NCBI GenBank assembly: GCA_025936825.1
Contig: JAICSO010000036.1
Span: 1-33,493 of the forward strand
Source of the DNA: Terriglobales bacterium
Lineage (GTDB): Bacteria; Acidobacteriota; Terriglobia; Terriglobales; Acidobacteriaceae
Direction: 5' to 3'
Length of the DNA: 33,493 nucleotides
This document shows, in pieces, positions 1-33,493 of this stretch. Position numbers and translations under genes: made by a program. Every line of letters begins with the position of its first letter. Within the stretch, counting starts at the first letter, position 1. The notes under the pieces were generated by a model. The model was not told where the DNA came from. It saw only the letters and a program-made list of their open reading frames with translations, and made no database searches.

Positions 1-71
1 ATTCGCCTTTTATTCGCCTAGCCTAGCATCTCACCATCCGTCGCGCAATCCCCTACCTTTAATCTTGACCA

Positions 72-1016
72 CTAGGCTGACAGGGGGAGCTCCATCTGCC
101 GTTCTGGTCCGAGCTTCCGAACATATTTCCTGAGGAACGTGCGAGCGAAGGCATTGACGACCTTTGAATCCTCATCGCGCCGCATGATCAAAGAGGTTTC
201 AAATGTCAGAGATGGATCGAATAGCGGCACGACGACAACGCCGCTGGCTTGAACCCCAATCACACTTGGCTTCGGCAATATGGCGACACCCGCGCCCTCG
301 GATACCAAGTAAAACGCTTCCTGCGCAGTCATGACCTCGTGGGCGTGGCGCGTAGGAATACCTTGATTCCCTGCAGTTTCGGTTATCCGGTCATAAATCA
401 GCGAATTGACATTCCGTGGAAACAGAATCCAATCATCCCTTGAGAGATCTCGAAGGCTAGCTTGCTCGTTGTGAGCTGCCTGATGCGCTTCTGGCAAAAC
501 AGCACAATAATGAGTTTTGGCGTAAGGAACTGTCGTGAGCTTCCCATCGGAAGGTGGGGCAGTCACGAGTGCCATATGTAGCTCATTCGCCAGCACGCCT
601 CTTACTAACTGCATCGCGAAATGTGTAATCAAACGCACCTTTAGCTTTGGGAAAAGTGGCAGTCGGATCGTTAACAATGTTGAAATCCATGCTGGATCAG
701 CATGCGGTGCGTGCCCAACTAGCAACACATTCTCGAATCCATTGTGAGCGGCTCGTGCGAGGTGAATCGCGCGATCCGCATGCAAGAGCGCAGAGCGAGC
801 TTCCTCAACAAAAGTACGTCCGGCGTCGGTCAATTGGGCAGCCCTTTTTCGATCGCGATTGAACAGCTGGAATCCGTGCTGTTTCTCAAGCTCCGTGATC
901 TGCCTGCTGAGAGCTGACTGGGTTATGCGCAGGCGATGGGCTGCGCGCGTGAAATTTAGCTCTTCGGCCAAAATCACCACCGAATACAAATGCCGGACAT
1001 CAAGATGGGGGAGCAT
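72..1016 (-). CDS. LysR-family transcriptional regulator
   Basis: A 314-residue protein with the LysR layout. Residues about 8-67 form the winged helix-turn-helix (FTRAAHRLRITQSALSRQI, then the typical LFNRDRK wing), and the remainder is the two-lobed substrate-binding domain with the family's GAGVAILP motif near residue 245. It would act in the cytoplasm as a DNA-binding regulator responding to a small ligand, which cannot be named from sequence. The ATG at 1016 starts directly at the conserved first helix. No strong ribosome-binding site precedes it. It is divergent from the sigma-factor cluster that begins at 1305, so the 288-bp gap could hold a shared control region, but no enzyme operon of the kind LysR proteins usually control lies beside it here. 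The family call is secure; the regulon is unknown. Confidence 0.93.
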   Translation of the reverse strand: MLPHLDVRHLYSVVILAEELNFTRAAHRLRITQSALSRQITELEKQHGFQLFNRDRKRAAQLTDAGRTFVEEARSALLHADRAIHLARAAHNGFENVLLVGHAPHADPAWISTLLTIRLPLFPKLKVRLITHFAMQLVRGVLANELHMALVTAPPSDGKLTTVPYAKTHYCAVLPEAHQAAHNEQASLRDLSRDDWILFPRNVNSLIYDRITETAGNQGIPTRHAHEVMTAQEAFYLVSEGAGVAILPKPSVIGVQASGVVVVPLFDPSLTFETSLIMRRDEDSKVVNAFARTFLRKYVRKLGPERQMELPLSA

Positions 1017-1136
1017 GGCACACAGGGGTCGGCTCGGCCTTCCGGAGTTACCCCACGTCTATTAAAGGAACCTGCAGGAAGAAAAAAGTATAAAGAAGAA
1101 CTTGTCGGCTATTTAGGGGTTTGGTACTTAATAAGG

Positions 1137-1219
1137 AAGTGGCCTGCCTTGACGGGAGGGATTGCCGGATGGCAGGCTACTTCAAAGAAATTGCGGGACT
1201 TAGGCGGTTCGCCTCCCGC
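1137..1219. other. Two hairpin-forming inverted repeats in the LysR/sigma-factor gap
   Basis: The 288-bp gap between the divergent LysR and sigma-factor genes has two visible inverted repeats. The first pairs 1137-1148 with 1171-1182 (AAGTGGCCTGCC against GGCAGGCTACTT; 11 Watson-Crick pairs plus one wobble). The second is nested: GCGGG 1193-1197 with CCCGC 1215-1219 around AGGCG 1202-1206 with CGCCT 1210-1214. They could be operator sites or RNA structure. No clear sigma-70 promoter was found in the gap. Confidence 0.4.
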
Positions 1220-1304
1220 TAGACTGGCCCGCTGATGGGCCCTTGCGCGTCACATCTGTTGGACTCTGGCCATCTAATCACTGCAGAGGTCGAGGCCGTC
1301 CCAG

Positions 1305-1904
1305 ATGTCCAGCCACGAAGTGGGGCCAGAGTGGGTTCTTTCGAGCTTCACCTCCACGAGTCCGGGCACTCAACATCACATAAACCAACTGGCTTCCGTT
1401 GCTCGGCGCCTCTGGCCTCGAATTCAGGCGCACGCCGTTAAGGAACAGCCGCAGAAGAACCCTGATGAGGTAATTGCACTCGCATCTGACGTCTGGGAAT
1501 CAGCTTTGGAGTCCGTTGGAAAGACCGTGGTGAGATCAAACGGTCGAGGTGTGCCGATCCGTGACCTTGATGCTTATCTCTTTGGTGTTTTCATTCATCG
1601 CTTCAATCGTGCCTTAAGGAAAGAACGAAGACGTAGAGACATGTTTCAGCACTTTCCTTCGACGCACGATCTGGAGGCGCTCCGACAGGCTCATGATTCG
1701 AAGGCCGCGCGAGAGGTTGAGCAATCAGCCCAGGTGAAAGAGGCCATTCAAAGTATGGATGAATGGACTCGCAAAGCTTGGATCGCACGGAAGTACGGAT
1801 ATTCGTGGTATGAGATTGGCATTTTTTTTGGGATGACCGATGTTCAGGCGAAGCTCAAGTTTCGCTACGCAATCGCGAAGCTGCGGGAGAAACTAGGGCT
1901 TTGA
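1305..1904 (+). CDS. ECF-type (sigma-70 family) RNA polymerase sigma factor
   Basis: A 199-residue protein with two sigma-like blocks. Around residues 85-110 the run DLDAYLFGVFIHRFNRALRK resembles the end of sigma region 2. Residues about 150-199 (EWTRKAWIARKYGYSWYEIG, then MTDVQAKLKFRYAIAKLREKL) resemble the region 4 helix-turn-helix that reads the -35 element. Size and lack of regions 1 and 3 fit an extracytoplasmic-function sigma factor. The next gene on the same strand carries an anti-sigma-like Cys/His motif followed by a single membrane helix, which supports a sigma/anti-sigma pair releasing the sigma factor after an envelope signal. Region 2 is divergent, so a sigma-like DNA-binding protein of other function remains possible. 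Confidence 0.7.
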   Translation: MSSHEVGPEWVLSSFTSTSPGTQHHINQLASVARRLWPRIQAHAVKEQPQKNPDEVIALASDVWESALESVGKTVVRSNGRGVPIRDLDAYLFGVFIHRFNRALRKERRRRDMFQHFPSTHDLEALRQAHDSKAAREVEQSAQVKEAIQSMDEWTRKAWIARKYGYSWYEIGIFFGMTDVQAKLKFRYAIAKLREKLGL

Positions 1905-2077
1905 ACAGGCTGGCTGTACACTTTGTCTTTCGTACAAACCATGACTATTGAGGCAGGCGAATTCTGAAGGAACGAGAAGAATTCAGCAGCGAGGAACAGC
2001 GGATACTCGATCTCCTCGATAAAGGCTTATCCAAAGACTTCCCGAATCCTGGGAGAGTCGGATGCCCCGATTCATCA

Positions 2078-2632
2078 GTGCTCAGAGGAATCGCACAGCA
2101 CAGAATTCCGCTCTCGCGAGCCGATCAATGGCTGAACCACCTGAGTTCGTGTACTCCGTGCTTTCAGGACTTTCGCAGATTCCGATCTGAAGTAACTGCT
2201 GGCAGGCGGCGCGTATTCCAGATGGCACTCGCTGCGGCGGCGGTGCTTCTCATCGTAGTCGGAGGGCTGCTCTTCTTACGCAGTCGGCCATCTGTTCAAA
2301 CAGCCACAGTGACGATTGATCTCCGAGAGCATTCGGTCGCTCGCGGAGAAAATCCTGCTGAAACAAATCAATCTCCGATTGAACTCTCACGACAAGCGAA
2401 ACATCTGGTTTTGGACTTGCCTGTCGGAAGCAAGGAAGGCAACTACGAATTGGCCTTGCTTGGCAGTGGCGGCGAAGAGATAAAGAGCGCAACGGGAGTG
2501 GCGCAACTGGAGAATCACACGGTGGTCTTGAATGCGAACATTGACTTGGCCTCAGTTTCGCCGGGCCTGTATTTTCTAGGTGTCCGGCAGCCCGGACTGG
2601 AGTGGAGCCGCTATCGTGTTCGCGTAAGGTGA
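2078..2632 (+). CDS. Membrane-anchored anti-sigma-factor-like protein
   Basis: From the GTG at 2078 this is 184 residues. It has a short cytoplasmic part with HLSSCTPC, one transmembrane helix (about residues 49-67, MALAAAAVLLIVVGGLLFL) and an exported domain of about 115 residues with beta-rich character. The frame stays open upstream to 1952 and clearly codes there: it adds a Cys (GCPDSS, just before 2078), giving a C-x(n)-H-x3-C-x2-C pattern like zinc-binding anti-sigma domains. No ATG, GTG or TTG exists in that extension; only CTG at 1964 or ATT at 1961 could start it. The true start is therefore either a rare codon near 1961-1964 or was lost to a one-base change. Its place after the sigma gene supports the anti-sigma role, which is inferred. 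Confidence 0.65.
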   Translation: MLRGIAQHRIPLSRADQWLNHLSSCTPCFQDFRRFRSEVTAGRRRVFQMALAAAAVLLIVVGGLLFLRSRPSVQTATVTIDLREHSVARGENPAETNQSPIELSRQAKHLVLDLPVGSKEGNYELALLGSGGEEIKSATGVAQLENHTVVLNANIDLASVSPGLYFLGVRQPGLEWSRYRVRVR

Positions 2633-2636
2633 ATCC

Positions 2637-2966
2637 GTGAAAAACAAGAAGAAACCATCTAAGAAGAGTTCTCGTGCGCCGCAGAGAGCAGCTCAGACGG
2701 ATCACCTCAAGGGCTGGACACAGATCGCGAAATTTCTCGGACAGCCAGTCGCAGTTGCACAACGTTGGGCCAGATCTGGAATGCCAGTGACTCGCGAGGG
2801 CCGCTTCATGACTGCTTCTACCGAAGAATTGAGTCGGTATATGGGGCGTGAAGCCGGCCTGGATGTGCCTGTTCACATCGCGACCGAGGACATGGATTTA
2901 TCCGCCAATTTGAAGCGAGCGCTGTCATATGCGCGGCACGGCAGACAACGCGGCAAGAAATCCTGA
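2637..2966 (+). CDS. Small helix-turn-helix DNA-binding protein
   Basis: A 109-residue basic protein. After a Lys-rich N-terminal tail (KNKKKPSKKSSR), residues about 25-70 (GWTQIAKFLGQPVAVAQRWA, then SGMPVTREGRFMTASTEELSRYM) read like the winged helix-turn-helix of the MerR/excisionase superfamily, in which an aromatic-rich recognition helix is followed by a short wing. The GTG start lies four bases after the stop of the anti-sigma-like gene, so it is very likely the third gene of that operon and translationally coupled to it. It may be an extra regulator of the cluster. The specific role is unknown, and an excisionase role is less likely because no integrase is nearby. Confidence 0.6.
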   Translation: MKNKKKPSKKSSRAPQRAAQTDHLKGWTQIAKFLGQPVAVAQRWARSGMPVTREGRFMTASTEELSRYMGREAGLDVPVHIATEDMDLSANLKRALSYARHGRQRGKKS

Positions 2967-3033
2967 TTGGCTTGGAGCTTCGGATTTATAATGTCTTAAC
3001 TGCTCGCCGCCGTTCGTCCTCGGAGTTGTCGTT

Positions 3034-3210
3034 ATGCGATTTCTCGTTCTCGTCCCTTGGAAACCGGTCGTCCTCGTCTGGGCATTGTTGACGGCGATGA
3101 TACTTGTTGGGTTTACTGCCTCTTCCGTAATTCAGGGAACAGATCATCCCACTGCTCCTGGAGCGGCTGCGAAGAGCGTAAAGAGCGTTGCTAGCCGGCC
3201 GTCAAAGTAG
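3034..3210 (+). CDS. 58-aa single-span membrane peptide (hypothetical)
   Basis: An ATG-started frame of 58 codons. It begins MRFLVLVPWKPVVLVWALL and has one hydrophobic helix spanning about residues 11-30, followed by a short polar, Ala/Ser/Lys-rich tail ending in SRPSK. The frame ends about 65 bases before a strong hairpin terminator, consistent with a small gene at the end of a transcript. It is not recognised. The hydrophobic helix followed by a basic tail is not what a random frame usually gives, but the short length leaves real doubt. Confidence 0.4.
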   Translation: MRFLVLVPWKPVVLVWALLTAMILVGFTASSVIQGTDHPTAPGAAAKSVKSVASRPSK

Positions 3211-3276
3211 TCCGTGCCGTGCTAAACTTTGCTCGTTATTATTGCGTCATCGAGGGGGCGCTTCCCCAGCGCATCG

Positions 3277-3305
3277 AAAGCCCCGGCTGCCGAAGCCGGG
3301 GCTTT
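3277..3305. terminator. Bidirectional hairpin terminator
   Basis: A perfect 12-bp stem (AAAGCCCCGGCT, 3277-3288, with AGCCGGGGCTTT, 3294-3305) encloses a 5-base loop. The A run on one side and T run on the other suit termination from both directions. It lies between the plus-strand small gene ending at 3210 and the minus-strand gene ending at 3316, exactly where convergent transcripts need a stop. Confidence 0.75.
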
Positions 3306-3315
3306 GAGTTGGTGC

Positions 3316-3606
3316 TCAATACTCATCGGGCCGCAGCAATGTCGTGGCCGATCTGTCAGCCTCAGTAATGATCCACAGTGTCTGAGCTTTGTTCACCCGA
3401 TAGCTGCTCAACAATCGGAACCCCTGCTTGAGACTCAATTCGTTTTCAGTCTTGTCGTCCTGGCAGAGATCACCCCAATCGCCGCGAAGATGGCGGGAAA
3501 GGAATTCCAATGGTGATCTCTTTGCCTGTTCTAATAGCGCGAGCGCTCCGGGCGTGGCAACGATCTGACCAGCGGGAAATAGCGGAATGGTTGGTAGAGA
3601 ATTCAT
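3316..3606 (-). CDS. Conserved small protein common on conjugative elements
   Basis: A 96-residue protein when started at ATG 3606. That start is preferred over one six codons upstream because AGGAG sits six bases before it. The pattern is distinctive: a Pro-rich start with GQIVATPGAL, then LSRHLRGDWGDL, then RLLSSYRV and a C-terminal WIITEADRSATTLL. I recognise this as a small conserved family found repeatedly on plasmids and integrative elements. Some database entries call it a type I restriction subunit M, which its length and lack of methyltransferase motifs do not support. The role is unknown; an anti-restriction or plasmid-maintenance role is only a guess. It converges on the terminator at 3277-3305. 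Confidence 0.7.
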   Translation of the reverse strand: MNSLPTIPLFPAGQIVATPGALALLEQAKRSPLEFLSRHLRGDWGDLCQDDKTENELSLKQGFRLLSSYRVNKAQTLWIITEADRSATTLLRPDEY

Positions 3607-3624
3607 ACTCAGCTCCTGTCTCAA

Positions 3625-3829
3625 GGCTTCACTGCCCTTGATGGAGGGCCGGAACGCCTGTCTCCCCGCGCTGTCAAGGGCGAGCGGAGCAGGCGGAGCA
3701 GTTCATGGAAGCGAAGCGGACACCCTTTACAGGAGTAGCGGGGCACAGGCGTACGATGTCAAGACAAAGGCAGAGCAACTTTTAGGCAGAATTGAATGAA
3801 TCAGCAGTGTTGGGAAAGGGCCTGGAACG
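3625..3829. other. Gene-free divergent region with long-range inverted repeats
   Basis: This gap separates two divergent genes. It contains GCCCTTGA (3634-3641) facing TCAAGGGC (3674-3681), and a longer near-perfect pair: ACGCCTGT-CT-CCCCGC (3654-3669) facing GCGGGG-C-ACAGGCGT (3738-3752). The two pairs interleave, so they are alternative or pseudoknotted structures rather than one nested stem. The purine-rich stretch between them (about 3680-3720) has several GCGGAGC/GCGAAGC-like repeats. It may be a leader RNA of the minus-strand gene or an unannotated small RNA. Confidence 0.35.
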
Positions 3830-4396
3830 ATGAAAGTTCCCTATGCGGAGAAGTGGCAGAAGGAAACAGATAAGCTACGCCAGATCGCTCTCGACTGCGA
3901 CCTGACCGAAGAACTCAAGTGGGGCAAACCGTGCTTCACCTTTCTGAAGAAAAACGTCGCGATAGTGATCCCGCTCAAGGAGTCGTGCGCGTTATCGTTC
4001 TTCAAGGGCGCACTGCTCAAAGATCCGAAGCACCTTCTTCAACGGATTGGACAGATGCAGGCCGGGCGATGGATTAAATTCGCTTCGTTTCGGGAGATTG
4101 AGGCCGTGCGCTCGACCCTGAAGAACTACCTTTATGAAGCCATCGAATTGGAGAAGTCCGGGAAGAAGGTCGGGCTCAAGAAACCTTCAGACTACCCAAT
4201 TCCTGAGGAGTTGCAGAGGAGGTTGGACGACAACGCGGTTCTCCGGTCTGCATTCGCAACGCTCACACCAGGCCGGAGGAAGTCATATATTTTCCACATC
4301 TCCTCTGCGAAGCAGGCAACAACCAGAGCAGCGCGGGCGGAAAAGTGCGTGCCAATGATCCTGAGTGGGCGTGGGTTCAATGAATTGCCGAAATGA
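3830..4396 (+). CDS. YdeI/OmpD-associated family protein with DUF1801-like domain
   Basis: A 188-residue soluble protein. The N-terminal half (about 10-110) has the DUF1801-type pattern: EELKWGKPCFTF, then VAIVIPLKESCALSFFKGAL and a LKNYLYEAIELEKSG helix. The C-terminal half carries IPEELQRRLDDNAVLRSAF, LTPGRRKSYIFHISSAKQ and TRAARAEKCVPMIL, the signature of the YdeI C-terminal region. Such proteins are small cytoplasmic proteins of unclear function; one lineage has been linked to iron binding and another to peptide resistance. The ATG is preceded by a weak purine stretch (CTGGAACG). It is a single-gene unit divergent from the small conserved gene at 3316-3606. Confidence 0.85.
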   Translation: MKVPYAEKWQKETDKLRQIALDCDLTEELKWGKPCFTFLKKNVAIVIPLKESCALSFFKGALLKDPKHLLQRIGQMQAGRWIKFASFREIEAVRSTLKNYLYEAIELEKSGKKVGLKKPSDYPIPEELQRRLDDNAVLRSAFATLTPGRRKSYIFHISSAKQATTRAARAEKCVPMILSGRGFNELPK

Positions 4397-4464
4397 GGTT
4401 GGAGTCGAACGGAACATCCCGCCCATCTCCACGTGAGTTCCCACGCCGCAACCTTATAGTGCGC

Positions 4465-4902
4465 TCAGCTGAGTTCTTGGGCGAGTCCGATGAGAAGCCC
4501 TTCAGGCCCGCGGATGTAGCAGAGCCGATACGCATCTTTATACTGGACTACTTCGCCCACGAGCTGCGCGCCGCGCTTGCTGAGCCTTTCAAGCGTCTCG
4601 TCGATGTCATCGACGGCGAACATTACGCGGAGGTAGCCTAGGGCGTTTACCGGGGCCTTGCGGTGATCCGCGACGACCGGCGGCGTGAGAAAACGGGAAA
4701 GTTCGAGCCGGCTGTGGCCGTCCGGCGTGCGCATCATGGCAATCTCAGCGCGCTGATCGCCCAATCCAGTGACACGTCCGGCCCATTCTCCTTCGATCGT
4801 GGCCTGCCCTTCGAGTTCGAGTCCGAGCTCGCGAAAAAAATCAATCGTCCCTCCGAGGTCATCGACGACGATTCCTACGTTGTCCATCCGTTTGAGCGCC
4901 AT
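4465..4902 (-). CDS. VOC-family (glyoxalase/bleomycin-resistance fold) protein
   Basis: A 145-residue protein of the vicinal-oxygen-chelate superfamily. It has two beta-alpha-beta-beta-beta modules: residues about 5-70 begin MDNVGIVVDDLGGTIDFFRE and residues about 86-142 hold VMFAVDDIDETLERLSKRGA, ending GPEGLLIGLAQEL. The ligand positions seen in metal-dependent members are only partly kept: Glu appears in the LELSRF strand, but a His is missing from the first strand, where NVGIVV stands. It could be an enzyme or a binding protein, and the substrate cannot be inferred. It is convergent with the YdeI-like gene and has no visible operon partner. Confidence 0.88.
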   Translation of the reverse strand: MALKRMDNVGIVVDDLGGTIDFFRELGLELEGQATIEGEWAGRVTGLGDQRAEIAMMRTPDGHSRLELSRFLTPPVVADHRKAPVNALGYLRVMFAVDDIDETLERLSKRGAQLVGEVVQYKDAYRLCYIRGPEGLLIGLAQELS

Positions 4903-5120
4903 CTGTCCAATCTACAGGAACCCGAACCAATTCATCTGGTTGGCCAATTTTCTTTCATGCAATGCTCGATTTCGAACGATTCCGAAGCATCTTACAAATA
5001 GCCTTGTGACGCGGTTACGAACGTGCTCAGACTTCGGCACAAGCACTACGAATGCGATTCGAATTGCGGGTGACTGTTTCCTCAGTGTAGATTTGAAAGA
5101 CATATTCGTGGGGTAAATAG

Positions 5121-5390
5121 GTGCGGTCCACTGTTAAATGTGTAGCAGTAGTTTGCCTCCTGCTGACGCTTTGTTCGGCCTTGGCGTTTGCTGCACATCA
5201 TCATTCCAAAGGAACCGAATCAGCGACCTGTACCGTTTGCATGGCCGCCCACACGGCCGCACCACGAGCCACTGCGCACCTGCACAGAGCGGCATTAACC
5301 CCGGTATTTACAGTTGAAGCAGTTCCCGTCTCAGAAAACGAGAGTTTCATACCATTCGCTCTCAGTGTTCGCCCACCTCCCGCGCTGTAA
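5121..5390 (+). CDS. Small exported His/Cys-rich protein upstream of a TonB receptor
   Basis: An 89-residue protein with a clear Sec signal peptide (VKCVAVVCLLLTLCSALAFA, cleavage near residue 24). The mature part opens AHHHSKGTESATCTVCMAAH, so it has a His triplet, a C-x2-C pair and another His nearby, a possible metal site. The size and motif resemble DUF2946-type small exported proteins that accompany metal-related outer-membrane receptors. The GTG start follows GGGGTAAATAG. The stop is 56 bases before the TonB-receptor start, so the two are probably cotranscribed. A metal-uptake or metal-sensing role is inferred from motif plus neighbour only. Confidence 0.55.
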   Translation: MRSTVKCVAVVCLLLTLCSALAFAAHHHSKGTESATCTVCMAAHTAAPRATAHLHRAALTPVFTVEAVPVSENESFIPFALSVRPPPAL

Positions 5391-5446
5391 TTCATTCAAG
5401 AACACGACCACTCGTTCTGAATCCGTTCGAATTTTGGGAGGAATCT

Positions 5447-6388
5447 ATGTTGGCTTCTTATTTGAAGTCGCGTTTCGCGGGTTTTCTGCTGGTTGCTTTC
5501 TTTTCAATCGCGGCCTCTGGCCAATCGGGCAGCTCAGGTTCGATCACTGGTGTCGTCACCGACCCGTCCGGCGCAGTCGTGCCCAATGCTACCGTCGAGG
5601 CGCGAAATCCGGTCAGTGGCTTTTCTCGAACAACATCGACCGATGCTTCTGGAAAATTCACAATTCCGAACGTTCCATTTAATCCATACCACCTGACAAT
5701 TGCCGGTACTGGATTTGCTCCCTATGCGTCTGACGTTGACGTACGCTCAACCGTTCCCTTGGCGCTCAGTGTCACATTGAAGGTTGGTGGGTCTGCTGAG
5801 AGTGTCACGGTTGAAGCGACCGGAGGAGACTTGATCGAAAACACGTCGACATTTCATACCGATGTTGACCGCGGCCTCTTCGATAAGCTGCCGCTAGAAA
5901 GCCAATCTTCGTCACTGAGTTCACTGGTGACGTTATCCTCTCCTGGGATTGCCGCCGACTCGAATGGACTTTTTCATGGGATGGGGGATCACGCCGAGAA
6001 TTCCTTTTCTCTGGATGGGCAGCCAATCACCGATCAGCAGAGCAAAGTTTTCTCGAACCAAGTTCCTCTGGACGCCATAGCCTCGATGGAGGTTATTTCT
6101 GGCGCACCTCCGGCGGAATATGGCGAGAAAACGAGCGTGGTGATAAACGCGACGACGCGTTCAGGCCAAGGCCTCACGACGCCGACGGGAAGCGTCACGA
6201 CGAGCTACGGTAGCTTCGGCACATCAACTGTCGGACTCGATCTCGGATATGGCGGTCAGAACTGGGGGAATTTCATCTCTGCAAATGGACTGAATACGGG
6301 CCGTTTTCTTGATCCTCCCGAATTCACGGTCATTCACGCAAAGGGCAACCAAGAAAACATTTTCGACAGAGTTGATTACAAATTGTGA
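5447..6388 (+). CDS. TonB-dependent receptor (Oar-like), N-terminal part before a frameshift
   Basis: 313 residues from an ATG with a strong GGGAGGA site eight bases upstream. Residues 1-25 are a signal peptide (FAGFLLVAFFSIAASGQ). Residues about 31-115 form the carboxypeptidase-regulatory-like domain (SITGVVTDPSGAVVPNATVE, then KFTIPNVPFNPYHLTI). Residues about 130-240 are the plug domain (FSLDGQPITDQQS, then MEVISGAPPAEYGEKTSVVI). This arrangement is typical of the large Oar-type receptors of Acidobacteriota. The frame stops at TGA 6386-6388 in the middle of the barrel, while the adjoining frame continues the same protein without loss. The product alone would lack the pore and is probably non-functional. 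Confidence 0.85.
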   Translation: MLASYLKSRFAGFLLVAFFSIAASGQSGSSGSITGVVTDPSGAVVPNATVEARNPVSGFSRTTSTDASGKFTIPNVPFNPYHLTIAGTGFAPYASDVDVRSTVPLALSVTLKVGGSAESVTVEATGGDLIENTSTFHTDVDRGLFDKLPLESQSSSLSSLVTLSSPGIAADSNGLFHGMGDHAENSFSLDGQPITDQQSKVFSNQVPLDAIASMEVISGAPPAEYGEKTSVVINATTRSGQGLTTPTGSVTTSYGSFGTSTVGLDLGYGGQNWGNFISANGLNTGRFLDPPEFTVIHAKGNQENIFDRVDYKL

Positions 6389-8088
6389 ACGCGGATTCGA
6401 TCCAGCTTAACCTCGGATTCACACGCTCCTGGTTCCAAAACCCGAATAGTTTCGACAACGTTCTGCATACGGGACAGACTGACCCATCTGGAAACCCCCT
6501 CGGGCCTACCGACCAGAGATCACAAATTAGGACGTTCAATATCGCTCCTTCGTGGAATCGAGTGCTCAGCAACAATGCTGTGTTCACTGTTGGAAGTTTC
6601 ATCCGGCGCGACCAGTACAACTACTATCCAAGCCAAAACCTATTTGACGATTTGTCACCGATCCAGCAGGAAAGCGTTGCCCAGGATCGCACTTTGACAA
6701 ATGCGGGCCTACGGACAGCGCTGTCCTATGTGAAAGGCATTCACAATCTCAAGGTTGGAGGAACCTACCAGCAAACATTCCTCAACGAGAACGATCATTT
6801 GGGTATCGTCGATCCAACGCTTGTGCCTGGGCTCGGGTGTCTGGACGCCACTGGACAACCAATTCCCAATACAGTCTGCGCCACTCTGGCCCCCTATGAC
6901 CTCACAGGAGGCCGTGGTCAAGGCGGCAATTACCCTTTCGGAAGTCTCTTCACGTTTAACGGACACACCGATGTAAAGCAGCTCGCGCTCTACATCCAAG
7001 ATCAGATCACGAAAGGTGCTTGGTCCTTCAATGTTGGACTGCGGGGTGACTTCTACAACGGACTTACGACTCACAAGGAAGCGGAACCAAGGCTTGGAAT
7101 TGCATACAACATAAAGCGCAGCAACACGGTGCTACGGGTTTCGTATGCGCGGCTGCTGGAGACGCCTTTCAATGAAAATCTCATCGTGGCCAGCGTTGGT
7201 TGTGACAGTCCTGTATTGAATCCGCTCCTCGGGTGTTCAGCTTCAACTTCTACTCCGTTGAGCCCCGGATGGCGTAATGAGTTCCACGCGGGAGTAGAGC
7301 AGACGGTTGGCAAGTATCTTGTTTTTTCCGGCGAGTACGTCTGGAAATACACTCACAACGCGTATGACTTCAGCATTCTGGGTAACACGCCAATCTTTTT
7401 CCCGATAGCGTGGGACCGGTCAAAAATTCCCGGATTCGCAGGACGGGTTAGCGTGCCGAATCTGCATGGATTTTCAGCATTGATGGTCTTCTCGACTGTT
7501 TCTGCACGATTCTTCCTCCCGCAAGTCAGCGGAGCAGGTGCTACGCCATCTGCTCCCGCTGGTGTCTTTCGAATTGACCACGACGAGAAGTTCAACCAGA
7601 CCACACATCTCCAATATCAAATCGGCAAAACGGGACCCTGGGTTGGTTTCAACTGGCGGTATGACAGCGGAATGGTCGCAGGGGCGGTTCCCTTTGCCGC
7701 GGACTCCAATACACCGGTGGATCTGACTGGACTGACTGCTGATCAACAAATGCAGGCGGGGTTGTTCTGCGGCAGTGTATTTCCAACTTTGAACTCTCCG
7801 CTCACAAGCTGTGCACCGTCGCAGTACGGCTCAAGCCGCGTGACGATTCCGGCTCCAGGTACTGAGAATGATGATCACAACCCTCCGCGTATCGCTCCGA
7901 GACACGTCTTCGATATTGCGGTGGGAGACGACAATCTTTTCCGGGGAGACAAGTACAAGTGGAGTCTTCGTTTGACTGCCATCAACGTGACGAACAAGGT
8001 CGCACTTTACAACTTTCTATCGACATTCAGTGGAACGCATTTCCTGACGCCTCGAACCTACACAGCTGAGCTTGGCTTTCACTTCTGA
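6385..8088 (+). CDS. TonB-dependent receptor, C-terminal beta-barrel part after a frameshift
   Basis: 567 codons continuing the upstream receptor in another frame. The nominal GTG at 6385 is just the first codon after the shift, not a real start, and has no ribosome-binding site. The sequence is outer-membrane barrel throughout: alternating polar/aromatic strands such as QLALYIQDQ, WSFNVGLRGDFYNG and LRVSYARLLETPF, ending in the aromatic-terminated YTAELGFHF that suits barrel insertion. Removing one TG from TTGTGAAC at about 6383-6388 joins DYKL to NADSIQLNLGF in frame and gives about 880 residues, somewhat short for an Oar-type receptor. The gene is therefore a recent pseudogene or a sequencing error. 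Confidence 0.85.
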   Translation: MNADSIQLNLGFTRSWFQNPNSFDNVLHTGQTDPSGNPLGPTDQRSQIRTFNIAPSWNRVLSNNAVFTVGSFIRRDQYNYYPSQNLFDDLSPIQQESVAQDRTLTNAGLRTALSYVKGIHNLKVGGTYQQTFLNENDHLGIVDPTLVPGLGCLDATGQPIPNTVCATLAPYDLTGGRGQGGNYPFGSLFTFNGHTDVKQLALYIQDQITKGAWSFNVGLRGDFYNGLTTHKEAEPRLGIAYNIKRSNTVLRVSYARLLETPFNENLIVASVGCDSPVLNPLLGCSASTSTPLSPGWRNEFHAGVEQTVGKYLVFSGEYVWKYTHNAYDFSILGNTPIFFPIAWDRSKIPGFAGRVSVPNLHGFSALMVFSTVSARFFLPQVSGAGATPSAPAGVFRIDHDEKFNQTTHLQYQIGKTGPWVGFNWRYDSGMVAGAVPFAADSNTPVDLTGLTADQQMQAGLFCGSVFPTLNSPLTSCAPSQYGSSRVTIPAPGTENDDHNPPRIAPRHVFDIAVGDDNLFRGDKYKWSLRLTAINVTNKVALYNFLSTFSGTHFLTPRTYTAELGFHF

Positions 8089-8117
8089 GTCTCAGAAGGG
8101 CGATAATGATGGTCAAA

Positions 8118-8142
8118 ATGCCCCGACTGCTTGAGCCGGGGC
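8118..8142 (+). terminator. Probable terminator after the TonB receptor
   Basis: About 30 bases after the receptor stop, GCCCCG (8120-8125) pairs with CGGGGC (8137-8142), extended inward past one mismatch by CT/AG, with a 5-base loop. An A run precedes it and a weak T-rich tail follows. The sequence closely resembles the terminator at 3277-3305. The in-frame stop that bounds the next gene (TAG, 8144-8146) lies immediately after this stem. Confidence 0.6.
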
Positions 8143-8146
8143 TTAG

Positions 8147-8269
8147 TTCTGGACTCCCTGCCATAGCTGTGACCTGCGTAACAAGTGTTACATCTATCAC
8201 AACGCGCAAACGTTTCAGGATCCGGTCGGCGGAGGGCAGGTCATTGAGCGATTAAGTACTCTGTACACG
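8147..8269 (+). other. Coding sequence upstream of the nominal start of the truncated gene
   Basis: This stretch is open in the frame of the 8270-9307 gene and reads as protein: it contains CHSCDLRNKCYIYHN (a C-x2-C-x5-C cluster), then GGGQVIERLSTLYTL running straight into LRGKLHITLRDLRSAL. It has no ATG, GTG or TTG. The conserved look of this text indicates that the original protein extended upstream and that the gene was cut at about 8144. Confidence 0.6.
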
Positions 8270-9307
8270 TTGACAACGTTAAGGGGCAAGCTACACATCA
8301 CCCTGCGGGATCTAAGATCGGCGTTGGCGTTTATGCTCGTGGGGACTCGAAATTGCGACGAGGTGCACGAACTGTACAGTGCGGGCAAGAGGACTGAAAT
8401 CGCACGAGGATTTTACTTTAATAGCTGGATGGGTGCGGGCAATACGCAGCAGTCTGATCGGTTGCTGACACTTCTGAAGGAGATCGATATCGGCGCGGTT
8501 GGGGATCCAAGGCTGGACCGGGCGTTTGATTTTCGCGGGCCTGATCACCCAGCTTGGCTGTTAGATTTCGAACTGCGAGTTGACAAGTACGATCGGGAAA
8601 TCTTAGGGAAGCTTTTTCAAGATCTGCCAACGGATCCAACCGGTCCAGAGCTTGCCGAACGGCTGCAACGGCACCGCGAGTATGTCGCGATGATCCGGCG
8701 CTTACATTTCTTCGAGTGTAGGGATTCGTCATGGAAGAGTCTTCTACCATACGCCTCCGGCGAGAAGATGCTTCGGCTTGTTCGGGGTGAAGAGGATCTT
8801 AAGGCTGCCGGCGACGAATTGCTCCGTGCAATAAGCCGAGGTGAGGGAATATACGATCCGAACCGATTGAAAGGCAAACTCGCCCTGCAAGTCAGGCAAG
8901 TTGAAGGTGGCACGATCAGAAGCTATCGGGTATTTGACGGCGATCGATTCGCTTTGGAAGCGAATGGGGTAACAGGCGGCTCGCCCTATCTTGAACATTC
9001 CCCTACCGCACTAATTCTTCGATACAACGACAAGTCATCGCTGCAGGCGGAGTTAACGATTGGCCTCGATGTATTCGAAATGTTGGACCGACTTAATAGG
9101 GGCTATCGCCCAACGGTTGAGGAAATTCAGGGATACTACCTAAGCCTTATTGTGTTCAAAAATGTTTTGGGTTCTGCCCCATATCAGGAAGTCTTGTTAA
9201 CAACCACAGGACACGAGTTCCACAGTATTCAACGAAAAACTCAGGGAAAACTGGAGATGTGTTTGGCAGAGGCGTCAGGCGAGTATGGCACTACAAAAGA
9301 GAGATAA
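8270..9307 (+). CDS. C-terminal remnant of a large defence-type ATPase or kinase protein
   Basis: 345 residues from the first available start (TTG 8270), but the protein text runs in frame back to a stop at 8144-8146 and includes a C-x2-C-x5-C cluster before the TTG. HITLRDLRSALAFMLVGTRN followed by CDEVHELY resembles the lid region that follows a P-loop ATPase core, yet no Walker A or B is present, so the N-terminal ATPase and/or kinase part is missing. It heads an operon with the 555-aa and 1840-aa genes and overlaps the next start by 23 bases. The three-gene order resembles DptF-DptG-DptH of phosphorothioate-dependent restriction, or the MAD6-MAD7-MAD8 tail of the methylation-associated defence system. 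Neither assignment is proven. Translation start and activity are doubtful. Confidence 0.6.
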   Translation: MTTLRGKLHITLRDLRSALAFMLVGTRNCDEVHELYSAGKRTEIARGFYFNSWMGAGNTQQSDRLLTLLKEIDIGAVGDPRLDRAFDFRGPDHPAWLLDFELRVDKYDREILGKLFQDLPTDPTGPELAERLQRHREYVAMIRRLHFFECRDSSWKSLLPYASGEKMLRLVRGEEDLKAAGDELLRAISRGEGIYDPNRLKGKLALQVRQVEGGTIRSYRVFDGDRFALEANGVTGGSPYLEHSPTALILRYNDKSSLQAELTIGLDVFEMLDRLNRGYRPTVEEIQGYYLSLIVFKNVLGSAPYQEVLLTTTGHEFHSIQRKTQGKLEMCLAEASGEYGTTKER

Positions 9308-10952
9308 AGAATTTCGTTTAAACAAGATCAGCTATCTGGACTTCAAGTTTACAGAGATGGACCGCGTGCTGACCAATCTATTTTCACGGATACAGCACCA
9401 AGGATATCCCAGTCGCTTACGTCAAGCCCACGAGAATACGGTCGAATTGTTTGTTGAGCATTTTGTGTCTCAGCCGACCAAATTCAAAGGTTTTAACGAT
9501 CGCCCTGATGTCGTCAGCCGCTGGGTAGCCACACATCTGATGGATCTCGTGAATCGAGGTAAAGCGGAACCAAAAGTAGCAGCTCCTCGTCCTCTTCACG
9601 GTTACACCTATCGCTTTCGCAATCCGCACCACTGCCGCGATTACGGATCCTCACAGCAGATCTACGAGATGCTGTACCACGCGAGAGATGGGCGAGGCGA
9701 TATTGCGCTGCAGCGCCTAAAATCATTCTTTTTTGAAGGAATAGATCCAAACACTCAAGAATACGATCCCACCGTGGAAGTGGATGTAGAGACTCAGGCT
9801 TTGCTTGCTCTCACACAAAGGGACGTCGTGCAAGATACCCCAGATACGTCAAACCGGGAACAGTATCCACCACTCTGTATCGGGGCGGCTGACTTGATGG
9901 CTGACGATTTGGTTCGGCTCCTTGTCTATAAGAAGCACATTCCGCGATCCGTAATGGTGGATTATCTAAAGGTTCTCTTTTCCTTTCACTTGGCGCTCTA
10001 TCATCTGCGGCTTCTAAAACTGTTACCAGCTTTGGTCCGCAAGCACGGCGGTGAACCAGCTTGCGCCATGAATAGATGTCAACTTGATCCGAAGAAGGAG
10101 GACTACCCGCAAGCGGACTGTCCCTATCGCATTGGCTTGTTGCTGGATGTTGCGAACCGACCAGGTACCCACATGGCCCGACTAGCCGAGCAAAGTGCGG
10201 ATCTGTACTATCGGAGGATACCGTCGTTTGTTAAGGCTTATTTTGTCACGAAGAAGTTGGATGAGTTTGGACTGAATCTCCTGATGCAGGGCAAGGTGTT
10301 GGGAGGACCTGATCGACGATTGACTGTCGCTCAGGTTCTAGGCCTACTTGACGATACATATGACGCAGAACGCGACATTTTCTTCGGTATGAGATTGGCG
10401 AGTCTCATCGAGCATGCAGTTGATCAAAGTGGTGAGCTCGACCCTAAACTGAAGGAGATAGGGGAGATGGGCCTTGGCAAACTCGAAGCATATATCGAGA
10501 GTGTCGTGGCGTTTCGTGCAAAGTTTCAGCGCGATTACCTCGTGGAATGTCTCGATTCGCTACTACTCAAGAACAAGCCCGGTGCGTTGCTGGCACAGAC
10601 ACGAAAGAGGGCGGCACCTCGGCGTTTTATTTTAGATAGCCGACTGCTCGAAGTGCTTCTGCAAATCGCTGTATTGAAGATAGCGGGCGAAGGGCCACTT
10701 GGATACCAAACTGAGGAAATCAGGGTTGAAGATCTGCTGTTATTCCTTCGCGAACGGTATGGACTCTACATCGACCGGCTGCCGCCAGGCGAAGGTTTTG
10801 ACGAGGCGAGCATCGAGGATCGTGAGGCGCTGCGGAACAATAAGCAAGCCTTCAAGAGCAAGCTGCGCGAAATCGGCTTCTTTCAAGACTTGTCGGATGC
10901 ATACATCACCCAACACGTGACGCCGCGTTATCGTATCAGCTTGCAGAAATGA
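9285..10952 (+). CDS. Uncharacterised 555-aa defence-operon protein
   Basis: The ATG at 9285 lies inside the end of the preceding gene (23-base overlap), indicating coupled translation. The protein is mostly alpha-helical, without a signal peptide or membrane segment. It has a Cys cluster (C260-x4-C265-x13-C279, around CAMNRCQLD and ADCPYRIGL) that could bind zinc, and a C-terminal block of about 60 residues (LRNNKQAFKSKLREIGFFQD, ending TPRYRISL) that reads like a winged-helix end. No catalytic motif was recognised. By position between an ATPase remnant and a HerA-type ATPase it corresponds to the DptG or MAD7 slot of known systems, where it would bridge the ATPases or bind DNA; this is inference from gene order. 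Confidence 0.6.
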   Translation: MALQKRDKEFRLNKISYLDFKFTEMDRVLTNLFSRIQHQGYPSRLRQAHENTVELFVEHFVSQPTKFKGFNDRPDVVSRWVATHLMDLVNRGKAEPKVAAPRPLHGYTYRFRNPHHCRDYGSSQQIYEMLYHARDGRGDIALQRLKSFFFEGIDPNTQEYDPTVEVDVETQALLALTQRDVVQDTPDTSNREQYPPLCIGAADLMADDLVRLLVYKKHIPRSVMVDYLKVLFSFHLALYHLRLLKLLPALVRKHGGEPACAMNRCQLDPKKEDYPQADCPYRIGLLLDVANRPGTHMARLAEQSADLYYRRIPSFVKAYFVTKKLDEFGLNLLMQGKVLGGPDRRLTVAQVLGLLDDTYDAERDIFFGMRLASLIEHAVDQSGELDPKLKEIGEMGLGKLEAYIESVVAFRAKFQRDYLVECLDSLLLKNKPGALLAQTRKRAAPRRFILDSRLLEVLLQIAVLKIAGEGPLGYQTEEIRVEDLLLFLRERYGLYIDRLPPGEGFDEASIEDREALRNNKQAFKSKLREIGFFQDLSDAYITQHVTPRYRISLQK

Positions 10953-10977
10953 ACTTTGTCATTTAGATGCTAAGGAA

Positions 10978-13900
10978 TTGCAGCGGCACATGAGCCAACT
11001 CTTCGAGCGCGTTACAAAGGCGGAGGTCAACAAGGCGGTTGAGGATGTGCTGTTCAACCAATTGCGAGACCTTTTGCAGCACCGAGAGCCTGGACACTGC
11101 ATGCGTGTGTCGGATCTTGACCCAATCGTCATGCGGTCGCTGTGTGAGAGGCTGCACCAGGTAATTGAGTCGCCACATGTATTTCTGCTTTCTGCCGATA
11201 GCTCAAAGAGCGAGCCAAGCCTCATCACAGGTTCAAAACTAGTTGAATTGAGGAATCCTCTTCCCGACGGTACCTTAAGGCCGCCATTGCTGGTTTTTGT
11301 GCCAAATGAGTTGAAGTTGGCGTCAGAGGATTCCTTCGGCGTTGCTACATTCGAACAAGTTCATTGCGCACAGGCTTATGACATAGTCGCAAGACAACTG
11401 ATCGATGCTCTTCCCGATGAAATCAGGCCCGCCGTTACGGAGATCCTGGTGCTCCTCCGAGATCAGAGTTGGAAATGGGCGAATCGGCTGGCGATCATCC
11501 GATTCTTACTCTCAATTCGTAAGAATGGGAATGATGCCGAAGTCGTCGGTGCTTCGTTGTTCGAGTTCGCGCTGATCCCGGATTTCCGATTGCTGGAAGT
11601 ACCCATAACACTTGCGCTGCGTCTCCATCGGAATAGAGAGTGCATGGGAGTGCTCACGATGTCGCCGAAGTCGGAGCGCGGCCGGGTCATGGATTTGGGC
11701 CTTAAGAATATGGATTTCAAGCGGAGGCTAGGTGGCTTCCTCGCCGGGTGCGAGCTGGAGGACCCTTTATCTTGGACCAGCCAGATTGTCCTAGAGAAGG
11801 AAAATTGGCCACTTTCGTTCGACAAGTGGGAGTTTGAGAGTTCGGGCACAGCGACGCAGCAAGTCTGCGTCGAACTTGTCACGTCGGATCTTCCGGTGGT
11901 CGGAGCTGAAGATCAGGATGTTCGACTAAAGCCTCTTTTGAATCAACAGGTGCTGACTCTAGGGCAAGGGGGCTTGAAGAAGTTCAGCGTGAATTTCAAG
12001 ACCCTTCCGCATCCCGCTGAAGTTCCTGGACTGGACCACTTCAGAATCGAAGTCGTGGCCAAGAATACCGGGCCAATCGGATTAGCCAAGAAGAAAGGTG
12101 TGTGGAAGACCAAACGCCAGGACGCCACGGTGAGTATCTCCAAACTTGCCCGCATCGACTGGGAGGAGGGCTGGCACTATGTCCGCGTGACGGCGCACAC
12201 CAAAGATGGCGACCCGATTCCGCTTGTGGACACTGTCGGCAACCCTGTTTTGTGGAGCAGCGCGAGTGGCGACGAGCCAAGGCGCATCAATGAGAGCGCT
12301 GAGTTCTATGTCTTTAAAGGCGATGATTTCGATCTCGAGCCAACGCAGCGGGCCGTTCCGCGTTACCCAAGTCTGATGCACTCCCTTTTCGACAAGCAGT
12401 TCTCGGCCATCTTGGATGGGCGAGATCCGGACGAGATTTCGGTCGCGAAAGCCGCATGGCTGGACGCGGGTGTGGTTTCCGACTTGAAGGGAATTGAATT
12501 TCTGGAGGTGAAACTTGGGAGAGAGGGCACCTGTCATATTCCGGTATCCAAGGTTCTCAAGCAAGTCGAACAGAGAATTCTCTCGTCTCCGCGCGGGCCT
12601 CTCTCTTGGCGTATCACTATTTCGGCAGGTGTAGCCCAAGAGCCCTTGAGTGATTTGAGTCGCTGGCCCGGAGGAGAGGACGTCGAGCGATTTCAGGCGG
12701 CTCGAACTCGATATTTCGAGGAGCTGTCGGGGAAGGAGGCTGCCCTAGTGTCTCAGGCGGCTGACTTCCGCCGACTTATTACACCGGCGACTGAATATGC
12801 AGAAGCCTATCTGAGAATGGTCCAGCAGTTCGTTCGACGCGCTGAGGTCATGGCGGGTTCAGAACAGCAGAAAGCCATTGATGATCTGCAGACGATATTG
12901 TGTCTTGACCTCATAACGCTTGAGCATGTGAACTATCGCGGACAGCGCTCCATATCAGTTCTTGTGGGACCCACACATCCGCTACGCGCACTTTGGCTGA
13001 TCACGTGGACCGCTCTCGCGCATGAGTGGCTTGAAAAGGCCAAGACTGGACCGAAGGAGTTCGTTGCAAGCACGGCTCTAGCTCTGTCAGAACGCCTCAG
13101 CCTAGTTAACTTCCCCGCGGTGTTATCGATTGGACAAGGACACCTGCTTATTGCGATCGACAATATCCATCCGCTGTGGACCTTGTATACGACAGCAAAT
13201 GAGCCTAATCCCCGTGGCCTCGTGGCCGAGGCTTGTACAGCTCTGTCACTCAGTGAGCCGAATGTGGGGAGTTTTACTCTCGATGGCGAGTACATAGCAC
13301 AAAAGATCCGCCGATATCTTCTTCAACACCCATACATCGAGACTCTTACCATCAACGTGTTTAATGCAGGGAGGGGACGACTTCTAGTACAGGCCCTCTT
13401 AGGGCTGCAGCGCGAGTCGGTGTTTTCGGATTTGCGGTATAACATCAGACTGTTCGTTCCAGACCCAGATGCCCCGGCAGTCGGAGAAGATCTTTCGGAG
13501 TTGTTGTCTCCCGGCGGCCAAACCGTGGCTGAAGAAGCCGATGCCTTCGCAGTACCTACGGGTAATCATCTCTCCCCTAAACTCAGCTTAGCTTTTTTGC
13601 CCACGGATGACTTTCGAGCCGCACCGGAGCAGTTCACCGCACATTTGAGTATTTTGTTGGATGCTTTTCCGCCACAGGAAGTGACTGCCCGCCCTCCTGA
13701 CCAGAAGGATCGCGGAGCGCCAGTGCACGCACTAGTCCAAGACTTCCGAATCTATTATGAAGAAGATTCGGACACGATAAGCTGGACACGTGAACCACGA
13801 CACGGTCAGGCAAAACCGATTGGAGGGGCTGAGGAACTTCCGCCCCTTCTCGCGAAGCTGTCGGAAGTGCTGTCGAGCGGGGCTGCAAGTATTGCCACGG

Positions 13901-16500
13901 GAGAAGCAGGCATGAGCTTGCTGCCGGCGTCACGTCTTGTGCTTGGGGTGGAAGACAGGGCACTTCTCCATCAAGTGCACGAGGTGAGCGATTGGGTGTT
14001 CACTATCGATCGAAATGTGGGCGTCGAGTTTTTTGATCACGCTGATAATGTGCAGAGGCCTGAATACCTGATTGACCACAGTCCAGAGGCTGCCGGTAAT
14101 GCTGGTCGGCGAGTGGTTATCACGTCCAGGTCGCTGACCGAAATTGAAGCAATGATGGGGCGCATGCTGAGGGAGCACGGGCTTTCTCAGGGCTCAAAGC
14201 GTGGCACTGCTGTATTGCGACGGCTGCGCACATTATCGGGCAGGCTGGCGCTCAAACTTCTCTCGTCGTCTACTCAGCGCTCGGAAGTCCTTGGTCTCGC
14301 GCTCGCGGAAATGTATTTGGACTATCAACAAGTACTTAGGGACCAGATCGTTGTGCCTTTGGACGATCATCTGAGCTTATATCGGCAGTTTGGGGCTAGT
14401 CTTGACGATCTGGGAGATGAGGTTAGCCTTCGTCGGACGGATCTTGCCATCTTTGACATGAATGCTCTCAGGCGAACTATTACGTGCAATCTCGTCGAAG
14501 TGAAGTGCTATCAGCGCTTGGGCGGGCTTGGAGCATACGCACAATTGAAGGAGTCTATTGCTGAACAGATCGAGCAGAGCCAGAAAGTACTCCAGTATCA
14601 CTACGATCCGATAAACCCTAAGGATAGACCCGATCGAGCTCTAAAAGTGCAGGAGTTTGCTGGGCTTTTGGACTATTACACTAACCGCGCCGCCCGCCTG
14701 GGTCTACTCTCGCCCGAGGCCAAAGACGAAGCCGCGTTCCTGATAAGGTCTCTGGAAGGCGGATACATGCTCAATTTCACGCGCAGCGCGTTGATTTTTG
14801 ATTTTGAAAAAAGCGGTACTGAAAACGCGGTCCACGAGCACGGTATTGAATACCATCGAATTGGATTTGATTTGATTTCCACGTTGCTGAACTCTCTGCC
14901 CGAACGGGAACCAGAGGACAGCTCCGCCGTCGCCGTGCTCAAGTCTGTCGATCAAGAACGGACAACGCACCCGACTGTCAAAGAGGAAACGACGACTCAG
15001 ATTCCTAAGCTTGCGAAAGCTGCTTTTATTTCGGCAAAGCGTATTCGAACTGTTTCATGGGACAAGTTGGAGGATAGCTCAACGAGTTCGGAAGGTGGTG
15101 TCGTCGAGGAAACACCAGTCTGTCCGTTGGTTCCCGTCGCGGGAAATGCTGATGCGATCGAATCTCGGGTCGTGAACGAGTTATCTACCGAACAGGAAAC
15201 CGGCAGGCCGAAGGTTAACGAAGGAGACTTGTCGTCCAATCCGTCCAGCTCGCGTGGGGAGCAGGCTAAAGGTATTGAAACGACCTCGCCAAACCTGGAA
15301 TCAGTGGCTCTATATGATGTGCTGCTCGGAGCGAGTGAGACCTCGCCGCAGTACGGAATCTTGGGCGAGTATCACGGTCGCAAGATTGCTTTGGACCTTA
15401 ACCAAACTCACACAATAAGTCTTTTTGGTGTTCAGGGCGGCGGCAAAAGTTACACCCTGGGCACGATCATCGAAATGGCAACGATGGAGATACCCGGCAT
15501 TAACAAGTTGCCCGGACCATTAGCGACAATCGTCTTCCATTACAGTTCCACCCAAGACTATGAGCCGGAATTTACTAGCATGAACCGGCCTAACTTGGAT
15601 GGGAGAGCTGCAGAGCGTTTGAGGAAAGAGTTTGGCGCTCAGCCGGCAGCGATGCGGGATGTAGTTCTCCTCGTGCCGCGGGACAAGATCCGTGAAAGAA
15701 CGGAACAGTATCCTTCAATTCCAGTTTATCCGCTCGCTTTTTCATCGTCCGAGTTGCAGGCCGCTCATTGGAAGTTTCTAATGGGCGCCGTGGGAAATCA
15801 GGCGACGTACATTCGCCAAATAAATCAGTTAATGCGAAGCATGAGAAATAACCTTACGTTGGACGGGCTTCGGCAGGCCGTCCAGGACTGCAATCTAGCC
15901 GATACGCTCAAGAGCCTGGCGCTCAATCGGCTCAGCTTGGCTTCCGAATATATTGACGATAGCGCCCGATTAGGTGACTTGGTCATTCCGGGTCGTCTTG
16001 TCATTGTGGACCTTAGAGACGAATTCATTGAAAAGGACGAGGCTCTGGGGCTGTTCGTTGTTCTACTACAAATATTCGCCGATGCGCGGCACGGCGATCA
16101 CAGATTTAACAAGCTTGTGGTGTTCGACGAGGCTCACAAGTACATTGAAAACCCGGATCTGGTGGATGGATTAGTCTCGGTTGTTCGGGAAATGCGGCAC
16201 AAGGGAACGTCGGTTCTGGTTGCAAGCCAAGATCCGCCTTCGGTGCCTATTGCTCTCATTGAACTTTCGAGTCACATTATTCTTCACCGGTTCAACTCGC
16301 CTGCGTGGTTGAAACACATCCAGAAGGCGAACGCTTCTTTGACTAATTTATCTGCCGACCAGATGACGCGTCTGGCGCCGGGAGACGCTTATGTATGGTC
16401 AAGCAAAGCAACCGACATCGCATTTTCACGCGAGCCCCTTCGTGTGACCTGTCGGCCGAGAGTTACCGCACACGGCGGCTCCACGAAGACGGCAGTGTAG
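10978..16500 (+). CDS. Large HerA/FtsK-type ATPase with a PD-(D/E)XK-like nuclease signature
   Basis: About 1840 residues. The ATG at 10990 (residue 5), 13 bases after AAGGA, is more plausible than the TTG at 10978. Residues 1-1100 show no recognised motif. Around 1155-1176, TDLAIFD then LVEVKCY gives D1155...E1174-x-K1176, a PD-(D/E)XK-like active site. Residues about 1310-1440 are a low-complexity Ser/Glu/Thr linker. From about 1441 comes a HerA/FtsK-type motor: Walker A GVQGGGKS (1484-1491), Walker B LVVFDEAH (1713-1720), then MRHKGTSVLVASQDP. Such fusions in defence islands translocate along DNA and cut it. The segment HPLRALWLITW resembles text I associate with MAD8-type proteins; DptH is the other candidate. 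It is the last gene of its operon and lies 25 bases after the 555-aa gene. Confidence 0.75.
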   Translation: MQRHMSQLFERVTKAEVNKAVEDVLFNQLRDLLQHREPGHCMRVSDLDPIVMRSLCERLHQVIESPHVFLLSADSSKSEPSLITGSKLVELRNPLPDGTLRPPLLVFVPNELKLASEDSFGVATFEQVHCAQAYDIVARQLIDALPDEIRPAVTEILVLLRDQSWKWANRLAIIRFLLSIRKNGNDAEVVGASLFEFALIPDFRLLEVPITLALRLHRNRECMGVLTMSPKSERGRVMDLGLKNMDFKRRLGGFLAGCELEDPLSWTSQIVLEKENWPLSFDKWEFESSGTATQQVCVELVTSDLPVVGAEDQDVRLKPLLNQQVLTLGQGGLKKFSVNFKTLPHPAEVPGLDHFRIEVVAKNTGPIGLAKKKGVWKTKRQDATVSISKLARIDWEEGWHYVRVTAHTKDGDPIPLVDTVGNPVLWSSASGDEPRRINESAEFYVFKGDDFDLEPTQRAVPRYPSLMHSLFDKQFSAILDGRDPDEISVAKAAWLDAGVVSDLKGIEFLEVKLGREGTCHIPVSKVLKQVEQRILSSPRGPLSWRITISAGVAQEPLSDLSRWPGGEDVERFQAARTRYFEELSGKEAALVSQAADFRRLITPATEYAEAYLRMVQQFVRRAEVMAGSEQQKAIDDLQTILCLDLITLEHVNYRGQRSISVLVGPTHPLRALWLITWTALAHEWLEKAKTGPKEFVASTALALSERLSLVNFPAVLSIGQGHLLIAIDNIHPLWTLYTTANEPNPRGLVAEACTALSLSEPNVGSFTLDGEYIAQKIRRYLLQHPYIETLTINVFNAGRGRLLVQALLGLQRESVFSDLRYNIRLFVPDPDAPAVGEDLSELLSPGGQTVAEEADAFAVPTGNHLSPKLSLAFLPTDDFRAAPEQFTAHLSILLDAFPPQEVTARPPDQKDRGAPVHALVQDFRIYYEEDSDTISWTREPRHGQAKPIGGAEELPPLLAKLSEVLSSGAASIATGEAGMSLLPASRLVLGVEDRALLHQVHEVSDWVFTIDRNVGVEFFDHADNVQRPEYLIDHSPEAAGNAGRRVVITSRSLTEIEAMMGRMLREHGLSQGSKRGTAVLRRLRTLSGRLALKLLSSSTQRSEVLGLALAEMYLDYQQVLRDQIVVPLDDHLSLYRQFGASLDDLGDEVSLRRTDLAIFDMNALRRTITCNLVEVKCYQRLGGLGAYAQLKESIAEQIEQSQKVLQYHYDPINPKDRPDRALKVQEFAGLLDYYTNRAARLGLLSPEAKDEAAFLIRSLEGGYMLNFTRSALIFDFEKSGTENAVHEHGIEYHRIGFDLISTLLNSLPEREPEDSSAVAVLKSVDQERTTHPTVKEETTTQIPKLAKAAFISAKRIRTVSWDKLEDSSTSSEGGVVEETPVCPLVPVAGNADAIESRVVNELSTEQETGRPKVNEGDLSSNPSSSRGEQAKGIETTSPNLESVALYDVLLGASETSPQYGILGEYHGRKIALDLNQTHTISLFGVQGGGKSYTLGTIIEMATMEIPGINKLPGPLATIVFHYSSTQDYEPEFTSMNRPNLDGRAAERLRKEFGAQPAAMRDVVLLVPRDKIRERTEQYPSIPVYPLAFSSSELQAAHWKFLMGAVGNQATYIRQINQLMRSMRNNLTLDGLRQAVQDCNLADTLKSLALNRLSLASEYIDDSARLGDLVIPGRLVIVDLRDEFIEKDEALGLFVVLLQIFADARHGDHRFNKLVVFDEAHKYIENPDLVDGLVSVVREMRHKGTSVLVASQDPPSVPIALIELSSHIILHRFNSPAWLKHIQKANASLTNLSADQMTRLAPGDAYVWSSKATDIAFSREPLRVTCRPRVTAHGGSTKTAV

Positions 16501-16520
16501 TCTCTCAGTCCTCGAAACCC

Positions 16521-16541
16521 CGTTTTTGGCATCCAAAAACG
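16521..16541. terminator. Perfect 9-bp hairpin after the large ATPase gene
   Basis: CGTTTTTGG (16521-16529) and CCAAAAACG (16533-16541) pair perfectly around a 3-base loop, 20 bases after the stop of the large gene. There is no T tail, so termination is plausible but unproven. The site also marks the border between the nuclease-ATPase operon and the XRE-RmuC module. Confidence 0.4.
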
Positions 16542-16555
16542 AAACGTGTTCAACA

Positions 16556-16591
16556 TTGACATCCCCGTGCAAACTGATACGCTAATCAGCG
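16556..16591 (+). promoter_or_regulatory. xre promoter with overlapping operator
   Basis: A consensus -35 TTGACA (16556-16561) is 16 bases from an extended -10, TG-A-TACGCT (TACGCT at 16578-16583). The 17-bp sequence at 16575-16591 (core CGCTAATCAGCG, arms CGCT and AGCG) overlaps the -10 and recurs exactly before rmuC. The site lies 17 bases before ATG 16609, so bound repressor would block the promoter: likely autoregulation by the XRE protein. Confidence 0.65.
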
Positions 16592-16608
16592 GATACGAAG
16601 ATCAGAAT

Positions 16609-16920
16609 ATGACGTTCGGACAGATCATTGCGGAGGCTCGAAGGAAGTCGGGAATCAGCCAGAAGGACTTCGCGGAGAGAATCAAGAAGGAAGACGGACA
16701 GGCAATTTCGGCTCAGTACTTAAACGACATTGAGCGCGATCGCCGAAACCCCCCTTCCGAGCACATGATCGCTCAGTTTGCGAAAGAGCTGGGCCTCTCA
16801 AAGAACCACCTCATAGCCGCCGCGGGAGCCCTCCCTGCTGAATTGAAACAGATGGTAAGCGACTCAGATCCTGACGCAGTTGAAAAGGCGTTTCAGGCTT
16901 TTCGAAAACACCTCAAGTAA
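16609..16920 (+). CDS. XRE-family helix-turn-helix regulator
   Basis: 103 residues from ATG 16609. A GTG at 16546 is in frame but would put the promoter and operator inside the gene, so the ATG is chosen. Residues about 5-64 are a Cro/CI-type helix-turn-helix (FGQIIAEARRKSGISQKDFA, then AISAQYLNDIERDRRNPP), followed by a short helical tail (MVSDSDPDAVEKAFQAFRKH) that could dimerise. The identical 17-bp operator at its own promoter and at the rmuC promoter makes this protein the obvious repressor of both. Control elements of this kind are common in phage-like and defence modules, where they keep a costly effector silent until needed. Confidence 0.85.
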   Translation: MTFGQIIAEARRKSGISQKDFAERIKKEDGQAISAQYLNDIERDRRNPPSEHMIAQFAKELGLSKNHLIAAAGALPAELKQMVSDSDPDAVEKAFQAFRKHLK

Positions 16921-16968
16921 TCGCGTGTTTGAACGAGGGCGCTCCGAACCTTCTTGGCTTTTTTGCTC

Positions 16969-17021
16969 TTGTATTTTCACAGGCCGCGTGATACGCTAAT
17001 CAGCGTATTAGCCGATTAGCG
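16969..17021 (+). promoter_or_regulatory. rmuC promoter with double operator
   Basis: A -35 TTGTAT (16969-16974) is 17 bases from TACGCT (16992-16997), again with the extended TG. The 17-bp operator identical to that of xre lies at 16989-17005. A second, inverted copy with two changes (AGCCGATTAGCG) lies at 17010-17021, giving a CGCTAATC/GATTAGCG inverted repeat (16995-17002 and 17014-17021). Two sites here against one at xre suggest tighter control of rmuC. Confidence 0.65.
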
Positions 17022-17075
17022 GATGAGCATAGCGCGAGCACCTTGCCGACGATCTGCAGAAACGAGGCACTGAAA

Positions 17076-18737
17076 ATGGCTCTTACTCTATTCTTTGTCC
17101 TTTTGGCCGCTACCGTTGGGGTGGTTACCTACCAGCTCACTCGGCGGCGAGCTCGTTTACAGATGGAGGTTGCAGGTCGAGAGCTTGCTGAGGCAAGAAC
17201 AGCGCTGTTGACGGTGAAGGTCGATTTCGATGCACGCCAGGAGGAGCTTCGCAGATCTATCGAGGAAGCGCACGAACGTGAGAACGAGGCGAAAGCCAAG
17301 ACGAAGGAAATCGACCAGCGATTAAGCGAACTCGCGTACGAGTTGAAGCTCGCAATAGAAGAGAAGGGTCGACTCCAAAACGAAGCAACTCGTGTTCAGG
17401 AAACCAAAGGGATACTCCTTGAGCGAGACGTTCAGATTCGGTCTTTGCAGGAACGGATCGAGAAGCTTGAACGCGACAGGACGGAAGCGCTAAAAGATGC
17501 CGAAGCCGCAAATGTACGTGCCACTGAACTCGTCGCGAAGGAGAAGGAGAAGCAGGCAGAGATTCTTAACGCCAAGGACGAGCAGATTACGAAGTTAGAG
17601 GAATTCATGAAAGGCGCTCGAGAGGTTCTCACGACGGAGTTCAAGGCACTGTCAGCAGATGCCTTAAAGGACGCCTCAGCGCAACTCATCCGAGCAGCAG
17701 ACGGGCTTATCGAGAAGCATGGGGAAAAAACAGCTACCGACATTAAGCTACAGCAAACACACATCGAAACGATGCTGAAGCCAGTCGAGGAGACTATCAA
17801 ACGACTCGACAAACATGTCGAAGATAGCAACCTGTCCAGAACCAGAGCGGAAGCTCTCCTTGATGACCAAGTCAGACGCCTAGCCGGCGCCAGCGAGTCA
17901 CTCACAAATGCGCTTCGGAAGCCCGTGGTCAGGGGTAGTTGGGGCGAAATGACGCTTGAAAATGCCCTTGAGAATGCAGGTTTGGAGGCCGAAATCGATT
18001 TTATTCTTCAGCATTATACCGACGGCGAGGATGGTCGAAAACGCACCGACGCGATCATCAATCTACCAAAAGGCAGGAAGCTGATCATCGACAGCAAAAA
18101 CCTGATGGAGTCATACATTGCCCTTGCGAACGCAGAGGAGGACGGGCAAAGATCGGTTCTTGCGGATATCCATTCTAGATCGCTGAGAGCGCATATCAAG
18201 GCCCTCTCAGCCAAAGAATATTGGCGGCGTTATGAGGGGCTGGATTGCGTCATTCTCTTTATTCCGCATGACGGCATGTACCATGCCGCCATACAAGACG
18301 AAGCCGAACTTATTAGGGAAGCGAGTGACAAGAGAGTCTTCATATCGAACCCGATGACACTCATTCCGTTACTGAAGGCCATCCGCTACGTCCTCGATCA
18401 GGAAAGGCTGAATAAGAGCGCTGATGAAATCAGTAGAGTCGGAACCGAACTCTATGTCGAGGTGACGCGTTTTGCCACCAATATGTCCACTATCGGAGAT
18501 CGGTTAAATTCCACGGTTAAGGCCTACAATGAGGCCATTCCTGGACTAGATCGGTTTATTGTCGCCAAGTCACGAAAACTGAAACAGTTGGGAACGGCTA
18601 AGGGAGCCGAGGCGGAGCTGCCGGAACGCATAGAGCTCGAGCCGAGGTCATTCTCCTCCCCAGAACTCAAGAGGGTTGGCGTCGCTGCCGGGGAGGATGG
18701 CAACAATGAGCCTACAGAGATAACATTGGCTACCTAG
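17076..18737 (+). CDS. rmuC: RmuC-family protein (DNA recombination/inversion-limiting)
   Basis: 553 residues from ATG 17076, which has GAGG nine bases upstream; a TTG at 17043 is less likely. Residues about 2-20 are one membrane helix (ALTLFFVLLAATVGVVTYQL). About 30-200 is a long charged coiled coil. The conserved RmuC domain follows: RGSWGEMTLENALENAGL near 285, LPKGRKLIIDSKN near 330-342 (a D-x-K core like that of restriction-nuclease folds), then DCVILFIPHDGMYHAAI. E. coli RmuC limits recombination at inverted repeats, and its biochemical activity is unsettled. Here it sits in an accessory module under XRE control rather than as a housekeeping gene, so a role against foreign DNA is conceivable. 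The C-terminal 60 residues are low complexity. Confidence 0.9.
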   Translation: MALTLFFVLLAATVGVVTYQLTRRRARLQMEVAGRELAEARTALLTVKVDFDARQEELRRSIEEAHERENEAKAKTKEIDQRLSELAYELKLAIEEKGRLQNEATRVQETKGILLERDVQIRSLQERIEKLERDRTEALKDAEAANVRATELVAKEKEKQAEILNAKDEQITKLEEFMKGAREVLTTEFKALSADALKDASAQLIRAADGLIEKHGEKTATDIKLQQTHIETMLKPVEETIKRLDKHVEDSNLSRTRAEALLDDQVRRLAGASESLTNALRKPVVRGSWGEMTLENALENAGLEAEIDFILQHYTDGEDGRKRTDAIINLPKGRKLIIDSKNLMESYIALANAEEDGQRSVLADIHSRSLRAHIKALSAKEYWRRYEGLDCVILFIPHDGMYHAAIQDEAELIREASDKRVFISNPMTLIPLLKAIRYVLDQERLNKSADEISRVGTELYVEVTRFATNMSTIGDRLNSTVKAYNEAIPGLDRFIVAKSRKLKQLGTAKGAEAELPERIELEPRSFSSPELKRVGVAAGEDGNNEPTEITLAT

Positions 18738-18819
18738 CCGCCGACCATGTTCTACTCAATTGCAGCATCGACGCCGGGATGCGTCGGGGGATTTCTTTAC
18801 AGTTTTGATAGGCTTTCCT

Positions 18820-19134
18820 ATGTCGAATGATGCTTTGAAATCTGAATTCGATGAAGAAATGCTGCATATTTACGAAAGGGCGCTGTCCGAGGCGCATTAC
18901 AAAGCGACACGCTTTCTGACTATGCTCCATGAGCACCGCGGATTGGAAACAGCGCGCCTTCTAATTCATTCGTCAACTGTTTCGGAAGGTTACACCGCAC
19001 TTTGGGAACGCAAGCGACTTGATCTTACGGTCGAGGCAGTGGTGCATGACAATCCCAAGTGGCATCCATTATTTACGCATGACGAGTTGGACATCTGTGT
19101 CAAGCGACTCACGGACTATGGCTATTTTTCTTGA
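18820..19134 (+). CDS. Small conserved protein of unknown function
   Basis: 104 residues from ATG 18820; an in-frame start 60 bases earlier adds only non-conserved text. The sequence is compact and well ordered: FDEEMLHIYERALSEAHYKA, TRFLTMLHEHRGLETARLL, VSEGYTALWERKRLDLTVEA, then HPLFTHDELDICVKRLTDYGY. I have the impression that this pattern is a recurrent small protein seen near accessory and defence genes, but no function is known to me. It is soluble and mainly helical. It lies about 80 bases after rmuC on the same strand and is probably in its transcript. Confidence 0.75.
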   Translation: MSNDALKSEFDEEMLHIYERALSEAHYKATRFLTMLHEHRGLETARLLIHSSTVSEGYTALWERKRLDLTVEAVVHDNPKWHPLFTHDELDICVKRLTDYGYFS

Positions 19135-19137
19135 CAG

Positions 19138-19314
19138 ATGGTGAAGACGCGCATTGGCTGGGCATGTAGATCTCTGCGTTGGCGTTGGTGGAACAGGCTT
19201 TGGACTGACTTCTATGCTGGAACATTTTTACGGGAGCCGGATCAAATCACTACGGCGGACCGATGGGCACAATATTTGAAGGCATGGGAACAATCGTTGC
19301 GAAGTATTGTTTAA
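19138..19314 (+). CDS. 58-aa Trp/Arg-rich hypothetical peptide
   Basis: A 58-codon frame starting three bases after the stop of the 104-aa gene and ending just inside the proposed phosphatase start, so it fills the gap exactly. It begins MVKTRIGWACRSLRWRWWNR and continues with a helical, mixed-charge part containing DRWAQYLKAWEQSLRSIV. Six Trp residues lie in the first 25 or so. There is no convincing ribosome-binding site, so coupling to the preceding gene would be needed. No family was recognised. Confidence 0.4.
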   Translation: MVKTRIGWACRSLRWRWWNRLWTDFYAGTFLREPDQITTADRWAQYLKAWEQSLRSIV

Positions 19315-19864
19315 TGCGTTTTCTCACGGCACATTGATGCTCTTGACTGAAACCGAAGTCGCGCGACCGCTCCTTGGGGTTAACTGCCCCTCGGAACTCT
19401 ATTGGGTTTCCGAGTCCCCAGCCCCGCTTGCGGGAATGCGTTTCCCGCGTCCGGATTTCCCGTGGAAAAATGTCTCGGAGGCAGGCTTCGTTGGGGTTGT
19501 GGCCCTTGAGCCTGGCAGCTACGATCCCTCGCCTCTCCGACTTCTCTTCTCAAAGCGGCTCGAAGACCTCTGCCACGGCGGGAATCCTCGGAATGCGAAG
19601 AAAGAGGAGGCTCTTATCACTGAAGCGGTCGAAATTACGCTGAGTTCATTGCGATCAGGGCAAGGAGTCGTCGTTCACTGTGTTGGAGGCAGAGGCAGAA
19701 CGGGAACAGTCTTGGGAGTCGTGTTACGGCGGCTAGGTCACAGCTTCCCTGAGGTCCTCGGATTTCTAAACCGGATTCACAAGGCCAGAGGTAAACCGGG
19801 ATGGCCCGAATCGCCGTGGCAGGCGGCACTTGTTGAACGTGGCAATCAAACACTAAGTGCATAG
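19307..19864 (+). CDS. Cys-dependent protein phosphatase (dual-specificity/tyrosine type)
   Basis: 185 residues from TTG 19307; ATG 19337 is an equally reasonable start because neither has a clear ribosome-binding site. The active-site loop VVHCVGGRGRTGT matches HC-x5-R, with nucleophile C125 and R131. A candidate general-acid region lies in VALEPGSYDPSP. The C-terminal helix region (VLGVVLRRLGHSFPEVLGFL) is typical of the fold. It would remove phosphate from protein or another phosphorylated substrate in the cytoplasm. It closes the XRE-RmuC module and abuts the relaxase gene tail to tail. If the truncated protein at 8147 was once a kinase, this enzyme might have been its counterpart, but that link is speculative. 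Confidence 0.8.
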   Translation: MFNAFSHGTLMLLTETEVARPLLGVNCPSELYWVSESPAPLAGMRFPRPDFPWKNVSEAGFVGVVALEPGSYDPSPLRLLFSKRLEDLCHGGNPRNAKKEEALITEAVEITLSSLRSGQGVVVHCVGGRGRTGTVLGVVLRRLGHSFPEVLGFLNRIHKARGKPGWPESPWQAALVERGNQTLSA

Positions 19865-19891
19865 GCCCTGTTGCTACTCATCGGCAGTTGT

Positions 19892-22618
19892 TTAAATGCT
19901 TTGCCCCACCACGAAATCTCTTGCGGCGGAAGTACCAACTGATTGAGAGAACTGAATTGCGGAGCTCTTCTCCACATTCGTACTGAGCTTCTGGCCCAAT
20001 ACTAGCGTGTCATTCGTGTAAATTTCCGCATCAAGTCGGGCACGGGATACGCTGACGTATGCGAACCGTGCGCTTAGAAGCTCGGGGTGCACTGAAGTGT
20101 CCGCGTTTATTAACACACGGTCCGCTGTGAGGCCTTGGGCGCTGTGGCTAGTCATGGCATAGCCATGTTCAAGGTGCGGATGTGCCCTCGCGCTGAATTG
20201 GATTTTTCTCCCGTCCCCAAGGCTCAACGAGATGGTGCCGTTTTCGGTGATCTTGTCGATAGTTCCGATTTCGCGGTTTGCTACGCCGAGCTGCTTTTGG
20301 GGTGCGGTGAATTGAATGCGATCGCCAACTGAGAACTGTCGTTCGACTGGCTGATACACAGTCACTCCACAGAGTCTTCTCGGATCATAGGTCACCTGAT
20401 TCTCTTTGGTGGTCTTAATCGTCAGAAGATTCTCGGTTGCATTGACGCCAGCGACCCTCCCGTAGCTCCCAGCCTCGATCCCCATCTCTTTACTGCCTCG
20501 TGAAAATCTCACGACATCTTCAAGCTCGTATCGCCGAGCCCACGCTCGTTCTGCGCCGGTCATATCCTGCCGTGGAACGAGAACGCGGAAATTGTGATCG
20601 TCAGCGCCAAGCAAACCGTGGATTTTCAATTGCTGGCGAACCGCTATGTTCAATTCTTGGCGGGATTTATTGTCGGGTGAGACAATAAGGGTCCGTTCTG
20701 GATTGCTCACGTAGTTCCGCGCAATCGCGCGAATTCGGTCCTCAGGGCAGGCGATTTCATTCACCTTGCCGCGAGTCCTGAGCGAATCGATTGCCGCAAC
20801 GGTTTGACCCTTCGCTAGCAGTTCAACTTCAGTCCTTAGTACTGGATCTTTTTGGCGAACAATTTGGTCGAGTTTCCCGGTTCTCATTCCAGCTTCCTGA
20901 AGTTGCTGGAATGGACGGCCAGCTTCAACTCCCTGGTGTTGCCGTATATCGCCGACGAGCAGAATCCGGTCATCAGTCCCAATTCGTCGTAAAAAGTCTC
21001 GCACCTGGTTTGTGCTCGCAAGGCTGGACTCATCAAGGAAGAAGAATCGTCGATGTTGCGAATCAGAGTCCTGCGATCGCGTGAGGAAAGATTGCAACGT
21101 CGAGGACTTAATTCCTGCTTCTTGCAGTTGCTTTGCAGCGCGGGAAGTTGGGGCAAAGCCTTCGACTTGATACCGTTGTGTTTCTGCTGCTATGCGAACA
21201 ACCTCAAGCGCCGTGGTCTTACCAGCGCCGGCGATGCCATGAATTCCCTGCATTCGATCACCAGAGCTTAGAACGTCTTCGATGACGGCCTTCTGGCCAG
21301 AATTTAAGTTTGGGTGCGCGTCGGCGAGAGCGATGGCTTTCTGCCGGGACAAGACTGGTTCAAGCTGGTCTTGCCCTTGCCGCATCCGGCGCACGATTTC
21401 ATGTTCGGCCGCAATCGTTCTTGCCGTTGTGAAAAGTCGGGCGGTTTGATGAACGCTTCGCTCGATCCTGACAAATTCACCGGTGTTATGACGCGCCTCC
21501 AGATTGGCGCGAACCTCGGGAAACCGCAATTCGCCCATCCCGCGGCGAAGGGCATCTCGAACCAGTAGCCGCTCATCAACGACGGCCTCGCGCTCGAAGT
21601 TCTTATCGCGGGCAAACGTGACAGCTTCTTGGGCGCGTTGAGCAGGATTACCTGGCAGTTGGATGTGTTGAGCGCGTTCACGGGCAGCGCGTACGACTGC
21701 GTCCGGTTGGTTCCCGAATTCCTCTGCTAGCCGGCGGTGAGCGTCAAGCACCTCGCGGGGGCTGAGAATTTCCTTTCGATCACGGGTGGAATGGGCCGCG
21801 ATCTCGGCAGCTTCCTTGCTGTTGTGTCCAATTTTTTCCAGGTGCTCGCGAATCTGTTGACTGCGGGGACTGGACGCATCGAGGTATTCCTGCGTGTATC
21901 CCCTAATCTCCGGGGCACCGCTCCGACCACGTTCAATTTCGTAGCCAAACTGGCGCAAGCGGTACGTCAACTCGGATTGGTATATCGCCGTTGCAAACTG
22001 CTGTGACTGAAAAAGGCTGTGCGGTTGAATGGCGCGAGGTTCTCCGTTCTCACGTTCCGTGATGTTGAAGATGACGGCATGTGTGTGTAGCTGGGGCGCG
22101 GCATAGCCGTTCACCGGACGCGCTGTGTCGTGTTCAAACTTGGCGATGACACACTTGCCCGTAGTCTCGGCTGGGTGATTCCCGCCGATCCGGGCCTGCG
22201 TATATCGCTCCAGCTCATCCAAAGCAACTCGGACACTCTCACGGTGGGCTGCCCGGATGCGTTGGTCGCCGCCTACCAGAGCCGTCAACGAGACAGATTT
22301 TGGGGCGGAAAATGTCGCGTCCCAGCCTGCCCGGTGCTCCATCGAGGTGACTGTCTTTCCATTTCCGTCCTTGTATTCGTGAGCGACCCGATGCTGCACA
22401 AGCTGTTCGCCAGTGTGCGGATGCTGCCCCTGACTGAGCCTAGCGAACTCATCTTCGGTTACAGCACCTGTCAGACGATACTTTGCAGCTAAACGCCCCT
22501 GCCATTCACCCTGAATTGTGTTGCCGCGCGACCAATAGCTTTGCTCGTGAGACGTGAATTCTTTCTTGTGATAGCTCTGCGCTTGCCCTGCCGAGAGTGG
22601 CTTCGAAATTGTCAGCAT
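19892..22618 (-). CDS. trwC: TrwC-like MobF conjugative relaxase-helicase
   Basis: 908 residues. The N-terminal relaxase domain (about 1-300) has candidate catalytic tyrosines Y16 and Y28, the GWDATFSAPKS motif with D100, and the HUH metal site from H163 (AKFEHD) with H178 and H180 (PQLHTHAVIFN). The second half is a RecD2-like helicase with Walker A GIAGAGKTT (461-469) and Walker B FFFLDE (525-530), ending in the superfamily 1 motif YAMTSHSAQGLTADRV and YVSVSRAR. The protein would nick oriT, stay bound to the 5' end, and unwind and lead the strand into the recipient. It follows the coupling-protein gene by 11 bases. The length is near that of R388 TrwC (about 966), and all key residues looked for are present. 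Confidence 0.96.
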   Translation of the reverse strand: MLTISKPLSAGQAQSYHKKEFTSHEQSYWSRGNTIQGEWQGRLAAKYRLTGAVTEDEFARLSQGQHPHTGEQLVQHRVAHEYKDGNGKTVTSMEHRAGWDATFSAPKSVSLTALVGGDQRIRAAHRESVRVALDELERYTQARIGGNHPAETTGKCVIAKFEHDTARPVNGYAAPQLHTHAVIFNITERENGEPRAIQPHSLFQSQQFATAIYQSELTYRLRQFGYEIERGRSGAPEIRGYTQEYLDASSPRSQQIREHLEKIGHNSKEAAEIAAHSTRDRKEILSPREVLDAHRRLAEEFGNQPDAVVRAARERAQHIQLPGNPAQRAQEAVTFARDKNFEREAVVDERLLVRDALRRGMGELRFPEVRANLEARHNTGEFVRIERSVHQTARLFTTARTIAAEHEIVRRMRQGQDQLEPVLSRQKAIALADAHPNLNSGQKAVIEDVLSSGDRMQGIHGIAGAGKTTALEVVRIAAETQRYQVEGFAPTSRAAKQLQEAGIKSSTLQSFLTRSQDSDSQHRRFFFLDESSLASTNQVRDFLRRIGTDDRILLVGDIRQHQGVEAGRPFQQLQEAGMRTGKLDQIVRQKDPVLRTEVELLAKGQTVAAIDSLRTRGKVNEIACPEDRIRAIARNYVSNPERTLIVSPDNKSRQELNIAVRQQLKIHGLLGADDHNFRVLVPRQDMTGAERAWARRYELEDVVRFSRGSKEMGIEAGSYGRVAGVNATENLLTIKTTKENQVTYDPRRLCGVTVYQPVERQFSVGDRIQFTAPQKQLGVANREIGTIDKITENGTISLSLGDGRKIQFSARAHPHLEHGYAMTSHSAQGLTADRVLINADTSVHPELLSARFAYVSVSRARLDAEIYTNDTLVLGQKLSTNVEKSSAIQFSQSVGTSAARDFVVGQSI

Positions 22619-22629
22619 GGGTGTTTAAT

Positions 22630-24552
22630 TCACACTCTCTCATCAAAGCCCAGATCGGCCGCTTCGGCAATGTGTTCAGGAACGAGAGCGTTCGCTGGCT
22701 CAGGCGTTGGTTCCGGGGGTGCCTGTTTCCTCGGAACGATCACGTCATCCATTGGACGCTCAGCGAACCCGGCGTGCTTCTCTTCGAGGGCGACGAACGG
22801 AAACGAGAATCGTGCCACATGGTTTCCGTATTTCAGAAAACCCCGGAGATCGTCCAGGCCGGAGATCTCCGAGGGCATCACGAGGGGCTCCGTTTGGCGG
22901 TCCAGGGCGAAGTTCTTTCCTGCGCGCGTGCCCTCGTAATGCGTTTCCCGAAGCCGCTCAATTTCAATCTCGCCAATGGCGTCGCTCACCCATTTGGCTG
23001 CGCGCGGCTCGGTAGTGCGAAGAAATATTTTCGTTGCTGGCTGCGACAGCATTGCCTCAGCGTCGTCGCCATAGCGCGCTTCCATTTGGCTGCGGCCCTG
23101 AAAGCCGAGGATGACTGGGTTCTGGGATTTCCGATTCTCCGTGATGGCCGTATGCAACTGCGGTAGTCGCTGCAGGCTAGCAAGCTCGTCAATGACGAAC
23201 CACACAGGTTTTTGCTGTGGCATCGGCTCGTTCAACAGGCGTAATACGAGAAGATCAATCCAGAGACTAATTAGTGGGCGCAAGGCCTCGCGCATAGTTG
23301 GTTGCGACGTAATGAAAATCCAGCCATGGCGCGTCTCGGCCCATTTTGTGGCAGTCCATTTTGCCGTCACGTCCTCTTTACCGGGAAGCAATCGAAAGCT
23401 GTCTGCGGTCATATTGAGCGAGCCGAGAACGCCTGTGCGCTGGTGTGGGGCTTTGGAGTCGATCAACATCCAATATTCCGTTCCTTTGACCCGGCGATCG
23501 ATTTCAGCCGGATTCGACATCCACGCAACAAGCTCGGCCGGAGTTGGCAGAAAGGTCATCAAATGGGCGAAGATTTTCTGCGGCGCTTCCACGAAAAATT
23601 TGTTGGCGACGCCTTCGGGCTGATATAGGGAGACTGCCAGCGCCTTCGCTTCGGCTTTGCGACGGAGTTCTTCTGACGGATTCCAATATGGCATACGGGC
23701 ATCAAGCGGATTGAGCACGATGTCACCGCGGCGGTCGTTGTAGAACTGCTTCACGAACTCACAAGCCGGGTCATAAACAATGGCGCTTTCCCCGCGAGCG
23801 GCTACCTGGTAGAGCATTTGGCGGATGATGCTGGACTTGCCGGAACCGGTATCTCCAACGAGAAGGAAGTGCTTGTTTTCTGCGTTGCGGGGAATACGCA
23901 AGGGCCGCTTGTCATCGTTAGTTGTAATGCCTATTCCATCGCCGGCGACCGCCTTTGTGAACCGCCTTGCGGTGACGAGAATTGGGCCCTTCAAACGGCG
24001 CCCGTACCGTAGTTCTTTGCGTCGTTTGACGTCTTTGCGGATCGAAAATGGCAGCTGTAAGCCCAGCGCGAGCAGTCCGCAATAGAAGGGTGTTGCGAAC
24101 AGTGCGGGTAGTGACGTCTCAGCATAGATCCAATGGCCAAGCCATGCATGTAGCCCATTGTTCTGGTATGGATGCTGCACTTCCCGAAAAATGGACCGGA
24201 AGCCTTGCTGTAAAGCGTGATCAGATAGGACAAGTGGCAGCGGCTTGCCGGAAGATTGCCAAGTTTGGCCAAAGGCCACGTCGGCGTCCATAGCGATCCT
24301 GGACTGTGATTTCCCATCGGTGATGTAAACCAGCTGGTACATTCCGGTGGGTCGTAAGACGCCTGCCGTTTGGGTTCGAATGTAATAGGCCAGATAGTAT
24401 TCCTCCAGCGGCGACAGGCTGAAGTGGAAATGGACATACATGAGAAATCCCGTCACGACGACCGATAGGAAGATGGCGCCATAGGTGTAGTAGAAGCCGC
24501 GTGGCGGCCAGATAATGGATTCTTTCCGTCCCCATTCTTGAACAGTTGGCAT
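22630..24552 (-). CDS. trwB: TrwB/VirD4-type conjugative coupling protein
   Basis: 640 residues. Two hydrophobic segments (about 22-41 and 146-170) anchor the protein in the inner membrane. The ATPase core has Walker A GDTGSGKS (233-240) and Walker B WFVIDELASL (451-460), followed by RKSQNPVILGFQGRSQMEARYG and LRTTEPRAAKWVSDAIGE, as in TrwB/TraD proteins. It links the relaxosome to the secretion channel and pumps DNA. Its ATG overlaps the stop of the preceding RHH-like gene (TGATG), indicating translational coupling, and the relaxase follows 11 bases later. This accessory protein-coupling protein-relaxase order mirrors trwA-trwB-trwC of R388. Confidence 0.95.
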   Translation of the reverse strand: MPTVQEWGRKESIIWPPRGFYYTYGAIFLSVVVTGFLMYVHFHFSLSPLEEYYLAYYIRTQTAGVLRPTGMYQLVYITDGKSQSRIAMDADVAFGQTWQSSGKPLPLVLSDHALQQGFRSIFREVQHPYQNNGLHAWLGHWIYAETSLPALFATPFYCGLLALGLQLPFSIRKDVKRRKELRYGRRLKGPILVTARRFTKAVAGDGIGITTNDDKRPLRIPRNAENKHFLLVGDTGSGKSSIIRQMLYQVAARGESAIVYDPACEFVKQFYNDRRGDIVLNPLDARMPYWNPSEELRRKAEAKALAVSLYQPEGVANKFFVEAPQKIFAHLMTFLPTPAELVAWMSNPAEIDRRVKGTEYWMLIDSKAPHQRTGVLGSLNMTADSFRLLPGKEDVTAKWTATKWAETRHGWIFITSQPTMREALRPLISLWIDLLVLRLLNEPMPQQKPVWFVIDELASLQRLPQLHTAITENRKSQNPVILGFQGRSQMEARYGDDAEAMLSQPATKIFLRTTEPRAAKWVSDAIGEIEIERLRETHYEGTRAGKNFALDRQTEPLVMPSEISGLDDLRGFLKYGNHVARFSFPFVALEEKHAGFAERPMDDVIVPRKQAPPEPTPEPANALVPEHIAEAADLGFDERV

Positions 24553-24938
24553 CAGTGCTTCTCCTCACTGTTCGGCTGCTTAGCAAGTAGCTCTTGCGCC
24601 TTCCTGCCCTTTGTGGTCTGCACCTGTTTCCAGAGAGCTTCGACCCGCTCCTGCGGGATTCGTTCACCACGCAGAAGTGAGGGCAGAGCATTGATAAGAA
24701 GAAGTTCAATTCCAACCAACTCGGTGAGGGTGCGCTCCTGCACGCTGACACCGTTGGCGATTGGCGAACGCGAAAGAATTTGATCGCGTGCCCAATCGGC
24801 AACTGTTTTTCCAGCCTTCCAAGCCTCGCCTTCGAGCGCGAGATATTCGGGTTCCGTGACGCGGACCCCAATTGTTCTGGTTCTGGCGGCGCGTCTAGTA
24901 CGCTGCTCGCTTACGTCTGATGAAACGCTGCTATTCAT
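24552..24938 (-). CDS. Relaxosome accessory protein, RHH-like (TrwA/MobC slot)
   Basis: 128 residues. A basic N-terminal stretch (EQRTRRAARTRTIGVRVTEP, then EYLALEGEAWKAGKTVADWA) reads as a ribbon-helix-helix: a beta strand (RTIGVRVT) then two helices, the second ending in RDQILSR. The rest is helical (LTELVGIELLLINALPSLLR). Proteins of this size and fold next to coupling-protein genes bind oriT and help the relaxase nick. The gene starts 22 bases from the first unit of a decamer repeat array (24961-25058), a natural binding site for an RHH protein. A role as both relaxosome component and autorepressor, as for TrwA, is likely but inferred. Confidence 0.7.
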   Translation of the reverse strand: MNSSVSSDVSEQRTRRAARTRTIGVRVTEPEYLALEGEAWKAGKTVADWARDQILSRSPIANGVSVQERTLTELVGIELLLINALPSLLRGERIPQERVEALWKQVQTTKGRKAQELLAKQPNSEEKH

Positions 24939-24960
24939 CTCAAAACCCCACTTTGTTGTG

Positions 24961-25058
24961 CGCTAACGAACGCTAGCCTGCGCTAGCGGTTGTTAGCGAT
25001 GAATTCGGCTTCCCAAAGTTTTTCAATGCGCTAGCGATCGCTAACGATCGCTAGCGAA
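24961..25058. repeat. Two arrays of 10-bp repeats, candidate oriT/RHH operator
   Basis: Seven decamers in exact 10-bp phase. Array 1 (24961-25000) reads CGCTAACGAA, CGCTAGCCTG, CGCTAGCGGT, TGTTAGCGAT. Array 2 (25029-25058) reads CGCTAGCGAT, CGCTAACGAT, CGCTAGCGAA. The arrays are 28 bases apart. The consensus CGCTAGCGAT contains the palindrome GCTAGC. One helical turn per unit suits cooperative RHH-protein binding on one DNA face. The position between two RHH-like genes, upstream of the coupling-protein and relaxase genes, makes this a candidate oriT accessory site or operator. Confidence 0.8.
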
Positions 25059-25096
25059 CGTCAGCCCTTTCAGGGGTGGAGTGTCAAACATTCTTC

Positions 25097-25111
25097 CGGC
25101 GCGAAGCGCCG
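25097..25111. other. Hairpin downstream of the RHH gene
   Basis: CGGCGC (25097-25102) pairs with GCGCCG (25106-25111) around GAA, about 50 bases beyond the end of the RHH gene and 40 bases from the decamer arrays. It could be a terminator for the virB11-RHH transcript (no T run) or the inverted repeat next to a nick site. Nothing else was seen in 25059-25162. Confidence 0.4.
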
Positions 25112-25162
25112 AACCGTTCGCCAGCACCGCTACCGACCCAAAACTCAGGCACGCACCAAACA

Positions 25163-25447
25163 TCACGCGCCCACCTTCTTTGCCTTGGCGGGCTCCTTGG
25201 GCCGAGCCACTGACTGTGGGACCCGGCGTACCCGCAAACTTGGGCCTGCGCTGGCAGCTTCCGCGGACTTCAGGAATTCCTGAAAATCACGGTCTTTGCT
25301 GAACACATAATCCAGCGCATGGTTCACCACATCGTCTGCTGAAGCATGGATAAATGCGGCGTATTGGTCCACCAGCGAAGCCGTCTTTTCTTCAAGACGG
25401 ATGCTGGCTGTGATCTGTCGGGACTGAGTGATTTCTAAAAGGGCCAT
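25163..25447 (-). CDS. Ribbon-helix-helix-like small DNA-binding protein
   Basis: 94 residues. The opening ITQSRQITASIRLEEKTASL, followed by VDQYAAFIHASADDVVNHAL, gives the strand-helix-helix order of an RHH (CopG/MetJ) protein. A basic, Pro/Ala/Lys-rich tail (PQSVARPKEPAKAKKVGA) follows. The ATG overlaps the end of the virB11 region: AGGAG and the virB11 stop TGA lie just upstream, four bases separating stop and start, so the genes are coupled. It may regulate the transfer operon or act on the adjacent decamer array, and it competes with the 24552-24938 product as the array's binder. DNA binding is inferred from fold only. Confidence 0.65.
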   Translation of the reverse strand: MALLEITQSRQITASIRLEEKTASLVDQYAAFIHASADDVVNHALDYVFSKDRDFQEFLKSAEAASAGPSLRVRRVPQSVARPKEPAKAKKVGA

Positions 25448-25450
25448 AGC

Positions 25451-26446
25451 TCACTTCTCCTTTCGTGTCTGAGAGTCAAATCCGCGCTGCGATTTTTGAT
25501 GGGAAAACACCGGCTCCCAGATGAAATCATTGCTGTGCCGGTCGTACCCACTGAGCCGGACGACTTCGCGCACTGTTCGACGGCCTGGTTGCCGCTCGAT
25601 ATGGATCACAAAGTCCACTGATTCTCCGATCTCCGCCTCAATGTCCTCGATAGCCGCTTGCTGATGACTTCGTACGACAAGATTCGCGAATCTCCGCAAC
25701 GCCTTTGAGGCGGAGTTTGCGTGGATAGTGGCAAGTGAACCGGTGTGCCCAGTGTTGAAGGAATCGAGCAGCGTTCGGGCTTCAATTCCGCGCACTTCGC
25801 CGACAATGATTCGGTCCGGCCGCCATCTCAATGCGCTCCTAAGCAGGTCATCGAACGAGACTGGCCGCTTGTAGGTATCAGTCTGGCATTCGGCCGCTAG
25901 GATGTTTGGCTTCTGGATCGAAAGCTCGGCCGTATCCTCGATGATTACGATCCGTTCATTACTTGGAATTGACTGGGCCAGGATGTTGAGTAGCGTCGTC
26001 TTTCCCGTGCCGGTTCCACCGCTGATAAGAATTGTCTTTCCGTCTGCAACTTGCTCGCACAGAAAGGCCGCTAACTCCTGGGTTAGAGTCCCACGGTTGA
26101 TCAAGTCTTCGACCGTGAATCTGCGGCTCGAAAACTTGCGGATCACCATTGCTGGAGCAGGTCGTACCACCGGCGGAATAACTGCGGCCAGTCGACTGCC
26201 ATCGGGCAGTTGCGCGTTGAGGACTGGATTATCTTCATCAAGCTTCTTACCCAGCTTATTCGCGACGACTTCCAGCCCAGTTCGTAGCCCTTCGGACGCG
26301 AACGAAACGTCCTGTGCGCGATGGAGGGTCCCTTCCCGCTCGAACCACCAGGACGAGTCGGGATTGCCCATGATCTCGCTGATCTCTTCATCGAGCAGAA
26401 GGCCCTCTATCGGGCGCAGGAACGGGAGTATAAGTTCAAAGCTCAT
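25451..26446 (-). CDS. virB11: VirB11/TrbB-type secretion ATPase
   Basis: 331 residues with all the landmarks of the traffic ATPase family: Walker A SGGTGTGKTT (142-151), Asp box IIEDTAEL (168-175), Walker B DRIIVGEVRG (211-220) and His box GHTGSLATIHA (233-243). The N-terminal domain is about 110 residues, as in TrbB. The protein forms a hexamer on the cytoplasmic side of the inner membrane, powering pilus assembly and substrate transfer with VirB4 and VirD4. It follows ssb by 38 bases and precedes the RHH gene. The start has no strong ribosome-binding site, but the conserved N-terminal block fits it. Confidence 0.96.
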   Translation of the reverse strand: MSFELILPFLRPIEGLLLDEEISEIMGNPDSSWWFEREGTLHRAQDVSFASEGLRTGLEVVANKLGKKLDEDNPVLNAQLPDGSRLAAVIPPVVRPAPAMVIRKFSSRRFTVEDLINRGTLTQELAAFLCEQVADGKTILISGGTGTGKTTLLNILAQSIPSNERIVIIEDTAELSIQKPNILAAECQTDTYKRPVSFDDLLRSALRWRPDRIIVGEVRGIEARTLLDSFNTGHTGSLATIHANSASKALRRFANLVVRSHQQAAIEDIEAEIGESVDFVIHIERQPGRRTVREVVRLSGYDRHSNDFIWEPVFSHQKSQRGFDSQTRKEK

Positions 26447-26484
26447 GGCAGTCCATCGCGGTGGAATAGAAACAGGAAGTGCCC

Positions 26485-26874
26485 TTAAAAGGGCACTTCC
26501 TCGGGGGCGGGAGCGGCCGGTAAATCCTCGGCTGAGGCCTTCTTCGCGCGGTCCAGCTTAAGGATCGAGTCGACACGAATTTCCCAAGCGCGCCGCTTCG
26601 CATTGCCGTTCTTCTTGTCCTGATATTCCCGGCTGCGAAGCTCGCCTTCGATTTGAAGATGAGAACCCTTCGTCAGGGTCTTTGCGTACTCGGCAAGCTT
26701 TCCCCAAACGATTGTGCGGTGCCATTCGGTGTGCGAGACGTATTCGCCGCTCTTCTTGTCCTTGTAGGAGCTCTTTGTGGCGAGCGATAGTACGGTCAAT
26801 GTCGAGTTGTTGGCGGTGCGAACCTCGGCGTCACTTCCGAGAAAACCGATCAGTGTGATTCTGTTCAGATACAT
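26485..26874 (-). CDS. ssb: Single-stranded DNA-binding protein
   Basis: 129 residues from ATG 26874, which has GGAGA seven bases upstream; an in-frame start 45 bases earlier adds only unrelated text. The OB fold is plain: MYLNRITLIGFLGSDAEVRT, then SLATKSSYKDKKSGEYVSHT, EWHRTIVWGKLAEYAKTLTK and GSHLQIEGELRSREYQDK. The C-terminal end APEEVPF is the acidic-Phe tip used by SSB to recruit partners. Conjugative elements often carry an ssb to coat the incoming single strand. Here it sits inside the transfer cluster between virB8 and virB11, preceded by a long gene-free leader that probably holds its promoter. Confidence 0.95.
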   Translation of the reverse strand: MYLNRITLIGFLGSDAEVRTANNSTLTVLSLATKSSYKDKKSGEYVSHTEWHRTIVWGKLAEYAKTLTKGSHLQIEGELRSREYQDKKNGNAKRRAWEIRVDSILKLDRAKKASAEDLPAAPAPEEVPF

Positions 26875-27398
26875 TTCTGTTCTCCGTCTTGAATTCCCGA
26901 ATTTGCTCGGGTCACACATGGCAAAGCCACGGGAGTGGGCCCGGCTCCCAAGTGCCGAAGGTCTGCTTTTCCGGAGGGAACCGAAAGAAATTCGCTCGGC
27001 GTTCTGTGCCGGTTTTGGAGCGCATTTGTTTTGGGAGGAACCGAAACCGGTGAAGGCGCGAAGCGAAGCAGAAGACCGAGTGCCGCAGGGCGACGGATAT
27101 GCCCCGAACCGGTGACCGAGTAAAGACGGGTATCAAACACGAAGGACGGAGTTGGGCAGAATCCGATAGTGGTTATGACGGAGTGAGACTCATCCTGCCA
27201 TGTGACGACGTTCTCGACGTCGAAAGGTCTCATGCAAACGAGTCGGCATTCGGGACGGAACGCGCATTTACAGCGGCCAAATCGTCTGCGGAAGCGTAAG
27301 GAATCCTGACTACAGAAAATCGTCTCCAAGCGCGAGATCGAACCGGGAATTGAGGCAAGAACGGTCGTGCCGGCGATTTGGGAAACCAGTGACATCGG
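26875..27398. other. 524-bp gene-free stretch before ssb with repeats and hairpins
   Basis: No convincing gene lies here on either strand; a 176-codon minus-strand frame reads as low-quality text. Visible structure: a hairpin GGGAG (26931-26935) with CTCCC (26945-26949); a direct repeat GGAGGGAACCGAAA (26973-26986) and GGGAGGAACCGAAA (27033-27046); a short repeated ACCGGTGA; and CTGCTTTTCC near 26961 facing a GAAGCAGAAGACC-like stretch near 27065. The stretch interrupts an otherwise tightly packed cluster, so it probably carries the ssb-virB11 promoter and possibly a structured leader or small RNA. Confidence 0.45.
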
Positions 27399-28109
27399 CT
27401 ACTCGAAAGCTTGGTCAGCGCGGAAGTTGACGATAGTCAATCCCAACGGATTTACCTGGATTTCGCCGTTCTGTACAGCATCGCGAAAAACGTAAGTCAC
27501 GCTGGCGGTCCACCGTTCGCGCTTCAGCTCGGAATGATCTGCCGGATTTGTATAGATCTTGAGGAACTCTACGCGCGCGGAATACGGCGATTGGCGCAGG
27601 TCGTCCAGGATAACGTTTTTCACTTCAATATCAACGTACGGCATGGTGCTGTCGTGGATAAAAGCGTCGATGGTTTTGTTCTTGCGATAGTCTTCGACAA
27701 CCGCCCGCTGAACGTCTGCGTTCATGAAATACAAAGAATTCGTGAAGTCGTGCTGAATCGTGTAGCGGTTCCGGCTGAAGAAGAGTTCGGCCCAGCGCGA
27801 AAGGTAATACTTGTTTTCTGCTTCTTTAGGGCGGTAATTAAAATCCCGGAAGTCGACTGCTTCCGCGTGTCCAACGTCGTCGATTCGGATCACGAGTGGA
27901 TGAATATTCGCCAGAGCTTTCTGGCTGCGGAAGATCAGGAATCCGAGCATCAAACAAATCGCTGCAAGCACCAGAATCGCAATTTTCAAGTAGGTGTTCA
28001 TAACGAGCAGGTCGCCGTACTGCTCCAGATACCGCTCCGCGGCTCGTGTAATTGCCGGAGATGGCCGATTTTCGGCGCAAAGAGTCTCCGTATGTGTCTG
28101 CGAGGTCAT
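27399..28109 (-). CDS. virB8: VirB8/TrbF-type inner-membrane channel protein
   Basis: 236 residues: a cytoplasmic N-terminus of about 40, one transmembrane helix (about 40-62, LKIAILVLAAICLMLGFLIF), then the periplasmic NTF2-like domain with YYLSRWAELFFSRNRYTIQH, VEFLKIYTN and a C-terminal VNPLGLTIVNFRAD, the TrbF/VirB8 ending. The protein is a bitopic scaffold joining VirB6, VirB9 and VirB10. ATG 28109 has AGGAGA seven bases upstream. It is the last gene of the block before the 524-bp gap. Confidence 0.92.
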   Translation of the reverse strand: MTSQTHTETLCAENRPSPAITRAAERYLEQYGDLLVMNTYLKIAILVLAAICLMLGFLIFRSQKALANIHPLVIRIDDVGHAEAVDFRDFNYRPKEAENKYYLSRWAELFFSRNRYTIQHDFTNSLYFMNADVQRAVVEDYRKNKTIDAFIHDSTMPYVDIEVKNVILDDLRQSPYSARVEFLKIYTNPADHSELKRERWTASVTYVFRDAVQNGEIQVNPLGLTIVNFRADQAFE

Positions 28110-28132
28110 CAGATTTCTCCTCTATCGGTCTG

Positions 28133-28978
28133 CTAAACGAAACGCGCGGCTAAAGCGATTACCCCGAGTCCTCCACCGTGGCCTCCTGTGTGGCCGGAAA
28201 AGATTGAGGCAGTGATCGCAGGAATTTTGAACAGGATGTAGAGATTTACCAGGATCAGCAATATCAGCAAGGGTAGCTTCGTAATCAGCGTGGATATGTC
28301 CAGAGGAACGAGGCTGGTGTAGTACAGCGTGTACAAATGCCCAAGGATTGCCAACACCGCGGCTGCAACCACCTTGTAGAAGCTGAAGCCGATGAACGCC
28401 CGTAGCCATCCCCAAAAGAGAAAACTGAGTTTTTCAACCAGCAGGAAGGGAATGAAAATCGGTCCTAGAATAGCGGTCACAGCGGCCCCGATTGCGCCGT
28501 ACGCAATGATGGCGGCTATGGTCGCTGAGAACACTCCCAAGAGCACCTGCACGAGCACCATCACGATTGCGTAATACTCATTCATTATGGCTTTCAGAAT
28601 GCCGGAGCCAAGCTGATTCTGCATGCCCGTTATGGTCTGATTCAGTTGGTTTACGCTGTCCTGCCCTATCATGTTTGCCAGGCTGTTGGCTCCGATCGTT
28701 ATGAAGTCTTTGAACGAATAACCGACTCCTGGAATCGTGCTGTCGTAAAACTCGATTAACGTGTACGCAAACGACGCAATGACAACGAATTCGACAAATT
28801 TTGCGACGCTGAATCCGGAACGGCCTTCGGCGGATGACAGCGCCTCTTGGACGCCGAACCAGACCATCATGATCGTCAGTAGTGCAACGAACATCCGAAA
28901 TCCCAAGGCATCAATCGACGGGCTACTCGTGTTGACCAAGTTCGTGATGCCCTGATTGATCCAATCCAGCAGGTTCAT
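28133..28978 (-). CDS. virB6: VirB6/TrbL-type polytopic membrane protein
   Basis: 281 residues with six or seven hydrophobic segments (for example ALGFRMFVALLTIMMVWFGV near 25-45, VLVQVLLGVFSATIAAIIAY near 140-165, AAVTAILGPIFIPFLLVEKL near 168-190 and LITKLPLLILLILVNLYILF near 235-258), a short periplasmic loop and a Gly/His-rich tail (SGHTGGHGGGLG). The KLSFLFWGWLRAFIGFSFYK stretch is typical of TrbL/VirB6 proteins, which form the inner-membrane part of the DNA path. It starts 28 bases after virB5 ends and is followed by virB8. The family call rests on topology plus position. Confidence 0.88.
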   Translation of the reverse strand: MNLLDWINQGITNLVNTSSPSIDALGFRMFVALLTIMMVWFGVQEALSSAEGRSGFSVAKFVEFVVIASFAYTLIEFYDSTIPGVGYSFKDFITIGANSLANMIGQDSVNQLNQTITGMQNQLGSGILKAIMNEYYAIVMVLVQVLLGVFSATIAAIIAYGAIGAAVTAILGPIFIPFLLVEKLSFLFWGWLRAFIGFSFYKVVAAAVLAILGHLYTLYYTSLVPLDISTLITKLPLLILLILVNLYILFKIPAITASIFSGHTGGHGGGLGVIALAARFV

Positions 28979-29006
28979 ACAGCCTCCCCAAAACTCACAA
29001 AGTGCT

Positions 29007-29813
29007 TTAGTGCGACTGGCTCATTGTGTTGCCAAAGCCGGATGTCAGCGGTTGGACAGTAGCGTTGTATTGCTGCTGATAATTCGCCGCATCAACGAAA
29101 GCTGCTTTTAGAGCGTCTTGCTGCTGCTTCTGCGCAACGACCTGCTGCAATGCGATGGCCTGCGCAATTTGGTTCGCGTCTTGCTCGGCACGAAGTTGCA
29201 TCAGTACGACTTGATTTATCCGTTGAAGCGTTGCCATATCTGTGTGCTGTGTGGGATCGCTGGTGTACGTGTATGCCTCCATCTGACGAATGTCCGCCTG
29301 TCTTGCCTCAGAGTCGGCACGCATTGTTCCGAGTGTTTGCAGCGTGCTCTCGGTGACTCCCTCGCCGAGGTCGTTGGTGGCACCCTGCGCTGCTACGAGT
29401 TGCTGGCTTTCCGGCGACAGACTTCCATACTGTGGATAGCGCGGTGCAGGGCCGATACTCGCAGTTTGATACCCATTGTTGGCCCCATATCCGGTATTCG
29501 CGGCACCGACCCAGCCGACAACGTTTCCGTATGTATTCGCCGCGTAAACATTGGTCCAATTTGTCCAGGGTGTCACGTAGTACTGGTAGAGCGAGTTCGG
29601 AAGGTTCGCCATTTGTCGAGCCAGGTTGTAGGTCGAGATGATTTCATTTCTTGTCTGCAGAGCAGTCGTGTACAACTGCTGCGCTTGCTGGATTTGCGCT
29701 ATTGCGTGTCCGCTTTGTGTTGGATCGAAAACGATTCCGCCGCCGAACTGAGCAACCGCGGCGGGGCTCAGGAATGCGAGCAGACACACTACTCCTAGGA
29801 TTCTGTTTTTCAT
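29007..29813 (-). CDS. trbJ: VirB5/TrbJ-type exported pilus-associated protein
   Basis: 268 residues with a Sec signal peptide (ILGVVCLLAFLSPAAVAQFG; cleavage near residue 21). The mature protein has the TrbJ pattern: FDPTQSGHAIAQIQQAQQLY, LARQMANLPNSLYQYYVTPW, then a long helix with repeated Ala/Gln (MQLRAEQDANQIAQAIALQQ, then VVAQKQQQDALKAAFVDAAN). VirB5/TrbJ proteins are minor pilus-tip components involved in contact with recipient cells. ATG 29813 follows GGAGATTCAAGC. It sits between the lipoprotein and virB6. Confidence 0.9.
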   Translation of the reverse strand: MKNRILGVVCLLAFLSPAAVAQFGGGIVFDPTQSGHAIAQIQQAQQLYTTALQTRNEIISTYNLARQMANLPNSLYQYYVTPWTNWTNVYAANTYGNVVGWVGAANTGYGANNGYQTASIGPAPRYPQYGSLSPESQQLVAAQGATNDLGEGVTESTLQTLGTMRADSEARQADIRQMEAYTYTSDPTQHTDMATLQRINQVVLMQLRAEQDANQIAQAIALQQVVAQKQQQDALKAAFVDAANYQQQYNATVQPLTSGFGNTMSQSH

Positions 29814-29826
29814 GCTTGAATCTCCG

Positions 29827-30096
29827 TTACTGCTGCTGCGATTTTTGTTGAGACTGCTGTTTTGGTTGTTGCTTCTTCGGCGTGTCCTTCTTTGGGTTGT
29901 ATCCAGTGCTCGGCGGAGTGGACTGCATGGATTGGTCGTATCCCGAGGTCAATTGCTTCTGTTGCTCCGCGGCCTTCTGCTGTTCTTGTTGAATTTTCTT
30001 CTGCTCCTCTGCGGTCGGCTGTTGCTGTTTGTTGCTATTGCAGGCTAAGGAACCAAGTGTGACTAGAAGAGCGATTGGTAACAAACGCCGGAACAT
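29827..30096 (-). CDS. Gln-rich lipoprotein in the VirB7 position
   Basis: 89 residues from ATG 30096, chosen because TAGGAGG lies 6 bases upstream; a longer frame from 30294 would run through virB10 on the same strand and has no such signal. MFRRLLPIALLVTLGSLAC is a lipoprotein signal peptide with lipobox LGSLAC and acylated C19. The mature 71 residues contain about 22 Gln, many in QQ or QQQ runs alternating with Lys and Glu, and end KSQQQ. The start lies 10 bases after the virB10 stop. By position and lipid anchor it could play the VirB7 part, fastening the outer-membrane core, although its low-complexity body does not resemble known VirB7. Confidence 0.8.
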   Translation of the reverse strand: MFRRLLPIALLVTLGSLACNSNKQQQPTAEEQKKIQQEQQKAAEQQKQLTSGYDQSMQSTPPSTGYNPKKDTPKKQQPKQQSQQKSQQQ

Positions 30097-30106
30097 CTCA
30101 AACCTC

Positions 30107-31498
30107 CTAAAACGTACTTGCCATTGTGTGATTCTCGTAGGCAGGCAACAAGAGATCCTGGCTAATGTACACCTTAACTCTATGACCTTCGCGAATGGTG
30201 ATCGTCGGCGGTATGTTGATGAACCGGTCGAGGATTGTTGTGGCACTCTGGGAAAGACTGGATGCAACTCCGTATTTGTACGCGTCCGCGCCATTTCCTG
30301 TCAGAACGCCTGCGGTATTCGAGACCTCAGCCGCGCCGGCAATGATCCCGAGCGCAATGGAACTCCCGAAAATCTGAACGTAGTGATTGTTCACCTTATC
30401 TTTTAGTCCCGTCTCGCCGATCTGGTTAAGCCCGTGAAATTGATCAAGGTCAACACTGTAGCCGTCCGGCATAATCATCCGGTGAAACACGACTGCTAGT
30501 CGGCGCTGTTGACCGAAGCCAGCATTCCCAATCTTGTGCGTTTCGCCAAGCACAACCGTTCCGTCGGGAATGAGCACGTGTTGGTGGTCATGTGAATACA
30601 CAGGATTGGTGACCAGAACCTTCACTGGACCAGAGGCGTCACCATCCAGTCGATTCATTAGCGCAGTCTCGATCAGCGTGCCTTCGTATACGACGTACGC
30701 CTGACCCGTAGCGGAGTTTATGTTGACTTCGGACGGACGTTTGTTTGCGGCCTTGTCCTCGCCTTCTCTAGACGCCTGGGGTGAAGGCTCTGACTGCATA
30801 AGAGAGGTCGCTTGAGCAGGCGCGGCTAGGGTCCCGGATGAAGCCGCGCCATATGACGCTGGAAGATTGAAATTCGTCTGAGCCGGGAGAGCGAAATCGA
30901 TTCCTCTGCCGTTGATGACGGCTTGACTGGGCGCAACTAAACTAGATGGGCCGCTTATCGCATGACTCTGGCTGTAGGCCAGATTGGAAGCAAAACGTGC
31001 CTTATAAGCCAGCTCCCGTTCCTGCTGCGCGAGTTGCATTTGCTCCTGCTGCTCGGGCGATAGCTGCTGCTGATATTGCTGATAGGTCGATGGCGTTATG
31101 GGCGGGCAGGGCTGGCCCGGAACGCAGTTGTAGGCCAGCGACGCCGGATTGGGAGCAGAATCAGCGGATGTCGGCGTAGCCCCGTCCGGGTGGTTTGGTA
31201 GTCGGATAGCGGCGGCGTGGCGCTGCTGCAATTCGAGGTTCTTTCTCATCTCCTCGATATTTGCATCCGAAGTCTGTGCCATCGGCGTGGCTAGGCTCTG
31301 CTGTTTCGGCGTCGGCTTGTGGCGTAACGAACTCACAGCAGTCGCAACGATGAACAACACCGCGATACCGAGATAAACCTGCATCTTCAGATTCCGTCTA
31401 ATGACGCCGCTAGGCTGGGCCACACGGGTCGCAAGCTCGGGCGGGGCCTCGAACGCACTCTGCTCGTTATGCGGTATTGGATTGCTTGCGCTCATCAC
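30107..31498 (-). CDS. virB10: VirB10/TrbI-type channel protein
   Basis: 463 residues: a cytoplasmic N-terminus of about 35, one transmembrane helix (about 39-60, MQVYLGIAVLFIVATAVSSL), a flexible Pro/Gln-rich periplasmic stretch (SPEQQEQMQLAQQERELAYK) and the conserved C-terminal domain with LIETALMNRLDGDASGPVKV, IPDGTVVLGETHKI and FHRMIMPDGYSVDLDQF, then the hydrophobic antenna region FGSSIALGIIAGAAEVS. VirB10 spans both membranes and senses ATPase activity to gate the channel. ATG 31498 overlaps the virB9 stop (ATGA), so the two are coupled. Confidence 0.95.
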   Translation of the reverse strand: MMSASNPIPHNEQSAFEAPPELATRVAQPSGVIRRNLKMQVYLGIAVLFIVATAVSSLRHKPTPKQQSLATPMAQTSDANIEEMRKNLELQQRHAAAIRLPNHPDGATPTSADSAPNPASLAYNCVPGQPCPPITPSTYQQYQQQLSPEQQEQMQLAQQERELAYKARFASNLAYSQSHAISGPSSLVAPSQAVINGRGIDFALPAQTNFNLPASYGAASSGTLAAPAQATSLMQSEPSPQASREGEDKAANKRPSEVNINSATGQAYVVYEGTLIETALMNRLDGDASGPVKVLVTNPVYSHDHQHVLIPDGTVVLGETHKIGNAGFGQQRRLAVVFHRMIMPDGYSVDLDQFHGLNQIGETGLKDKVNNHYVQIFGSSIALGIIAGAAEVSNTAGVLTGNGADAYKYGVASSLSQSATTILDRFINIPPTITIREGHRVKVYISQDLLLPAYENHTMASTF

Positions 31499-32262
31499 TG
31501 CCCCTGCTTTCGCTCAAAGTCCATACGCTTTTTGCCGATTTCGACGTAGCCACGGTCGATAATCTTAGGGATTACATAAGTTCCATCCCTCAAGTCGTAG
31601 TTAATGAGATTCGGTGCCCCGTGGCGGACTTCGTATAACGTGAACTTCTCCTGTGCGTCTGATTTGATGTAGGTAAAACGATCGTCGTGAAAAATGGAGG
31701 CGATGTTGAAGGGAGCTTCGCTCTGCTTGAAGCGGTAATCGAACTTCAACTGGCCCCGGTAGCTGTCCTTGTATTGATCAATCGTCTGGACGATCCGCGA
31801 CTGCAAGGCCTGAAGCTGATCTTGAACGGCGGTGACTTGGGAAACGGGGACGAACTGTGCTGGCCCGGTGGACGCCGCTATAGACGAACTGTCCGCTGGT
31901 TGCACGATCACCTTGAGATCTGGATCGGCGCTCTCATTGCTGACATCCTCCAGTGTGAACGAATAGATGTTTCCTTTGTCCGTAATCAAGTTCAGATTTG
32001 AGCGAATTCCTGCCTTGGCCGGGTGAACAAAGCAGAAACTGCCAACAACGTCGATAATCCAGAACTCCTTGTCTCCGGTGGCTGCTTCAATGATCTTCTC
32101 GGTACTTGGCAATTGAATGAGTGTCGTGTATTTCACTTTTGCACGAATATTCACGATGTCCTGACTGTGATAGGCAATCGTGTGCGCTGCCGTTTCGGCC
32201 TGTAGCGGAGTGCCGATTGCGGCCCATGTGAGCACAATCGCTAGCAATGCTGAGAACTTCAT
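31495..32262 (-). CDS. virB9: VirB9/TrbG-type outer-membrane core protein
   Basis: 255 residues with a signal peptide (FSALLAIVLTWAAIGTPLQA). The N-terminal domain carries YTTLIQLPSTEKIIEAATGD, KEFWIIDV and FVHPAKAGIRSNLNLITDKG, the classic VirB9/CagX pattern. The C-terminal domain has FDYRF, FNIASIFHDDRFTYIKSDAQ and a final GTYVIPKIIDRGYVEIG. It builds the outer-membrane core complex with VirB7 and VirB10. Its ATG directly follows the virB4 stop (TAAATG). Confidence 0.95.
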   Translation of the reverse strand: MKFSALLAIVLTWAAIGTPLQAETAAHTIAYHSQDIVNIRAKVKYTTLIQLPSTEKIIEAATGDKEFWIIDVVGSFCFVHPAKAGIRSNLNLITDKGNIYSFTLEDVSNESADPDLKVIVQPADSSSIAASTGPAQFVPVSQVTAVQDQLQALQSRIVQTIDQYKDSYRGQLKFDYRFKQSEAPFNIASIFHDDRFTYIKSDAQEKFTLYEVRHGAPNLINYDLRDGTYVIPKIIDRGYVEIGKKRMDFERKQGQ

Positions 32263-33493
32263 TTAAACGACTCCTTCCAACGAAAGTTGGCTTTGGACGG
32301 GTACGGGATCGGCAGACGATCGCTCTCGTGATCGATTGCCAGGGTTAAAGGGATGTTCCGTTGCCAATCTGCGGAGGCCTTCTATTACGCCGTATTGGTC
32401 CAGGTACCGGTTCTTCAGGACGTTATCGCGAGCGTTGTTCGTTGCCATCCAGTAAGAGAGCGAGTCTACGTTCAGGTGAACTTTTTTTGAGCCCTCATGC
32501 TTCCGAATGAGCATCTGGCTGGGCGGCACGAGTTCGGAGATGAGCGCGAGTTCGGTATCGTTTAGACCAAATGCATCTCGGTAAACAGCAGGTTCCATAT
32601 CTGGATTGGCCAGAAAAATCTTGGTCGCGCAGCTTTCGGCAACAACAGTGAGCATCCCTGAAGCAGCGAGTTCTTTGACGGACTGCGTAGCGAGGATCAT
32701 TGCCGCGTTGTGTTTTCGCCAGGTCTTCTGTGCTTGCGTGATGTATGCGCGAATGGTTTCATTCCGTATGAATAGCCAAGCTTCGTCCAGCAGAAAGATT
32801 TTGAATGTTCCCAACCGCTTCGGGTCGGTGATTTCGTTGCTTGCCCGATGGAGTACGTAGAAAAGAAGGGGTTCCAGCAACTCTGGCGTGTCGCTCCAAC
32901 CGTAGAAATTGAAGGTCTGGAACCGGCTGAAAGTGAGGGTGTCATTCGCGTTGTCGAACAGAAAGCCATACTGCCCGGCTCGCGTCCAGCGATGTAGGCG
33001 CTCTTTCAGTTCTCCCACAATCTCCGCCAGATTGCCTAACGTCCGTTGTTCGGGTTCTAAAACGTAAACGCGCTCAATTGCGCTATAAAGCTGCCGTTCC
33101 TCTTTGAAGTCCAGCTTGTAGCGATCACGCTCGATCAAGACGCGGAAGAGGGAATAAAGAAATTGCAGATTCTCACGATTCGGCTCAAGCGAAAACGGAT
33201 TAATCGTGAAATCTCGCGACTCATGGCCGACGTTCAGGTATGAACCGCTGAAAATGCGAGTCAACGATTCAAAGCTGCCGCCGATATCGAAAATGTAGGT
33301 AAGCGGTTTGTACTTTTGAGCGTTCTGTAGAACACAATTTGCGAGGAACGACTTACCGGCCCCGGTTGCGCCAAGAATCAGAGTGTGCGCGACATCTCGG
33401 TTATGCAGATTCAGGAAATACGGCGTAGCGTGATCGGTCTCAAGGACTGCAAGATATTCGCTTCCAAGGTGATCGTTCTGTTTTTCTCCGGGC
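32263..33493 (-). CDS. virB4: VirB4/TrbE-type ATPase, 5' end beyond the window
   Basis: The frame stays open to the right edge, so the gene is partial: about 410 C-terminal codons are visible. An internal TTG at 33264 is not the real start, because Walker A lies upstream of it (LILGATGAGKSFLANC, around 33340-33385). Then follow YIFDIGGSFESLTRIF, Walker B IFLLDEAWLFI and MILATQSVKELA, the family's C-terminal ATPase motifs. VirB4 is the largest energy source of the secretion system, located at the inner-membrane base. The missing N-terminal half and probably virB2/virB3 would lie just beyond the window. Confidence 0.95.
   Translation of the reverse strand, partial: PGEKQNDHLGSEYLAVLETDHATPYFLNLHNRDVAHTLILGATGAGKSFLANCVLQNAQKYKPLTYIFDIGGSFESLTRIFSGSYLNVGHESRDFTINPFSLEPNRENLQFLYSLFRVLIERDRYKLDFKEERQLYSAIERVYVLEPEQRTLGNLAEIVGELKERLHRWTRAGQYGFLFDNANDTLTFSRFQTFNFYGWSDTPELLEPLLFYVLHRASNEITDPKRLGTFKIFLLDEAWLFIRNETIRAYITQAQKTWRKHNAAMILATQSVKELAASGMLTVVAESCATKIFLANPDMEPAVYRDAFGLNDTELALISELVPPSQMLIRKHEGSKKVHLNVDSLSYWMATNNARDNVLKNRYLDQYGVIEGLRRLATEHPFNPGNRSRERSSADPVPVQSQLSLEGVV

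Follow-up and report, generated by a model that had tools for sequence, protein, structure and literature searches.

Does a three-gene nuclease-ATPase operon with no visible self-marking partner represent the orphan tail of a known defence system, or can such a set of genes act alone? The operon lies in a 33,493-nucleotide stretch of a contig from a Terriglobales bacterium (JAICSO010000036.1, assembly GCA_025936825.1), hereafter the window. A sequence-only reading had matched its gene order and sizes to two layouts, DptF-DptG-DptH of phosphorothioate-dependent restriction and MAD6-MAD7-MAD8 of the methylation-associated defence system (MADS), reportedly described by Maestri et al. in 2024. Our results suggest, with a probability of roughly 80%, that the locus is a truncated MADS remnant, most likely disarmed, on a probable conjugative element.

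A re-check of the ORFs in the window confirmed that the three ORFs are real and lie where they had been placed. The features of the locus are as follows.

5447..8088, + strand: TonB-dependent receptor gene, not a MADS gene, in two frames (5447-6388 and 6385-8088)
8089..8146, + strand: junction; past the TonB-receptor stop, a GC-rich hairpin (8120-8142), and mad6 homology from 8147
8147..9307, + strand: ORF 1, a stop-to-stop frame of 386 codons with its earliest in-frame ATG at 8333; mad6 3' fragment, aligning to approximately residues 1000-1370 of a 1,391-aa MAD6
9285..10952, + strand: mad7, full length, 555 aa (match to NF047733)
10990..16500, + strand: mad8, full length, 1,836 aa from ATG 10990 (match to NF047742; PADLOC mad8, 149.5 bits)
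14440..14568, + strand: PD-(D/E)xK-type nuclease motif of MAD8 (D1151, E1170, K1172 and Q1193), by alignment
15427..15456, + strand: Walker A of the HerA/FtsK-type ATPase of MAD8 (residues 1480-1489), by motif
16111..16143, + strand: Walker B of MAD8 (residues 1708-1718), by motif

The long ORF ending at 16500 encodes 1,840 aa from TTG 10978 or 1,836 aa from ATG 10990, and it is the ATG that aligns with the start of the Piscinibacter protein.

Judged by family profiles, the second and third ORFs are MAD7 and MAD8 of MADS. Their products passed the cut-offs of the NCBIfam equivalog models for MAD7 (NF047733, 638.9 bits; cut-off, 410) and MAD8 (NF047742, 211.5 bits; cut-off, 175), scores that are far above chance. 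By alignment, the first ORF corresponds to the C-terminal ~380 residues of a MAD6 protein of ~1,390 residues, with 52-53% identity (tblastn and alignment) to residues ~1000-1370. The MAD6 models of NCBIfam and PADLOC miss this tail because they span residues 1-617 and 139-801 only. The proposed MAD6-MAD7-MAD8 layout is thus borne out, and the family matches together with the truncated MAD6 agree with the description of the operon as an orphan tail of a known defence system. The window shares with MADS the full-length MAD7 and MAD8 proteins, the C-terminal part of MAD6 and the gene order mad6-mad7-mad8, but it differs in having neither MAD2 nor MAD5 nor approximately the first 1,000 residues of MAD6; self-marking and the presumed activation are therefore missing too.

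In a complete relative, the missing front of MAD6 carries a NERD domain, two kinase domains and Walker A. None of these is in the fragment, which comprises a CxxC...C segment, a helical part and an alpha/beta part. The first ORF had been read as an ATPase/kinase-type tail; it is indeed the C-terminal part of MAD6, but the motor motif is absent, as the ORF begins beyond Walker A. All of the best 60 of 2,814 matches in a sequence search of solved structures with the MAD6 alignment were kinases. An AlphaFold2 model of the tail (mean pLDDT, 89.0) predicts that it folds on its own; in Foldseek neither this model nor that of the MAD8 nuclease segment had a match at E<=0.001. Promoter and terminator scans gave nothing above shuffled sequences, and Rfam gave zero matches.

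We surveyed the best 80 of 125 confirmed relatives, of which 71 were judgeable and 9 were cut by contig ends upstream; a first single-sequence scan of the genome contigs had found no relative. Within this sample, every judgeable locus with a MAD6 front also had MAD2 and MAD5 (69 of 69), either within the flank (67 loci) or a few kilobases further upstream (2 loci), while MAD3 and MAD4 were both present in only 32 of the 69. This association is what one would predict were the restriction arm harmful to cells that do not mark their own DNA. Two Actinomadura loci (L132 and L139) were considered as stand-alone MAD6-7-8 sets and rejected, as their MAD2-MAD5 genes lie just past the flank that had been retrieved, MAD5 being separated from MAD6 by other genes. 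Complete systems are present on a Piscinibacter plasmid, in a genome of the host's class (G204) and in one of the host's family (G542). The idea of a stand-alone variant consequently finds no support: searches of the genome turned up neither MAD2 nor MAD5, and both are present at all 69 judgeable MAD6-front loci among the best 80 of 125 relatives. The other 2 of the 71 judgeable loci are rearranged and, like the window, have lost the MAD6 front. In L118, a cyanobacterial metagenome-assembled genome, MAD6 homology begins at ~1055; unlike in the window, MAD8 is damaged and a full MAD2 is kept. In L155 (Thiohalocapsa halophila), homology begins at ~1068; unlike in the window, MAD8 is damaged, MAD7 lacks its middle and MAD2 is in pieces. 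The three starts fall within 68 codons (P of about 0.007 for three uniform points, calculated post hoc with n=3).

The genes downstream of the breakpoint are well preserved. Both mad7 and mad8 are stop-free, and none of 82 near-invariant positions of MAD7 is changed. In MAD8, 9 of 293 such positions are changed, all mildly, against a median of 2, which ranks the window 10th of 71; the MAD6 tail has one change against a median of zero. These comparisons are with the better copies, as frames dropped for length or incompleteness (9 of 87 for MAD7, 12 of 85 for MAD8 and 7 of 86 for the MAD6 tail) include many broken ones, and L034, L035 and L106 (the last taken as a repeat of L026) were left out. 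MAD8 is predicted from its sequence to be a nuclease and HerA-type translocase, and the motifs for both activities are retained. The nuclease residues are near-universal among the aligned sequences (D, E and Q in 71 of 71; K in 70 of 71), and the predicted strand-strand-helix order fits. The nuclease segment had no significant match among solved structures; the 50 weak Foldseek matches listed include nucleases of restriction type (McrC, Cfr10I, FokI and HinP1I) as well as Shedu and Hachiman HamA. A sequence search of solved structures returned two HerA-like chains for MAD8 (E values of 1.4e-4 and 0.095) and zero matches for MAD7. The preservation of MAD7 and MAD8 fits a recent loss (less than roughly 1% neutral divergence, with stops alone counted) or, equally, continued selection.

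Several other explanations were weighed against a disarmed remnant. It is extremely improbable that the genes belong to a phosphorothioate system (Dnd/Dpt or Ssp) as its FGH restriction arm. The MAD6 tail matches SspF (48.9 bits, the highest of the Dnd and Ssp scores), the 555-aa protein weakly matches SspG (25.7 bits), and the general plan of a P-loop/lid protein, a DNA-binding protein of ~500 aa and a nuclease-HerA protein is that of DndFGH/DptFGH in PMC10853773. The same paper reports fusions of DndF with NERD and with tandem inactive and active kinases, an arrangement that resembles MAD6. However, the matches to MAD7 (456 bits) and MAD8 (149.5 bits) are much stronger than those to DndF (16.2 bits), DndH (18.1 bits) or SspG in the same library. 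Neither DndG nor SspH, nor SspBCD, had a match among the seven window proteins scanned with defence models (8147-19861), and a genome search for DndC (TIGR03183, E<=0.01) found none, with 6 of 14 controls matched but none over the cut-off and hence no strong positive control. The Dnd/Dpt identity was rejected on these scores and on the DndC result, and with it the proposed DptF-DptG-DptH layout. It is also distinctly more doubtful than the remnant reading, and in itself quite unlikely, that the living strain has an intact system, with the contig misjoined at 8090-8146 or the mad genes on an unassembled replicon. The genome is a draft of 141 contigs, and the neighbouring TonB-receptor gene belongs to a repeated family with several copies in the genome, including a paralogue on another contig (C36) in a single 885-aa frame. 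Nevertheless, the genome is stated to be 99.67% complete, the remaining receptor copies show only 72-81% identity, paralogue similarity stops at 8086-8090, before the junction, and no identical repeat that could serve as a misjoin site was found there when the receptor copies were compared. Searches of the rest of the assembly for MAD2, MAD5 and the MAD6 front did not find them. As the sequence-only reading had claimed, the window has no methyltransferase or specificity subunit, as far as covered by queries with MAD1-MAD5 and the MAD6 front (zero matches at E<=1e-3, MAD3 and MAD4 included) and by the scanned proteins at 8147-19861, the other window ORFs having been scanned in part. Its suggestion that partners lie elsewhere finds no support in the draft assembly, where a MAD5 query that detects G204 at 461.4 bits gave zero matches at E<=0.01 and the MAD6 front found only other kinases. 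The best MAD2 match (45.7 bits, residues 294-531) is a methyltransferase on contig C91, rejected as a MADS partner because the match is weak and it lies near its own Methylase_S domains.

It is unlikely, too, that the mad6 tail still works with MAD7 and MAD8 as a minimal restriction module in the absence of modification, for example with the DNA-binding domains of MAD7 and MAD8 recognising incoming or replicating DNA and the HerA motor moving along it. The preserved MAD7 and MAD8 and the well-predicted MAD6 tail would suit such a module, and PMC10853773 proposes DndFGH as a counter-invader system although it has no modification module of its own. Against this, the layout occurs in 0 of 71 judgeable loci among the best 80 of 125 relatives, and MAD8 is damaged in both other losses of the MAD6 front. 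The tail has no ATG upstream of 8333 and no clear ribosome site by eye, and the four promoter-like sites at 7900-11100 (one on the + strand, at 8078-8107) are not above shuffles (2.4; standard deviation, 1.5). For the analogous SspFGH, PMC8092258 reports that loss of any of F, G or H abolishes protection and that the unpaired set harms cells without the mark; the window resembles SspFGH in the tail and the 555-aa protein, but its Ssp matches are weaker than its MAD matches.

The remnant reading would be explained by a MADS operon that was probably carried by a conjugative element and was cut by a rearrangement with its right breakpoint in mad6 at approximately codon 1000 of 1,391. The methyltransferase, the specificity subunit and the NERD/kinase/P-loop part of MAD6 would have gone, leaving the mad6 tail, mad7 and mad8. 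By analogy with DndFGH and SspFGH, which are only weakly linked to MADS by sequence here, MAD2 and MAD5 of an intact system would label the cell's own DNA, and DNA without the label would be attacked by a complex of MAD6, MAD7 and MAD8, with MAD7 as the DNA-contacting subunit, MAD8 as the nuclease-translocase and MAD6 as a nucleotide-gated sensor and kinase; which MADS genes restriction needs is carried over from the same systems. In the host, MAD7 and MAD8 may remain able to fold and to work as a pair, but the loss of the MAD6 front most likely disarms the complex, which would also account for its being tolerated by a cell that lacks the self mark. The suggestion that the operon is dead is likely, although MAD7 and MAD8 are little decayed. 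The remnant is perhaps recent, and residual function is possible. The good preservation of MAD7 and MAD8, their retained catalytic motifs and the predicted independent folding of the MAD6 tail count against a remnant.

A distinctly unlikely prospect is that a mini-MAD6 (lid and alpha+beta parts) is under selection with MAD7 and MAD8 as a modification-free nuclease-translocase that protects the conjugative element from rivals or phages. If so, the three apparently independent losses, with their closely spaced starts, would show where the edge of a separable module lies. As a natural truncation in which MAD7 and MAD8 are whole, the window bears on whether the NERD/kinase/P-loop part of MAD6 switches the nuclease on.

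The three frames, which the sequence-only reading had taken for a nuclease-ATPase operon, were re-found in the sequence at the positions that reading had assigned; with a phosphatase ORF further downstream, they are as follows:

8147-9307, + strand: mad6 tail
9285-10952, + strand: mad7
10990-16500, + strand: mad8
19325-19861, + strand: DSP/PTP-type phosphatase ORF flanked by the RmuC and relaxase genes (Pfam PTP-SAK, 33.4 bits)

The second product is MAD7 (NCBIfam NF047733, 638.9 bits against a cut-off of 410; PADLOC mad7, 456.1 bits) and the third is MAD8, a predicted nuclease-HerA translocase (NCBIfam NF047742, 211.5 bits against a cut-off of 175; PADLOC mad8, 149.5 bits). Of the two layouts proposed earlier, profiles of the 555-aa and approximately 1840-aa products thus bear out the methylation-associated defence system (MADS). 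The first frame matched no Pfam or NCBIfam family, and an SspF profile matched it at 48.9 bits. For comparison, the Piscinibacter gummiphilus plasmid is a MADS carrier whose MAD2 to MAD6 and MAD8 exceed the NCBIfam cut-offs; its MAD7 is 57% identical to that of the window (the NCBIfam scan covered MAD2 to MAD6 and MAD8). Its MAD6, of 1,391 residues, carries a NERD domain (12-119), two protein-kinase stretches (Pfam) and then a Walker A motif, GNAGDGKT. The first frame corresponds to residues ~1000-1370 of this protein with 52-53% identity, nothing earlier in MAD6 aligns, and the frame opens with a conserved W-x-x-C-x-x-C...C stretch; mad6 is therefore truncated in the window.

According to PMC10853773, the DndF core consists of a P-loop kinase that bears a large helical lid, and then an alpha+beta domain; some versions have a Zn-chelating insert separating the lid's first two helices, and NERD and tandem inactive/active kinases sometimes precede the core. 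An AlphaFold2 model of the first frame (mean pLDDT 89.0, pTM 0.87) is helical over a long stretch, up to about residue 241, and alpha/beta thereafter. As this order fits the lid and alpha+beta domain of that description, we read the mad6 break as probably falling at the lid's edge, past the P-loop part. A search of solved structures with the model returned no match at E<=0.001.

Upstream of the break, a TonB-dependent receptor gene stops at 8088 and a hairpin follows at 8120-8142, with mad6 homology starting at 8147. Paralogues of the receptor region (4925-8090) lie on four contigs of the same genome, C36 (81%), C40, C99 and C124; these copies are 72-81% identical to the window copy (5447-8088) and share a right edge at ~8086-8090. 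The window copy is broken between two frames at 6385-6388, possibly by a sequencing error, and the C36 copy is a single 885-aa frame. The window opens with 141 bases that are 100% identical to the last 141 of contig C27 (4,882 bases).

The suggestion that the partners lie elsewhere in the genome was not upheld in the draft assembly for MAD2, MAD5 and the MAD6 front. The draft genome comprises 6.54 Mb in 141 contigs, with a stated completeness of 99.67%; the window makes up one of these contigs, C57 (33,493 bases), in full. The specificity subunit MAD5 had no match in the whole assembly at E<=0.01, and the same query found the control, a genome of the host's class with a complete MADS (G204), at 461.4 bits. 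A whole-assembly search for the methyltransferase MAD2 gave a single weak match (45.7 bits, contig C91). It lies near a frame with two Methylase_S domains, the only ones that the genome yielded, and a 1,122-aa frame follows. With so weak a match near Methylase_S domains of its own, the C91 methyltransferase was rejected as a MAD2 partner; the locus resembles an ordinary type I locus. Across the assembly, the MAD6 query returned the window tail and otherwise kinase-region matches only, and the PADLOC mad6 model returned kinase-region matches alone. DndC gave no match in the whole assembly, in a search whose positive controls scored only below the cut-off.

MAD7 is rare among relatives of the host. 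It was found at E<=0.001 in 11 of 399 sampled genomes of the class, two of them over the cut-off (the host and G204, where MAD2, MAD5, MAD6, MAD7 and MAD8 all exceed theirs), and in 4 of 398 of the family, again with two over the cut-off (the host and G542). We surveyed the best 80 of 125 confirmed relatives, scoring a segment as present when matched by tblastn, whether or not its frame was open; L151, for example, has frame breaks, and in L147 the sequence stops before MAD8. Nine of the 80 loci end at a contig edge upstream and were left out of judgement, leaving 71. MAD2 lay within the flank in 69 of the 80, and in the sole remainder, Actinomadura loci L132 and L139, MAD2-MAD5 lay just outside it. 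All four MAD6 segments were present in 69 of the 71 judgeable loci from these best 80, and every one of the 69 had MAD2 and MAD5.

The two loci without a MAD6 front are themselves damaged. In L118, MAD5 matches to ~296, MAD6 from ~1055, and MAD8 only over 1-510 and 1270-1364; in L155, MAD2 matches to ~456, MAD6 from ~1068, MAD7 lacks ~238-500, and MAD8 lies in two frames. MAD6 homology starts at ~1000 in the window, ~1055 in L118 and ~1068 in L155, all within 68 of 1,391 codons; the three losses are apparently independent events.

Other loci varied in layout. L132 and L139 have genes inserted between MAD5 and MAD6, which include a 305-aa ORF and genes of GmrSD_N and AAA/DUF3696 type in L132, and an AIPR-type gene with 759-aa and 366-aa ORFs in L139; these may be nested defence cargo. 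L157, of the host's family (G542:C233:13235-17211), appears to have tandem MAD2-like methyltransferase genes, with 62% and 39% identity to Piscinibacter MAD2. The MADS-like L034 (G088:C271) is unusual in its gene order, with the MAD7-like gene separated from the MAD8-like one by genes resembling MAD2 and MAD5 (match starts 132, 1483, 3639 and 4905). A Bacteroides finegoldii plasmid MADS has an annotated protein phosphatase 2C gene directly 3' of MAD8 (L040:22118-22783), plausibly a counterpart of the MAD6 kinase.

The genes that remain in the window are well preserved. The window was compared with the other sequences at those columns that 95% or more of them conserve. It deviates at none of 82 in MAD7 (77 sequences), 1 of 55 in the mad6 tail against a median of 0 (77 sequences) and 9 of 293 in MAD8 (rank 10 of 71, median 2). 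The MAD8 deviations are all mild (e.g., T to S, L to V, F to Y), and the protein is somewhat more changed than the median, far from broken or distant members. It retains D1151, E1170, K1172, Q1193, Walker A, Walker B and sensor motifs, invariant or nearly so among 71 sequences. In the structure predicted for the MAD8 segment (mean pLDDT 82.8), two strands and then a helix follow one another, as expected for a PD-(D/E)xK site; a fold search with this model gave no significant match. In mad7 and mad8 together, 3.95% of point changes would create a stop, such that ~1.06% neutral divergence would give at least one with 95% chance. As both genes are stop-free, either the loss of the upstream genes was recent or mad7 and mad8 are still held by selection.

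Downstream of mad8, on the same strand, lie an HTH regulator, an RmuC-family gene, a small ORF and the phosphatase-like gene. Apart from a single weak HTH match in L157, the surroundings of the MADS loci in the survey gave no match to these genes at E<=1e-4. A motif occurs at 16575-16612 and 16989-17026 (76% alike over 38 nt), one copy directly before the HTH gene (ATG 16609) and the other, which holds the palindrome ATACGCT-N4-AGCGTAT, before the RmuC-family gene; these may be operators of an autoregulated HTH-rmuC unit. The opposite strand encodes TrwC relaxase, TrwB coupling protein, T2SSE (VirB11-type), TrbI, CagX and TraG P-loop domains, and the contig is therefore probably part of a conjugative element.

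How the host tolerates such a remnant can be framed by related systems. According to PMC8092258, SspF, SspG and SspH are each required for protection, and SspFGH without its pair is harmful to cells without the mark; PMC10853773 cites the same dependence for DndFGH. PMC10853773 nevertheless argues that DndFGH can act without a modification module of its own, which favours the mad6 tail, MAD7 and MAD8 forming a restriction module active without modification; we consider this improbable. We infer instead that a single rearrangement probably removed the marking genes and the MAD6 sensor/kinase front together, and that this joint loss would disarm the nuclease-translocase, so that the cell would survive without the mark. 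The presence of modification genes in all 69 judgeable loci with a MAD6 front fits such disarming and is no proof of it. MADS restriction is listed as of unknown mechanism in a 2026 review (PMC12904381). Among the titles listed in literature searches on MADS, which left most subscription papers outside their reach, there was no report of a mad6-truncated MADS remnant. The locus is real but of an ordinary kind: it holds part of a known defence system, in which the nuclease-translocase is well preserved.
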